Source of the DNA: Eubacteriales bacterium
GTDB lineage: Bacteria > Bacillota > Clostridia > Oscillospirales > Oscillospiraceae
Length of the DNA: 56,468 nt
Reading direction: 5' to 3'
Assembly: GCA_030536515.1 (NCBI GenBank)
Contig: JAUNPV010000016.1
Coordinates: 1-56,468, forward strand
The stretch's first letter is position 1, and every line of letters begins with the position of its first letter. Positions 1-56,468 of the stretch are shown here, piece by piece. Under the pieces are notes generated by a model. The model did not search any database, was not told the DNA's origin, and worked only from the letters and a program-made list of their open reading frames with translations. The position numbers were made by a program, and so were the translations under genes.

Positions 1-4386
<4,386 letters not shown>

Positions 4387-4397
<11 letters not shown>

Positions 4398-4620
4398 AAA
4401 CGTTGACCTCCTGTTTCCCGATAATAAAAACTATCGGAAGTTCTTTGCGCAAATTGAAACCATCTAACGATGGTAAAACCGCTGCCGCAGCAGCTGCGGA
4501 AAATCCGAAAATTTCATTTTCGCCTTTCAGATTTTCTGCATCAAAAGGAAGTTCTGTGCTTATCGCAATAAGCGAATGGGCTTCCTTTTGTATTTTCTGA
4601 GCATCGGTGTCAAACTGCAT
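4387..4620 (-). CDS. Small hypothetical protein overlapping the hsdR start
   Basis: A 77-residue frame begins at ATG 4620 and ends 11 bases inside hsdR. It could reach back to a TTG at 4677. It has an Ala run in the middle and no recognised domain. No good ribosome binding site precedes the ATG, and the hsdR Shine-Dalgarno lies within its last codons. It may be a real leader gene of the restriction operon, or the tail of a gene lost when the element was rearranged. Function unknown. Confidence 0.3.
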
Positions 4621-4989
4621 TTTTTCAGTTTGGGTACCGCCATGCACAGAAAATTGCAAGTGTCCAGAGGGATGCAATCCCTTTGGCTCTGGGTTTCCAA
4701 TAGGGGCAAGAGGCGCCCTGCTGGCACACGATTTTGCTCAGCAAAGTCTAGTGTGTTATACCTTTGGCGACCGCTGACGCTGGAAAGGGGCTGTCACCGT
4801 ACCGGGCAGACAGTTTCCGGCGGCAGCAGAACAGGCGGATTTTGTAGCCACACGGGCAACAAAAGTGAAGGATTTGCAATGAGCAAAATCCGACTGTTCG
4901 GGTGTAGTTGGCATTGGAGATTTTCAGCAAAGCGGAAAATTTCCTGTGCCAACGGGGGAGCCAATGGTATATAAAACCCGCCGCATCGA
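4621..4989. other. Gene-poor gap in the mobile element, possible degraded element sequence
   Basis: No convincing gene was found between the small frame before hsdR and the sigma factor stop. A 60-residue Cys-rich frame on the minus strand (4748-4930) lacks a ribosome binding site. The sequence resembles, from memory only, non-coding stretches often found next to mobilisation genes in Clostridia elements; that is inference. No clear terminator or promoter is seen. Confidence 0.3.
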
Positions 4990-5739
4990 TCAGCTCCCGT
5001 TATCGCTTTCGCCGATCAACTCGTCGATCTTTTTCTCAACGGCAAGCCATGCTTCTATGATGGATGCAAGCAGAAAAGTTCGATGTTGTTCATACCACCA
5101 CGGCAGTTCCAACCACACATTATCCAGTGCGAGCTTCTCTATGGACTTTGCTCGGCTCTCGCTGAGGTGGAAGTGCGCTGCCGTTGCAATCAGAGGATGC
5201 TCAATGTCATCTTCAAACCCAAATCGATACAGCAGATAATTTCGTTCTCTATCCGTAAGCGCCCTAAGTGCCGCATGAAGTTCTTCCCGTGTTTCTTCTT
5301 CGATTACAATTTGTGCAGGTGACTTGGCGTAAGGATCTGCGACGACTTCAGCCAAAAGCATTTTATCTTCGCCATCAATAATGTCATCCAGATTTACGCG
5401 GGTCATGGCAAACTCATCTTTGCCGGTGAGCTTTGATTCAAAGGTTGCAAACTGTGACCGAATCAAATCAACCATCGTGTTTTCTATCGACGGCGTCGCA
5501 TAGGTCATAAACTTGTTGCCCTTACCGGCATCGAATTTTTCCACGCACTTCCACAGACCGATGCAGCCTTCCTGCACGAGGTCGTCATAATCAATGCCAA
5601 GAGTTCCTTCGGCAAGTCCAAATTGTGCGAATCCTTTTTTGGCGATCCCATTAATGATGCCGAGATTATTTTCGATCAGCTTGTTCTGCGCATCGATGTC
5701 GCCCTTCTGCGCCAGTGCGCAGAGTTTTTCATTGGCCAT
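4990..5739 (-). CDS. RNA polymerase sigma-70 family factor (element-borne)
   Basis: About 249 residues. Region 2 is evident (DYDDLVQEGCIGLWKCVEKF, followed by KFMTYATPSIENTMVD), giving core binding and -10 recognition. A region 4-like segment follows the linker (ALTDRERNYLLYRFG, then a helix-turn-helix with LSESRAKSIEKLAL). Start choice: ATG at 5739 has AGGA about 9 bases upstream; an in-frame ATG at 5754 has no such site. The start overlaps the XRE gene stop by 11 bases, so the two are coupled. Its C-terminal part is more diverged than in housekeeping sigma factors. It probably directs transcription of element genes; promoter targets cannot be read from the sequence. Confidence 0.8.
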   Translation of the reverse strand: MANEKLCALAQKGDIDAQNKLIENNLGIINGIAKKGFAQFGLAEGTLGIDYDDLVQEGCIGLWKCVEKFDAGKGNKFMTYATPSIENTMVDLIRSQFATFESKLTGKDEFAMTRVNLDDIIDGEDKMLLAEVVADPYAKSPAQIVIEEETREELHAALRALTDRERNYLLYRFGFEDDIEHPLIATAAHFHLSESRAKSIEKLALDNVWLELPWWYEQHRTFLLASIIEAWLAVEKKIDELIGESDNGS

Positions 5740-6046
5740 CGATGTCCTGTTCATTATTTTGTACCGTGCCGGTCATCGCCAGAAACATCTGCTTGACCGC
5801 TTCTGTATCGACACCCGGCAGATGCGCCACAGATTGCGCAACCGCTTCACCGACCTGTTCGGCTGTGATTTTGCGGTTCAGCTTTTTCTGTCCCTTCTCG
5901 GTCTTGCCGCTGACGAAACGGCTGAGCGCGCTCTCGGTCATGCTGATTTTCACAGCAAGCTCCGCCTGTGTGATTTTGCGCTCTTTCATCAGATCCTGTA
6001 TCCGATCGCGGATGCTACCGGGAAGATATTCATGTTCATTGCTCAT
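5729..6046 (-). CDS. XRE-family helix-turn-helix regulator, short and possibly internally deleted
   Basis: The 105-residue protein has an N-terminal XRE HTH (about 10-50; ITQAELAVKISMTESALSRF). After VSGKTEKGQKK it changes to an unrelated Val/Ala-rich helix (ITAEQVGEAVAQSVAHL). Family members of this type usually continue through the rest of the HTH fold and a longer effector region at that point, so this copy looks like a fusion across a deletion. A good ribosome binding site (AGGAGGT) precedes the start. It is cotranscribed with the sigma factor gene. A repressor role for the element is inferred. Confidence 0.7.
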   Translation of the reverse strand: MSNEHEYLPGSIRDRIQDLMKERKITQAELAVKISMTESALSRFVSGKTEKGQKKLNRKITAEQVGEAVAQSVAHLPGVDTEAVKQMFLAMTGTVQNNEQDIDGQ

Positions 6047-6093
6047 CGATTACACCTCCTGCCTGCGGGAAAGTATTGCTTACCTCTCCGTAT

Positions 6094-6924
6094 TTATTTT
6101 CTGAACAGCTCATCCAAAGTTTTGCCGTCCTTGCCTTTCCATTCAACCCAACCATTGATACTGCCGCCAAGCACAAACATTCCGGCAGAGCTCGGGGATG
6201 TAAACGGGACGGAAACATTCAGAATATATTTATCACCATTGCGGACTATATTGCCGTTTTGAAGCGCGGTCTGACGCTGCTTTTCAATCGTGTCGGAATG
6301 ACATTTCCGGCTCATATCAATTTCAGAACCTTCAAGCACTTCAAATTTTTCGCCATCGTACACACCAAGCCCATGCACACCGTTTCGAGTGGTATGCAGC
6401 ATATCGGCTTCATTTATAGTTGCTTTTGAGTTCTCCATTTTGTAGCCCTGTGTTGCCATGATGAATTTGATTTCTTCATACACTTCTTCAATCAAGGGCA
6501 GATCATATTCGTCAATCTCATACTTGGGATTAACTGTGTTTTCCACTTCATAACGCTTTGCTTCGATTGCTTTGCTGATTGCAAAAGCTTCAAGACCGCT
6601 GATCATATCAAGTGAAAACGTCTTATTATCAGCAAGGAACATAATCGCTTTGTTCCAAAAGTCCTTTGAACGATTGTGGTCATCGAGCCTGCTGACACCA
6701 TTTCGGGTCTGCCCAACATATATCTGCGCAATTTTATTGTCATCGTTTTCGCTGATCAGATAATAGATACCGGGGCGATTGATTCCCGACAATTTCTTAG
6801 CCTCTGAAAGTAAAGGGCGAGGAATAATGTACGTTGTCATTGTGGACAGATGGCGACGGATAGAACGGATGCCATCCGGCTGCCCGTTGTGATATATGAT
6901 TTCGAGCTTTTTGCTGATAGCCAT
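6094..6924 (-). CDS. GIY-YIG nuclease family protein with C-terminal DUF4357
   Basis: The 276-residue protein has a GIY-YIG nuclease fold from about residue 50: GIYYL (52-56), YVGQT (69-73), a following Arg (RLDDH) and a Glu-bearing helix (GLEAFAISKAIEA). The last 40 residues match the DUF4357 pattern (SPSSAGMFVLGGSINGW). This pairing is common in proteins encoded beside restriction systems and in mobile elements. Start at 6924 follows GAGGGG. It sits 10 bases after the AlbA_2 gene and probably shares its transcript. DNA cleavage is the family expectation, but substrate and role are unknown. Confidence 0.88.
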   Translation of the reverse strand: MAISKKLEIIYHNGQPDGIRSIRRHLSTMTTYIIPRPLLSEAKKLSGINRPGIYYLISENDDNKIAQIYVGQTRNGVSRLDDHNRSKDFWNKAIMFLADNKTFSLDMISGLEAFAISKAIEAKRYEVENTVNPKYEIDEYDLPLIEEVYEEIKFIMATQGYKMENSKATINEADMLHTTRNGVHGLGVYDGEKFEVLEGSEIDMSRKCHSDTIEKQRQTALQNGNIVRNGDKYILNVSVPFTSPSSAGMFVLGGSINGWVEWKGKDGKTLDELFRK

Positions 6925-6934
6925 TTTCCGCCCC

Positions 6935-8245
6935 TCACTTCAATTTATATTTCTTGCCTGCGCCTCTGCCGACGATCTCGATCAACTCGTTTTCATTCAT
7001 CTGGCGAGCGAGCAAGTAGGCTCTCGTCTTCTTGATATTCAAGAGCTCCTGCAAATCCTCGTCGGTCATCTCGCCGTACTCAGTCAGATAATCGATCACA
7101 GCTTTCATCTGCGGTGTAATGGCGGCAGGTGATTTTTCGTTGGTCTCCGATGCGGAATCAAAAGCAACACCGCTGGCATTCATATTAGGCAGTACGATTT
7201 TGAATGCGTTCGCCGTTACCTCAATACGAGGCTGAATAGCGCAGTTTTCGTACAGCTTGAAAATGCGGCGGATGCCGGTGCCGTAGCTTTCGATCAGCCG
7301 CAGGCGGTGGAACACTTCTGCCAGCTTCTTGTTTCTCGGCTGAGAAACACCGATGCGGATATCCTCAGTAGAAAGGCCGGGCAATAGTCCGCCGAGAGAG
7401 ATAAATTCCATCTTGCTGTCGTTGACGTTGATAATAATACTGCCGCTGAAACTATAATCACGGTGAACAAGAGCGTTGAGCAAAGCTTCGCGGATGGCTT
7501 CTTCGGGGTAGTCCTGTTTGTCCGTGCGGATGACGCCCTTGATGGTGGAAATGGTCTTGTTGCAGAGCGCCAAATAATTAACCGAATCCTCAAACTGCTT
7601 GAAAACGGAACCGCCGAACTCCTTGCTGTCCCGGAACTCCGTGCAAGACTCATCGTTGAATACTGCGATCTTCGTTGTGTGAAGACACTGATCGGAAAGC
7701 AGCAAAGCAAGGTTGGTATAAATATCGTTCTGCGTGATGCCGAGAGCACGGTATTTTTCTACGGAAAACTCAACACCGTAGCGTTTGAAAGCTGTTCCGG
7801 CGGCATCAAAGGTCAAATCCTGCTCAAGGCAGCGGGCTTCCTCAAAAGTATCGCCGTCCGACTCCTTAATCATCTGACGGATCTGCTCGGGAGACGCCTG
7901 TACGCTGGACGCACCCTGACGGACGTAAACGCCGGTGGGCTTCATACCCTTAGCTTTCAGATAGTAGGGTTTGAAGCTTCCTTCGCCGACCTCGATCTGA
8001 ATGACTTTATTATCCTGGAGGACATACCGCACGAACATGGTGACATCGGGTGCAATCGCATCACGGATGCCGTTAGTCAGACGGGTATAGGTTTCATCCA
8101 CGTTTTCAATACCGGTCAGATTCCCCTTGTCATCAATGCCAAGGTAAATGATACCTCCGTCGGTATTGGCAAAAGCGATGACCTCCTTATAGATATCATC
8201 GATCATCTGAGATTTATATTCAATGCGTTCACTTTCATACTGCAT
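6935..8245 (-). CDS. AlbA_2/Schlafen-type DNA-binding protein with GHKL ATP-binding domain and winged helix
   Basis: About 436 residues. The N-terminus has the AlbA_2 (Schlafen AAA-4) signature: ERIEYKSQ, then EVIAFANTDGGIIYLGIDD. A GHKL-like segment follows (EAIREALLNALVHRDYS; later GLLPGLSTEDIRIGVSQPRN), as in proteins once called RecG-like. The C-terminus carries a winged helix that may recognise DNA. Start choice: ATG 8245 has GGAGGT (8253-8258) 7 bases upstream, while an ATG at 8263 has none. It has its own promoter and adjoins the GIY-YIG gene. Such proteins act as element regulators or defence factors; which applies here cannot be decided from sequence. Confidence 0.85.
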   Translation of the reverse strand: MQYESERIEYKSQMIDDIYKEVIAFANTDGGIIYLGIDDKGNLTGIENVDETYTRLTNGIRDAIAPDVTMFVRYVLQDNKVIQIEVGEGSFKPYYLKAKGMKPTGVYVRQGASSVQASPEQIRQMIKESDGDTFEEARCLEQDLTFDAAGTAFKRYGVEFSVEKYRALGITQNDIYTNLALLLSDQCLHTTKIAVFNDESCTEFRDSKEFGGSVFKQFEDSVNYLALCNKTISTIKGVIRTDKQDYPEEAIREALLNALVHRDYSFSGSIIINVNDSKMEFISLGGLLPGLSTEDIRIGVSQPRNKKLAEVFHRLRLIESYGTGIRRIFKLYENCAIQPRIEVTANAFKIVLPNMNASGVAFDSASETNEKSPAAITPQMKAVIDYLTEYGEMTDEDLQELLNIKKTRAYLLARQMNENELIEIVGRGAGKKYKLK

Positions 8246-8274
8246 AAACGGCACCTCCATCATTGCTTACTTAT

Positions 8275-8302
8275 ATTATACTCATATTTTCATGCTTTTC
8301 AA
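8275..8302 (-). promoter_or_regulatory. Sigma-70/A promoter for the AlbA_2 operon
   Basis: On the minus strand TTGAAA (8302-8297) and TATAAT (8280-8275) are separated by 16 bases, about 30 bases before the start at 8245. Confidence 0.75.
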
Positions 8303-8310
8303 TAGGTTTG

Positions 8311-8324
8311 AGTGAAAATTCACT
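8311..8324. promoter_or_regulatory. Inverted repeat, candidate operator
   Basis: AGTGAAAATTCACT has 6-base arms around an AA centre. It lies 8 bases upstream of the -35 box of the AlbA_2 promoter. A further half site (TTCAC-like) follows at 8329-8334. The cognate regulator could be the AlbA_2 protein itself or the XRE protein; this is inference. Confidence 0.45.
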
Positions 8325-8511
8325 TTTCATTCACCTATTCATGTGAAAAACATATTGCATTGCCTTTCTGCACTTGCATTTTTGCAAGAAAAGCAGGAGG
8401 GCTTTTTGCATTCTTGCGGAAGTGCCTGATTTTTACGGTCTAAGACTTTTCTTGCGTATATTGAGGTGACAAAAGAAAATTTGTCAGAAAAATTCGAAAG
8501 GAGAAATGCCA

Positions 8512-8808
8512 ATGACAATTTTTGAAATCGTAAAAACAAGCATCAACACAAGAGAGGCGGCAGAACGGTATGGTATTGATGTCAACCGATACAGGAAAGC
8601 GTTATGCCCGTTTCACAATGACAGGCATCCGAGCATGAATGTGTACGATGACCACTACCATTGCTTTGCCTGCGGCGAGCACGGGGACGTTATCAATCTC
8701 GTTGCAAGGCTATACGATCTTCCAATGTATGAGGCGGCGCAAAAGCTGGCGTATGATTACGCATATCACCGGACAAGCCGCCCACCAAGGAAATGGAGGA
8801 AAAACTGA
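8512..8808 (+). CDS. CHC2 zinc-finger protein (primase-like N-terminal domain only)
   Basis: About 98 residues. The protein shows the CHC2 zinc finger of DnaG-type primases: CPFH ... HCFACGEHGD, i.e. C-x2-H...C-x2-C, covering about residues 30-65. No primase catalytic (TOPRIM) domain follows. Start choice: ATG 8512 lies 8 bases after AGGAG (8499-8503), whereas ATG 8506 is too close to it. Proteins like this are frequent in Clostridia conjugative and mobilisable elements, where they may help element replication. It is the first gene of the plus-strand block leading to the recombinase. Confidence 0.85.
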   Translation: MTIFEIVKTSINTREAAERYGIDVNRYRKALCPFHNDRHPSMNVYDDHYHCFACGEHGDVINLVARLYDLPMYEAAQKLAYDYAYHRTSRPPRKWRKN

Positions 8809-9460
8809 ATAAGAAAACGGAAGCACAGCGACTCAGAGAAAATGAGAAGCTGTGCTTTTCTGCGCTCTTGGCGTATATGAAGCTCTTGCAGGAGTGGAAA
8901 GTGCTGTATGCGCCGAGAGCGCCGGAGGACGAGCATCACGACTGTTTTGTACAAGCCTGCCACAACCTCGATTACACGGAGTATCTGGTGGATTTGCTTA
9001 TCGGCGGCGATTCCTATGAGCGCAGCGAGGTCGTTGAAATGATAATGACCGACGGCAAGCTGACGAAGCTGCAAGGCTCACCAAGCAGCACGACAAGTTG
9101 GAAGAAATGCTCTCTGACGTGAAGTTCACCAACTACAAGGATAAGGTAGCACAGGTCGTTGCGTTTCTTGATAAATATATCCCCGACGTTGCCGCTATGG
9201 AAACGCAGATGAAGAAGTATGAGAAGTTCTTCAAGACAGCCAGCGGCAAGCAGAAAGCATTGGAGAAGAAAAACGCTGACCTGGCTGATGCTCTGGAAGA
9301 AAGCCAGAAGCAAAGCACCCTTAAAAAGCTGCAGGAAGCAAGGTTACAAAGCGATTATGAACGGGTAACGGCAATTCTTGACCGTATCCCGCCGGAGATC
9401 ATTCGGGAGTACACCAAGCGTGGAAGCATCCAGCAAAAGCGCATAAATCCCGAAAAATGA
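8793..9460 (+). pseudogene. Broken element gene: small hypothetical head joined out of frame to a coiled-coil tail
   Basis: Two frames make up one stretch. The first (8793 to about 9075) gives about 95 residues rich in Leu/Tyr and acidic residues, ending KLTKLQ before it leaves frame. The second, open back to about 9062 and reading ARLTKQHDKLEEMLSDVKF, runs to 9460 as a Lys/Glu-rich coiled coil. The shift falls near 9071-9076. Either a single gene suffered a small indel, or a deletion fused a small element gene to the C-terminal coiled coil of another protein, possibly a relaxase. The head overlaps the CHC2 gene by 16 bases. No function can be assigned to the remains. Confidence 0.65.
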
Positions 9461-9494
9461 GCGAATACTAAATTTAGGAAACAGGAGGAATTCT

Positions 9495-9671
9495 ATGGTA
9501 GAAACCAAGGAAATGAAAACCGGTATGACTGAGCAAAAGAAGCAGGCTGTCATTGAACAGCTTTGGCTGACTTATTATAATGACACCTTATTTGCGAAGG
9601 GCCTGATTACGGAGGAACAGCGTAATAAGATGCGTATCCGTATCAAGAATCGGACTTCCTTGATAAGATAA
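9495..9671 (+). CDS. SHOCT-like small protein upstream of the recombinase
   Basis: A 58-residue protein that starts at ATG 9495, 6 bases after AGGAGG. Its second half (LFAKGLITEEQRNKMRIRI) has the short SHOCT-type helix pattern. Small proteins of this kind commonly sit just before large serine recombinases in Clostridia elements. Function is not known; a role in element regulation or recombination is possible. It is missed by length cut-offs but has good start signals. Confidence 0.75.
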   Translation: MVETKEMKTGMTEQKKQAVIEQLWLTYYNDTLFAKGLITEEQRNKMRIRIKNRTSLIR

Positions 9672-9679
9672 CAGGTATA

Positions 9680-9712
9680 GGAGCGGCAATCGTCATATTC
9701 GGTTGCCGCTCC
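9680..9712 (+). terminator. Hairpin after the SHOCT-like gene
   Basis: GGAGCGGCAA (9680-9689) pairs with TTGCCGCTCC (9703-9712) around a 13-base loop. The following sequence AACAATTT is poor in T, so it is a weak intrinsic terminator at best. The recombinase promoter lies immediately downstream. Confidence 0.5.
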
Positions 9713-9740
9713 AACAATTTATGTAATTTTTCGACAGCAC

Positions 9741-9769
9741 TTGAAAAGTTCACAAATTGCTGATATAAT
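9741..9769 (+). promoter_or_regulatory. Promoter of the serine recombinase gene
   Basis: TTGAAA (9741-9746) and TATAAT (9764-9769) are 17 bases apart. The recombinase starts at 9812, giving a leader of about 35 bases with an AAGGAG site. Confidence 0.75.
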
Positions 9770-9811
9770 AAATATAGATGATGATACAACGAACTTTCGA
9801 AAGGAGCGTTT

Positions 9812-11500
9812 ATGGATATTCATTCTGTAAGACTTGAGCTTCGCATGAAATCTATTTATGATATTCCATTGCGAGTTACTTATTATGCCCGTGTTTCATC
9901 TGAATCGGATGAACAGCTGAATTCGCTTGGCAATCAGATTGCCTATTATGAGGATTTCATCAAGCGTAATGCTGCATGGACATTTGTACCCGGTTATATT
10001 GATGAAGGTCTGTCCGGTATTTCTACCAAGAAGCGTGAAAACTTCAACCGTATGGTAGAGGAAGCAGCGGAGGACAAATTTGATCTTATCATCACCAAAG
10101 AGATCTCCCGATTTGCCCGTAATACGCTGGACTCCATTCAGTATACCAGACAACTGCTGAATGCGGGAGTCGGTGTTTTTTTCCAGAACGACAACATCAA
10201 CACCTTTGATGAGGACTCCGAGCTTCGCCTTTCCATCATGTCCTCTATCGCCCAGGATGAGCTTCGCAAGCTGTCCTCCCGTGTGAAATTCGGACACCAG
10301 CAGGCTATCAAGCAGAATGTAGTGCTTGGCAACAGCCGTCTGTTCGGTTATCGCAAGGACAACAAACGTCTTGTCATTGACGAGGAACAAGCCCCCATGG
10401 TTGGAGAGTTGTTTGAACTCTATGCTACCGACGAGTATTCCATGAAACAGATTGAAACAATCTTCTGGGAGAAAGGCTACCGCAATCTTAATGGCAAAAA
10501 AATTGCCCATTCCACCATGGCAAATATGATTTCCAACCCAAAATACAAAGGCTATTATGTGGGCAATAAAGTCAAGGTCGTTGATATGTTCACCAAGAAG
10601 CAAAAATTCCTCCCGCCGGAGGAATGGGTCATGTTCAAGGACGAAACCGGTGAGATCGTTCCTGCCATCGTTTCTGAGGAATTGTGGGATGCCGCAAACG
10701 CCGTACTGCGCCGCAGAAGCGAAGATGTAAAGAATCGGCAGGGTATCTGCAATCACGCAAATCTTCTCACGGGCAAGCTGTTTTGTACCCATTGCGGCAC
10801 AGCTTATTATCGCCGTGAATCCAAGGACAAACAAGGCAACAAGAACTCCAAGTGGGTCTGCTCCGGTAAGATCAATAACGGCAAAGACTCCTGTGCATCG
10901 TTCCCTGTCTATGAGGCAGAAATCAAGCCGCTGCTCTTCGAGGTGTTCCGTGATACAAAGGATGCCTCTGCCGCCATGCTTGCGGAATATGAGCAGATGT
11001 ACCGCAGTTTGGTATCTGATGGCAGCATTGAGAAGAAGATTGAGGCTGCACAGGCAACCATTGAGCTTGCATTGAAAAAGAAAAGCAAGCTGTTGGAACT
11101 GGTTGCGCTCGACAGTATTTCTGCTGCTGACTTCAAAACCATGACCGCTGACTGCAATGCTGAAATCAAGGCAGCTGAGCAAGAGCTTGCCGAACTGCGG
11201 GAGCAGCAGGAATCCAGCGAAGAATTTCGTACCAATATGGAGCGTATTCGTCGGGTACTTCGGGATGCCGAACGGGATTGTGCCAATGGCGAGATCACCA
11301 AGGAGTTTATTGATACCTTTATCGACAAAATCTTCTTAACGCCAGGGGATGACGGTTCTCTGCGGCTTGACATCAAAATCTTCACCGGTGAGACCTGTGA
11401 AAAGTATTTGGAGAAGCTGAAAAGACGATCAAGCTCCGAAAGTCGTACGGGACACACGTTCAAGAAAATGATCGAGGCCTACGAGCAGGGGATTCAGTAA
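9812..11500 (+). CDS. Large serine recombinase (element integrase)
   Basis: The 562-residue protein belongs to the large serine recombinases that integrate and excise elements. The resolvase domain begins near residue 20 with YYARVSS, where Ser29 is the expected nucleophile, and continues through EISRFARNTLD. The recombinase domain follows (SMKQIETIFWEKGYR; ISNPKYKGYY). A zinc ribbon begins at Cys325 (CTHCG ... CSGKINNGKDSC), and a coiled coil covers about 400-490, as in proteins that control direction of recombination. It is the last gene before the composition changes, as expected for an integrase near an attachment site. It appears full length. Confidence 0.95.
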   Translation: MDIHSVRLELRMKSIYDIPLRVTYYARVSSESDEQLNSLGNQIAYYEDFIKRNAAWTFVPGYIDEGLSGISTKKRENFNRMVEEAAEDKFDLIITKEISRFARNTLDSIQYTRQLLNAGVGVFFQNDNINTFDEDSELRLSIMSSIAQDELRKLSSRVKFGHQQAIKQNVVLGNSRLFGYRKDNKRLVIDEEQAPMVGELFELYATDEYSMKQIETIFWEKGYRNLNGKKIAHSTMANMISNPKYKGYYVGNKVKVVDMFTKKQKFLPPEEWVMFKDETGEIVPAIVSEELWDAANAVLRRRSEDVKNRQGICNHANLLTGKLFCTHCGTAYYRRESKDKQGNKNSKWVCSGKINNGKDSCASFPVYEAEIKPLLFEVFRDTKDASAAMLAEYEQMYRSLVSDGSIEKKIEAAQATIELALKKKSKLLELVALDSISAADFKTMTADCNAEIKAAEQELAELREQQESSEEFRTNMERIRRVLRDAERDCANGEITKEFIDTFIDKIFLTPGDDGSLRLDIKIFTGETCEKYLEKLKRRSSSESRTGHTFKKMIEAYEQGIQ

Positions 11501-11508
11501 CACGGACG

Positions 11509-11542
11509 AAAGCGGCAGCCTTTGGGCTGCCGCTTTGCTTTT
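11509..11542 (+). terminator. Intrinsic terminator of the recombinase gene
   Basis: AAAGCGGCAGCC (11509-11520) and GGCTGCCGCTTT (11525-11536) form a 12-bp stem with a 4-base loop, followed by GCTTTT. It lies directly after the recombinase stop codon. Confidence 0.75.
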
Positions 11543-11611
11543 GGGGAAATTCGGGGCGTTTGGGCGGCGGGGGCGGCTTTTTTGGGGGGCGCGGTGGCGG
11601 GGCAGCTGCGT

Positions 11612-11628
11612 TTTACATGGATTTTACA
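11612..11628 (+). promoter_or_regulatory. Pho-box-like direct repeat before the two-component genes
   Basis: TTTACATGGATTTTACA contains two TTTACA units 11 bases apart. Sixteen of 17 bases recur before the Na/Pi transporter at 14047-14063. Firmicutes PhoP boxes are TT-A-ACA direct repeats with 11-base spacing, which fits binding by the response regulator encoded just downstream. Confidence 0.7.
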
Positions 11629-11703
11629 TTTGGCCTCTTGTAAATCTTACGGATTTGTCGTAAAATTTTAGTAAAGAACTACCATGTGATTGGGGGATTT
11701 GTA

Positions 11704-12378
11704 ATGATTTTTTGCGTGGAGGATGACGACAGCATCCGGGAGCTGATGCTGTATGTGCTGCGGTCATCGGATTTTGAGGCCCAGGGCTTTGCCGATGGGG
11801 CGGGGCTGATGGAGGCGCTGGAGAGCACCACCCCCCGGCTGATTTTGCTGGACATCATGCTGCCCGGGGGTATGGACGGCATTGAAATTCTGAAAAATCT
11901 CCGGGCCGCCCCGGCCACGGCGGCCATCCCCGTGATTCTGGCCTCGGCCAAGGGCACGGAGTACGACAAAATCAAGGGCCTGGACCTGGGGGCGGACGAC
12001 TATCTGGCCAAGCCCTTCGGCATGATGGAAATGGTGTCCCGGGTCCGGGCGGTGCTGCGCCGGACGGCCCCCGGGAAGGGGGACGCTCTGGTAATCGGCG
12101 GCCTCAGCGTGGACCCCGTGTCCCACATTGTCCGGGCCGACGGGGAGCCGGTGGAGCTGACGCTGAAGGAATTTGAGCTGCTGCAGCTGTTTATGGAGCA
12201 TCCCGGCCGGGTCTTTTCCCGGGACCAGCTGCTCCACCGCATCTGGAACACCGACTACGCCGGGGAGACCCGGACAGTGGACGTCCATATCGGCACCCTG
12301 CGGACCAAGCTGGGTGCCTGCGGGAGCTACATCCGCACGGTGCGGGGCGTGGGCTACCGGATGGAGGAGCGGCTGTGA
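11704..12378 (+). CDS. phoB: OmpR/PhoB-family response regulator
   Basis: A 224-residue regulator. The receiver domain has the acidic pocket near residues 6-9, phospho-acceptor Asp50 (LILLDIMLP) and Lys103 (YLAKPFG). The C-terminal winged helix shows ELTLKEFELLQLF and the VRGVGYRM end typical of the family. Start choice: ATG 11704 follows GGGGGA; a GTG at 11686 would add six residues without a site. The stop overlaps the kinase start (GTGA). The Pho-box-like repeats and the neighbouring phosphate transporter point to a PhoB/PhoP role in phosphate limitation; family membership is certain, the specific name is inferred. Confidence 0.9.
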   Translation: MIFCVEDDDSIRELMLYVLRSSDFEAQGFADGAGLMEALESTTPRLILLDIMLPGGMDGIEILKNLRAAPATAAIPVILASAKGTEYDKIKGLDLGADDYLAKPFGMMEMVSRVRAVLRRTAPGKGDALVIGGLSVDPVSHIVRADGEPVELTLKEFELLQLFMEHPGRVFSRDQLLHRIWNTDYAGETRTVDVHIGTLRTKLGACGSYIRTVRGVGYRMEERL

Positions 12379-14027
12379 CCAAGAGGATATTCCGCTCCAT
12401 CTTCCTGGTGGCCCTGACGGTGCTGCTGGTGACCATGGCCCTGGTCATGGGGGCGGTCCACCGCCGGTTTACCCAGATGCAGACCGAGCAGCTGCGGACG
12501 GAAACGGCCCTGGCGGCCCACGTGCTGGAAAATCAGGGCCTGGAGGCCCTGAACACCCTGGACCCCAGCTTCCGCATCACCTGGATTGCCGCCGACGGGT
12601 CGGTGCTGTTTGACAACCGGACCGACGAGGGCACCATGCCCAGCCACCAGGCCCGCCGGGAGGTGGCCCAGGCCATGGACCAGGGCTTCGGCCAGAGCGT
12701 GCGCTATTCCGACACCCTGCTGGAGCGGTATGTCTACGCCGCACAGCGGCTGTCCGACGGGACGGTGCTGCGGCTGGCGGTGAGCCAGGCCTCGGCCCTG
12801 TCCCTGGCGCTGGACATGGGGCAGTACATGGTGGTGATTCTCATGGCGGCGGGGCTGCTGATTATGCTGCTGTCCCGGCGGCTGGCCAGAAGCGTGGTCC
12901 AGCCCATCAACGATTTGGACCTGGAGGACCCATTGTCCGGCCAGGTCTATGAGGAAATCACCCCCCTGCTCCGGCGGCTGGAGGACCAGCAGGCCCAGAT
13001 TCGGGGCCAGAAGCAGGAGCTGAAGCGGCGGCAGAAGGAATTCAACACCGTCACCCGGTCCTTAAGCGAGGGCCTGGTGCTGCTGAACGCCCAGGGGACC
13101 ATTCTGTCCATCAATCCCGCCGCCGCCCGGCTGCTGGATGTGACGGAAAACTGCCTGGGGGCGGATTTCGCCGTGGCCAACCGCCAGGAGGCCATTGCCC
13201 GGCTGGTGGAGCAGGCCCTGGCCGGGGAAAAGGGGGAGCGGACCCTGGAGCTGGGAGAGGGGACCTATCTTGCGGCGGCCAGCCCCGTCCGGTCTGAGGG
13301 CGCTGTCTTCGGCGTGGTGCTGCTGCTGTTCGACGTGACCCAGAAGCAGCGGGCCGAGGCCCTGCGGCGGGAGTTCACCGCCAATGTGTCCCACGAGCTG
13401 AAAACCCCCCTCCACGCCATTCTGGGCTATTCGGAGCTGATGAAGTCCGGCATGACCCCGCCTCAGGATATCCCCGGCTTTTCGGAGAAAATCTACGCCC
13501 AGGCCCGGCGGCTGCTGGCCCTGGTGGAGGATACCCTGCGGCTGTCCGGCATGGACGAGGGAACGCTGGATTTGCAGCGGAGCGAGCTGGACCTGTTTGC
13601 AGTGGTTCGCCAGACGGCGGCGGAGCTCACCGGCCCGGCGGAGCTGGGCCAGGTCCGGCTGGAAATTCAGGGGGAAAAGACCCTCATCACCGCCATTCCC
13701 CAGCTGGTGTCGGCCATTGTGTTCAACCTGGCGGAAAACGCCGTGAAATACAGCCGCCCGGAGGGCCTGGTGCGGCTGCGGGTGGAGAGCCGGGACCACA
13801 GGGCCATCCTGACGGTGGAGGACCGAGGCATCGGCATCCCCGAGGCCGACCGGGAGCGGGTGTTCGAGCGGTTTTACCGGGTGGACAAGAGCCACTCCCG
13901 GGAAATCGGCGGCACCGGCCTGGGGCTGAGCATCGTCAAGCACGCCGCCGCCATTCTGGGGGCGGAGGTGAAGCTGGAAAGCGAGCTGAACGTGGGGACC
14001 ACCGTGACGGTGGCGTTTCCGCAATAA
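12375..14027 (+). CDS. phoR: PhoR-like sensor histidine kinase
   Basis: A 550-residue membrane kinase starting at GTG 12375, overlapping the regulator stop by 4 bases. It has two transmembrane helices (about 5-27 and 148-167) flanking an extracytoplasmic region of about 120 residues, a linker helix, a PAS domain (about 222-322), HisKA with His340 (NVSHELKTPLHAILGYSELM) and a GHKL domain with N, G1 (DRGIGIP) and G2 (GGTGLGLSIV) boxes. Domain order equals PhoR of Firmicutes. It would phosphorylate the upstream regulator. Adjacency to a phosphate transporter supports phosphate sensing. Confidence 0.9.
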   Translation: MTKRIFRSIFLVALTVLLVTMALVMGAVHRRFTQMQTEQLRTETALAAHVLENQGLEALNTLDPSFRITWIAADGSVLFDNRTDEGTMPSHQARREVAQAMDQGFGQSVRYSDTLLERYVYAAQRLSDGTVLRLAVSQASALSLALDMGQYMVVILMAAGLLIMLLSRRLARSVVQPINDLDLEDPLSGQVYEEITPLLRRLEDQQAQIRGQKQELKRRQKEFNTVTRSLSEGLVLLNAQGTILSINPAAARLLDVTENCLGADFAVANRQEAIARLVEQALAGEKGERTLELGEGTYLAAASPVRSEGAVFGVVLLLFDVTQKQRAEALRREFTANVSHELKTPLHAILGYSELMKSGMTPPQDIPGFSEKIYAQARRLLALVEDTLRLSGMDEGTLDLQRSELDLFAVVRQTAAELTGPAELGQVRLEIQGEKTLITAIPQLVSAIVFNLAENAVKYSRPEGLVRLRVESRDHRAILTVEDRGIGIPEADRERVFERFYRVDKSHSREIGGTGLGLSIVKHAAAILGAEVKLESELNVGTTVTVAFPQ

Positions 14028-14046
14028 CATGGCAGAAGGCGGCCGC

Positions 14047-14063
14047 TTTACATAGATTTTACA
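14047..14063 (+). promoter_or_regulatory. Pho-box-like direct repeat before the Na/Pi transporter gene
   Basis: TTTACATAGATTTTACA matches the repeat at 11612-11628 except for one base. It lies about 80 bases before the transporter start. Binding by the PhoB-like regulator is inferred. Confidence 0.7.
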
Positions 14064-14145
14064 AAAACCCTGTTATAGATTTGATTTGGGCATGATAAAA
14101 TGAAAACGGCAGAAAATGTAAATATAATGTAAGAGGTAGAATGCT

Positions 14146-15891
14146 ATGGATATTTTCGACATACTCACCATGCTCGGGGGCCTGTGCCTGTTCTTGTTCG
14201 GCATGAACATCATGGGCGAATCCCTGGAGCGCCGGGCGGGCAACAGCCTGCGGACCCTGCTGGGCAAGCTCACCTCCAAGCGGATGATGGGCTTTCTGAC
14301 GGGCCTGGCCGTCACCGCCGTGATTCAGTCCTCCTCCGCCACCACGGTGATGGTGGTGGGCTTCGTCAACTCGGGGCTGCTGACCCTGGGCCAGGCCATC
14401 AACGTCATCATGGGCGCCAACGTGGGCACCACGGTCACCGCCTGGATTTTGAGCCTGGGCGGCATTGAGGGCGACAGCCTGATTATCCAGCTGCTGAAGC
14501 CCTCCTCATTCACCCCGGTGCTGGCCTTCGTCGGCATCATCTACTATATGTTCGTCAAGGACAGCACCAAAAAGGACACCGGCATGATTCTGCTGGGCTT
14601 TGCCACGCTGATGTTCGGCATGGACACCATGTCCGGCGCGGTCAAGGGCCTGAAGGACGTGCCCCAGTTCCAGCAGATGTTCCTGCTGTTCACCAACCCC
14701 ATTCTGGGCGTGCTGGCCGGTGCGGTGCTTACTGCCGTCATTCAGTCCTCCTCCGCCTCTGTGGGCATTTTGCAGGCCCTGTCCTCCACCGGCCAGGTGA
14801 CCTACGCCGCCGCCATTCCCATCATCATGGGCCAGAACATCGGCACCTGCGTCACCGCCATGCTGTCCAGCGTGGGCACCACCAAGAACGCCAAGCGGGC
14901 GGCTGTGGTCCATCTGATGTTCAACATCATTGGCACCCTGGTGTGCCTGATTCTGTTCATGGCTGTGTCCTGGATATTCTCCCCGGCGGTGCTGGGGGAC
15001 AGCGCCACCTACCTGGGCATCTCCGTGTGCCACACCCTGTTCAACGTCATCTGCACCGCCCTTCTGCTGCCCTCCGGCGCTCTGCTGGAAAAGCTGGTCT
15101 GCAAGCTGGTGCCCGATGAAAAGCAGCCTGAGGCTGTGGCTGAGCTGGACGAGCGCCTGCTGGCCATCCCCCCCATGGCTCTGGAGCGGTGCCGGACCCT
15201 CACCGGGGAAATGGCGGACACCGCCGCCGAAGCCCTGCACAGCGGCCTGGCCTCTCTGCTGGAGCTGACCCCGGAGCTGGCTGAGAAGGTCCGCCGGGAC
15301 GAGCGCCGGACGGACCACTACGAGGACATCCTGGGCACCTACCTGGTGAAGCTCAGCGCCCTGGCCATCAGCGAGGCCGACAGCAACGAGGCGGCCATGC
15401 TCTTAAAATCCCTGAACGACTTCGAGCGCATCAGCGACCACGCTCTGAATCTGGTGGAGGCTGCCGAGGAGCTGCGGGAGAAGAAGCTGACCCTGTCCGA
15501 CGGGGCCCGCCACGAGCTGTCCGTGCTCATTCGGGCGGTGGGGGACATTGTGGATTTGTCCTTCTTCGCCTTCCGGGAGGGCAACCTCCAGGCCGCCTAC
15601 CAGGTGGAGCCGCTGGAGCAGGTCATTGACGATTTGAAGGAAAAGCTCCGGGTCCACCACATCCTCCGGCTCCAGCAGGGGGCGTGCAGCATCGAAACCG
15701 GCTTCGTCTGGTCCGACCTGCTCACCGCTCTGGAGCGCATCGGCGACCACTGCTCCAACATTGCCGGCTGCGTGGTGGACGCTCATCACCACGACATGAA
15801 CACCCACTCCTCCCTCCGGGCCGCCCGGATTCAGAACCCGGAGTTCGCCTCCCAGTACGAGGGCTATGCGGCAAAGTACAGCCTGAAATAA
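14146..15891 (+). CDS. nptA: Na+/phosphate cotransporter with PhoU-like C-terminal domain
   Basis: The 581-residue protein has two inverted membrane repeats, each with the Na/Pi signature: TAVIQSSSATT (about 57-67) and TAVIQSSSASV (about 197-207). After about residue 335 the membrane part ends and a four-helix PhoU-like domain follows (repeated acidic helices, LNDFERISDHALNL; ALERIGDHCSNIA). This is the standard bacterial NptA/YjbB architecture. It would move inorganic phosphate with sodium. The Pho-box-like repeat upstream and the adjacent two-component pair suggest induction on phosphate starvation. Confidence 0.93.
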   Translation: MDIFDILTMLGGLCLFLFGMNIMGESLERRAGNSLRTLLGKLTSKRMMGFLTGLAVTAVIQSSSATTVMVVGFVNSGLLTLGQAINVIMGANVGTTVTAWILSLGGIEGDSLIIQLLKPSSFTPVLAFVGIIYYMFVKDSTKKDTGMILLGFATLMFGMDTMSGAVKGLKDVPQFQQMFLLFTNPILGVLAGAVLTAVIQSSSASVGILQALSSTGQVTYAAAIPIIMGQNIGTCVTAMLSSVGTTKNAKRAAVVHLMFNIIGTLVCLILFMAVSWIFSPAVLGDSATYLGISVCHTLFNVICTALLLPSGALLEKLVCKLVPDEKQPEAVAELDERLLAIPPMALERCRTLTGEMADTAAEALHSGLASLLELTPELAEKVRRDERRTDHYEDILGTYLVKLSALAISEADSNEAAMLLKSLNDFERISDHALNLVEAAEELREKKLTLSDGARHELSVLIRAVGDIVDLSFFAFREGNLQAAYQVEPLEQVIDDLKEKLRVHHILRLQQGACSIETGFVWSDLLTALERIGDHCSNIAGCVVDAHHHDMNTHSSLRAARIQNPEFASQYEGYAAKYSLK

Positions 15892-16050
15892 ACTCAAGGA
15901 CTTGTAGGGCGGCCTGACCCCAGGCCGCCCCAGCGGCGCACAGAGCTGATGAGGTGGGTAACACCTCATCAGTCCCAGGCCTCTTGCGAGGCCTGGGACA
16001 GCTTCTCCTCAAGGAGAAGCCTTTGCTGAGCTAACCCGATAAGCACAAAA
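15892..16050. repeat. Palindromic repeats after the Na/Pi transporter gene
   Basis: A GC-rich hairpin (15904-15930; GGGCGGCCTG with its complement CAGGCCGCCC) is followed by a second element, about 15946-16022. That element holds GATGAGGTG/CACCTCATC, CCCAGGCCTC/GAGGCCTGGG and CTTCTCCT/AGGAGAAG stems. Related hairpins recur at 16121, 23025, 23076, 40655 and 40749, and related CTTCTCCT arms occur at 21917-22100. Confidence 0.7.
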
Positions 16051-16097
16051 TGAAAACCATGTCATCCTTCGCTGTGCTCGGGATGACATGGTTTTTT
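16051..16097 (+). terminator. Strong intrinsic terminator between convergent nptA and MATE genes
   Basis: AAACCATGTCATCC (16052-16065) pairs with GGATGACATGGTTT (16079-16092) and is followed by further T residues. The A-run on the other side makes it usable from both directions. Confidence 0.8.
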
Positions 16098-16120
16098 TAT
16101 GTGCTTTTTCGGGGCAAAGA

Positions 16121-16239
16121 CTGTAGGGCGGCCTGACCTCAGGCCGCCGCCCATGCTTTCCTATGGAAAGCATGGGAAAACGGATTGCCGCGCCGGGAAA
16201 GAGGACTGGCTCGCAAGGACAAGCTGCGTGAAACCAATT
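16121..16239. repeat. GC hairpin of the recurrent GGGCGGCCTG family and remainder
   Basis: GTAGGGCGGCCTGACCTCAG starts at 16121 and forms a hairpin with the following GCCGCC. CATGCTTTCC/GGAAAGCATG is a second dyad right after it. The rest to the MATE stop shows no gene. Confidence 0.55.
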
Positions 16240-17604
16240 TTATGCCAGCATGGGCTTAATCTTCTTCTTGTAAATCCGCCGGAAGTAGTACACGGTGACG
16301 GCGGCGCTGGCGACCTCGGCGATGAGGAAGGACAGCCACACCAGATGGATGTTGCCGCTGAGGCTCAGCAGGTAGGCCACCGGCAGCAGCACGCACAGCT
16401 GGCGGCACAGGGACACCACCGTGGTGTAAATCCCGTTGCCCAGGGCCTGGAACACCGCCCCCAGCACCACGCCGAAGGCCGCCGCCGGGAAGCTCCAGCT
16501 GATGGTCCGCAGGGCCACCCGGCCGATTTCCAGGAACATGGGGGAGGGGTTGAACATCCCCAGCAGCAGATCCGGTGCCAGCTGGAAGATGACCAGGCCC
16601 GCCGCCATAATGCCCAGCGCCGTGCCGCAGGCCAGCTTGACGGTGTGCATAATCCGGTCCGGCCGCTGGGCGCCGTAGTTGTAGGCGATGATGGAAATGG
16701 CGGCGCTGTTGATGCCGAACAGGGGCATGAAGAAGAAGCTCTGGAGCTTGAAGTAGACCCCGAACACGCCGGTGGCGGTTTCCGCAAAGCCCTGGAGGAT
16801 TTGGTTCATGCCGAAATTCATCACCGCGCCGATGCAGTTCATCACAATGCCGGGCACGCCCACGGCCAGGATGGCGTTCATGGTCGGCTTGTGGGGGACG
16901 AGGCTTTCCAGGGTGATTTTCACCTCGGGGTTGTGGCGCAGGGCGAAGTAAACGCCCACGCCGGCCCCCACCGCCTGGCCCAGCACCGTGGCCACTGCCG
17001 CACCGGCAATGCCCATGGCAGGCAGGCCCAGCCAGCCGTGGATGAAAATGGGGTCCAGGATGATGTTGGTAATGGCACCGGTGCCCTGGATAATCATGGT
17101 GTACACCGTCCGGCCCGTGGATTGCAGCAGCTTTTCTGCAAAAATCTGGACGAACATTCCGATGGACAGCAGGGTGCAGATGCGGGTATAGAGGATGCCG
17201 CCCTCCACGGTCTCCGCCACGTCGGACTGAATTTCAAAATAGGGCCGGGTGAAGAAGGCACCGAAAATCATAAACAGACTCACGGAAATCAGCATCAGCA
17301 CCAGACCGTTGCCGGCGGCCCGGTTGGCCCCCTCCCGGTCCCCCTCGCCCAGCTTTTTCGACAGCAGGGAGTTGATGCCCACGCCGATGCCCACGGAAAA
17401 GCCCACCTGGACATTCTGCACCGGGAAGGCCAGCGACAGGGCCGTCACTGCGCTTTCCGACACCTGGGAGACGTAAATGCTGTCCACCACATTGTAAAGG
17501 GCCTGGACAAACATGGAAATAATCACGGGCAGCGCCATATTGGCCAGCAGCTTCCCAACGGGCATCACGCCCATTTTATTCGCTTGTAATTCTTTGCTTG
17601 ACAT
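16240..17604 (-). CDS. MATE-family multidrug efflux transporter
   Basis: A 454-residue polytopic membrane protein with two homologous halves of about six helices each. It shows MATE features: early PVIISMFVQALYNVVDSIYV, and GINSLLSKKLGEGDREGANR in the first half, with the typical DPIFIHGWLGLPAMGIAGAA segment between helices 5 and 6. Such proteins export cationic drugs or metabolites with Na+ or H+. Start at 17604 follows AAGGAG, and a strong promoter lies upstream. It is a single-gene unit. Substrate cannot be told from sequence. A second MATE protein lies at 53176-54558. Confidence 0.9.
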   Translation of the reverse strand: MSSKELQANKMGVMPVGKLLANMALPVIISMFVQALYNVVDSIYVSQVSESAVTALSLAFPVQNVQVGFSVGIGVGINSLLSKKLGEGDREGANRAAGNGLVLMLISVSLFMIFGAFFTRPYFEIQSDVAETVEGGILYTRICTLLSIGMFVQIFAEKLLQSTGRTVYTMIIQGTGAITNIILDPIFIHGWLGLPAMGIAGAAVATVLGQAVGAGVGVYFALRHNPEVKITLESLVPHKPTMNAILAVGVPGIVMNCIGAVMNFGMNQILQGFAETATGVFGVYFKLQSFFFMPLFGINSAAISIIAYNYGAQRPDRIMHTVKLACGTALGIMAAGLVIFQLAPDLLLGMFNPSPMFLEIGRVALRTISWSFPAAAFGVVLGAVFQALGNGIYTTVVSLCRQLCVLLPVAYLLSLSGNIHLVWLSFLIAEVASAAVTVYYFRRIYKKKIKPMLA

Positions 17605-17637
17605 GGTTTCTCCTTATAATCATATAATCTCAATCCT

Positions 17638-17666
17638 ATTATATCCCACAATTCGACCAATTGCAA
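17638..17666 (-). promoter_or_regulatory. Promoter of the MATE gene
   Basis: On the minus strand TTGCAA (17666-17661) and TATAAT (17643-17638) are separated by 17 bases, about 33 bases before the start. Confidence 0.75.
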
Positions 17667-18084
17667 GCCTTTTGTTGAGGGGAACAGGGGGCACTGGGGC
17701 AGATGCGGAATGCGGGCGGAAATATTACGTGCTGAAAACGCAGGTGCCTGCTGAGGGGACGCTGTACTTTCCTGTACCGAACAGGAAAGTACCAAAGGAG
17801 TCGGCTCAAGGAAGGGTCCTTGAGAATCCTCGGTGCAGGGCTTTGGCAAGGCTCGATAGAACCGACGCCCGGCCCGGAAAAAATGTTCCGATTTTTTCCG
17901 GGCGGTGAGATTGTACAGCAGGTGGGTCCCCCTGAAGTTCAGTGCTGGAAGCACGACTTTTGAATCTGCGTGAATTGGAGAAGGGCGTTAACGAATCGTG
18001 CTATTGCGAACACAGCTGGAGGACAGAAAAACACCGCCGCAGAAATACCCTGCGGCGGTGTATGTAGGCCATGTAGTCCCTTGC
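17667..18084. repeat. Gene-free gap with three perfect or near-perfect hairpins
   Basis: No gene is supported here. Three dyads stand out: GTACTTTCCTGT/ACAGGAAAGTAC (17764-17775 with 17781-17792), CTCAAGGA/TCCTTGAG (17805-17812 with 17817-17824), and GCCCGGAAAAAA/TTTTTTCCGGGC (17872-17883 with 17892-17903). They look like relics of a small palindromic element. Confidence 0.6.
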
Positions 18085-18492
18085 TTACAGGAAGCGCTTC
18101 AGCTCTTCGGAAGCGTTGGCGGGGTCGTCGGAGATGGTGATGGTGATTTCCATGTTGTTGTCGGAGGCGAACTTGGCGCACCAGGCGACAAACTCCTCTG
18201 CGGCGGCCAGGCTGGCGCCGATGGTCTTGTACAGGTTGTCGATAAACACATGGGTGATGTCAAAGTTGCCGGCGTGCAGGCCGCTCAGCAGGCCCTTCAG
18301 CATTTCGGGGGTGCGGATGCCGTACTCCTTGGAATCCACCAGACGCACCTTGTAGGAAACGTCATAGGTCAGCTTTCTGCCGTACTCAATGCACACAACA
18401 TCGCCGTGGTCCTGCGCCACTGCGGCGTTGATGCCGTCGATCATTTTCTTGGTCTTGCCGGTGCCTTTCAGGCCCATAATAATATGAATCAT
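18085..18492 (-). CDS. Small P-loop ATP-binding protein of unknown role
   Basis: A 135-residue protein beginning MIHIIMGLKGTGKTKK, with a Walker A loop at about residues 7-14 and a possible Walker B (HVFIDN, about 85-92). Start choice: ATG 18492 has GGAGG (18501-18505) 8 bases upstream; ATG 18522 has none. The fold would be a minimal RecA/kinase-like NTPase. Similar short ATP-binding proteins are common in Clostridia without a known function. It stands alone upstream of the isomerase gene region. I do not recognise a specific name. Confidence 0.8.
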   Translation of the reverse strand: MIHIIMGLKGTGKTKKMIDGINAAVAQDHGDVVCIEYGRKLTYDVSYKVRLVDSKEYGIRTPEMLKGLLSGLHAGNFDITHVFIDNLYKTIGASLAAAEEFVAWCAKFASDNNMEITITISDDPANASEELKRFL

Positions 18493-18618
18493 CGGAATGT
18501 CCTCCTTTGCTTGCCAATTCATTGGCTTATGCTCATTCTAACAGCATTCTCAACATTTTGCAACTACTTTTTGTGAATTTCGCAAGGTTTATTTTGTCGG
18601 GGTCAAAAGTTTCACCAT

Positions 18619-18728
18619 TGTCATTGCGAAACCAGTGCCTCAGCACTGGTTGTGGCAATCCGTTCTTCTTTTCCCTGTGTGGGGGATACGGATTGCCACA
18701 CCAGTCTGCGGACTGGTTCGCAATGACA
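18619..18728. repeat. Palindromic element family 1, copy A
   Basis: Starts TGTCATTGCGAA and ends with the complement TTCGCAATGACA. Inside are CCAGTG...CACTGG arms and GGCAATCCGT with its complement ACGGATTGCC. This family recurs at 37581, 44512, 50417 and 53035. Confidence 0.85.
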
Positions 18729-18735
18729 GAAACGT

Positions 18736-20040
18736 TTAGTTTTCGTAGCCGGGCTTGCCCAGCAGGTGGAACATATTGCGCTTGTACAGCTCCACGCCGG
18801 GCTGGTTAAAGGGGTTGACCCCCAGAATGTAGGCGGAAACGCCGCAGCACAGCTCCAGGAAGTAGAACATCTCGCCCACCTTCCGGTCGCTCAGCTCGCC
18901 GCAGTCCATGGTGATGACGGGCACGCCGCCGTCCACATGGGCGGCCAGGGTCCCCAGGTATGCCTTCTCGTCCACAAAGTCCAGGGTCTTGCCGGCCAGG
19001 TAGTTCAGGCCGTCCAGGTTCTTCCAGTCGGAGCCGATGGTGTAGGTCTGGGCGGGAGCGTCAAAGCGGACCATGGTTTCGAAAATGTTCCGCTCGCCCT
19101 GCTGAATCATCTGGCCCAGGGAGTGCAGGTCGGCGGTGAGCTCGGCGGTGACGGGGAAAATGCCCTTGCCGTCCTTGCCCTCGGACTCGCCGAACAGCTG
19201 CTGCCACCAGCCGCCGAACATCTTAAAGCCGGGCTCGAAGGATTCGAAAATCTCCATGGCCTTGCCGCTGCGGTACAGGAGGTTGCGCACGGCGGCGTAC
19301 TGCCAGACCGGGTTTTCGAAGGAGCGCAGGTCGTAGCTTTCCTTGGCGTCCATAGCACCGTTCATCATGTCCATGATGTTGACACCGGCCACAGCCAGAG
19401 GCAGCAGGCCCACGGGGGTCAGCACGGAGAATCGGCCGCCTACGTTGGGGGGAATGACGAAGGTCTCCCAGCCCTCCTCGGTGGCCATCTGGCGCAGGGC
19501 CCCCTTGCAGGGGTCGGTGATGGCGTAGATGCGGCCCTTGGCCCCATCGGTGCCGTACTTCCGCTCCAGCATCCAGCGCAGGGCCCGGGTGGCGATGGCG
19601 GGCTCGGTGGTGGTGCCGGATTTGGAGATGATGGCGATGGAGAAGTCCTTGTCCTCCAAAAGCCTGGTCAGCTCATTGAAGTGGCGGGTGCTCAGGCCGT
19701 TGCCGGCGAAGAACACCTGGGGGTTACCCTTGCCCTTGCCGATGTTGTGGTTGGGGCCCTGGAGCAGCTCGATGGCGGCCCGGGGGCCTAAGTAGGAGCC
19801 GCCGATGCCGATGACCACGAACACATCGGAATCGCTGCGGATTTTGGCAGCGGCTCTCTGGATGCGGGTAATCTCCTCGGTGGCCTCCCGGACGGGCAGA
19901 TTCTGCCAGCCCAGAAAATCGTTGCCGGCGCCGGTGCCGTCGGCCAGGGTGGCATGGGCGGAGGCAACCTCCTGCTCCATAGCCAGCAGGTCAGGCAGCG
20001 CAATCTGGCCCCAGACATTGGAAATATCGACTTTGATCAT
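18736..20040 (-). CDS. pgi: Glucose-6-phosphate isomerase
   Basis: A 434-residue enzyme interconverting glucose-6-phosphate and fructose-6-phosphate in glycolysis. It shows the sugar-phosphate site GIGGSYLGPRAAIE, the SKSGTTTEPAIATR loop and the family signature NVGGRFSVLTPVGLLP. Length matches the short Firmicutes type. Start: ATG 20040 (MIKVDISNVWG) fits family N-termini; an upstream GTG at 20052 is possible but sits too close to the AAAGGA site. It is divergent from the glucokinase gene, so the two genes handle glucose entry into glycolysis. Confidence 0.95.
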   Translation of the reverse strand: MIKVDISNVWGQIALPDLLAMEQEVASAHATLADGTGAGNDFLGWQNLPVREATEEITRIQRAAAKIRSDSDVFVVIGIGGSYLGPRAAIELLQGPNHNIGKGKGNPQVFFAGNGLSTRHFNELTRLLEDKDFSIAIISKSGTTTEPAIATRALRWMLERKYGTDGAKGRIYAITDPCKGALRQMATEEGWETFVIPPNVGGRFSVLTPVGLLPLAVAGVNIMDMMNGAMDAKESYDLRSFENPVWQYAAVRNLLYRSGKAMEIFESFEPGFKMFGGWWQQLFGESEGKDGKGIFPVTAELTADLHSLGQMIQQGERNIFETMVRFDAPAQTYTIGSDWKNLDGLNYLAGKTLDFVDEKAYLGTLAAHVDGGVPVITMDCGELSDRKVGEMFYFLELCCGVSAYILGVNPFNQPGVELYKRNMFHLLGKPGYEN

Positions 20041-20083
20041 GTATTGGAACACGTCCTTTCAGTTGTTGGGATGTATCATCCTT

Positions 20084-20112
20084 ATTTTACCGCAACTTGC
20101 CCATAAACGCAA
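20084..20112 (-). promoter_or_regulatory. Promoter of pgi
   Basis: On the minus strand TTGCGT (20112-20107) and TAAAAT (20089-20084) are 17 bases apart. Confidence 0.6.
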
Positions 20113-20260
20113 GGGGGCAGCCGCAATAATTTTAGCTCATTCGTCACTTTTGCAGCGGTGCGCCGCCTGCCCGGAAAAGCAGGAATTTTTTCATTTGCCT
20201 CTGGCTTTTTTCGGGGAATTATGTATAATAGAAGTCATAACAACATTAGGAGGCAACCCT

Positions 20261-21205
20261 ATGAAATATGGCTTTGGCATTGATCTGGGCGGCACCACCG
20301 TCAAGATCGCTTATTTTGACGAAACCGGCGAGATGCTGGCAAAGTGGGAGATTCCCACGGTGACGGAAAACGGCGGACAGCGGATTCTGCCGGACATTGC
20401 CGCCTCTGTGCTGGGGTATCTGGCGGAGCAGGGGATTCCCCGGGAGAGCATCCTGGGTCTGGGCATCGGCGTGCCCGGCCCGGTCAACAGCCGGGGCGTG
20501 GTGAACAAGTGCATCAACCTGGGCTGGGGGGTGTTCAACATTGCCGAGGAGCTGGGGCGGCTGACAGGCTTTCCCGTCAAGGCCGGCAACGATGCCAACG
20601 TGGCGGCCCTGGGCGAATTCTGGAAGGGCGGCGGCCGCGGGTCGGAGAACATGGTCTTCGTGACCCTGGGCACCGGTGTCGGCGGCGGCATCATTGTGGA
20701 GGGGCGGCTGCTCCACGGGGCCCACGGCTCCGGCGCGGAGATTGGCCATCTGGTGCTGAACCGGGACGAGACGGTCCCCTGCAACTGCGGTAAGCGCGGC
20801 TGCGTGGAGCAGTACTGCTCCGCCACCGGCATTGTCCGGCTGGCAAAGCAGTACCTGGCTTCCCACGACGGCCCCAGCGTCCTGCGCCAGGCGGAAAACC
20901 TCTCCTGCAAGGACATTTTCGACGGCGGCAAGGCCGGGGACGGGGCGGCTCTGGCCATTCTGGACCGGGTCTACGAGTACATGGGCGAGTTCCTGGGCAA
21001 CGTCTGCTCCACTGTGGACCCGGAGGTGGTGGTCATCGGCGGCGGTGTCAGCAAGGCGGGCCAGGTCCTCATCGACGGCATCGAGCCCCGGTTCCACAAG
21101 TACGTCTTCCACGCAGCGGGCGGCGCCAGATTCGCCCTGGCCTCTCTGGGCAACGACGCCGGGGCCTATGGGGCCTTCAAGCTGGCCCTGGATGACTTTG
21201 GCTAA
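20261..21205 (+). CDS. glk: ROK-family glucokinase
   Basis: A 314-residue cytoplasmic sugar kinase. The ATP site is GIDLGGTTVKIAYFD near the N-terminus; the ROK signature appears in GVGGGIIVEGRLLHGAHGSG and EIGHL, and the zinc motif CNCGKRGCVE follows. This is the pattern of ROK glucokinases that phosphorylate glucose. The start has a TAGGAGG site 6 bases upstream. It overlaps the HAD gene by 14 bases and faces away from pgi. Substrate glucose is the family expectation; N-acetylmannosamine or other hexoses cannot be excluded. Confidence 0.92.
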   Translation: MKYGFGIDLGGTTVKIAYFDETGEMLAKWEIPTVTENGGQRILPDIAASVLGYLAEQGIPRESILGLGIGVPGPVNSRGVVNKCINLGWGVFNIAEELGRLTGFPVKAGNDANVAALGEFWKGGGRGSENMVFVTLGTGVGGGIIVEGRLLHGAHGSGAEIGHLVLNRDETVPCNCGKRGCVEQYCSATGIVRLAKQYLASHDGPSVLRQAENLSCKDIFDGGKAGDGAALAILDRVYEYMGEFLGNVCSTVDPEVVVIGGGVSKAGQVLIDGIEPRFHKYVFHAAGGARFALASLGNDAGAYGAFKLALDDFG

Positions 21206-21845
21206 GGTTCGGGGTGTCCTGTTCGACATGGACGGGGTGGTGACGGACACCGAGAAGCTCTACGCCCGGTTCTGGATGGAGGCCGCCCGCTTCTACGGCT
21301 GCCCCATGACCTGGGAGCAGGCTCTGTGCCTGCGCAGCCGGGGCGGCATGGAGGGCCAGGCGCTGATGGACCGGTGGTTCGGCCCCGGAGTCAGCTACCG
21401 GGCGCTCCGGGAAAAGCGGATTGCGGGCATGGACGATTTCATCGCCCGCCATGGGGTGGAGGCCAAGCCCGGCATTTATCAGCGGCTGGACGAGCTGGAG
21501 GCCCGGGGCATTCCCGCCGCCATCACCAGCTCCTCCCCGCCGGAGCGCATCCGGGACTATCTGACCAGCCTGGGCATTTACCACCGGTTCGCCAAAATTT
21601 GCAGCGGCTACCAGGTGCCAAGAGGCAAGCCGGAGCCGGACATCTACCTTTTTGGCGCCGCCCAGCTGGGCCTGGACCCCGGGGCGTGCCTGGCCCTGGA
21701 GGACTCCCCGGCGGGCATCCTCTCCGCCCACCGGGCCGGCTGCCTGCCGGTGCTGATCCCCGACCTGGACGAGGCCGACGAAGACACCCGGCCCCTGCTC
21801 TACGCCCAGGTGAAGACGCTGGCGGATGTTATTGAATTGTTGTAA
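21192..21845 (+). CDS. HAD-superfamily phosphatase/phosphoglucomutase-like protein
   Basis: A 217-residue HAD protein. Motif I is LFDMDGVVTDTE (about residues 10-21), motif II falls in ITSSSP, motif III in the GKPEPDIYL segment, and motif IV in LEDSPAGI. A helical cap lies between motifs I and II, as in beta-phosphoglucomutase and small sugar phosphatases. Start ATG 21192 lies within the glk 3' end, giving translational coupling. A role in dephosphorylating sugar phosphates made near glucokinase is plausible. Exact substrate unknown. Confidence 0.87.
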   Translation: MTLAKVRGVLFDMDGVVTDTEKLYARFWMEAARFYGCPMTWEQALCLRSRGGMEGQALMDRWFGPGVSYRALREKRIAGMDDFIARHGVEAKPGIYQRLDELEARGIPAAITSSSPPERIRDYLTSLGIYHRFAKICSGYQVPRGKPEPDIYLFGAAQLGLDPGACLALEDSPAGILSAHRAGCLPVLIPDLDEADEDTRPLLYAQVKTLADVIELL

Positions 21846-21882
21846 AAAGGTCCCGTTCTTCCTGAGAAGAACGGGACCTTTT
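21844..21882 (+). terminator. Intrinsic terminator of the glk-HAD operon
   Basis: AAAAGGTCCCGTTCTT and AAGAACGGGACCTTTT form a 16-bp stem around a 6-base loop with a T-rich end directly after the HAD stop. Confidence 0.88.
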
Positions 21883-21916
21883 GCGCCAAAAAATTAGAAA
21901 AGATTCCCCCCAAAAA

Positions 21917-22100
21917 GGCTTCTCCTTGAGGAGAAGCTGCCACCGAAGGTGACTGATGAGGTGGAAAGCCTTCCCCATTGGGGGAAACGCCATAGGCGTG
22001 ACGGAAGAGGGGTGTACCCCTGTTTGAGCGGCGTGGTAGCCGGACAACACCTCATCCGGCATGGCGGAGCCATGCCACCTTCTCCTCGAGGAGAAGGCTT
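21917..22100. repeat. Long palindromic element bounded by CTTCTCCTTGAGGAGAAG-type arms
   Basis: The element starts GGCTTCTCCTTGAGGAGAAG and ends with the related TTCTCCTCGAGGAGAAGGC. Inside are GATGAGGTG and CACCTCATC half arms plus smaller stems. No coding frame is supported. A shorter related element is at about 15946-16022. Confidence 0.7.
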
Positions 22101-22107
22101 TAGGTGC

Positions 22108-22779
22108 CTACCTGAATTCGATTCGTTCATACTCCTCCCCCAGCAGGTCCACGTAGTGGACCACTCCGGTTTCTACCGGGCGGCCCAGCAGGAGTCTGAC
22201 GCACAGGCTTACCTGCATGGCGGCGCAGAGGGCGGGGGTGAAGCTGAGGACGGACTTGTCCGTCAGGGCTGCGTCGGCGGGGTACAGCAGCTCCAGCAGG
22301 CCGTCGCCGGGCATGGAAACAGCCGCCTGGGCGGCCCAGCCCCGGATGGCCCCATAAATGAGGGGAATGCCTGCGTCGGTGCAGGCCCGGGCCAGCATCT
22401 TCCGGGCGGGAATGGAGTCCAGCCCGTCCAGCACGGCGTCGCAGCCCGGAAGAAGGCCCGGGGTGCTGCGCTCGTCCAGGTAGGCCTCCACGGCGGTAAA
22501 GTCGACGGCGGGGTTGATGTCCAGCGCCCGGGCCCTGGCGGTCTGGGCCTTGCTTTTTCCCAGGACGGAGGTGCCGGACAGCAGCTGGCGGTTGAAGTTG
22601 CTTTCCTCAAACACGTCAGCGTCGGCGGCCAGAATGGCCCCCACGCCCACCCGGGTCAGCAGCTCGATGAGGTGGCCGCCCAGGCCGCCGCACCCGGCCA
22701 CCAAGACCCGCTTTTGGGCCAGAAGGGCGCACTCCTCCCGGGAAAGGGCCCCCAGGTTCCGGATAAACCGGCGGTCCAT
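22108..22779 (-). CDS. moeB: MoeB/ThiF-family adenylyltransferase for the MoaD-type sulfur carrier
   Basis: A 223-residue E1-like protein. The nucleotide site VLVAGCGGLGGHLIELLTRVG lies near the N-terminus, followed by the NFNRQLL segment conserved in MoeB/ThiF. It lacks the long C-terminal rhodanese or zinc Cys pairs of full-size MoeB. Start choice: ATG 22779 has GGAGG 8 bases upstream and follows the MoaD-like stop by one base. It would adenylate the C-terminal Gly-Gly of the neighbouring MoaD so that sulfur can be added for molybdopterin. Use for thiamine is possible in principle, but the surrounding pterin island argues for MoeB. Confidence 0.87.
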   Translation of the reverse strand: MDRRFIRNLGALSREECALLAQKRVLVAGCGGLGGHLIELLTRVGVGAILAADADVFEESNFNRQLLSGTSVLGKSKAQTARARALDINPAVDFTAVEAYLDERSTPGLLPGCDAVLDGLDSIPARKMLARACTDAGIPLIYGAIRGWAAQAAVSMPGDGLLELLYPADAALTDKSVLSFTPALCAAMQVSLCVRLLLGRPVETGVVHYVDLLGEEYERIEFR

Positions 22780-22780
22780 C

Positions 22781-23002
22781 TCAGCCACCTCCCACCGGCG
22801 GGAACAGGGACACCAGGTCCCCATCCTTCACCGGGTCCTCCGGCCTTTTGTGGAAGCCGTTGATGAGCAGAATGGACACCTCCTCCCGGGGAATGTCCAT
22901 GGCCGCCAAAATATCCCCGGCGGTGCGAAGCCCCCCGGCCTCCAGCATGGAGATTTTCTCCCGCCCCTGGCGCAGTGTTGCAAATACCCGAACTTCAATC
23001 AT
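22781..23002 (-). CDS. moaD: MoaD/ThiS-family sulfur carrier (molybdopterin synthase small subunit)
   Basis: A 73-residue ubiquitin-like protein ending PPVGGG; the terminal Gly-Gly is where the adenylate and thiocarboxylate form. The beta-grasp pattern is visible (MIEVRVFATLRQG; VSILLINGF; DGDLVSLFPP). The start follows a GAGGAGG site. It is placed before the MoeB-like gene with one base between them and downstream of the AOR gene on the same strand. Together with MoaE at 36893-37282 it would make molybdopterin from the MoaA/MoaC product. Confidence 0.88.
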   Translation of the reverse strand: MIEVRVFATLRQGREKISMLEAGGLRTAGDILAAMDIPREEVSILLINGFHKRPEDPVKDGDLVSLFPPVGGG

Positions 23003-23154
23003 GGTTTGGCCTCCTCGGCACTCGCAGGGCGGCCTGCCCCCAGGCCGCCGATTTGTAACGACGCAAAAGGGGGGACGGCGGCCTGAGGGCAGGCCGCCCT
23101 ACGGAATTGTATAAATGATGGGCGGGGCTTTGAACCCCGCCCTTGTTTATTTTA
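23003..23154. repeat. Two GGGCGGCCTG-family hairpins and a GC hairpin between AOR and moaD
   Basis: Hairpins lie at 23025-23049 and 23076-23101. A third, GGGCGGGG/CCCCGCCC (23120-23127 with 23135-23142), sits 13 bases after the AOR stop on the minus strand. The third could terminate AOR transcripts, but the T-rich tract lies on the side usable only from the plus strand, so some readthrough into moaD is likely. Confidence 0.55.
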
Positions 23155-24972
23155 TTACTTACCGACGCACTCGTCAAGGCCCAGCTTTTTCAGGGTCTCG
23201 TCGGTGGGGAAGGCGTTGACCCAGCCCCGGGCCTCGTAGTACTGCGGCAGGGTCAGGGGCAGCTGGGAAATCATGCCCTCGGAGGGGCCGTTTGCCACCT
23301 TCTCCTGGAGCAGACGCTTGGGCAGCCGGTCGTCCTCGGGCTTCATGCCGGCGGCCTTGTTGAACATCCGCTCGATGTTGTAAATCCGGTCGCCGATTTC
23401 CAGAACCTCCGCTGCGGTGTAGTTGGTGCCGGTGGCGGCGTTCAGCAGGTCGGTGTACTCCTGAGCGCCCATGGCGAAGGAGGTGAACAGGCAGTGGCCC
23501 ATGGAGTCGATGACGGCGGTCAGGTCCTGGAAGGTCTTGGTCCAGGCGGCCTTGTCAGTGGTGACGGTCCGGTCCAGCTGCTGGGGCAGGCCCAGGACCT
23601 CGGGGGAAATCATGTAGCCCCGGACGTGGCAGCCGCCTCGGTTGGAGGTGGCGTAGGTGATGCCGATGCCCTGGATGGCCCGGGCATCATAGGCGGGCAT
23701 TTCCTGCTTCTTGACGGACATGGAAATTTCGGGGTGGCCGTAGTGCTCGCACAGCCGGGCGGAGCCGGAGCTCATCAGCCAGGCCAGGGGGGACTCGGGG
23801 TCGCCCATCCGCTTGGTCCACTCCACCAACGCCTTGGTGCTGCCCCACTCCAGAGGCACGCCGTCGCATTCCTCTTCCTTGATGTAGCCCTTCTGGTACA
23901 GCTCCATGGCGGCTGCAATGGTGCAGGGGGTGCCGATGGCATCCAGGCCGTACTCATTGCAGAGCATATTGCACTCGTCGATGATGTTCAAATCGTTGTT
24001 GCCGCAGTTGCCGCCGTAGGCCCACAGAGGCTCGTACTCGGGACCGCCAACCACCTTGCCGTTGACGTTGACCACACGGCCGCAGGCAATGGGGCAGCGG
24101 TGGCAGGCACCGGGCTTGACCAGGTACTTTTCGGCCAGGGTCTCGCCGGAGATGTCGTCGGCCTTGTCGTAGTAGGATTCCTGCCAGTTGCGGACGGGGA
24201 AGGCACCGATGCTGTTGACGATGTTCACCAGCACCGCGGTGCCCAGCTGGCGCAGGCCTGCGCCGGTGACGGGGTTGGCCTTCAGAACCTCCAGAGCCCG
24301 CTTGTTGGCGGCCTTCAGGGCCTCCACATCGGCCACGTTGTCCAGATTCTTCCGGCTGGCCTTGACCACAATGGCCTTGAGCTTCTTGCTGCCCATGACC
24401 GCGCCTACGCCGGAGCGTCCGGCGGCCCGGTCCTTGTCGTTCATAATGGCGGCCAGCAGCACCTGCTTCTCACCGGCGGGGCCGATGTTCAGAACGGAGG
24501 CGTCGGCCCCGTGCTTTTCCCGGAGGGTCTCGTCCATCTTCTCGCTCATCACGCCCACGTACTCCTCGGCGCTGAGCAGCTCGATTTTGTCGTCCACGAT
24601 GTTGATGTAGGTCCACTGAGGGGCCTCGCCCTCGACGATGATGGCATCCCAGCCGGCGTATTTCAGCTTGGCACCCCAGATGCCGCCGGAGTTGGAGCAG
24701 GCAATCATGCCCGTCAGGGGGGACTTGGTGCACACCATGTACCGGCCGGAGGAGGGGGCCTGGGCGCCGGTCATGGGGCCGGTGATGTAAACCAGCTTGT
24801 TTTCAGGGGACAGAGGGTCCACGGTGGCGACACCCTCGTCATAGAGAATCTTGGTGCCGAGGCCACGGCCGCCGATGAACTTGTGGGCCATGTCCAGGTC
24901 CAGCTTTTCGATTTTGATTTCGCCGGTGGTCAGATTGACCCGGGCCAGCTTTTCATAGTATGCTCCGCTCAT
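23155..24972 (-). CDS. aor: Aldehyde:ferredoxin oxidoreductase, tungsten-pterin type
   Basis: A 605-residue member of the AOR family, whose characterised members hold a tungsten bis-pterin and one [4Fe-4S] cluster and oxidise aldehydes to acids with ferredoxin as acceptor. The N-terminal barrel has the FIGGRGLGTKIL segment. Cluster ligands fit Cys290, Cys293, Cys297 (C-x2-C-x3-C) and Cys493 (DSMGHC). The pterin loop GLDAIG, the Glu at PEYEPLW (about 311-317) and His449 (GGCHVRGY) match the active site of archaeal AOR. Start choice: ATG 24972 has GGAGGT 7 bases upstream. No four-cluster WorS-type partner is adjacent, so it may work alone with ferredoxin. Exact substrate unknown. Confidence 0.93.
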   Translation of the reverse strand: MSGAYYEKLARVNLTTGEIKIEKLDLDMAHKFIGGRGLGTKILYDEGVATVDPLSPENKLVYITGPMTGAQAPSSGRYMVCTKSPLTGMIACSNSGGIWGAKLKYAGWDAIIVEGEAPQWTYINIVDDKIELLSAEEYVGVMSEKMDETLREKHGADASVLNIGPAGEKQVLLAAIMNDKDRAAGRSGVGAVMGSKKLKAIVVKASRKNLDNVADVEALKAANKRALEVLKANPVTGAGLRQLGTAVLVNIVNSIGAFPVRNWQESYYDKADDISGETLAEKYLVKPGACHRCPIACGRVVNVNGKVVGGPEYEPLWAYGGNCGNNDLNIIDECNMLCNEYGLDAIGTPCTIAAAMELYQKGYIKEEECDGVPLEWGSTKALVEWTKRMGDPESPLAWLMSSGSARLCEHYGHPEISMSVKKQEMPAYDARAIQGIGITYATSNRGGCHVRGYMISPEVLGLPQQLDRTVTTDKAAWTKTFQDLTAVIDSMGHCLFTSFAMGAQEYTDLLNAATGTNYTAAEVLEIGDRIYNIERMFNKAAGMKPEDDRLPKRLLQEKVANGPSEGMISQLPLTLPQYYEARGWVNAFPTDETLKKLGLDECVGK

Positions 24973-25036
24973 GTATGTACCTCCAGATTTGTGAATAATA
25001 GATGAATCAACAAAGGAATGCAATGCTTACACTGTT

Positions 25037-25064
25037 ATTATAACCAATTTCCGAAAACGTTCAA
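25037..25064 (-). promoter_or_regulatory. Promoter of the AOR gene
   Basis: On the minus strand TTGAAC (25064-25059) and TATAAT (25042-25037) are 16 bases apart, giving a leader of about 58 bases before the AOR start. Confidence 0.72.
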
Positions 25065-25147
25065 GGCCCTGGGGGGAAGATTGTGCGAACTGAGCTGAAT
25101 TTGTACCAAAACGGCCACAGCCGGTGCATCTGTCCGGTATAGATGTG

Positions 25148-25191
25148 CGAAATGGGACGAAATCATACGATATAAGACGAAAATCACGAAA
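25148..25191. promoter_or_regulatory. Helically phased CGAAA repeats, candidate operator between AOR and the regulator gene
   Basis: CGAAA occurs at 25148, 25158, 25178 and 25187, with the variant CGATA at 25168. The steps are 10, 10, 10 and 9 bases, so the copies lie on one face of the helix. The array ends 7 bases before the -35 box of the regulator promoter. Binding by the HTH-PBP regulator is inferred. Confidence 0.5.
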
Positions 25192-25198
25192 CGGGCCC

Positions 25199-25227
25199 TT
25201 GCGTATTGCCCAAAAGAGTCGTATAAT
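25199..25227 (+). promoter_or_regulatory. Promoter of the cofactor biosynthesis operon
   Basis: TTGCGT (25199-25204) and TATAAT (25222-25227) with a 17-base spacer, about 40 bases before the regulator start. Confidence 0.7.
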
Positions 25228-25270
25228 AAGAAATAGAATCTGTGCGTATCGACAGGAAAGGAGCGCTTCC

Positions 25271-26212
25271 ATGACCCAGAACAAGTCGCTGTCCACCCAG
25301 GAGGTGGCCCAGATCCTCCACGTCAGCAAATCCACCATCTACGAGCTCATCCGCCGGGGGGAGCTGAGCTCCTATAAAATCGGCCGGAAGGTCCGCTTTA
25401 CCCAGGACGATGTGGATGCCTACATCGCCCGGTCCCGCCACGAGGCCAGCACCCGCCCTGTCCAGCGCATCGACACCCACAGCACCCTGCTAACGCCCCC
25501 GGACCGGGGGCGGCCGGAGATTATCCTGGCGGGCCAGGACGTGGTGCTGGACATTCTGGCGGGCTTTTTGGAGCTCAGCGACCTCACCGCCGGGCGCAGC
25601 TATCTGTCCGGCTTCGAGGGGCTGCTGGCGCTGTACCAGGACAGGGTCCACGCCGCCGCCTGCCATTTGTACAGCCCCGCCGCCGGGGTGTACAACCACA
25701 GCTTTGTCCAGCATCTGCTGCCGGGGGTCCCGGCGGCGCTGGTGAACCTGTCCTACCGGATGCTGGGCTTTTACGTGCCCAGGGGGAACCCCAAAAACAT
25801 CCGGGGCTGGGAGGATTTGTGGCGGCGGGATGTGACCATCGTCAACCGCCGCCTGGGCTCCAGCACCCGGATTCTGCTGGACGGCCAGCTGGCCCGGATG
25901 GGCATTGACAGCCGGGATGTCCGGGGCTACGACAAAATTATGAAGTCCCACCTGACGGTGGCGGCGGCCATTGCAGGCGGCGAGGCGGACCTGGCCCTGG
26001 GCACCCAGCGGGTGGCGGGGGCCATGGAGGGCATCGACTTTGTGCCCTTGCAGGAGGAGCGCTACGATTTGGTGATGAAAAAGGTGTTCCTGGAAAGCCA
26101 GCCGGGGCAGCGCCTGCTGGCTATTTTGAACGACCCGGCCTTCCGCCGGGAAATCCAGCCCTTTTCCGGCAACGACTACCGGGACCTGGGCAAAATCCTG
26201 ATGGAGGTATGA
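25271..26212 (+). CDS. Transcriptional regulator: excisionase-type HTH fused to a PBP-like metal/cofactor-sensing domain
   Basis: A 313-residue protein. Residues about 8-55 form a MerR/excisionase-like HTH (STQEVAQILHVSKSTIYELI, then GELSSYKIGRKVRF). The rest is a PBP-like domain (about 80-305) of the type found in molybdate-related proteins, with HLYSPAAGVYNHSF and RRLGSSTRILLD. The same domain is fused to the MoeA copy at 27443-29350, so both probably bind one ligand, such as tungstate, molybdate or a pterin intermediate. ATG 25271 follows AAAGGAG. It is divergent from AOR and first in the cofactor operon, so it likely controls both. It is not a ModE or TunR type, since no TOBE domain is present. 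Confidence 0.85.
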   Translation: MTQNKSLSTQEVAQILHVSKSTIYELIRRGELSSYKIGRKVRFTQDDVDAYIARSRHEASTRPVQRIDTHSTLLTPPDRGRPEIILAGQDVVLDILAGFLELSDLTAGRSYLSGFEGLLALYQDRVHAAACHLYSPAAGVYNHSFVQHLLPGVPAALVNLSYRMLGFYVPRGNPKNIRGWEDLWRRDVTIVNRRLGSSTRILLDGQLARMGIDSRDVRGYDKIMKSHLTVAAAIAGGEADLALGTQRVAGAMEGIDFVPLQEERYDLVMKKVFLESQPGQRLLAILNDPAFRREIQPFSGNDYRDLGKILMEV

Positions 26213-26216
26213 AACC

Positions 26217-27440
26217 ATGCTGGAAGTGAAAACACCGGAGCAGGTCCTGGACCTGATTCGGACCGAATTTGCGCCTATCCAGGCCCCCGCCCGGGAGGCG
26301 GATTTGACCGAGGCCCTGGGCCGGGTGCTGGCGGAGGATGTGGCGGCCAGAGAGTATGTGCCGGATTTTGACCGGTCCACCGTAGATGGCTACGCCGTCC
26401 GGGCCCGGGATACCTTCGGCTGCTCCGATGCCATTCCCGCCATTTTGCCCCTGGCCGGGGAGATTCTCATGGGCCAGGGGGCCCCGTCGCCGCTGGAGCC
26501 GGAGACCTGCTGGGCGGTGCCCACCGGCGGCGCCATGCCGGCGGGGGCCGATGCCGCCGTGATGGTGGAGTACACCGAGGACTACGGCGACGGCACCGTG
26601 GGCATCAGCAAAAGCGCCGCCCCGGGCCAGAACATGATTTTCAGAGGGGACGATGTGTACCCCGGTAAGGTGATTCTGGAAAAGGGCCATGTGCTGTCCA
26701 GCCAGGACATCGGGGCCCTGGCGGCCATCGGCCTGGCAAGGGTCCGGGTGGTCCCCCGGCTGCGGGTGGGGATTTTGTCCACCGGCGATGAGCTGGTGCC
26801 GCCGGAGGCAGTCCCCGGCCCCGGCCAGGTCCGGGATGTCAACGGCCCCATGCTGTGTGCCATGCTCCGGGGCTTTGGGGCGGAGCCTGTTTCCTACGGC
26901 ATTGTGAAGGATAACGAGGCCCAGCTGGCCGCCACGGTGGACAGGGCCATGGCCGAATGCGATGCGGTGCTCCTGTCCGGCGGCAGCAGCGTGGGGGTCA
27001 AGGATGCCGCCTGCCGGATTATTGAGCAGCGTGGGCAGCTGCTGCTCCACGGCATCGCCATGAAGCCCGGCAAGCCTACCATTTTGGGCAGGGCGGGGAA
27101 CAAGCCTCTGGTGGGCCTGCCCGGCCATCCCGTGGCGGCCTATTTTATTACAAAGCTGTTCGTCCTGCCCCTGCTGTCCCGGCTGGAGGGCCGGGTCCAG
27201 GCCCACTACACCGTCGCCGCACGGATTACCGAAAGCGTCAGCGCCAACCACGGCCGGGCCCAGTACGGCTGCGTGCGGCTGCTTCAGAAGGAGGGCCAGC
27301 TCTGGGCCCAGCCCATCCGGGGCAAATCCGGCCTCATCACCACCCTGGCCGGGGCCGAGGGCTATTTCGAAATTTCCCGGGACTGCGAGGGCATCCCCCG
27401 GGGTGCAGAGATACAAGTGACCATTACGACAGGAGAATGA
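26217..27440 (+). CDS. moeA: Molybdopterin molybdotransferase MoeA
   Basis: A 407-residue enzyme that inserts molybdate or tungstate into adenylated molybdopterin. It shows RSTVDGYAVRA (about 54-64), PTGGAMPAGADAAVMVEYTE, GILSTGDEL (domain III start), LLSGGSSVGVKDA and AMKPGKPT, with GLPGHPVAA near the substrate site. Order and length are normal. The start lies 4 bases after the regulator stop with GGAGGT upstream. A second MoeA with an added sensor-like domain follows directly. Two paralogues side by side, as in organisms that handle W and Mo separately, suggest division of labour; this is inference. Confidence 0.93.
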   Translation: MLEVKTPEQVLDLIRTEFAPIQAPAREADLTEALGRVLAEDVAAREYVPDFDRSTVDGYAVRARDTFGCSDAIPAILPLAGEILMGQGAPSPLEPETCWAVPTGGAMPAGADAAVMVEYTEDYGDGTVGISKSAAPGQNMIFRGDDVYPGKVILEKGHVLSSQDIGALAAIGLARVRVVPRLRVGILSTGDELVPPEAVPGPGQVRDVNGPMLCAMLRGFGAEPVSYGIVKDNEAQLAATVDRAMAECDAVLLSGGSSVGVKDAACRIIEQRGQLLLHGIAMKPGKPTILGRAGNKPLVGLPGHPVAAYFITKLFVLPLLSRLEGRVQAHYTVAARITESVSANHGRAQYGCVRLLQKEGQLWAQPIRGKSGLITTLAGAEGYFEISRDCEGIPRGAEIQVTITTGE

Positions 27441-27442
27441 AC

Positions 27443-29350
27443 ATGGAATTTACATATTTAACCAACGCCCCCCTGGACCGGGCGAAAACCGAATATTTGC
27501 AGCTGCTGATTCAGGCGGGCTTTGCCCCCGATACCGAAACCGTCCCCGTGATGAACGCCTGCGGCCGGGTGACGGCCCAGGCTGTCTACGCCCACATCTG
27601 CGCCCCCCACTACGCCGCCAGCGCCATGGACGGCATTGCCGTCCGGGCCAGCGCCACCTTCGGCGCCACCGAGACTACCCCCATCCGCCTGTCCCCCGAC
27701 CAGTTTGAGGTGGTGGACACCGGCGACCCCGTTGACGAGCCCTGGGACGCCGTGATTATGGTGGAGGAGCTGGTGAAGCAGGAGAACGGCTCCGTGGTTA
27801 TTCACGCCGCCGCCGCCCCCTGGCAGCACATCCGCCAGATTGGCGAGGATGTCTGCGCCGGGGAGATGATTCTGGCCTCCCACATGACGGTGACCCCCGC
27901 CGCTATCGGGGCCATGATTGCAGGAGGCGTGCTGGAAATTGAGGTAATCCGCAAGCCCCGCATCGGCATCATCCCCACCGGCGACGAAATCATTCCCCCC
28001 TGCACGGACCCCAGGCCCGGGGATATTCTGGAGTTCAATTCCTCCATTTTCTCCGCCATGGTGGCCCAGTGGGGGGCGGAGCCTGTGACCTATCCCATCG
28101 TCCCCGACGTTTTCGACCAAATCCGGGACATGGTGGCCAAAGCCGCCGGAGAGTGCGACATGGTGATTCTCAACGCCGGTTCTTCGGCAGGCCGGGAGGA
28201 TTTTTCCGCCGGGGTTATCCGCCAGCTGGGCACGGTGCTGTACCACGGCATCGCCATGAAGCCCGGTAAGCCCGCCATTCTGGGGGCCATTGGGGGAAAG
28301 CCGGTGCTGGGGGTTCCCGGGTACCCGGTGTCCGGCATCATCGTCATTGAGGAGCTGCTGCGGCCACTGGTGGACCACTGGCTGAAGGCTCCCACCGAGA
28401 AAAAGCAGTATGCCCCCGCCGTGCTGACACGCCCGGTGGTGTCGGGGCTGAAATACCAGGAGTTCGTCCGGGTCCGCCTGGGCTTCGTGGGGGACAGACT
28501 GATGGCCTCCCCCTTAAGCCGGGGCAGCGGCGTGGTGTCCTCCTTTATGAAGGCCGACGGCATTCTGGAAATCCCCCAGGGCACCGAGGGGTATGAGGCC
28601 GGGCAGACCGTGTCCGTCCGGCTGCTGGCTCCCATGGAGAAGCTGAAAAACACCCTCATGGTCATCGGCAGCCACGACCCGCTGCTGGACGAGCTGGCGG
28701 ACATGATGCACCGGCAGGACAGCAGCGTGTACATGAGCTCCGCCCACGTCGGCTCCATGGGGGGCATTATGGCCATGCGCCGGGGCGAAAACCACGTGGC
28801 AGGCTGCCACCTGCTGGACACCGCCACCGGCGAATATAACCGCAGCTTCCTTAAAAAATACTTCCCCAAGGGAAATGTCCGGCTCATCTCCTGCGTGGGC
28901 CGCCAGCAGGGGCTGATGGTGGCCCCGGGCAACCCCCTGGGCTTTACCAAATTCGCTGACATTGCCACGCCCGGGGTCCGCTATGTCAACCGCCAGAAGG
29001 GCTCCGGCACCCGGATTCTCACGGACTACCTGTGCAAAACCGAACACGTGGACCCCGACAGCATCTACGGCTACGAGCGGGAGGAGATGACCCACACCTC
29101 CGTGGCGGCCCAGATTGCCGCCGGGTCCGCCGATGCGGGCATGGGCATCTACTCCGCCGCCAGGCTCTACGGCCTGGACTTCATCCCCATCTGCATCGAG
29201 GAATACGACCTGCTGATTCCCGACCACGCCTGGGACACCCCCATGGTCCGGCAGCTGCTGGCCACCCTGAAAAGCGACGCCTTCCGGGACAAGCTCCTGG
29301 CCCTGGGGGGCTACACCGTGGAAAACCCCGGTGAAATCATCGCGCTATGA
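27443..29350 (+). CDS. moeA: MoeA fused to a C-terminal PBP-like domain
   Basis: A 635-residue fusion. Residues about 1-400 are MoeA (ASAMDGIAVRA, GIIPTGDEIIPP, LNAGSSAGREDFS, AMKPGKPAILG, GVPGYPVSG). Residues about 405-630 form the same PBP-like domain as in the upstream regulator (CHLLDTATGEYNRSF; NRQKGSGTRILTDYL; HTSVAAQIAAGSADAGMGI). Start choice: ATG 27443 lies 7 bases after AGGAG; ATG 27437 overlaps the moeA stop but is too close to that site. The added domain may deliver oxyanion or sense loading. This architecture is known in Clostridia MoeA proteins, but the ligand is unproven. Confidence 0.9.
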   Translation: MEFTYLTNAPLDRAKTEYLQLLIQAGFAPDTETVPVMNACGRVTAQAVYAHICAPHYAASAMDGIAVRASATFGATETTPIRLSPDQFEVVDTGDPVDEPWDAVIMVEELVKQENGSVVIHAAAAPWQHIRQIGEDVCAGEMILASHMTVTPAAIGAMIAGGVLEIEVIRKPRIGIIPTGDEIIPPCTDPRPGDILEFNSSIFSAMVAQWGAEPVTYPIVPDVFDQIRDMVAKAAGECDMVILNAGSSAGREDFSAGVIRQLGTVLYHGIAMKPGKPAILGAIGGKPVLGVPGYPVSGIIVIEELLRPLVDHWLKAPTEKKQYAPAVLTRPVVSGLKYQEFVRVRLGFVGDRLMASPLSRGSGVVSSFMKADGILEIPQGTEGYEAGQTVSVRLLAPMEKLKNTLMVIGSHDPLLDELADMMHRQDSSVYMSSAHVGSMGGIMAMRRGENHVAGCHLLDTATGEYNRSFLKKYFPKGNVRLISCVGRQQGLMVAPGNPLGFTKFADIATPGVRYVNRQKGSGTRILTDYLCKTEHVDPDSIYGYEREEMTHTSVAAQIAAGSADAGMGIYSAARLYGLDFIPICIEEYDLLIPDHAWDTPMVRQLLATLKSDAFRDKLLALGGYTVENPGEIIAL

Positions 29351-30729
29351 TGCAGCTTGACGCTGTGGTCATCGGCGGCGGCATCCTGGGCTGCTTTGCG
29401 GCCCGGAGCCTTATGCGGTGGAACATCAAAGCTGCCCTGGTGGAGGCAGCCGACGATGTGTGCACCGGCATCACCCGGGCCAACTCCGCCATTGTCTACC
29501 CGGGCTACGACATGAAGCCCGGCAGCCTGAAGGCGGCGCTGACCTGCAGGGGCAGCCTGGACTTCCCCCGGCTGTGCCGGGAGCTGGAGGTGCCCCTGAA
29601 CCAATGCGGCTCCGTCATGGTGGGCCGGGGGGAGGGCTCCCGGGAGGCTCTGGAGAAAAAATATGACCGGGGCCGGGAAAACGGCGTTCCCGGCCTGGAA
29701 ATGCTGACCCGGGAACAGGTGCTGAAGCGGGAGCCTATGGTGACCGGGGACATCACCGGCGGTCTCTACGCCCCCACCGCCGCCACCGTCAACCCCATGG
29801 TCCTGGGCATTGCCGCCTTTGAAAATGCGGCGGCCAACGGCTGCATCCCCCTGCTGCGCACCGCCGTGGAGGCCATGGAGCAGGTCCCCGGAGGCTACAT
29901 TTTGAAAACCCAGAGGGAGGAGATTTTCGCCCGGGCGGTGCTCAACTGCGCCGGACTGAATGCGGATAAGGTCCAGGAGCTGCTGTTTCCCCCCTCGGTC
30001 CGTCTTTTTATCGACGGGGCCGACTATCTGGTGCTGGACGCTGACGTCCCCGGCCCCAGCCACATTATCTTCACCGAAACCCCGGACGGCAAGGGCATCA
30101 CCGCCATTCCCGCCCCGGAGGGGAACCTGATGATTGCCTCCGCCGCCCGGCCTCTGGACGGGCCGGGGGCCAGCCCGGAGGGACTGCGTGCCCTGAAACG
30201 GGCCATGACAGACCTGCTTCCCGGGACCCCGGACCGGGTCATCCGGAATTTCAGCGCCCTGCGGCCCAACCCCTGCCAGGTGGCCCTGGTGGACGGGCAG
30301 TGGGTCCCCACCAAAAAATCCATCCACAGCTTCGTCATCGAGTTCCCCGCCCCGGGCTTTTGCAGCCTCATCGGCATCAAGACCCCCGGCATCACCTGCG
30401 CAGGGGAGCTGGGGGAGCATCTGGCGGGGAAAATGGCCGCCTATCTGAATGCGGCGGAAAATCCGGCCTTCCGGCCCCGCCGCCGGGCCATTGTCCGGGC
30501 CCACGACCTGCCCTTTGAACAGCGCCGGGCCCTGGCGGCGGAAAACGGGGACTATGGCGAGGTGGTGTGCCTGTGCCGGGATATCACCTGCGCCGAGGTG
30601 AAGCAGGCCATCGCCCGGGGCGCAAAAACCGTGGATGCCGTCAAGCGGCGGCTGGGCACCGCCATGGGCCCCTGCCAGGGAAGCCGCTGCACCCGGCGGA
30701 TTCAGGAGATACTGGGGGTGGACCCGTGA
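29347..30729 (+). CDS. FAD-dependent oxidoreductase with C-terminal BFD-like [2Fe-2S] domain (GlpA/DAO type)
   Basis: A 460-residue flavoprotein. The N-terminal FAD motif is AVVIGGGILGCFAARSL; the DAO fold follows (ITGGLYAPTAATVNP; SALRPNPCQVALVDG). The last 60 residues have a BFD-like cluster site with four Cys: VCLCRDITC and GPCQGSRC. The layout equals GlpA-type anaerobic glycerol-3-phosphate dehydrogenase subunits, but the context does not: it overlaps the MoeA-PBP stop by 4 bases and the next flavoprotein start by 4 bases, inside a pterin operon. Substrate unknown. A role with the AOR, as electron carrier or in cofactor chemistry, is inference only. Confidence 0.83.
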   Translation: MMQLDAVVIGGGILGCFAARSLMRWNIKAALVEAADDVCTGITRANSAIVYPGYDMKPGSLKAALTCRGSLDFPRLCRELEVPLNQCGSVMVGRGEGSREALEKKYDRGRENGVPGLEMLTREQVLKREPMVTGDITGGLYAPTAATVNPMVLGIAAFENAAANGCIPLLRTAVEAMEQVPGGYILKTQREEIFARAVLNCAGLNADKVQELLFPPSVRLFIDGADYLVLDADVPGPSHIIFTETPDGKGITAIPAPEGNLMIASAARPLDGPGASPEGLRALKRAMTDLLPGTPDRVIRNFSALRPNPCQVALVDGQWVPTKKSIHSFVIEFPAPGFCSLIGIKTPGITCAGELGEHLAGKMAAYLNAAENPAFRPRRRAIVRAHDLPFEQRRALAAENGDYGEVVCLCRDITCAEVKQAIARGAKTVDAVKRRLGTAMGPCQGSRCTRRIQEILGVDP

Positions 30730-31610
30730 AAAAAGCGGACATTCTCATCATCGGCGGCGGCATCGCCGGAATCCAGGCCGCCAAAACCGCCTGCGCTCTG
30801 GGCCGGTCGGTGCTGCTCATCGACCGGAATCCCCGGCTGGGCGGGGTGCTGCCCCAGTGCACCCACCGGGGCTTCGCCGGGGCGCTGACGGGGCCGGAGT
30901 ACCTGGCGGCCCAGCTGGCGGATTTCCCGGCTGAGGTCCAGCTGCGGCTGTCCACCGCCGCCCTTTCCGTGGGAAGTGACAAAACGGCAGTGCTGTCCAG
31001 CCGGGCGGACGGGGTCTGGCGTGCGGCCTTTTCCCGGCTGATTTTGGCCACAGGCTGCCGGGAGGTGGCCGCCGGGGCCCTGGGGCTGGGAGGCACCCGG
31101 CCGGAGGGGGTCTATACCGCCGGACAGGCCCAGGCCCTGCTCAATTTGGAGGGCATTGTCCCGCCGGGACCCATTGTGATTCTGGGCAGCGGGGACCTGG
31201 GCCTCATCATGGCCGCCCAGCTGCGGGAGGCCGGGGCGGAGGTTGCCGCCATTGTGGAAAAAAAGCCCCTTTGCGGCGGCCTTATCAAAAACCGCCGCCG
31301 CCTGGAGCCGCTGCACATCCCCCTGTACACCGGGGCCAGCCTCCGGCGGCTGGCGGGCAGCCCCCGGCTTGTCGCCGTGGAGGTCCTGACCGAGGATGGC
31401 CGTGCATTGACCATTCCATGCCGAAGCCTGCTGATTGCAGCGGGCTTGCAGCCGGAGCAAAGTCTGGTCCGGGACCTGGGAGAGCCGGATTGGCTCTATC
31501 TGTGCGGAAACTGCCGGCAGATTCACACCATGGTGGAGTCCGTGGCGGCCCAGGGGGCCCAGGCGGCGATGGCTGCCAGCAATGAAATAGGAGAAGAAGA
31601 CTATGACTGA
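30726..31610 (+). CDS. NAD(P)/FAD-dependent oxidoreductase, partner of the preceding flavoprotein
   Basis: A 294-residue protein starting at GTG 30726 in a GTGA overlap with the previous gene. It holds two dinucleotide sites: ILIIGGGIAGIQAAKTA (FAD, about 6-22) and PIVILGSGDLGLIMAAQL (NAD(P), about 147-164). Signature TGCREV and a final VAAQGAQAAMAA helix are as in pyridine nucleotide-disulphide reductase-like subunits that pair with DAO/BFD proteins in Firmicutes glp-type operons. The third gene of that usual trio, a small DUF1667 Cys protein, is not present. It may link NAD(P)H to the FAD/[2Fe-2S] partner. Function within the pterin operon is unknown. Confidence 0.83.
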   Translation: MKKADILIIGGGIAGIQAAKTACALGRSVLLIDRNPRLGGVLPQCTHRGFAGALTGPEYLAAQLADFPAEVQLRLSTAALSVGSDKTAVLSSRADGVWRAAFSRLILATGCREVAAGALGLGGTRPEGVYTAGQAQALLNLEGIVPPGPIVILGSGDLGLIMAAQLREAGAEVAAIVEKKPLCGGLIKNRRRLEPLHIPLYTGASLRRLAGSPRLVAVEVLTEDGRALTIPCRSLLIAAGLQPEQSLVRDLGEPDWLYLCGNCRQIHTMVESVAAQGAQAAMAASNEIGEEDYD

Positions 31611-32553
31611 TCAATACGGACGCAACATCCACTACCTGCGCATTTCCGTCACGGAGCTGTGCAACCTCCGCTGCCGCTACTGTATGCCCGTAGACGGGGT
31701 CTGCAAGAAAAGCCACGACGAAATGCTCACCGAGGACGAGATTATCGACGCCGTCCACGCCGCCGCCGTCCTGGGCGTTGACAAGGTCCGCATCACCGGC
31801 GGCGAGCCGCTGGTCAAGCGCAACATTGTCTCCATCTGCCGCCGGACGGCCCAGGTCCCGGGCATCCGGGAGGTGTGCCTGACCACCAACGGCATCCGGC
31901 TGCCCCAGCTGGCGGCCCCCCTGCGGGAGGCGGGGGTGCGGCGGGTGAACCTGAGCCTGGACACCCTGAACGAGGAAAAATACCGCTACATCACCCGCTG
32001 GGGAGAGCTGTCGGACTTTCAGGCGGGCCTGGATGCTGCCCTTGCCGCCGGGTTTGAGAAAATCAAAATCAACACCGTCCTCATCGGCGGCTTCAACGAC
32101 GATGAGATTGTGCCTCTGGCGGAGCTGACGAGGCAGTATCCCGTGGACGTGCGCTTCATCGAGCTGATGCCCATGGTGGGCGGCGAATTTTCCGAGCAGG
32201 CCTACCTGTCCGGGGAGGCGGTGCTGAAAGCTCTGCCGGAAGCCCAGCCTGTGGCGCCCGACGGCGGCGTGGCCCGGCTGTACCGGCTGCCCGGGGCCCT
32301 GGGCAGCATCGGCCTCATCAGCCCCATTTCCGCCCACTTCTGCGCAGGGTGCAACCGCCTGCGCCTCACCGCCGACGGCCGGCTGAAGCCCTGCCTTCAC
32401 GGGGCGGCGGAGTATCCCATCAAGGGCCTGACCCGGGCGGAAATGGAGCGGGTCATGGCTGATGTTATCTGGAACAAGCCCAGCTGGCACGGGGACCTGG
32501 ATGCCCTGCACCGGAGCCAGGCGGGCCGGAATATGAATCAAATCGGAGGTTAA
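31603..32553 (+). CDS. moaA: GTP 3',8-cyclase MoaA
   Basis: A 316-residue radical S-adenosylmethionine enzyme that converts GTP to 3',8-cyclo-GTP, the first step of molybdopterin synthesis. The N-terminal cluster site is ELCNLRCRYCMP (C-x3-C-x2-C), followed by RITGGEPLVKRN. The C-terminal cluster site is CAGCNRLRLTADGRLKPC (C-x2-C-x13-C). It ends in an extended tail without the usual terminal Gly-Gly at the very end, though a GG pair is present (NQIGG). The start overlaps the flavoprotein stop by 8 bases, confirming one operon. Length is normal. Confidence 0.95.
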   Translation: MTDQYGRNIHYLRISVTELCNLRCRYCMPVDGVCKKSHDEMLTEDEIIDAVHAAAVLGVDKVRITGGEPLVKRNIVSICRRTAQVPGIREVCLTTNGIRLPQLAAPLREAGVRRVNLSLDTLNEEKYRYITRWGELSDFQAGLDAALAAGFEKIKINTVLIGGFNDDEIVPLAELTRQYPVDVRFIELMPMVGGEFSEQAYLSGEAVLKALPEAQPVAPDGGVARLYRLPGALGSIGLISPISAHFCAGCNRLRLTADGRLKPCLHGAAEYPIKGLTRAEMERVMADVIWNKPSWHGDLDALHRSQAGRNMNQIGG

Positions 32554-32554
32554 G

Positions 32555-33034
32555 ATGGAAGATTTTACCCATTTTGATGACCAGGGCCGGGCAAAAATGG
32601 TGGACGTGGGGGAAAAGAATGTCACCCGCCGCGAAGCCACAGCCGCAGGCCGGGTGCTGGTCAATGAGGAAACCTTTGCCCTCATCCGCACCGGCGGCAT
32701 GAAAAAGGGGGACGTGCTCACCGTGGCCCAGATTGCGGGCATCATGGGCGCCAAGCGGACCCCGGACCTGATTCCCATGTGCCACCCCATTTTGATGGAC
32801 GGGGTGAAGCTGGCCCTGCACCTGGATGAACACCGCCGCTCGGTGGAAATTCAGGCCACGGTGACCTGCGGCGGCCGGACGGGGGTGGAGATGGAGGCCC
32901 TCACCGCCGTGTCCGTGGCGGCTCTGACGGTGTACGATATGTGCAAGGCCGTCCAGAAGGACATGGTCATCACGGACATCCGCCTGGTATCCAAAACCGG
33001 CGGTGTCCACGGAGATTATCAGCGAGCAGAATGA
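32555..33034 (+). CDS. moaC: Cyclic pyranopterin monophosphate synthase MoaC
   Basis: A 159-residue enzyme working after MoaA to give cyclic pyranopterin monophosphate. Conserved features seen are HFDDQGRAKMVDVGEK near the N-terminus, MCHPILMDGV (about 74-83), GVEMEALTAVSVAALTVYDM and the end segment with Lys/Asp residues (KDMVITDIRLVSKTGG). The start is one base after the moaA stop. Complete and typical. Confidence 0.96.
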   Translation: MEDFTHFDDQGRAKMVDVGEKNVTRREATAAGRVLVNEETFALIRTGGMKKGDVLTVAQIAGIMGAKRTPDLIPMCHPILMDGVKLALHLDEHRRSVEIQATVTCGGRTGVEMEALTAVSVAALTVYDMCKAVQKDMVITDIRLVSKTGGVHGDYQRAE

Positions 33035-33055
33035 CATGAAAATGGAGGAAAAAGT

Positions 33056-33547
33056 ATGTACAACGCAGCAGTGATCACCGTCAGCGACAAGGGCTCCCGG
33101 GGGGAGCGGGTGGATACCAGCGGACCGGCTCTGTGCCGGATTCTGGAGGAAAAGGGCTTTGCGGTGGCCTACACCGCCATAGTCCCCGACGAGCGGGAGG
33201 CCATTCAGGCGGCGCTGCTCACCTGCACCGACGAAAAGCACATCGCCCTGGTGCTGACCACCGGCGGCACCGGCTTCTCCCCCCGGGACATCACCCCGGA
33301 GGCCACCATGGAGCTGGTGGAGCGGCCCACCCCGGGCATCCCCGAGGCCATGCGGGCCGAGAGTATGCGCATCACCCCCAAGGGCTGCCTGTCCCGCTCC
33401 GCCGCCGGCATCCGGGGCCGCAGCCTGATTATCAACCTGCCCGGCAGCGAAAAGGCCTCGAAGGAGAACATCCTGGCCGTCATCGACCCGGTCAGGCACG
33501 GCCTGGATATGCTCTACTCCGAAGGCTCCGCCGACTGCGCAAAATAA
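33056..33547 (+). CDS. mogA: Molybdopterin adenylyltransferase MogA/MoaB family
   Basis: A 163-residue protein that would activate molybdopterin with ATP so MoeA can insert metal. It shows AVITVSDKGSRGERVDTSGP, LVLTTGGTGFSPRDITPEAT and INLPGSEKASKEN, the standard motifs. RBS GGAGGAAA precedes the start. It is the last gene of the operon starting at 25271. The end is followed by stacked palindromic repeats that may stop transcription. Confidence 0.94.
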   Translation: MYNAAVITVSDKGSRGERVDTSGPALCRILEEKGFAVAYTAIVPDEREAIQAALLTCTDEKHIALVLTTGGTGFSPRDITPEATMELVERPTPGIPEAMRAESMRITPKGCLSRSAAGIRGRSLIINLPGSEKASKENILAVIDPVRHGLDMLYSEGSADCAK

Positions 33548-33555
33548 TCACCAAT

Positions 33556-33808
33556 ACCTTCCCCCGGGGGGAAGGTGGCCGAGCGTCAGCGAGGTCGGAT
33601 GAGGGATGGCGTGCACCTGGATTTAGTGAACAGTGAAGAGTGAAGAAGTAAGAAGTGTGGTATCGGCTTCGCCGATGATTTGAATAAGTGGCGAAGCCAC
33701 ACCTCACCTCTTCACTCTTCACTTTTACTTCTTCACTCATTTTCACCTGTCGCCATCCCTCATCCGTCTTGCCCTTCGGGCAATCCACCTTCCCCCGGGG
33801 GTGGAAGG
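33556..33808. repeat. Palindromic element family 3, copy a, interrupted by a family 2 element
   Basis: The outer arms are ACCTTCCCCCGGGGGGAAGG and GAGGGATGGC at the left, and GCCATCCCTC, GGGCAATCCACCTTCC at the right. Between them at 33625-33737 sits a complete family 2 element. Related intact copies lie at 54741-54907 and 56306-56468. Confidence 0.8.
33625..33737. repeat. Palindromic element family 2, copy 1 (nested)
   Basis: AGTGAA-rich left arm and TTCACT-rich right arm flank a core with ATCGGCTTCGCCGAT and GTGGCGAAGCCAC, each a small hairpin. Other copies are at 39158 and 48011. Confidence 0.85.
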
Positions 33809-34046
33809 TTTTTTGTGCTGAGCGGCATTTTGCGGCCTCCTGGGCGGAGGCCGACGGGAGGGATAATATCCCTCCCCTACGGGGTGTGCGCAGGGGCAGC
33901 CCTTGCGGCTGTCCGGGGCGGCCTGATGGGGCAGGGGGATGGAAAAGCATCCCCCTGAAAAATATTTTTGAAAAATGTGAAAGGTTTCCCTCTTTTTTTC
34001 GACTGGATTAGTGTAAGAGCTTTTGCACGAATACGGAGGTGTCACT
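33809..34046. other. Gap before the sigma factor gene
   Basis: It holds a GCGGCCTCC...GGAGGCC dyad and a GGGAGGGATA/TATCCCTCCC dyad (about 33832-33880), then the sigma factor leader with a T-rich tract and GGAGGT at 34035-34040. No gene is supported. A promoter for the sigma gene probably lies near 33980-34015, but I cannot fix the boxes. Confidence 0.45.
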
Positions 34047-34604
34047 ATGGATGACAACGGAATTATTGACCTGTTCTGGAAGCGGTCGGAGCAGGCCATT
34101 GCGGAGACCGCCGGGAAGTACGGCGGCTATTGCTACCGCATCGCCTACCAGGTGCTGTCCAACCGGGAGGATGCCGAGGAGAGCGTCAACGATACATACC
34201 TGGCGGCCTGGAACAGCCTGCCGCCTCACCGGCCCTCGGTGCTGACGGCCTTCCTGGGCAAGCTCGCCCGGCGCATTTCCATCGACCGCTGGCGGGGCCG
34301 GGAGGCCTGCAAGCGGGGCGGCGGGGAGATTGTGGTTGCCCTGGAGGAGCTTGGGGAGTGCGTGGCCGGGGGCCGGGACGTGGAGGGGGAGTTTCTCCGG
34401 AAGGAAACCGTCCGCGCCTTCAACGCCTTCCTGGACACCCTGCCGGATACCGAGCGGGATGTGTTTCTGCTGCGGTATTTTAGCCTGGACAGCGTCCGGG
34501 ACATTGCCGGGCGCTTCGGCTTTACGGAAAGCAAGGTCACATCCATGCTCCACAGAACCCGGAGCAAGCTCCGCAGCCACCTAAAAAAGGAGGAACTTTT
34601 ATGA
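34047..34604 (+). CDS. ECF-type RNA polymerase sigma factor
   Basis: A 185-residue sigma-70 family protein of the extracytoplasmic function class. Region 2 covers about 20-90 (LSNREDAEESVNDTYLAAW). Region 4 is about 125-180 (LPDTERDVFLLRYF, then DSVRDIAGRFGFTESKVTSM HTH). Start choice: ATG 34047 lies 6 bases after GGAGGT. The stop overlaps the next gene in an ATGA junction, typical for sigma/anti-sigma pairs. It likely responds to a cell-surface signal received by the membrane partner. Target promoters are not known; whether it drives pterin genes cannot be told. Confidence 0.9.
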   Translation: MDDNGIIDLFWKRSEQAIAETAGKYGGYCYRIAYQVLSNREDAEESVNDTYLAAWNSLPPHRPSVLTAFLGKLARRISIDRWRGREACKRGGGEIVVALEELGECVAGGRDVEGEFLRKETVRAFNAFLDTLPDTERDVFLLRYFSLDSVRDIAGRFGFTESKVTSMLHRTRSKLRSHLKKEELL

Positions 34605-36634
34605 ACAACCAAGACTTACTGGACGTCATCGGCGAGGCCCGGGACCAATACGTGCTGCGAGCCGAGGCCTCCGGCCGAAAAAAGGCCCGCCTGTCCCTGC
34701 GCAAGCCCATGTTTTTAGCCGCCCTGATTGCAGTGGCCATGGTCCTGGCGGGGTGCGTGGCGGTGGTAATGGGCTTGCAGCAAAAGAAGGTGTCGGAGCT
34801 CAGCGAAACCAAGCAGTTCAACGAATACGGCCGCCGCATTGAGCCCACGGAGGTGACGCTCAGTGTGTTCACTCCCTACGGCGGGGAAGCCGTCCAGCAG
34901 GCTACCAAAGAATGGTACGCCTTTACCGACAGCTATGACCCCGACCACAAGCTCATGCCCAACACCAACGAAAACAACATCCCCGAAAACTATTACTACA
35001 CCTACGACTGCTATACCCAGGACATGGTGGACAAGCTGGACGAAATTGTGCAGAAGTACAATTTGAAGCTGCTGGACAAGTTCACCGTGGCCCAGGCCTG
35101 GGAAAAGCAGGTGATGCTGGACACCCTGGGCATCGACGGCGTGACCCGCCCGGAGGCCCAGGCCAAAATCAAAGAAGGGGCAGGCGTTCTCTTTCCCAAC
35201 GGCAATTTCCGCAGCACCGTGGACGTAACCCTGACCTCTGAGGATGCTAAGTGGACGAATCCCTGCTACGCCGAATACTTCTACGCCAAAAACGACACCT
35301 TCGCCCCGGATGTGGGCTTTGTCATGGAGGAGGGTTACGACCAGTGGGAGTACACCACCGCCGACGGCACCGATGTCCTGATCGCCCGCACCAAGGAGGG
35401 CGACGGCAACATTGTGGCCGACCTGGGGGATGCCACGGTCTACATCTCCCTGGACCCGGACTTCGGTCTGCCCAGGGTCCGGGAGGAAAGCCAGATGGCA
35501 GGCAAGGAGGTTCTGGAACAGCTGGCCGACGTTTTTGACTACCATGTGAAGCCCCAGGCCTTCGACCGGGAGCAGCTGGCGGCAGACCTGGCGATTGCCG
35601 ATGCAGAATATGAGGCCGCCCAGCCGGTTTATGAGGAGCCGGTGTTTGACAGCTACGGCCAGCTTCTGAACAGCGGCCTGACCTACAATTACCGACCCTG
35701 GCTGGAGGATTTGTACTACTGCCTGTACGACCTGGACGGCAATGGGGTGGAGGACCTTCTGCTGGGCGAGGGTGACGGCAGCTTCTGCGATGCCTATACC
35801 ATGGAAGACGGACAGGTGACGCTTCTGCTGTCCGCCTCCGGGTCACGAAACTGGGTCTGCGAAGACTCCGTTCTCCACTGCGAAGCCGATTACCCCTATC
35901 CCAAGACCACCCAGCATTCCTTCCGAACCTTCCGGTTTGAAAATGGAGAATTTATGACTGATGAAACCCTGGACTTTATGACCCGGAAGGGAGACAAATG
36001 GCGCAGCGGGGAATGGGACAATGTGAAAGAAATCACCGAGGAAGAGGCCCAGGCCATCATCTCCAAGTATCCCCATCTGGACTTGGACTTCCAGCCTGTG
36101 CTGGACTACCCCATGGAGCATGAGGGGATGACCCTGGGCCAGTACATCCGGGAAAACGACCCGGTTTTGACCACCGAGGAGATTCACAAGCTGTACAGCG
36201 ACATGGCCGTGGAATACTACGAAAAGGACATGGCTGTCAGCTACGCCTACCGGGATGTGAACGGCGACGGCCAGGAGGACCTGCTGCTGGCCCAGGCCGA
36301 CGGCCAGTGCAATGTGATGACGGTCTACCGGGGAAAGGTCCTGAGCCTGTACATCAGCGGCTGGCTGTGCGAGGGCAACGTCTTTGAGCGTCAGGATTAC
36401 ACCGACCACGGCCTCATGCCCCCCAACGCCGGTCAGTACATGACCTACCTCTATGAAAAGCTGGACGGCCACGACTATCAGGTTCTGGATTATGTAACGC
36501 AGTGCCTCAACGACGACCGCTGGCACACCTACATCGGCGAGCCGGAAATCCCCGAATCCCAGGCCCAGGAAATCCTGGCCAAATACCCCCGCATCCAGCT
36601 GGATTTGAAGCCCATTTCGGATTTGGTCAATTGA
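34601..36634 (+). CDS. Membrane anti-sigma-like protein with large duplicated extracytoplasmic domain
   Basis: A 677-residue protein: short cytoplasmic N-terminus (1-35), one transmembrane helix (about 36-58), then about 620 residues outside. No zinc anti-sigma motif (H-x3-C-x2-C) is seen. The outer part ends in two similar domains, about 350-510 and 525-677. Each has an Asp/Gly/Asn loop resembling calcium or FG-GAP loops (DLDGNGVEDLL at 377; DVNGDGQEDLL at 552) and ends in A-Q-x-I-x-x-KYP-x3-LD. It overlaps the sigma gene by 4 bases, so it is probably its regulator. Ligand unknown. Confidence 0.8.
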   Translation: MNNQDLLDVIGEARDQYVLRAEASGRKKARLSLRKPMFLAALIAVAMVLAGCVAVVMGLQQKKVSELSETKQFNEYGRRIEPTEVTLSVFTPYGGEAVQQATKEWYAFTDSYDPDHKLMPNTNENNIPENYYYTYDCYTQDMVDKLDEIVQKYNLKLLDKFTVAQAWEKQVMLDTLGIDGVTRPEAQAKIKEGAGVLFPNGNFRSTVDVTLTSEDAKWTNPCYAEYFYAKNDTFAPDVGFVMEEGYDQWEYTTADGTDVLIARTKEGDGNIVADLGDATVYISLDPDFGLPRVREESQMAGKEVLEQLADVFDYHVKPQAFDREQLAADLAIADAEYEAAQPVYEEPVFDSYGQLLNSGLTYNYRPWLEDLYYCLYDLDGNGVEDLLLGEGDGSFCDAYTMEDGQVTLLLSASGSRNWVCEDSVLHCEADYPYPKTTQHSFRTFRFENGEFMTDETLDFMTRKGDKWRSGEWDNVKEITEEEAQAIISKYPHLDLDFQPVLDYPMEHEGMTLGQYIRENDPVLTTEEIHKLYSDMAVEYYEKDMAVSYAYRDVNGDGQEDLLLAQADGQCNVMTVYRGKVLSLYISGWLCEGNVFERQDYTDHGLMPPNAGQYMTYLYEKLDGHDYQVLDYVTQCLNDDRWHTYIGEPEIPESQAQEILAKYPRIQLDLKPISDLVN

Positions 36635-36892
36635 TGACTGTAGGGGAGGGTCACTATAAATTATGGAGCGATTGCCCCCGGCAATCGGTCTGTTAAAATC
36701 TGCTGCGCAGAGCACCACCCTCCCGCCGAAAATCCGTCCAGGATTTTCGGACAAATCGAATGAGATTGAGCACTTCGAAAGCCGAGACGGCCTCAATTTA
36801 AAATGCCTGCCCAAAAGGGCAGGCATTTTGCGGCCTCCTGGCCGGAGGCCGACGGGAGGGTCGGTGACCCTCCCCTACAGTAAGAATATGTG
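36635..36892. terminator. Gap with a bidirectional terminator between convergent anti-sigma and moaE genes
   Basis: AAAATGCCTGCCC (36800-36812) pairs with GGGCAGGCATTTT (36817-36829) around AAAA, a good terminator for either strand. Before it a dyad CGAAAATCC/GGATTTTCG surrounds 36734-36751. After it lie GCGGCCTCCTGGCCGGAGGC and GGGAGGGTC/GACCCTCCC stems of a repeat type also seen near 33832 and 54586. No gene is supported. Confidence 0.75.
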
Positions 36893-37282
36893 TCAGGTTA
36901 GCTCTGTCTCCGTCACGCACTCGGTTTTCAGGCGGCCTACCAGGTATTGGAGGGCATCCACCACGTGGGGGCGGATGTCGCCGCCGATGAGGACGTACAT
37001 CAAATCGTCGCCCACCTGTAAGGTCCCCCGGTTCAGCCACACCCGGATGTAGAAAATGCCCGCCAGCTGATAGGTGTCGGCCACGGCGGCGTCCACCTTT
37101 GCCGGGTCAAAGTCAAAGACCATGCCGGTGACATCCCGGGCGGCGGTGTCCCCCAGGCGGACCCGGGCCTTGGCGCTGCGGCGGATGACCCCGTTGTGGG
37201 TCAGATACATCCCGATGTTGGGGGCGGATTCGTGGGCCTTGGCCTCTTTCAGCCAGGCATCCATGGATGGAACGGTGTTCAT
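36893..37282 (-). CDS. moaE: Divergent MoaE-like protein (molybdopterin synthase large subunit family)
   Basis: A 129-residue protein that resembles the MoaE-like proteins found with Clostridia AOR clusters: GMYLTHNGVIRRSAKARVR, GIFYIRVWLN and GDDLMYVLIGGDIRPHVVDA. In standard MoaE the C-terminus has catalytic Lys residues in a PIWKKE-type segment; here the end reads LKTECVTETELT, so those lysines are not in the usual place. Start choice: ATG 37282 has GGAGGG 7 bases upstream. It is the only MoaE candidate in the island, so it should pair with the MoaD at 22781-23002. Catalytic competence is uncertain. Confidence 0.75.
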   Translation of the reverse strand: MNTVPSMDAWLKEAKAHESAPNIGMYLTHNGVIRRSAKARVRLGDTAARDVTGMVFDFDPAKVDAAVADTYQLAGIFYIRVWLNRGTLQVGDDLMYVLIGGDIRPHVVDALQYLVGRLKTECVTETELT

Positions 37283-37286
37283 GCGC

Positions 37287-37526
37287 TTACCCTCCTGCAC
37301 TGATAAATGTTTGAAAAAACTGCCTGTAGATGTTTTCTGCGTTGGGACCGGAGATTTCCACCCGGGTCTGGGGCATGGGCCAGGGGCCCATGGGCCGGGG
37401 CGGCAGCGCCGTCAGAACAATCCGGCACCCCTCCCAGAGAAATCCGTCAGCATCTTCCAAAGCGTGCTGCCGGAAAAAGGCGGCGAGCCGGTCCGGGGGA
37501 ATGCTCCATACCTCACAATATTCCAT
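37287..37526 (-). CDS. Small conserved-looking partner of the MoaE-like protein
   Basis: A 79-residue protein that starts at ATG 37526 after GGGGG and ends 4 bases before the MoaE-like gene. It reads MEYCEVWSIPPDRLAAFFRQ, has a Trp/Cys-containing middle (FLWEGCRI) and ends in ISGPNAENIYRQFFQTFISAGG, whose last three residues are Ala-Gly-Gly. The Gly-Gly end is reminiscent of a sulfur carrier, but I cannot see a beta-grasp pattern. I do not recognise the family. Tight coupling to the MoaE-like gene suggests a role in pterin sulfuration. Confidence 0.65.
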   Translation of the reverse strand: MEYCEVWSIPPDRLAAFFRQHALEDADGFLWEGCRIVLTALPPRPMGPWPMPQTRVEISGPNAENIYRQFFQTFISAGG

Positions 37527-37580
37527 GGCGGTCCCCCCTCTGCCTTTTCGTAGTAGTCTGCAACGCCTAAACTTCTGTGA

Positions 37581-37727
37581 TGTCATTGCGAGCCAGTCCT
37601 CTTTCCTGGCGTGGCAATCCGCATCCCCTCTGGCTGGCCCGTTGGGCCAGCCAGTTCATTTTTCCAAAGGAAAAATGAAAAAGAGAACGGATTGCCACAC
37701 CAGCCTGCGGGCTGGTTCGCAATGACA
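37581..37727. repeat. Palindromic element family 1, copy B
   Basis: Starts TGTCATTGCGAGCCAG and ends CTGGTTCGCAATGACA, with GGCAATCCG/CGGATTGCC inside and a variable centre containing TCATTTTTCC/GGAAAAATGA. Confidence 0.85.
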
Positions 37728-37882
37728 GTACATAGTATTAGGCATTACAAGCCAGTAGGGGAGGTCGCCCGCTCCCGGTCATCTCCATGGGAGATAACGC
37801 CATTTTCTGCCCCAAATGGCCGGGGCTGTCCCTGTGCATAGTATAGCCCATTCCCGGCCAAAAGGGAAGGGGAAAATTCGGG

Positions 37883-37911
37883 TTGCTTTTTTATAAACGA
37901 TATGGTACAAT
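37883..37911 (+). promoter_or_regulatory. Promoter of the tungstate transporter operon
   Basis: TTGCTT (37883-37888) and TACAAT (37906-37911) with 17-base spacing and a TGG extension just before the -10 box. Transcription would begin near 37918, leaving a leader of about 153 bases before tupA. Confidence 0.7.
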
Positions 37912-37920
37912 TATCAGCAG

Positions 37921-38047
37921 AAACTGCACGCCTCTCCGGGCGTCACGGCGGTTTGCGAAAGCTGGTGGACGAGCCTCTTTCCAAATGCAGATGGGACAGG
38001 ATTGCCATGCCCATTTGACGTTGGAGGGGCTTGTTTTGTTTTCGATT
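37921..38047 (+). promoter_or_regulatory. Structured leader, candidate Moco/Tuco riboswitch upstream of tupA
   Basis: The leader can fold into an outer helix GCCTCTCC/GGAGGGGC (37930-37937 with 38023-38030). Inside are a helix CGTCAC/GTGGACG with one bulge (37941-37946 with 37965-37971), capped by GC-GAAA-GC with a GNRA loop, and a hairpin AGATGGG/CCCATTT (37989-37995 with 38010-38016). A rival helix AGCCTCT/AGGGGCT (37972-37978 with 38025-38031) uses the same 3' strand and is followed by TTGTTTTGTTTT, so it could act as a terminator. Placement before a tungstate transporter fits a Moco/Tuco RNA. I could not check it against the covariance model. Confidence 0.58.
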
Positions 38048-38070
38048 GAAGAATTTGGAGGAAAAGAAAC

Positions 38071-39114
38071 ATGAAAAAACTGTCTGCTCTGCTGCTGGCG
38101 CTGGTCATGGTCCTGGCTCTGACTGCCTGCGGCGCAAAGCCCGCCCCCACCGAGGCTCCCACCGCCGCCCCCACGGCTGCCCCCACCGAGGCCCCCACTG
38201 CCGCTCCCACGGAAGCGCCCACCGAGGCTGCCGCCGCCGTGAACACCGTCATCCTCAAGGAAGCCGACGATAAGATGATCAACACCTACACCGTCATCGC
38301 CGTGAACCCCGAGGCTCCCTTCACCGATGCCGACGGCAACGCCGTTTCCGACGTGGCCGTGAACACCGCCGGTGCCGACGCGCTGATTCAGTGGCTGCTG
38401 AGCCAGGAGGCTCTGGACCTGGCCGATGCCTATGGCGTGGCCGAGTACGGCGAGCACCTGTTCTACGTCAAGGACGACGCGCCCGTCTACGCTGGGGAAA
38501 TCGCCCCCGCCACCGAGGAAACCAAGGTCATCCGCCTGTCCACCACCACCTCCGTCAATGACTCCGGCCTGCTGGGCCAGCTGCTGCCTGTGTTCGAGAG
38601 CGCCTACGGCTACACCGTGGAGGTCCAGTCCGCCGGTACCGGCAAGGCCATTGCCGCCGCCAAGTACGGCAACGCCGATTTGATTCTGGTCCACTCCAAG
38701 AAGCAGGAGGAGCCCTTCGTGGCAGAGGGCTTTGCCCGGGTGGTTCCCGGCTTTGATACCGAGCGCATCAGCTTCCTGTATAACTACTTCGTCCTCTGCG
38801 GCCCCGCCGACGACCCCGCCGGTGCAGCTGACTGCGAAAGCGTGCTGGATTCCTTCGCCGCCATTGCCGACGGCAAGTACACCTTCATCTCCCGGGGCGA
38901 CGGCTCCGGCACCCACACCAAGGAGCTGAGCCTGTGGCCCGAGGCCCTGGGCATCACCGCCGAGGCCGAGTCCTTCGCAGGCTACACCGACTGGTACATT
39001 TCCGCCAACACCGGCATGGGCGCCTGCCTGGTCATGGCCGAGGAGATGGACGGCTACATCCTCACCGACAAGGCCACCTTCCTGACCTTCTCCGCCAACG
39101 GAGGCGTGATGTAA
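38071..39114 (+). CDS. tupA: Tungstate-binding lipoprotein, TupA family, apparently circularly permuted
   Basis: A 347-residue lipoprotein (LTAC, Cys20) with an Ala-Pro-Thr linker at about 22-57. Residues 59-135 look like the part that normally ends TupA: VILKEADDKMINTYTVIAVN, WLLSQEALDLADAYG, YGEHLF. Residues 154-340 then carry the part that normally begins it: RLSTTTSVNDSGLL, SAGTGKAIA, DLILVHS, SRGDGSGTHTKE, NTGMGACLVMAEE and GYILTDKATFL, after which the protein stops. The order is thus reversed relative to standard TupA, with a linker of about 20 residues joining the old ends. Ligand residues (TTS, SRGD, Arg/Gly-rich loops) are present, so tungstate binding is expected. It is first in tupABC. 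Confidence 0.88.
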   Translation: MKKLSALLLALVMVLALTACGAKPAPTEAPTAAPTAAPTEAPTAAPTEAPTEAAAAVNTVILKEADDKMINTYTVIAVNPEAPFTDADGNAVSDVAVNTAGADALIQWLLSQEALDLADAYGVAEYGEHLFYVKDDAPVYAGEIAPATEETKVIRLSTTTSVNDSGLLGQLLPVFESAYGYTVEVQSAGTGKAIAAAKYGNADLILVHSKKQEEPFVAEGFARVVPGFDTERISFLYNYFVLCGPADDPAGAADCESVLDSFAAIADGKYTFISRGDGSGTHTKELSLWPEALGITAEAESFAGYTDWYISANTGMGACLVMAEEMDGYILTDKATFLTFSANGGVM

Positions 39115-39123
39115 AATTTTAAC

Positions 39124-39147
39124 CCGTGGGCGGTTCGCCGCCCACGG
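39124..39147 (+). promoter_or_regulatory. Stable UUCG-loop hairpin between tupA and tupB
   Basis: CCGTGGGCGG-TTCG-CCGCCCACGG is a perfect 10-bp stem with a TTCG tetraloop, 9 bases after the tupA stop. It is flanked by AAAATTTTAA and AAATTTTAA, so it may act as a partial terminator or protect the tupA mRNA 3' end and raise the amount of binding protein. Confidence 0.7.
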
Positions 39148-39157
39148 AAATTTTAAG

Positions 39158-39264
39158 TAATAGGTAATAGTGAAGAGTGAATAGGTGAGGTATCGGCTTC
39201 GCCGATGATTTGAAAAGTGGCGAAGCCACACCTTACTTCTTCACTATTCACTATTACCTGTTAC
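39158..39264. repeat. Palindromic element family 2, copy 2, inside the tup operon
   Basis: Left arm TAATAGGTAATAGTGAAG and right arm CTTCACTATTCACTATTACC surround ATCGGCTTCGCCGAT and GTGGCGAAGCCAC hairpins. It separates tupA from tupB. Confidence 0.85.
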
Positions 39265-39287
39265 CTCAAACAAGCCGGAGGTTTTTT

Positions 39288-39974
39288 ATGGGCTCTTCCC
39301 TGGAGCAGGCTCTGAATTTAATACTGACGGCGGACCGGGAGCTGTGCAGCATCCTGTCGGTGACGGCCCGGATGAGCCTGGCCAGCTCCCTGCTGGCCCT
39401 GGCGCTGGGAGTGCCGGTGGGCATCTGGCTGGGAGCCGGGCGGTTCCGGGGCCGGGGGGCGCTGCTGGTGGCCAACCGGACGCTGATGGGAATGCCCCCG
39501 GTGGTCTGCGGCCTGATTTTCTATCTGCTGTTTTCCGGGGTGGGCCCCCTGCGGCACTGGAAGCTGCTGTTCACCGTCCGGGCCATGGTCCTGGCCCAGG
39601 TGGCCCTCATCACCCCCCTGGTGGTGGGCAGCATGGAGAGCTTCGTGGATGCCATTGCCCCCTCGGTCCGGGAGACTGCCCGGGGCCTGGGGCTGGGGCG
39701 GCTGCGGACGGCGGCCCTGCTGGGGGGCGAGTGCGTCTACCAGATTTTTTCCGCCTACCTGCTGGCCTTTTCCCGGGCCATTGCGGAGGTGGGGGCCGTG
39801 TCCATGGTGGGCGGGGCCATTGCCTGGAAGACAAACGTGATGACCACCGCCATCATGCAGTACACCAACCGGGGCAGCTTCTCCCTGGGCATTGCCCTGG
39901 GGATGATTCTGATGGGAGCCTCGCTGGTGGTGAACATTGCCATTTCCGTGCTGCAAAGGAGGTTTGGACGATGA
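39288..39974 (+). CDS. tupB: Tungstate ABC transporter permease TupB
   Basis: A 228-residue inner membrane protein with about five or six helices and the binding-protein-dependent permease loop (ETARGLGLGRLRTAALLG, where EA/EAA-like ET...G is seen). AIAEVGAVSMVGG is typical of TupB/ModB-type permeases. Start choice: ATG 39288 follows GGAGG. It overlaps tupC by 4 bases. It would form the channel of the tungstate importer with TupC and receive the oxyanion from TupA. Confidence 0.9.
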   Translation: MGSSLEQALNLILTADRELCSILSVTARMSLASSLLALALGVPVGIWLGAGRFRGRGALLVANRTLMGMPPVVCGLIFYLLFSGVGPLRHWKLLFTVRAMVLAQVALITPLVVGSMESFVDAIAPSVRETARGLGLGRLRTAALLGGECVYQIFSAYLLAFSRAIAEVGAVSMVGGAIAWKTNVMTTAIMQYTNRGSFSLGIALGMILMGASLVVNIAISVLQRRFGR

Positions 39975-40624
39975 ACATTCCACCCCTTTCCAAAACCTAC
40001 GGCCGCCGGCGGGTCCTGGACTTCCCCGGCTGTGAGCTGGAGCCGGGAACCGTCTACGCCGTCATCGGTGCCAACGGCAGCGGCAAATCCACCCTGGCCA
40101 GGCTGCTGGCCGGTGTCCTTCCGGCAGACGGCGGGGCAGCCCCGGCGGCGCTGCCTTCAGTGGGGTATATGCCCCAGCGGAGCTTCGCCTTCCGGATGAG
40201 CGTCCGGGCCAACGTCGCCCTGGGCGGGAAGGACCCGGACCGGGCGGCGGCACTGATGGAGGCTCTGGGGCTGACGGCCCTGGCATCCATGCGGGCGGAC
40301 AAACTCTCCGGCGGCGAGACCGCCCGGATGGCCCTGGCGAGGCTCCTGATGAAGCCCTTCGGCCTGCTGATTCTGGACGAGCCCACCGCCGCCATGGACA
40401 TGGAGTCCACCGCCCTGGCGGAGGCCCAGATTGCCCGCTACGCCGCCGAAACCGGTGCAGCGGTGCTGCTGGTGACCCACTCCCTCCAGCAGGCCCGCCG
40501 CCTGTCGGACCGGGTGCTGTTCCTGAAAAACGGGCAGCTGGTGGAGTCCGGCCCCACCGACCGGGTGCTTCACCACCCGGAAAAGGAGGAGACAAGGGCC
40601 TTTCTGGATTTCTACGGAAGCTGA
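39971..40624 (+). CDS. tupC: Tungstate ABC transporter ATP-binding protein TupC
   Basis: A 217-residue ABC ATPase. Walker A is GANGSGKST, the Q loop lies in YMPQRSF, the signature is LSGGETARMALARLL, Walker B LLILDEPTAAMD, and the switch His is in VTHSLQQARRLSDRV. It starts at ATG 39971 in an ATGA overlap with tupB. No C-terminal TOBE domain is present, unlike ModC. It powers tungstate import. Confidence 0.92.
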   Translation: MNIPPLSKTYGRRRVLDFPGCELEPGTVYAVIGANGSGKSTLARLLAGVLPADGGAAPAALPSVGYMPQRSFAFRMSVRANVALGGKDPDRAAALMEALGLTALASMRADKLSGGETARMALARLLMKPFGLLILDEPTAAMDMESTALAEAQIARYAAETGAAVLLVTHSLQQARRLSDRVLFLKNGQLVESGPTDRVLHHPEKEETRAFLDFYGS

Positions 40625-40792
40625 TGCGATTTTCATTTGTTCACATCATTGACCGTAGGGCGGCCTGCCCCCAGGCCGCCGCATTTTTGCATATTAAAAA
40701 GAACGAATCTCCGCAGTGGGGGATTCGTTCTTTTTTGCTGAAGGGAGCGGCGGCCTGATATCAGGCCGCCCTACGGATTTTTCAGAATTATC
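40625..40792. terminator. Bidirectional terminator between convergent tupC and ZIP genes, with flanking GC hairpins
   Basis: AAAAAGAACGAATC and GATTCGTTCTTTTTT (about 40696-40709 and 40722-40736) form a strong terminator stem. GGGCGGCCTG-family hairpins lie at 40655-40680 and 40749-40776 in opposite directions. No gene is seen in the gap. Confidence 0.82.
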
Positions 40793-41623
40793 TTAAGTAT
40801 AAATCATCAGCAGGCCCACCAGCATTCCCACCATGATGGCGAAGGCGGGGAGCTTGCTGCGGTACATTAAGATGGCCTGGGGGAGGATTTCGCCGAAGAC
40901 CACGTACAGCATAGCGCCGCTGGCAAAGCTCAGGCTCAGCACCAGCCCCAGGGCCCCGATGTCTCCCAGCCAGTAGCCCAGGACCGCGCCGATGATGGTG
41001 GGCACGCCGCTGAGGGCCGTCAGCAGCACCGCCCGGGTCCGGCTCATGCCGCCGCTGATGAGGGGCACAGCCACGGCCATGCCCTCGGGGATGTTGTGAA
41101 AGCCGATGAGCAGGGACAGAATCAGCGCCGAGCCGGTGATTTGCTCCTTGGCCCCGGCGTAGGAAGCGCCGATGGTCATGCCCTCGGGCACGTTGTGCAG
41201 GGCAATGGCGCAGGCCATGACCACCCCGGCCACAAACAGGGAGGAGCTGGAATCGCCGTTTTTCCGGTGCTGGTTCAGATGGTTGGCGTGGGTCAGCTCG
41301 TCCAGGTTGTCGGCGGTTTTCGGGTGGTTTTCGTCGATGTGAGGGACCTGATTGTTGACGTTCCAGTCGATGAGGGCGTTGAGCAGGTACACAATGACGA
41401 ACCCGGCGCAGATGCCCAGAACCACCTGCCAGATGCCAAGGCCAGCGTCAATGGCCCCCAGCACCAAATCAAAGCAGACCACGCTGAGCATCACGCCACC
41501 GGCAAAGCTCAGCAGCAGACTCACCGTGCGGTTGGAGTCCCGGCGGAACAGCGCACCGATGAGGCCGCCCAGCCCCGTGCCCACCACACCGGCCAGGGTG
41601 GTGGTGATCAGCAAATTCAACAT
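40793..41623 (-). CDS. ZIP-family divalent metal transporter
   Basis: A 276-residue membrane protein with eight predicted helices. Helices 4 and 5 carry the ZIP metal motifs ALHNVPEGMTIG and GFHNIPEGMAVAVP. A His-rich cytoplasmic loop (residues about 95-125: HIDENHPK, THANHLNQH) sits between helices 3 and 4. The family imports Zn2+ and related metals. Start ATG 41623 is preferred over the TTG one codon before it. Next to it on the same strand is a Zn/Cd-type P-ATPase, so this is a metal homeostasis neighbourhood, though uptake and export rarely share control. Confidence 0.9.
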   Translation of the reverse strand: MLNLLITTTLAGVVGTGLGGLIGALFRRDSNRTVSLLLSFAGGVMLSVVCFDLVLGAIDAGLGIWQVVLGICAGFVIVYLLNALIDWNVNNQVPHIDENHPKTADNLDELTHANHLNQHRKNGDSSSSLFVAGVVMACAIALHNVPEGMTIGASYAGAKEQITGSALILSLLIGFHNIPEGMAVAVPLISGGMSRTRAVLLTALSGVPTIIGAVLGYWLGDIGALGLVLSLSFASGAMLYVVFGEILPQAILMYRSKLPAFAIMVGMLVGLLMIYT

Positions 41624-41736
41624 CAAAAATGCCCTCTTTCAACAGTTAAATCTTATTTTTATGAACTGCCGTAGGGAACGGATTTATCCGTTCCGGGCAG
41701 CTCCGGGTGCATGGCAGCAAATTTCCGGCGGAACAC

Positions 41737-43617
41737 TTATAAATTCTTCACGGACAGCGCCCGGATGGCGTTCAGCACCGCCAGGACCATAACGCCTACG
41801 TCGGCGAAAATGGCCAGCCACATATTGGCCAGGCCCAGGGCCGCCAAGATCAGGCACAGCACCTTGATGCCGATGGCGAAGGCGATGTTCTGATAGACGA
41901 TGCCCAGGGTTTTCCGGGAGATTTTCACGGCCTTGGCAATCTTCAGAGGGTCGTCGTCCATGAGGACCACGTCGGCGGCCTCGATGGCGGCGTCGGAGCC
42001 CATGGCCCCCATGGCGATGCCGATGTCCGCCCGGGCCAGGACCGGCGCGTCGTTGATGCCGTCGCCTACGAAGGCCAGCTTCCCGGTTCCGGCGGCCAGC
42101 AGGGACTCCACCTTCTCCACCTTGTCCCCGGGCAGCAGCCCGGCGTAGAATTCATCCAGCCCCAGGTTCTGGGCCACCTGCTGGGCAACAGTGGGAATGT
42201 CGCCGGTGAGCATGACGGTTTTGGTCACACCGGCCTTTTTCAGGGCGGCAATGGCCTGGGCGGCGGTGGCCTTTGGCTGGTCGGAGATGAGGATGTGCCC
42301 GGCGTAGCGGCCGTCCACGGCCATGTGGATGACGGTGCCCACGCTGTCGCAGGGGACCCAGGCCACCCCCAGCTGCTCCATGAGCTTCCGGTTTCCGGCG
42401 GCCACAGAAATGCCGTCCACCAGGGCGGTAACGCCGTGGCCGCTTTCCTCGTGGATGTCGGACACCCGGCTGCGGTCAAGCTCCCTGCCGTAGGCCCGCT
42501 GAAGGCTCTTGCTGATGGGGTGGGAGGAGGCGGACTCCGCCAGGGCGGCATATTCCAGCAGGGTGTCGGCGGGCAGGGTGTTGTGATGGACCCCCTCCAC
42601 CTCAAAAACGCCCCGGGTCAGGGTGCCGGTTTTGTCAAACACCACCGTGCGGGTCTGTGAAAGGGTTTCCAGATAGTTGGACCCCTTCACCAGCACGCCC
42701 TCCCGGCTGGCCCCGCCGATACCGGCGAAGAAGCTCAGCGGCACGCTGATGACCAGAGCGCAGGGGCAGCTGGTGACCAGGAAGGTCAGGGCCCGGTACA
42801 GCCACACCCCCCACTGGGCGCTGACCCCGGGCATGGCCAGCTGCACCAGCGGCGGCACCAGGGCCAGGGCCAGGGCGGCATAGCACACGGCGGGGGTATA
42901 GACCCGGGCAAACCGGGAGATGAAGTCCTCAGACCGGGACTTCCGGGAGCTGGCGTTTTCCACCAAATCCAGAATTTTCGACACGGTGGACTCCCCGAAC
43001 TCCCGGGTGGTGCGGATTTTCAGCAGGCCCGTCATGTTGATGCAGCCGCTGACGATATCGTCGCCGGGGGCGGCATCCCGGGGCATACTCTCGCCGGTGA
43101 GGGCGGCGGTGTTCAGGCTGGAGGAGCCCTCCAGAATCACGCCGTCGATGGGGACCTTCTCCCCGGGCTGGACCAGAATCACGGAGCCCACGGCCACCTC
43201 GTCCGGGTCCACCTGGCACAGCCGGCCGTCCCGCTCTACGTTGGCGTAGTCCGGCCGGATGTCCATGAGCTGGCTGATGTTCCGGCGGCTTTTGCCCACG
43301 GCGTAGCTTTCGAACAGCTCGCCCACCTGGTAGAACAGCATCACGGCGATGGCCTCGTTGTAATCGCCGCTGCGCTGGTACACGGCCAGGACAATGGCAC
43401 CCACGGTGGCAATGGCCATGAGGAAGTTTTCGTCAAAGACCTGGCGGTTGAGGATGCCCCGAAGGGCCTTTTTCAAAATGTCATAGCCGATGAGCAGGTA
43501 CGCCCCCAGAAACAGGGGGATTCGCAGAAGCTCCGGCATGGGAATCACATTCAGGCCGACCAGCATCACAGCGGTGATGAGGATGCGGGCCAGCATCTTC
43601 TGCTGCTTTTTATTCAT
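41737..43617 (-). CDS. P1B-type heavy-metal translocating ATPase (Zn/Cd/Pb-type)
   Basis: A 626-residue pump. It shows the actuator TGES (174-177), the transmembrane metal motif CPC (284-286), the phosphorylation site DKTGTLTRG with Asp328, the HP dipeptide (SHPIS, about 366-367) and the hinge GDGINDAP. No N-terminal HMA is attached; a separate HMA protein is encoded directly upstream. CPC with the C-terminal helices fits Zn2+/Cd2+/Pb2+ exporters of the CadA/ZntA group. The operon is expressed from a strong promoter that overlaps ArsR-type operators, so it should be induced by metal excess. Confidence 0.93.
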   Translation of the reverse strand: MNKKQQKMLARILITAVMLVGLNVIPMPELLRIPLFLGAYLLIGYDILKKALRGILNRQVFDENFLMAIATVGAIVLAVYQRSGDYNEAIAVMLFYQVGELFESYAVGKSRRNISQLMDIRPDYANVERDGRLCQVDPDEVAVGSVILVQPGEKVPIDGVILEGSSSLNTAALTGESMPRDAAPGDDIVSGCINMTGLLKIRTTREFGESTVSKILDLVENASSRKSRSEDFISRFARVYTPAVCYAALALALVPPLVQLAMPGVSAQWGVWLYRALTFLVTSCPCALVISVPLSFFAGIGGASREGVLVKGSNYLETLSQTRTVVFDKTGTLTRGVFEVEGVHHNTLPADTLLEYAALAESASSHPISKSLQRAYGRELDRSRVSDIHEESGHGVTALVDGISVAAGNRKLMEQLGVAWVPCDSVGTVIHMAVDGRYAGHILISDQPKATAAQAIAALKKAGVTKTVMLTGDIPTVAQQVAQNLGLDEFYAGLLPGDKVEKVESLLAAGTGKLAFVGDGINDAPVLARADIGIAMGAMGSDAAIEAADVVLMDDDPLKIAKAVKISRKTLGIVYQNIAFAIGIKVLCLILAALGLANMWLAIFADVGVMVLAVLNAIRALSVKNL

Positions 43618-43632
43618 AAGAGGGCCTCGGTA

Positions 43633-43851
43633 TTACAGAAAAATTTCGCAGTCGGGCTCGACCTTTTTGCAGGCCTTGCGGACGGCCTCCATGACGGCCT
43701 TCACGTCCCGGCCCTCCTCCAGCTCCACGGTCATCTTCTGGGTCATATAGTTGACAGTGGCGGCGAGAATCCCGGGGACCTTCTGAGCAGCGCCCTCCAT
43801 GAGGTTGGCGCAGTTGGCGCAGTCTACGTCAATTTTATAGGTTTTCTTCAT
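43633..43851 (-). CDS. HMA-domain metal-binding protein (metallochaperone)
   Basis: A 72-residue ferredoxin-like HMA protein with the metal motif DCANCAN (C-x2-C), followed by the usual beta strands (AATVNYMTQKMTVELEEG). It ends with Cys residues. It is the first gene of the operon and lies 15 bases before the P1B-ATPase, which lacks its own HMA. It probably hands metal to the pump. An AAAGGAG site lies about 10 bases before ATG 43851. Confidence 0.88.
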   Translation of the reverse strand: MKKTYKIDVDCANCANLMEGAAQKVPGILAATVNYMTQKMTVELEEGRDVKAVMEAVRKACKKVEPDCEIFL

Positions 43852-43890
43852 AAAATGCAAGCTCCTTTACAAAAATTTTTCAAGGGGAAG

Positions 43891-43908
43891 ATTAAACGAT
43901 TGCTTAAT
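43891..43908. promoter_or_regulatory. ArsR/SmtB-type operator 1
   Basis: ATTAAACGATTGCTTAAT is an imperfect dyad with ATTAA/TTAAT ends. It lies just downstream of the -10 box of the pump operon promoter. It matches operator 2 at 43948-43965 in the consensus ATTAAAnnnTTGnTTAAT. Confidence 0.65.
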
Positions 43909-43917
43909 CGTGTATGT

Positions 43918-43946
43918 ATTATAATACAGAAATTTCGGTTTGTCAA
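43918..43946 (-). promoter_or_regulatory. Promoter of the HMA-P1B-ATPase operon
   Basis: On the minus strand TTGACA (43946-43941) and TATAAT (43923-43918) are 17 bases apart, a near-consensus promoter framed by the two operators. Confidence 0.82.
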
Positions 43947-43947
43947 T

Positions 43948-43965
43948 ATTAAATACTTGTTTAAT
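43948..43965. promoter_or_regulatory. ArsR/SmtB-type operator 2
   Basis: ATTAAATACTTGTTTAAT lies one base beyond the -35 box of the pump promoter and overlaps the presumed -35 region of the divergent repressor promoter (TTGTTT 43957-43962 with TAGAAT 43980-43985, 17-base spacer). One repressor could thus control both directions. Confidence 0.65.
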
Positions 43966-44028
43966 TGAAAAAACTGTGATAGAATAAAAACAAAAAGAAT
44001 GGCACAGCCGGGGAAAGGAGCTAGGACC

Positions 44029-44406
44029 ATGGAAAATTTGAAACTGCCCCACAATCACGGGCATCACGAGGAGGACCTTCAGAAAAAGCTGGCCCAGACC
44101 GGGGATTTCCAGGCGGCGGCGGAGGTATTCCGGCAGCTGGGGGACAGCAGCCGGGCCAGGATATTCTGGCTGCTGTGCCACTGTGAGGAGTGCGTCATCA
44201 ACATCTCCGCCCTGGTTGGGATGTCCAGCCCGGCGGTGTCCCACCATCTGCGGCAGCTGCGGGAGAGCGGCCTCATCCAGAGCCGCCGGGAGGGCAAGGA
44301 GGTCTACTACCGGGCCGCCGACAACGAGCAGAGCCGTCTGCTCCATCTGACCATCGAAAAAATCATGGAAATCACCTGCCCCCAAGTCGGCAAGGCCGAC
44401 AGCTAA
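44029..44406 (+). CDS. ArsR/SmtB-family metal-sensing repressor
   Basis: A 125-residue winged-helix repressor. An N-terminal His-rich arm (HNHGHHEED) and a Cys motif in the first core helix region (LLCHCEECVINI) suggest metal binding as in CadC/SmtB. The recognition helix lies in SSPAVSHHLRQLRESGLI, and the wing in RREGKEVYYRAAD. Start choice: ATG 44029 lies 8 bases after AAAGGAG; ATG 43999 would add ten residues without a site. It is divergent from the pump operon with two dyads between. Metal (Zn, Cd or Pb) should release it. Confidence 0.9.
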   Translation: MENLKLPHNHGHHEEDLQKKLAQTGDFQAAAEVFRQLGDSSRARIFWLLCHCEECVINISALVGMSSPAVSHHLRQLRESGLIQSRREGKEVYYRAADNEQSRLLHLTIEKIMEITCPQVGKADS

Positions 44407-44511
44407 TGCGTTACGGGGCCTGGTGGTAGTCGCTCCACCGCTGGGGGTCACTCGGTAACGGGGCTGTTCGAGGTCGGGGCATGGTGGTTTGTGCCAGCTA
44501 AAATGACCGAT
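44407..44511. other. Short gap after the repressor gene
   Basis: No gene is supported. A GTAACGGGGC/GTTACGGGGC-like direct repeat (about 44409 and 44454) is visible. Confidence 0.3.
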
Positions 44512-44657
44512 TGTCATTGCGAACCAGCTCTCAAGCTGGTGTGGCAATCCGTTCTCTTTTTCATTTTTCCAAAGGAAAAATGAACTGGTTGGTGCAAAGC
44601 ACCAACCAGAGGGGATGAGGATTGCCACGCCAGTCTGAGGACTGGCTCGCAATGACA
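44512..44657. repeat. Palindromic element family 1, copy C
   Basis: Starts TGTCATTGCGAACCAG and ends CTGGCTCGCAATGACA. The centre carries the same TCATTTTTCC/GGAAAAATGA arms as copy B. Confidence 0.85.
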
Positions 44658-44688
44658 AGTTGAGCGAACCTAATAAGCACATTTTGGA

Positions 44689-44717
44689 TTGTCTTTCTTC
44701 CTGATTCATTGTATAAT
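44689..44717 (+). promoter_or_regulatory. Promoter of the ytvI-like gene
   Basis: TTGTCT (44689-44694) and TATAAT (44712-44717) with a 17-base spacer, about 36 bases before the TTG start. Confidence 0.6.
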
Positions 44718-44752
44718 AGAGAAAACGACAAAATCTGCGGGAGGAGTACATT

Positions 44753-45808
44753 TTGAGCATTGAGAAGAAGCGGGAATTTCTCATCAACGCCGCCTATTGG
44801 GTGCTGGTGACGGCGCTGGCCTATCTGGTGTGTCAGTATCTGCTGCCCATTGTGGCGCCCATTCTCATCGGCGTGCTGGTGGCCCGGCTGGTGGTGGCGC
44901 TGTCCCGGCGGCTGCACTGCCCCCGGAAGTGGCTGCGCATCTGCCTGACGCTGCTGATTTACGGCGGCGTGGGGGTGGCAGTGGCCCTGGCGGCGGCCCG
45001 GAGCGTGAGCTTTCTGTCGGGTCTGGTGGCCTGGCTGCCGGAGGTATACCGGCTGAAGCTGGTGCCGGCGGCCAACGTCACCTACCAGTGGGTGATGGAG
45101 CAGATGGAGGCGCTGAATCCCACCATGCTCAAGGCGGTGGAGCTGGCGGCCCAGAGCGTGATTTCCGGGCTGCAAAGCCTGGTGACTGCCCTGTCCTCGT
45201 CGGCGGTGGACCTGGTGTCCGGGGTGGCCAAGGGGGTGCCCAAGCTGCTGCTGAGCCTGCTGGCCATGATTTTTTCCACGGTGTTCGTGTCCAACGACTA
45301 TGAGCATCTGCGCGCCTTTGCCGGGAGCCACATGACCCCGGCTGTGAAAAATTTCCTGCACAGCCTGAAAAGCTATCTGACGGGCACGCTGCTGGTGGTA
45401 ATCCGGTCCTATCTGCTGATTATGCTGCTGACCTTCACGGAGCTTTCTCTGTTTTTCTCCATTTTCCGCATTTCGAATCCCCTGGCCAAGGCGGCGCTCA
45501 TTGCGGTGCTGGACATTCTGCCCATTCTGGGCACGGGCAGCATCCTGATTCCCTGGGCCATCACCTCCCTGGTGCTGGGCTACACGGGCCTGGGCATCGA
45601 GCTGCTGGTGACCTACGGCATTGTCACCGTGGTCCGCAACTACGCCGAGCCGAAAATCGTCGGCGCCCAGCTGGGCCTGCACCCCATTATCACCTTGGTT
45701 TCCATGTTCGTGGGCCTTCGCCTGTTCGGCTTCTGGGGCGTCTTCGGCCTACCCATCGCCATCTCCTTTGCCTGGAAGTATATGGCCCAGAAACGGGAGG
45801 CTTTATAA
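44753..45808 (+). CDS. ytvI: AI-2E/YtvI-family membrane protein, sporulation type
   Basis: A 351-residue protein of the AI-2E (PerM) transporter family with about seven or eight helices. An early LPIVAPILIGVLVARLV segment, a central amphipathic region and C-terminal DILPILGTGSILIPWAI and EPKIVGAQLGLHPIITL match the YtvI sporulation branch. It starts with TTG 44753 after GGGAGGAG. Its exact role in sporulation is not settled in the family. It supports a spore-forming or formerly spore-forming Clostridia host. Confidence 0.87.
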   Translation: MSIEKKREFLINAAYWVLVTALAYLVCQYLLPIVAPILIGVLVARLVVALSRRLHCPRKWLRICLTLLIYGGVGVAVALAAARSVSFLSGLVAWLPEVYRLKLVPAANVTYQWVMEQMEALNPTMLKAVELAAQSVISGLQSLVTALSSSAVDLVSGVAKGVPKLLLSLLAMIFSTVFVSNDYEHLRAFAGSHMTPAVKNFLHSLKSYLTGTLLVVIRSYLLIMLLTFTELSLFFSIFRISNPLAKAALIAVLDILPILGTGSILIPWAITSLVLGYTGLGIELLVTYGIVTVVRNYAEPKIVGAQLGLHPIITLVSMFVGLRLFGFWGVFGLPIAISFAWKYMAQKREAL

Positions 45809-45846
45809 AAAATGCGGCTGCAAGTGCCTTGCAGCCGCATTTTTTG
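45806..45846. terminator. Bidirectional terminator between convergent ytvI and thioredoxin genes
   Basis: AAAAAATGCGGCTGCAAG and CTTGCAGCCGCATTTTTT form a long perfect stem with a short loop, with A and T runs usable from both directions. Confidence 0.92.
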
Positions 45847-45848
45847 AG

Positions 45849-46154
45849 TTATAGCATTGCCTCGATATCCGCTCTGGGGCGGTAGCCGGCGGCCTGGGCG
45901 GTGAGCTTGCCGTCCTTGATGACGATGAGGGTGGGAATGCTGACAATGCCGAAGCGGGCGGCCAGCTCCATTTCCTCGTCCACGTTGACCTTGCCCACCA
46001 GAATGTCCTCCCGGCTGGCGGCAATCTCCTCGACGATGGGGGCCACCATCCGGCAGGGGCCGCACCAGCTGGCCCAGAAGTCCAGCAGCACCGGCTTGGA
46101 GGCGTGCATCACCTGAGCGTCAAAATTATCCTTTGTAATATGCAGAATATCCAT
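45849..46154 (-). CDS. trxA: Thioredoxin
   Basis: A 101-residue protein with the classic WCGPC active site (FWASWCGPCRMVAPIVEE, about 27-44), cis-Pro loop (GIVSIPTLIVI) and KDGK. Length is normal. Start at 46154 follows AAAGGAG. It reduces disulfides in the cytoplasm. It is divergent from the Cys-rich small protein gene and near a cysteine desulfidase, giving a thiol-related cluster. Confidence 0.96.
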   Translation of the reverse strand: MDILHITKDNFDAQVMHASKPVLLDFWASWCGPCRMVAPIVEEIAASREDILVGKVNVDEEMELAARFGIVSIPTLIVIKDGKLTAQAAGYRPRADIEAML

Positions 46155-46235
46155 GAGAATTCTCCTTTGTATGGTTTTTGTTCCTTTAGTATATCCTAAA
46201 CCGCGGACAGATGCAATCAAACAAATTGTAAATAA

Positions 46236-46264
46236 TTGACAGACGGAGTCCTTTCTGCTATGAT
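46236..46264 (+). promoter_or_regulatory. Promoter of the Cys-rich small protein gene
   Basis: TTGACA (46236-46241) and TATGAT (46259-46264), 17-base spacer, 27 bases before the start. Confidence 0.78.
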
Positions 46265-46290
46265 GCAGAAAAAACACGGAGGAAACTGCA

Positions 46291-46647
46291 ATGGGATGTA
46301 ACGGAAACTGCGGCGGCTGCACCGGCTGCGGCCGGGCGCTGGAATTGACGGAGCCGGAGCTGGCGCTTTTGCGCCAATTGGGGCAGATTCCCTTTCTGCC
46401 GGTGGAGCGGCGGGCCGGGGACCCCACGCCGGTGTACCCCGGGGCCGGGGAGCAGATGAGCCTGGTGCTCCAGTGCCTGGAGAAAAAGGGGCTGATTTCC
46501 CTGGACTATGACAAGCCCCTGGGGGGCTTTGACGGCTACGGGACCTGCCCCATCCGGGGAAGCCTCGCCCTGACCCAGCGGGGCCAGCAGGTGCTGGAGC
46601 TGCTGGAATACCAGGGCTGCGACGGCGAAAGACCGTCGGACGGTTGA
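46291..46647 (+). CDS. Cys-rich N-terminus plus winged-helix-like small protein
   Basis: A 118-residue protein. The first 14 residues hold five Cys in CNGNCGGCTGCG, a likely metal or cluster site. The rest resembles a winged helix: ELALLRQLGQI, SLVLQCLEKKGLISLDYD and GSLALTQRGQQVLELL. Together they suggest a small DNA-binding sensor with a metal-binding or redox switch, although no family name is recognised. It has its own strong promoter and lies between thioredoxin and the cysteine desulfidase. A role in regulating that neighbour is inference. Confidence 0.72.
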   Translation: MGCNGNCGGCTGCGRALELTEPELALLRQLGQIPFLPVERRAGDPTPVYPGAGEQMSLVLQCLEKKGLISLDYDKPLGGFDGYGTCPIRGSLALTQRGQQVLELLEYQGCDGERPSDG

Positions 46648-46672
46648 TTTTTTATGAAAACTCTGATACAAT
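46644..46672 (+). promoter_or_regulatory. Promoter of the cysteine desulfidase gene
   Basis: TTGATT (46644-46649) and TACAAT (46667-46672) with a 17-base spacer. Confidence 0.68.
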
Positions 46673-46679
46673 ATATCAA

Positions 46680-46692
46680 TTAGTCTGACTAA
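46680..46692. promoter_or_regulatory. Perfect odd palindrome at the transcription start of the desulfidase gene
   Basis: TTAGTC-T-GACTAA has perfect 6-base arms and begins 7 bases after the -10 box, a repressor-like position. The regulator is unknown; the neighbouring Cys-rich winged-helix protein is a candidate. Confidence 0.5.
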
Positions 46693-46708
46693 AGAAAGAG
46701 GGACCGCC

Positions 46709-47986
46709 ATGAAAAAAGGGGATTGCCTGTATCAGAAGTATCTTCAAATTCTTCACGAGGAGCTGCGGCCTGCCATGGGCTGCACCGAACCCATCGCCCT
46801 GGCCTACGCCGGGGCCAAGGCCCGCCAGCTGCTGGGGACGCTGCCGGAGAAGGTGGGGCTGGCGGTCAGCGGGAACATCATCAAAAACGTGAAAAGCGTG
46901 GTGGTCCCCAACACCGGAGGCCAGCACGGCCTGGCGGCGGCCCTGTGCGCCGGAATCGTGGCCGGGGACCCGGACCGGGAGCTGCAGGTCATCAGCAGCG
47001 TCACCCCGGACCGGCACAGCCAGATTCAGGCCTATCTCCACACGGTGGACCTGGAAATCCATCCTGCCGAGTCCGCTCTGGTGTTTGACATCGACCTGAC
47101 CGTGGCGGCGGGGGCCGATTCCGTGCGCCTTCGCATTGTCAACCACCACACCAACATCGTCTATATGGAGAAAAACGGCCGGGTGCTGCTGGAACGGCCC
47201 ATTACGGAGTCCTCCGAGGATGCTCTGACGGACAAGAGCTGCCTGACCATGGAACAAATCGTGGCCTTTGCCGACTGCGTGGACCCTGACGACATCCGGG
47301 AGGCCGTGGGCGGCCAAATCCAATGCAACATGGACATCGCCCGGGAGGGCATTGCGGGAGACTGGGGGGCCAACATCGGCTCGGTGATTCTGGCCCACCA
47401 GGGCGGCACCGTGGCCAAGCGGGCCTGCGCCTACGCCGCCGCCGGGTCCGATGCCCGGATGAGCGGCTGCGAAAAGCCGGTGGTCATTGTCTCCGGCAGC
47501 GGCAACCAGGGCATCACCGCCAGCGTGCCGGTGGCGGTCTACGCCCAGGAAATGGGGGCCACCCAGGACCAGCTGCTCCGGGCCGTGGCCCTCAGCGACC
47601 TGGTGACCATCCACCAGAAGGCGGGCATCGGCCGGCTCTCCGCCTACTGCGGGGCCATCAGCGCCGGCTGCGGGGCGGGGGCGGGCATCGCCTATCTGCT
47701 GGGCGGCGATGCAGATGCCGTGGCCCACACGGTGGTCAACGCCATTGCCATCCTCTCCGGCACCATCTGCGACGGGGCCAAGGCCTCCTGCGCCGCCAAA
47801 ATCGCCGCCGCCGTGGATGCCGGCATTCTGGGCTACCAGATGTATCTGGAGGGGCAGCAGTTCTACGGCGGCGACGGCATCGTCACCAAGGGCGCCGACA
47901 AAACCGTCCATAACGTGGGCAAGCTGGCCCGGGAGGGAATGCGGGAGACCGATAAGACAATCCTTGAAATTATGATGAATCCCTAA
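46709..47986 (+). CDS. cyuA: L-cysteine desulfidase (CyuA/UPF0597 family)
   Basis: A 425-residue member of the UPF0597 family, related to serine dehydratase alpha domains. Members break L-cysteine to pyruvate, ammonia and sulfide using a [4Fe-4S] cluster. Conserved parts seen are MGCTEPIALAYA (Cys about 24), GNIIKNVKSVVVPNTGG, GSGNQGITASVPV and the C-terminal GAISAGCGAGAG and TICDGAKASCAAK, whose Cys residues would bind the cluster. Full length. The start follows AAAGAAAGAGGG. Sulfide release near thioredoxin suggests a role in thiol balance. Confidence 0.88.
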   Translation: MKKGDCLYQKYLQILHEELRPAMGCTEPIALAYAGAKARQLLGTLPEKVGLAVSGNIIKNVKSVVVPNTGGQHGLAAALCAGIVAGDPDRELQVISSVTPDRHSQIQAYLHTVDLEIHPAESALVFDIDLTVAAGADSVRLRIVNHHTNIVYMEKNGRVLLERPITESSEDALTDKSCLTMEQIVAFADCVDPDDIREAVGGQIQCNMDIAREGIAGDWGANIGSVILAHQGGTVAKRACAYAAAGSDARMSGCEKPVVIVSGSGNQGITASVPVAVYAQEMGATQDQLLRAVALSDLVTIHQKAGIGRLSAYCGAISAGCGAGAGIAYLLGGDADAVAHTVVNAIAILSGTICDGAKASCAAKIAAAVDAGILGYQMYLEGQQFYGGDGIVTKGADKTVHNVGKLAREGMRETDKTILEIMMNP

Positions 47987-48010
47987 TATATTGGGCACCC
48001 AGAGGACGGT

Positions 48011-48123
48011 TAGTGAAGAGTGAATAGTGAAGAGTGAAGAGGTAAGGAATCGGCTTCGCCGATGATTAAAAAAGTGGCGAAGCCACACCTCACTTCTTCA
48101 CTCTTCACGATTACTTCTTCACT
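48011..48123. repeat. Palindromic element family 2, copy 3
   Basis: TAGTGAAGAGTGAATAGTGA at the left and TTCACTC-rich right arm surround ATCGGCTTCGCCGAT and GTGGCGAAGCCAC. It sits between cyuA and azlC. Confidence 0.85.
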
Positions 48124-48170
48124 CGGGCAAGCCCTTTTGGTGCATCCGTTCAATTAGAAGGTGTAACAAC

Positions 48171-48878
48171 ATGAAACAATCTGAATTCACCCAGGGCCTC
48201 ACCCGGGGCTTGCCCGTGGGCATGGGGTATTTCTCCGTCAGCTTTGGCTTTGGGGCCATGGCTGCGGCCCAGGGGGTCCGGGCGTGGGATGCGGCGCTGA
48301 TTTCCGTGAGTAACCTCACCAGCGCCGGGCAGTTTGCGGGGCTGACCCTTATCGTGGCGGCTGCCGGACTGTGGGAGCTGGTGCTCACCACCCTGGTCAT
48401 CAACAGCCGCTATGCCCTGATGAGCCTGGCCCTCAGCCAGCGGATGGGCCGGGACATCGGGGTGCTTTCCCGGCTGGCCATTGCCTTTATCAATACCGAC
48501 GAGATTTTCGCCCTGGCCATGTCCAGGCACGAGAAGCTGACCTTCCCCTACCTCATGGGCCTGGGGGCCCTGCCTATGGTGGGCTGGACGGCGGGGACCC
48601 TGCTGGGGGCCCTGGCCGGGGAGATTCTGCCGGTGGCCATCCGGGGAGCCCTGGGGGTCATGCTGTACGGAATGTTCATCGCCATTGTGGTCCCGGCGGC
48701 CAGGCGGGAAAAGCAGGTGCTGGCGGCGTCGCTGCTGGCTCTGGGGCTCAGCGCATTGTTTGCCTGGGTTCCGGCTCTGAAGCAGGTCTCCCCGGGCATC
48801 TCCATTGTGGTGTGCACCGTGGCGGCGGCGGGGCTGTGCGCCTGGCTCCATCCCATCCATGAGGAGGCGGCGGTATGA
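48171..48878 (+). CDS. azlC: Branched-chain amino acid exporter large subunit AzlC
   Basis: A 235-residue membrane protein of the AzlC family. It has the opening GLPVGMGYFSVSFGFGAMA, the NLTSAGQFAGL segment, and TLVINSRYALMSLALSQ, all usual for AzlC. With AzlD it exports branched-chain amino acids and analogues. It overlaps azlD by 4 bases (ATGA). Confidence 0.92.
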   Translation: MKQSEFTQGLTRGLPVGMGYFSVSFGFGAMAAAQGVRAWDAALISVSNLTSAGQFAGLTLIVAAAGLWELVLTTLVINSRYALMSLALSQRMGRDIGVLSRLAIAFINTDEIFALAMSRHEKLTFPYLMGLGALPMVGWTAGTLLGALAGEILPVAIRGALGVMLYGMFIAIVVPAARREKQVLAASLLALGLSALFAWVPALKQVSPGISIVVCTVAAAGLCAWLHPIHEEAAV

Positions 48879-49186
48879 GCATTTATGCCTACATTTTCAC
48901 CATGGCCCTGACCACCTATCTGATTCGGGTGCTGCCCATGACCATCTTCCGCAAGCCCATCCGAAGCCAATTTCTGCGGTCTTTTCTGTACTATGTGCCC
49001 TACGCCTGCCTGTCGGCCATGACCTTCCCGGCCATCCTCACCAGCACAGCGTCAATTGTCAGCGGCGCGGCGGCGCTGGTGGTGGCCGTGGTGCTGGCCT
49101 ACCGGGGAAAGAGCCTGATTGTGGTGGCCCTCAGCAGCTCTGCTGCGGTGCTGGTCGTGGAGCAGATTCTTAAGTTTTTCTTATGA
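48875..49186 (+). CDS. azlD: Branched-chain amino acid exporter small subunit AzlD
   Basis: A 103-residue hydrophobic protein with TYLIRVLPMTIFRKPI near the start and LYYVPYACLSAMTFPAI in the middle, the standard AzlD motifs. About four helices. It forms the transporter with the preceding AzlC. Confidence 0.9.
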   Translation: MSIYAYIFTMALTTYLIRVLPMTIFRKPIRSQFLRSFLYYVPYACLSAMTFPAILTSTASIVSGAAALVVAVVLAYRGKSLIVVALSSSAAVLVVEQILKFFL

Positions 49187-49241
49187 AATTCAGAAAAATG
49201 CTCTGAAATGTAAAAGATTTGTGTCGGATTCGGCCTCTGGC

Positions 49242-49270
49242 TTGACAGGCGGGGGCCCGTCTGCTATAAT
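49242..49270 (+). promoter_or_regulatory. Promoter of the vanZ-lipoprotein operon
   Basis: TTGACA (49242-49247) and TATAAT (49265-49270), 17-base spacer: both boxes are consensus. Confidence 0.85.
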
Positions 49271-49299
49271 CCCACCCAGGCAAACGCCAGGAGGACTCT

Positions 49300-49746
49300 A
49301 TGCGTCGAACCAACAAACGAATGGCCCTGTGCATCACTCTGCTGACATTGAATCTGGCCTTCATCTGGGGAAATTCCCTGATGCCCGGGACGGTGTCCGA
49401 GGCCATCAGCAGCTGGGTCAAGTCCCTGCTGGCCCTGGTGCTTCCCATGGGAGGCCCCGGCGGGTCCGGCGGCTTCTGGGTGCGCAAGCTGGCCCATCTG
49501 ACGGAGTTTACCGCCCTGGGCCTGTGCCTGGGCTGGCTGTTTGCCATGCTGAACAAAGGAAAATGGACCCCCCTTCTCTGGGGCGTGGCGGCGGCCTGTG
49601 TGGACGAGACCATTCAGTGCTTCGTGCCCGGCCGGGGACCCGGGGTCCGGGATGTGTGCATCGATGCCGCCGGTGTCCTGACGGGAGTGCTGGTGCTGCG
49701 CCTTGCCTGCGTCCTGACGGAAAAATTTGGAGGAAAACAACCATGA
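49300..49746 (+). CDS. VanZ-family membrane protein
   Basis: A 148-residue protein with four helices and the VanZ-like features WVRKLAHLTEFTALGLCLGW and DETIQCFVPGRGPGVRDVCI. In enterococci VanZ gives low teicoplanin resistance; most family members have unknown roles at the cell envelope. It has a consensus promoter and overlaps the lipoprotein gene by 4 bases. No van resistance genes are nearby. Confidence 0.88.
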   Translation: MRRTNKRMALCITLLTLNLAFIWGNSLMPGTVSEAISSWVKSLLALVLPMGGPGGSGGFWVRKLAHLTEFTALGLCLGWLFAMLNKGKWTPLLWGVAAACVDETIQCFVPGRGPGVRDVCIDAAGVLTGVLVLRLACVLTEKFGGKQP

Positions 49747-50402
49747 AAAAGACCATTACGATGATTCTGGCCCTGGCCCTGTGCGCCGCCCTGTTTGCAG
49801 GCTGCGGCAAACAGCCCGAGCCCACCACCGTTCCCACCACCGAAGCCACTGAGGCTGCCGAAACCACCGAGGCCGCGGAAACCGCCGACCCCTCTGCCGC
49901 CGCACTGGCCATTCTGGAAAAGGTCTGGGCCGACTACGCCGAGGACGAGAAGTTCCCCGTAGGCGGCGGCAACCCGGAGACCTTCGTCATGGACGGCCCC
50001 GGGGCCATTGATTTGACCAAGGAGCACAACCTGGGCAACACCCTGCTGCTGCCTGAGGAGGTGCTGGCCAAGGTGGACGGCGCTGCCACCCTGATGCACA
50101 TGATGAACAGCAACATCTTCACCGGCGGCCTGGTCCACTTCGGGGACGACACCGACCTGACCGCCCTGGCTGCCGAGATGAAGGATGTCATCAAGAACAA
50201 CCCCTTCGTCTGCGGCTTCCCTGAGTCCATGGTGCTGGCGGTGGTGGAGGGCGAGTACCTGCTGATTTCCTTCGGCAACGGCGAGATTATGGATATCTTC
50301 CGGAACCATCTGACCGCTGTGTACCCCGACACCGAGATTCTGTACACCGAGGCCATCAGCCTGGCCGACGGCGAGAGCATGGACACCTTCCAGCCCGCCT
50401 GA
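49743..50402 (+). CDS. Secreted lipoprotein with Thr/Glu/Ala linker, unknown function
   Basis: A 219-residue protein with a lipoprotein signal (ALFAGCGK, Cys about 20) and a TTEATEAAETTEAAET linker, followed by a globular domain of about 170 residues with mixed secondary structure (GNPETFVMDGPGAIDL; NNPFVCGFPESMVLAVVEGE). No family is recognised. It starts at ATG 49743 in an ATGA overlap with the VanZ gene. Probably anchored outside the membrane. Confidence 0.82.
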   Translation: MKKTITMILALALCAALFAGCGKQPEPTTVPTTEATEAAETTEAAETADPSAAALAILEKVWADYAEDEKFPVGGGNPETFVMDGPGAIDLTKEHNLGNTLLLPEEVLAKVDGAATLMHMMNSNIFTGGLVHFGDDTDLTALAAEMKDVIKNNPFVCGFPESMVLAVVEGEYLLISFGNGEIMDIFRNHLTAVYPDTEILYTEAISLADGESMDTFQPA

Positions 50403-50416
50403 TACGAATTTATGAC

Positions 50417-50522
50417 TGTCATTGCGAGCCGGTTCGCACACTGGCGTGGCAATCCGCATCCCCGGCATTGTAAAGGAAAACGGATTGCCACAGCCAGGAA
50501 AGCAGACTGGTTCGCAATGACA
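50417..50522. repeat. Palindromic element family 1, copy D
   Basis: Starts TGTCATTGCGAGCC and ends GACTGGTTCGCAATGACA, with GGCAATCCG/CGGATTGCC inside. It lies just upstream of the MBOAT gene. Confidence 0.83.
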
Positions 50523-50552
50523 TTTTTTCAGTTCAAGAAAGGAAGAAAGCCC

Positions 50553-51929
50553 ATGCTCTTTTCCAGCATTCCATTTTTATACTACTTCCTGCCGGCGGTA
50601 CTGGCGGTGTATTTCCTGGTGCCGAAAAACCTGAAAAACGGGGTTTTGCTGGTATCCAGCCTGATTTTTTACGGCTGGGGAGAGCCAAGGCTGCTGGGCC
50701 TGATGGTGTTTTCCATCCTGGTGTTCTACCTGTGCGGCCTGGCCATTGAGGCGGGGAGGCACAAAAGGCTGTGGCTCTGGGCCGCAGCGGCGGTGAGCCT
50801 GGGGCTGCTGGGGGTTTTTAAGTATGCGGACTTTTTCCTTTCCAGCGTAAACAGTCTCACGGGCCTGGGGCTGCCCCTTTTGCGGCTGGCCCTGCCGGTG
50901 GGCATCAGCTTTTACACCTTCCAGGGCCTCAGCTACTGCATCGATGTCTACCGGGGCCAGGTGCCCGCCCAGAAAAACCCGGTGAGCTTCGGGGCCTATG
51001 TTGCCCTGTTCCCCCAGCTCATCGCCGGGCCCATCGTCCGCTACCGGGACATCGCCCGGGAGCTGGACAGCCGGACCCACAGCTGGGAGGACGCCGCCCT
51101 GGGGGCCCGCCGGTTTCTGGTGGGCCTGGGGAAAAAGGTGATATTGGCGGACAATTTTGCCCTGCTGATTCGGCTGTTCCGGGAGAGCGGCCAACCATCC
51201 GTGCTGTTTTGCTGGATGTACGCCGCTGCCTTTATGCTGAACATTTACTTCGATTTTTCCGGGTATTCCGACATGGCCATCGGCCTGGGCCGGATTTTCG
51301 GCTTCCATTTTATTGAAAATTTCAACTACCCCTACTGCTCTAATAGCGTCACCGAATTCTGGCGGCGGTGGCACATGAGCCTGGGCAGCTGGTTCCGGGA
51401 CTATGTCTACATCCCCCTGGGCGGCAACCGGGTCAGCCGGGGGCGGTGGGTGCTGAACATCCTCACCGTGTGGATGCTCACGGGCCTGTGGCATGGGGCC
51501 GCCTGGAATTTTGTCCTCTGGGGGCTGCTGTTTGCGGCGCTGCTGCTGGCGGAAAAGGCCCTTCCGGCCTTGCAAAGGCTGCCGGGCCTTCTTCGGCACG
51601 GCTACGTGCTGCTGGCGGTGCTGCTGAGCTTTGTGCTGTTCAACGCCGACTCCCTTTCCCAGGCGGCGGGGGATTTTGCGGGGCTGCTGGGCCTGGCGGG
51701 GCTGCCTGCTGTGACGGCGGAGAGCGTGTACTATCTGAAAAGCTACGCCCCGCTGTTCCTGCTGGGCGTTGTGGGGGCCACGCCGGTGGTGAAAGCCCTG
51801 GCCCTCCGGGTGGAGAAAGCCCGGCTGGGCTGGGCGGCAGAGCTGGCTATGACGGCGGGGCTGCTGCTGGTGTGCACCGCCTACCTGGTAGACGGCTCCT
51901 TCAGCCCCTTCCTGTATTTCCGGTTTTGA
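50553..51929 (+). CDS. MBOAT-family O-acyltransferase (AlgI/DltB type)
   Basis: A 458-residue membrane protein with about ten helices. The MBOAT region has FWRRWHMSLGSWFRDYVYIP and the catalytic His in GLWHGAAWNFVLWG. Early LKNGVLLVSSLIFYGWGEP and CIDVYRGQ match AlgI/PatA-type acetyltransferases. It would carry an acetyl group across the membrane for transfer to an exopolymer or cell wall sugar. Start ATG 50553 follows AAAGGAAGAAA. The DHHW protein gene downstream is its usual partner. Confidence 0.93.
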   Translation: MLFSSIPFLYYFLPAVLAVYFLVPKNLKNGVLLVSSLIFYGWGEPRLLGLMVFSILVFYLCGLAIEAGRHKRLWLWAAAAVSLGLLGVFKYADFFLSSVNSLTGLGLPLLRLALPVGISFYTFQGLSYCIDVYRGQVPAQKNPVSFGAYVALFPQLIAGPIVRYRDIARELDSRTHSWEDAALGARRFLVGLGKKVILADNFALLIRLFRESGQPSVLFCWMYAAAFMLNIYFDFSGYSDMAIGLGRIFGFHFIENFNYPYCSNSVTEFWRRWHMSLGSWFRDYVYIPLGGNRVSRGRWVLNILTVWMLTGLWHGAAWNFVLWGLLFAALLLAEKALPALQRLPGLLRHGYVLLAVLLSFVLFNADSLSQAAGDFAGLLGLAGLPAVTAESVYYLKSYAPLFLLGVVGATPVVKALALRVEKARLGWAAELAMTAGLLLVCTAYLVDGSFSPFLYFRF

Positions 51930-51943
51930 TTGGGGGATTGACG

Positions 51944-53017
51944 ATGAAAAAATTCAGAATTCTCCCCCTGTTGCTTCTCTGGGCAGGGCTGGCGGCTGCT
52001 GCCTGGTTTGGGCCTGAGAGGGCCGTTTCGGAGGCTGAGCGGCGGCCTCTGGCCCAGATGCCTGCCATTTCCGGGGAGGCGGTGCTGAGCGGGACATTTA
52101 TGGACCGGTTTGAAAGCTACTCCCTGGACCAGTTTCCTCTGCGGGATGGCTTCCGGCAGCTCAAATCCCTGTTTCACTACGGCGTGCTGGGCCAGCGGGA
52201 CGTGGGTGGCATTTACCTGACCCAGGGCTATGCCGTCAAGCAGGAGTACCCCCTCCGGGAGGACAGCGTGGCCCACGCCCTGGACCGCTTCCGGTACCTC
52301 TATGACAGCTACTTGCAGGACTGCCGGGTGTTCGCCGCCGTGGTTCCCGACAAGGGCTATTTTCTGGGCGGCGGCAACCTGCAGATGGACTATGAGAGGC
52401 TGCTCGACATGGTCCGCACCGGGATGCCCTGGGCGGAGCACATCGACCTGGCGGACACCCTGACCGGGCAGGACTACTACCGCACCGACACCCACTGGCG
52501 GCAGGAGCGGCTGCTGCCCACGGCGCAAAAAATTGCCGATGCCCTGGGGGTCCGGGTGCTGGAGGACACCGCCCCCAGAGAGCTCCACCGGAGCTTCTAC
52601 GGGGTCTACTACGGCCAGGCGGCCCTGCCCATGGCCCCGGACAGCCTGACCATTCTGGAAAGCGGCATTTTGGATGGCTGCACCGTTTACGACTACGAAA
52701 CCGGCAAATCCGGCCCGGTTTACGACCTGGCAAGGGCGGAGGGCCGGGACCCCTACGAGGTGTTCCTGTCCGGCCCCAAAAGCCTGCTGACCATCGAAAA
52801 TCCGGCAGCCGATACGGACCGGGAGCTGATCGTCTTCCGGGATTCCTTCGGCAGCGCCCTGGTGCCCCTGCTGGTAAGAGACTACGCCCGGGTGACCCTG
52901 GTGGACATCCGCTACGTCCAAAGCCCCACCCTGGGCCGCTTCCTGGATTTCCGGGACCAGGACGTGCTGTTTCTGTACAGCACCCTGGTGCTCAATAACA
53001 GCAATACCATGAAATAA
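51944..53017 (+). CDS. DHHW-family protein (AlgJ/AlgX-like), partner of the MBOAT protein
   Basis: A 357-residue protein with an N-terminal membrane anchor (about 5-22) and an extracytoplasmic SGNH-like domain. Its DTHW motif in YYRTDTHWRQE (about 182-192) corresponds to the DHHW consensus, and a late FRDSFGSALVPLL holds the putative Ser. It would transfer acetyl groups to a surface polysaccharide after the MBOAT brings them across. The start lies 15 bases after the MBOAT gene. Polymer target unknown. Confidence 0.9.
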   Translation: MKKFRILPLLLLWAGLAAAAWFGPERAVSEAERRPLAQMPAISGEAVLSGTFMDRFESYSLDQFPLRDGFRQLKSLFHYGVLGQRDVGGIYLTQGYAVKQEYPLREDSVAHALDRFRYLYDSYLQDCRVFAAVVPDKGYFLGGGNLQMDYERLLDMVRTGMPWAEHIDLADTLTGQDYYRTDTHWRQERLLPTAQKIADALGVRVLEDTAPRELHRSFYGVYYGQAALPMAPDSLTILESGILDGCTVYDYETGKSGPVYDLARAEGRDPYEVFLSGPKSLLTIENPAADTDRELIVFRDSFGSALVPLLVRDYARVTLVDIRYVQSPTLGRFLDFRDQDVLFLYSTLVLNNSNTMK

Positions 53018-53034
53018 TCCGAAAAAAACACCCC

Positions 53035-53167
53035 TGTCATTCCGAACCAGTGCGCACACTGGTGTGGGAATCCGTATCCCCTGCGGCACACAGTGCCGCG
53101 CGGTGCAACGCACCGCAAGAGAGAACGGATTGCCACAACCAGTCCGCAGACTGGTTCCGCAATGACA
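53035..53167. repeat. Palindromic element family 1, copy E
   Basis: Starts TGTCATTCCGAACCAGTG and ends CTGGTTCCGCAATGACA, with GGGAATCCGT/ACGGATTGCC inside. It lies between the DHHW and MATE genes. Confidence 0.83.
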
Positions 53168-53175
53168 GGGGTCCT

Positions 53176-54558
53176 TTATACCGTCAAATTCTGAATCCAC
53201 TTGCCCTTTTTCAGCATCCAGGCCCCGATGACGCATTTGATCAGGTCCGTGGCGCCGCAGATGGCGAACAGGGGGATGATGCCAATGCCCGTGAACCGGC
53301 TCAGGCCGTAGGCCAGGGGCACGCAGACCACCCACATGAAGCAGCTGTCAAACAGGAACGTCACCATGGTCTGGCCGCCGGAGCGGAGGGTGAAGTAGGT
53401 GGCGTTGGTGTAGGAGTTGAAGGGCATCATCACGGCGTTGATGCAGATAAGCACCGTCGCCAGATGGCGCACAGCGTCGGTGGTGTTGTAAATCAGGGGG
53501 AACAGGCCGGACACGGCGGCCATCAGCCCGCCGAACACCAGCCCCGAGGCAACGCTCACCACAATGAGCTTCCGGTTGGAATCCCGGACCTGGTCGGCCC
53601 CCTCGCCGGAGCCCAGCATCTGGCCCATGATAATGCCGACGGCGTTGCCCATGGACAAAAACACCACGCCCCCCAGATTCCAGAGGGTGCCGGAGATGTT
53701 GGTGGCGGGCACCACGTCCAGGCCGCAGGTGGAGTAGCACTGCTGCTGGACGGCCATGCCGGTGGACCACAGCAGCTCGTTGAGCAGCAGGGGCATCCCC
53801 TTGATGACAATGGATTTCAGCAGCCTCCAGGGCACATAGAAGGACCCGTAGCAGCCCACGATGTAGGGATTCTTGCGGTGGTTCAGGTGGGTCCACCCGG
53901 CCACAACGGCCAGCTCCACATACCGGGAGATGACGGTGGCCAGGGCCGCACCCTCCACGCCCATTTCGGGAGCGCCGAAGTGGCCGAAAATCAGCACGTA
54001 GTTCAGCCCCAGATTCACAAACACCGCAATGACCCCCGCCGCCATGGGCACCATGGTCTCCCCGGTTTCCCGGAGGGTGCCGGAGTAGACATTGGACAGG
54101 GCAAAGGGCAGAAAGCCCCACAGCATGATGTAAAGATACCGAAGGCCGTAGTCCATGACCCCCTGGGCGGTGGCCGGGTCCCCGTCGCCTGTCAGATACA
54201 GCCCGATGAGGGGCCGGTCCAGGGCCATGAACACGGCGCAGCCCAGCACCGTCAAGGCGGTGCAGACCATGAACTTAAAGCGGAAGGTATAGCGGACTCC
54301 CTCCTGGTCCCCGGAGCCGTGGAACTGGGCGGTAAAAATGCCCGCCCCGGAGCTGGCCCCGAAGATGCACAGGTTGAACACAAACAGCAGCCCGTTGACG
54401 ATGGAAACGCCGCTCATGGGAACGGTGCCCACCTGGCCCACCATCACGTTATCCAGCAGGGAGACAAAGTTGGTAATGCCGTTCTGAATGATAATGGGCA
54501 CGGCCACACCCAGCACCCGGCGATAAAACGCCCGGTCGCCAATGTAACGATGGTACAT
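53176..54558 (-). CDS. MATE-family efflux transporter (second copy)
   Basis: A 460-residue membrane protein of the MATE group with 12 helices. N-terminal ITNFVSLLDNVMVGQVGTVP and the GTLRETGETMVPMAAG segment are typical. Start choice: ATG 54558 gives the normal MATE N-terminus, and GAGGTTTTT precedes it; a longer frame to 54624 lacks support. It resembles the DinF/NorM-like branch more than the copy at 16240-17604. Substrate unknown. Confidence 0.88.
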   Translation of the reverse strand: MYHRYIGDRAFYRRVLGVAVPIIIQNGITNFVSLLDNVMVGQVGTVPMSGVSIVNGLLFVFNLCIFGASSGAGIFTAQFHGSGDQEGVRYTFRFKFMVCTALTVLGCAVFMALDRPLIGLYLTGDGDPATAQGVMDYGLRYLYIMLWGFLPFALSNVYSGTLRETGETMVPMAAGVIAVFVNLGLNYVLIFGHFGAPEMGVEGAALATVISRYVELAVVAGWTHLNHRKNPYIVGCYGSFYVPWRLLKSIVIKGMPLLLNELLWSTGMAVQQQCYSTCGLDVVPATNISGTLWNLGGVVFLSMGNAVGIIMGQMLGSGEGADQVRDSNRKLIVVSVASGLVFGGLMAAVSGLFPLIYNTTDAVRHLATVLICINAVMMPFNSYTNATYFTLRSGGQTMVTFLFDSCFMWVVCVPLAYGLSRFTGIGIIPLFAICGATDLIKCVIGAWMLKKGKWIQNLTV

Positions 54559-54740
54559 AAAAACCTCAAAAATATAGTATCTGTATTGTAGGGGAGGGAT
54601 ACCATCCCTCCCGCTGATTTGCAAGGCAAATCAGGCGGCGCAAGCCGCAGCACCGGGAAGCGGCCCCCTCGCCGGGAGCCGACGGGCGGGTTGGTAACCC
54701 GCCCCGACAGAGGGGCGGCAAAGCCTTCCACCGCACCAAT
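54559..54740. repeat. Stacked GC-rich dyads before the second MATE gene
   Basis: GGGAGGGATACCATCCCTCC (54592-54611), CTGATTTGC/GCAAATCAG (54613-54634) and GCGGGTTGGTAACCCGC are short palindromes arranged as one composite element ending near 54720. No gene is seen. Confidence 0.6.
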
Positions 54741-54907
54741 AGCTTCCCCCGGGGGGAAGCTGGCACCAGTCCGCAGACTGGTGACTGATGAGGGATGGCG
54801 AAAGCCCGGACATGGTATGCACCACCGTCAAATGCTGCAAGCCATAACTGCACGCCATCCCTCATCCGTCTTGCCTTCGGCAATCCACCTTCCCCCCGGG
54901 GGAAGGT
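54741..54907. repeat. Palindromic element family 3, copy b
   Basis: Starts AGCTTCCCCCGGGGGGAAGC and ends CACCTTCCCCCCGGGGGAAG, with GATGAGGGATGGC and GCCATCCCTCATC arms inside. An uninterrupted copy of the element that carries an insertion at 33556-33808. Confidence 0.82.
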
Positions 54908-54954
54908 ATTGATGGCGCATAGGCAGGGCGGCCTTCCGGCCGCCCCCCGTTTCC

Positions 54955-56088
54955 TTAAATCTCCTTCCCGCCGATGAACACCCGCTTTTCGGTGTAATCG
55001 GGGGAGCACACCACGAAGTCGGCCAGCTTGCCCTTCTCGATGGAGCCAATCTGGTCCTGGCGGCCCAGGGCGCAGGCGGGGTTGTAGGTGCAGGCCCGGA
55101 TGACGCTCTCCTCGGGAATGTCCCAGGACAGGGTGTTGGTCATGCACTTCCACAAATTGGAGGCGGAGCAGGCGATGTTGCCGTCGCCCACCAGCCGGGC
55201 CACGCCGCCCTTGAGCTCGCACTCCTGGCCGCCCAGGTCGAACCGGGTGCCCTCGGGCTGGCCGGCGCAGCGGCCGGAGTCGGAAATGATAATCATGCGG
55301 TCAGCACCGAACATGGAGAAGGCCAGCCGCACGGAGGCGGGGTGGATGTGGTAGCCGTCGCAGATGATTTCCGCCCGGACGGCCTTGTTTTCCACAGCGG
55401 CGGGGATGACGCCGGGGTTGCGGTGGTGGATGCCGGGCATGGCGTTGTACAGGTGGGTCACGTGGGTGGCACCGGCGTCCACAGCGGCCCGGGCGTGGTC
55501 GTAGTCGGAGTCGGTGTGGGCCATGGACACGGTGCACAGCTTGGAGGCCTTCGCCACGAACTGGGCAGCGCCGGGCAGCTCGGGAGCCACGTCCACAATC
55601 CGCACCAGGCCGCCGCAGCCGTCGTACAGGGCCTTGAAGCCCTCAAAATCCGGCTCCTTCAGGTAATCGGCATTCTGAGCACCCCGCTTTTTGTAGGAGA
55701 AGTAGGGCCCCTCCATCTGAATGCCCATGAGCCGGGACAGACCCTCAGGCTGCTCCTGCACCAGCTTGACAGCAGTGGCAAAGGCCTTTTCCAGCACCTC
55801 ATAGGGCAGGGTCATGGAGGCGGGGGCGAAGGAGGTGACGCCGCAGGAGGCATAGAAGGCGGCCATTTTTTTCAGGCCCTCGTAGTCGCCGTCGGAGAAA
55901 TCCGCCCCGGAGTTGCCGTGGCTGTGGACCTCCACCAGGCCGGGAATGACGGTGGCGCCCCCCAAATCCACGGCATCAGCAGGCACATTTTCCGGCAGCA
56001 CAGCGCCAAACCGGCCGTCCACCACCTCAAAGGCGCCATTGCGGAAGGTAAAATCGGAGGTAAAAATTCGAGCGTTTTTGTAGAACAT
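54955..56088 (-). CDS. nagA: N-acetylglucosamine-6-phosphate deacetylase
   Basis: A 377-residue amidohydrolase removing acetate from GlcNAc-6-phosphate. It has the metal motif VEVHSHG (about 53-59), Glu in QMEGPYF, His in MAHTDSD and THLYNAM, HIHP and the catalytic Asp in IISDSGRCAG. Length is normal. It takes part in recycling of cell wall or mucin amino sugar. It stands alone here; nagB is not in view. A short leader after the repeats precedes it. Confidence 0.94.
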   Translation of the reverse strand: MFYKNARIFTSDFTFRNGAFEVVDGRFGAVLPENVPADAVDLGGATVIPGLVEVHSHGNSGADFSDGDYEGLKKMAAFYASCGVTSFAPASMTLPYEVLEKAFATAVKLVQEQPEGLSRLMGIQMEGPYFSYKKRGAQNADYLKEPDFEGFKALYDGCGGLVRIVDVAPELPGAAQFVAKASKLCTVSMAHTDSDYDHARAAVDAGATHVTHLYNAMPGIHHRNPGVIPAAVENKAVRAEIICDGYHIHPASVRLAFSMFGADRMIIISDSGRCAGQPEGTRFDLGGQECELKGGVARLVGDGNIACSASNLWKCMTNTLSWDIPEESVIRACTYNPACALGRQDQIGSIEKGKLADFVVCSPDYTEKRVFIGGKEI

Positions 56089-56305
56089 GATTTATTTCTC
56101 CTTTTTAATAAATTACAAAATCAGTAGGGAACGGATTCATCCGTTCCGGGGAAGGTTTTGGAGGACGGGGGGAAATATTTCCTCCCCTACGGCACAGCAC
56201 AGCGATATATAATATGGTATCATGCCAAGCGACAAAATGCAATTACATAAAAAGAAAATCCTGCAAATTTCCCCCGCACCCCCAATACCTTCCCCCGCAC
56301 CCAAT
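56089..56305. other. Gene-free gap upstream of nagA
   Basis: A GGAACGGAT dyad (GGAACGGATTCATCCGTTCC, 56130-56149) lies near the nagA start, and the same TTATCCGTTCC motif occurs at 41673-41693. A tandem CCCAATACCTTCCCCCGCA duplication lies at 56281-56310. No gene is seen. Confidence 0.5.
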
Positions 56306-56468
56306 ACCTTCCCCCGGGGGGAAGGTGCCCCAGTGCGCACACTGGGGCGGATGAGGGATGGCGTGCAGTCATGGTTTGTATCATCTGACGGTGGTGCATA
56401 CCGTGTCCGACCCGTCGCCATCCCTCATCCGTCTTGCCCTTCGGGCAATCCACCTTCCCCCCGGGGGA
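56306..56468. repeat. Palindromic element family 3, copy c, reaching the window edge
   Basis: Starts ACCTTCCCCCGGGGGGAAGG and runs to the window end with the complementary CCACCTTCCCCCCGGGGGA arm. GATGAGGGATGGCG and CGCCATCCCTCATC are inside. Confidence 0.8.

Follow-up and report, generated by a model that had tools for sequence, protein, structure and literature searches.

Whether the tungstate-binding protein encoded at this locus is a TupA whose two ends have changed places, or a TupA fragment joined to an unrelated domain, is the question raised by an open reading frame on the plus strand of the 56,468-nucleotide stretch of DNA analysed here (the window). The frame (38071-39114) encodes a TupA-type tungstate-binding lipoprotein of 347 amino acids, in which residues 59-135, equivalent to the C-terminal segment of TupA, precede the N-terminal TTTS segment. 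A sequence-only reading had described the protein as an apparent circular permutant of TupA from this segment order, and the frame, its coordinates and the quoted motifs were all found in the sequence. The protein divides into the following parts:

38071..38130, plus strand: signal peptide and lipobox LTAC, residues 1-20 (from the sequence; lipidation of Cys20 judged by eye)
38131..38244, plus strand: low-complexity A/P/T/E tether, residues 21-58 (from the sequence)
38245..38286, plus strand: new N-terminal strand, residues 59-72, about DaG20 TupA 187-200, last part of lobe B (alignment, AlphaFold, lobe limits from the available part of PMC5517513)
38287..38475, plus strand: former C-terminal segment, residues 73-135, equivalent to lobe A of DaG20 TupA from Tyr201 onward (alignments, profile rotation)
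38476..38526, plus strand: strap linking the old C- and N-termini, residues 136-152 (AlphaFold model, LF-TTTS spacing)
38527..39090, plus strand: former N-terminal core, residues 153-340 (alignment to TupA structures; PF12849)
39091..39114, plus strand: new C-terminus, residues 341-347 and stop (tail lengths across permutants)

The tether resembles the Pfam PT disordered repeat at 22.7 bits, below the cut-off of 26.2, and a simple lipobox pattern is present in 85 of the 110 permutants with complete 5' ends. The strap was modelled at pLDDT 93-97 (blocks of ten residues), and the LF-to-TTTS distance is constant, with 26 residues between, in all 115 permutant loci. PF12849 (PBP_like_2) matched residues 147-340 at 99.1 bits, and the tail following the DKATFLTF motif is 5-11 residues long in the 114 permutants with complete 3' ends.

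The two halves, when aligned separately as the sequence-only reading had proposed, were found to match opposite parts of standard TupAs. A phmmer search of the PDB aligned residues 153-341 to residues 6-179 of the TupA-like protein 3muq (138.4 bits), near the start of solved TupA-type structures, and residues 60-103 to 3muq 185-230 (12.0 bits), placing the two stretches in swapped order. Taken alone the second stretch is weak, reaching only 2.3, 0.3 and 3.9 bits in 3lr1, 5my5 and 3kn3, respectively; re-joining the two parts in TupA order gave a single continuous match to 3muq 6-230 at 163.2 bits. Likewise, in the standard-order relative L118 (319 amino acids) residues 28-226 aligned to 134-343 of the window protein with 60% identity and residues 237-314 to 61-135 with 40% identity (E 3e-16), and the former C-terminal segment also aligned to the C-termini of ten further standard TupAs. 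If residues 59-147 were instead an unrelated N-terminal domain fused to a truncated TupA, the lack of any Pfam match at E up to 1 for residues 55-149 alone (window 38233-38517) would be accounted for. However, the segment specifically matches the C-terminal segment of TupA itself, and its relocation completes the TupA profile, so that a domain fusion is rejected as very improbable.

The completion of the profile was evident from a rotation test, in which every one of the 289 rotations of the mature window protein was scored against a 249-position profile built from 49 standard-order TupAs, from which the eight closest standard relatives had been left out. The unrotated mature protein scored 201.5 bits and covered profile positions 2-179 of 249 only, contrary to the full-length match that had been named as a refuting result, and the best rotation (80-91) reached 254.0 bits and positions 2-245, indicating homology across the TupA length. 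Standard-order L118, L119, L179 and L133, three of the four lying outside the profile, scored best unrotated. The rotated form exceeded the unrotated form in 115 of 115 permutant loci (gain 32.8 to 64.6 bits, median 50.7), and the best of five shuffles in a shuffled-segment control gained 0.5 to 5.7; chance is excluded. Rotation, L118 and the re-joined match all place the old ends together and the new ends elsewhere within the same chain. A script found the order typical of TupA, with TTTS first and the closing segment last, to be reversed in 115 loci, and inspection by eye showed the same for L117; the protein is therefore classed as a permuted TupA derivative and not as an ordinary TupA.

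The same order was searched for in Oscillospiraceae, as had been suggested from the sequence, and was recovered in 34 of 300 family genomes, the own genome included. These 34, out of 45 with a match, were permuted by full-length match (66-100% identity), 31 being read as ORFs and G073, G149 and G271 assigned by full-length match; the other matches comprised eight standard-order TupAs (ORFs read) and three weak ones in which no TupA ORF could be recognised. None of the five same-genus genomes listed in the family sample matched. The order sample yielded matches in 7 of 295 genomes (three permuted, own included) and the class sample in 47 of 391 (four permuted with the own genome; G1147, G996 and G1304 belong to other families), the remaining class matches starting only at query position 69 or later. 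A TupA match was obtained in 187 of 398 genomes of the phylum sample, where all among the matches listed span the profile in standard order, and the moved segment was found in 0 of 13 re-searched genomes with weaker matches. Such scattered occurrence suggests that the gene was lost or was transferred among clostridia. The best 80 of 82 named related loci comprised 79 permuted and one standard (L118); their titles refer mainly to metagenome bins of Oscillospiraceae, Clostridia and Lachnospiraceae, of which many come from animal gut. Carriers of the permuted TupA include some gut bacteria.

Because two collections contributed some of the same genomes, the 115 permutant loci kept by script amount to 97 distinct mature sequences. 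L117 is also permuted, differs in its pattern (IAASPE) and lies outside the rotation test and the trees; the pattern picked out no TupA ORF in 18 of the loci fetched, and the order in L165, L167-L173, L182 and L183 was judged from the match range only. The window stems from a draft genome of 48 contigs, a circumstance under which an artefact of assembly, or a local misjoin confined to a single metagenome bin, might be suspected. Such an artefact is rejected, its probability being close to nil, because the order is common to all but one of the 80 related loci and to the 34 family genomes. The permuted order thus recurs in independent assemblies, including the single-contig genome G078 (4.3 Mb), and strap length is equal in 115 of 115 loci. 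In the bin SRR11489777_bin.47, one MAG, two different permuted TupA genes were present on two contigs (L039 and L044).

The relationship to standard TupAs was studied in a tree of 124 TupAs aligned in common order, 67 permutants (rows >90% identical dropped) and 57 standard. A single branch (SH-aLRT 99) separates all 67 permutants from the rest; following them in turn are L118 (93), L119 with L179 (98), and L187 with its kin (96), all of standard order; L118 and L119 were flagged as long branches. The nearest standard-order relative, L118, has the closing segment at its C-terminus. A TupB tree of 86 rows (24 of the 124 loci, including L119, had no usable or distinct TupB; permutant TupBs >85% identical were dropped and the TupB of the window was added) agrees, uniting the permutants' TupBs (95), followed by L118 (98, flagged as a long branch) and L179 (99). 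Within these sequence trees the permutants form one clade among standard TupAs, and the simplest reading is one event in an operon that retained its transporter. In combination, the rotation gain, the swapped order relative to L118 and the single clade identify the window protein, as far as sequence comparison goes, as a circular permutant of TupA, as originally claimed.

The likeliest origin is a tandem duplication of tupA, after which the copies would have fused in frame and shed their outer pieces. This route is favoured because L118 carries a longer loop (KNNPEGDKLPNLH) at the permutants' cut site, its closing segment contains a comparable insert, the LF-TTTS distance is constant, the end of the permutant strap resembles the L118 lipoprotein spacer, and tandem same-orientation pairs of standard tupA occur in other lineages (L150, L160, L162, L191). 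Another route, for example one in which the gene's 3' end was transposed or recombined, could have led to the same arrangement, and is a possible but doubtful alternative. The duplicated intermediate, with a closing segment at both ends, was found in none of 112 permutant loci by a simple pattern that may miss divergent copies, and a repetitive palindromic element lies behind tupA in the window genome; conversely, the moved segment sits in frame between the signal peptide and the old N-terminus, as expected from duplication plus trimming, and tandem tupA pairs do exist.

The palindromic element, about 90-115 bases long, occupies 39154-39268 in the tupA-tupB gap and recurs at 33629-33739 and 48023-48114. 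Genome-wide it gave 65 matches, many of which count a single place on both strands, and it looks like a MITE or REP-like repeat; no Rfam family reached its gathering score within the window. The gap folds at -86.8 kcal/mol (z -11), and a strong G+C hairpin (39124-39147) stands directly past the tupA stop, before tupB. Expression of tupA may exceed that of tupBC.

The ligand residues of DaG20 TupA are TTTS, His59, Arg118, Thr124 and Asp170, as given in the available part of PMC5517513. In the window protein TTTS 158-161, His208, Arg275, Thr281 and Asp333 align to T9-S12, H59, R118, T124 and D170, and a pattern search found the motifs kept in 115 of 115 permutants, consistent with the claim that they are intact. 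AlphaFold predicted one confident fold (pLDDT 92.1, pTM 0.85). The new ends map between D. alaskensis TupA residues ~180 and 189, within the last part of lobe B and 11-20 residues before the crossover to lobe A (alignment and the lobe limits in the accessible text of PMC5517513). The expectation that they would lie near the hinge is thus correct as to proximity, but they precede the crossover and are not at the hinge. By these published limits the chain order would change from A-B-A to B-A-B, and, because the new ends fall in lobe B, the lipid tether would leave from that lobe; the tether has probably shifted from lobe A to lobe B. The folded state would be that of an ordinary two-lobe TupA, the old ends tied together by a strap of constant length, with tungstate bound between TTTS/His (lobe A) and Arg/Thr/Asp (lobe B). 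A Foldseek search gave OpuAC as a low match (rank 28, 3chg_D, E 2.3e-3) in an unpermuted-order comparison. OpuAC and ProX are reportedly a permuted pair among glycine-betaine-binding proteins.

The surrounding genes bear on the function of the permuted protein:

39288..39974, plus strand: tupB, ABC permease (NF041773 137.7 bits, cut-off 320; NF038017 171.4 bits, cut-off 100; start codon read from the sequence)
40004..40624, plus strand: tupC, ABC ATPase (PF00005 82.6 bits)
23155..25023, minus strand: aldehyde ferredoxin oxidoreductase-family gene (PF02730 255.7 bits, above cut-off; NF007354 210.5 bits, below the cut-off of 868)
26217..33547, plus strand: pterin-cofactor cluster with moeA, moeA with PBP_like domain, two flavoprotein-type genes, moaA, moaC and mogA/moaB (Pfam)
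36893-37300, minus strand: MoaE-like gene (27.5 bits)

The TupABC gene set is complete, with tupA, tupB and tupC on the same strand; no NCBIfam model exceeded its cut-off for tupC among the matches listed (25 of 201 models). The host genome (98% complete) has a single AFOR_N match (window 24358-24951, minus strand), and MoCoBD_1, Molybdopterin and ModA gave no match in it, the same searches being positive in control genomes; the ModA model TIGR01256 had no match at E 0.001 across the own genome, window protein included. Most likely the transporter feeds tungsten to the AFOR-family enzyme of the window, in which case the binding protein would deliver tungstate to TupBC for use by this neighbouring aldehyde oxidoreductase. 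Two proteins that carry a PBP_like domain, one of helix-turn-helix type (25124-26212) and one a MoeA with the domain at its C-terminus (27437-29350), are possibly involved in oxyanion or cofactor sensing. In L118 an aldehyde ferredoxin oxidoreductase-like gene (665-2659, minus strand, by eye) adjoins the standard-order tupA; this gene served as the AOR query for the flanks of the permutant loci.

A permutant that had left tungstate transport, to become a sensor or a binder of another oxyanion, might explain why some pocket-near motifs differ from standard TupA and why the curated NCBIfam TupA model NF041772 scores far below its cut-off (135.9 bits against 400, best stretch residues 153-343), although that cut-off was reached in 0 of 398 phylum genomes. 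We consider this unlikely: the DaG20 ligand motifs persist in every permutant; of 114 permutant loci, some of them truncated where a contig or locus ends, 111 have tupB, 107 have tupC and up to 25 have an AOR-like gene in the flanking sequence retrieved; and the host genome holds one AFOR_N gene and none of the two other enzyme types searched (MoCoBD_1, Molybdopterin).

The best explanation as a whole, to which we assign a probability of roughly 0.9, is a natural circular permutant of TupA that is fixed in a clade, would work as a tungstate supplier and likely arose by tandem duplication. The front and back ends of a tungstate-uptake protein appear to have been swapped once in evolution, with predicted fold and metal-binding residues apparently unchanged. 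Only tentatively do we propose that what preserved the permutation was the transfer of the lipid tether between lobes, from A to B, with the old termini held in place by an ordered strap; if true, this transfer would alter the presentation of the binding protein to its membrane-bound TupB dimer, or its release from that dimer, and TupB would have co-adapted.

Binding proteins with permuted chains are already known, and a permuted TupA was not found in the literature searched: no title among the matches listed reported one, in open-licence PMC texts without preprints and with subscription journals mostly absent. Solved TupAs (D. alaskensis G20, 5MY5; G. sulfurreducens, 3LR1) differ from the permutant, which has a rotated order, new ends in lobe B, a constant-length strap joining the old ends and a longer closing segment, with about seven additional residues ahead of YNYFV. 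The molybdate/tungstate-binding proteins ModA and WtpA share only ~9-14% identity with it and matched model residues 90-287 only. Circular permutation among glycine-betaine-binding proteins, molybdate-binding proteins and CysB is described in the available part of PMC2395249, a similar natural permutation in two-lobe binding proteins of the ModA-like class. That case, in the same portion, rests on structure comparison at <24% identity, whereas the TupA permutant shares 60% core identity with a standard-order relative, close enough to locate the event on a tree. TpMglB-2 (Tp0684) of Treponema pallidum is likewise a natural permutant of a tethered binding protein; it still binds ligand, and its authors raise anchoring as a possible cause (available part of PMC4990184). 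It is of the Type I sugar-binding kind, with three strands moved and one extra crossover according to that text, unlike the oxyanion-binding TupA permutant, for which two crossovers would be expected. Earlier permuted binding proteins, as far as these partial sources go, involved comparisons at low identity or a relocated part that was poorly conserved. Permuted and standard TupA are apparently one event apart, with ligand motifs and transporter kept. For annotation, this means that linear profiles score only part of permuted TupAs; for function, the pair offers a natural experiment on whether chain order and tether position matter for binding, closure and docking.
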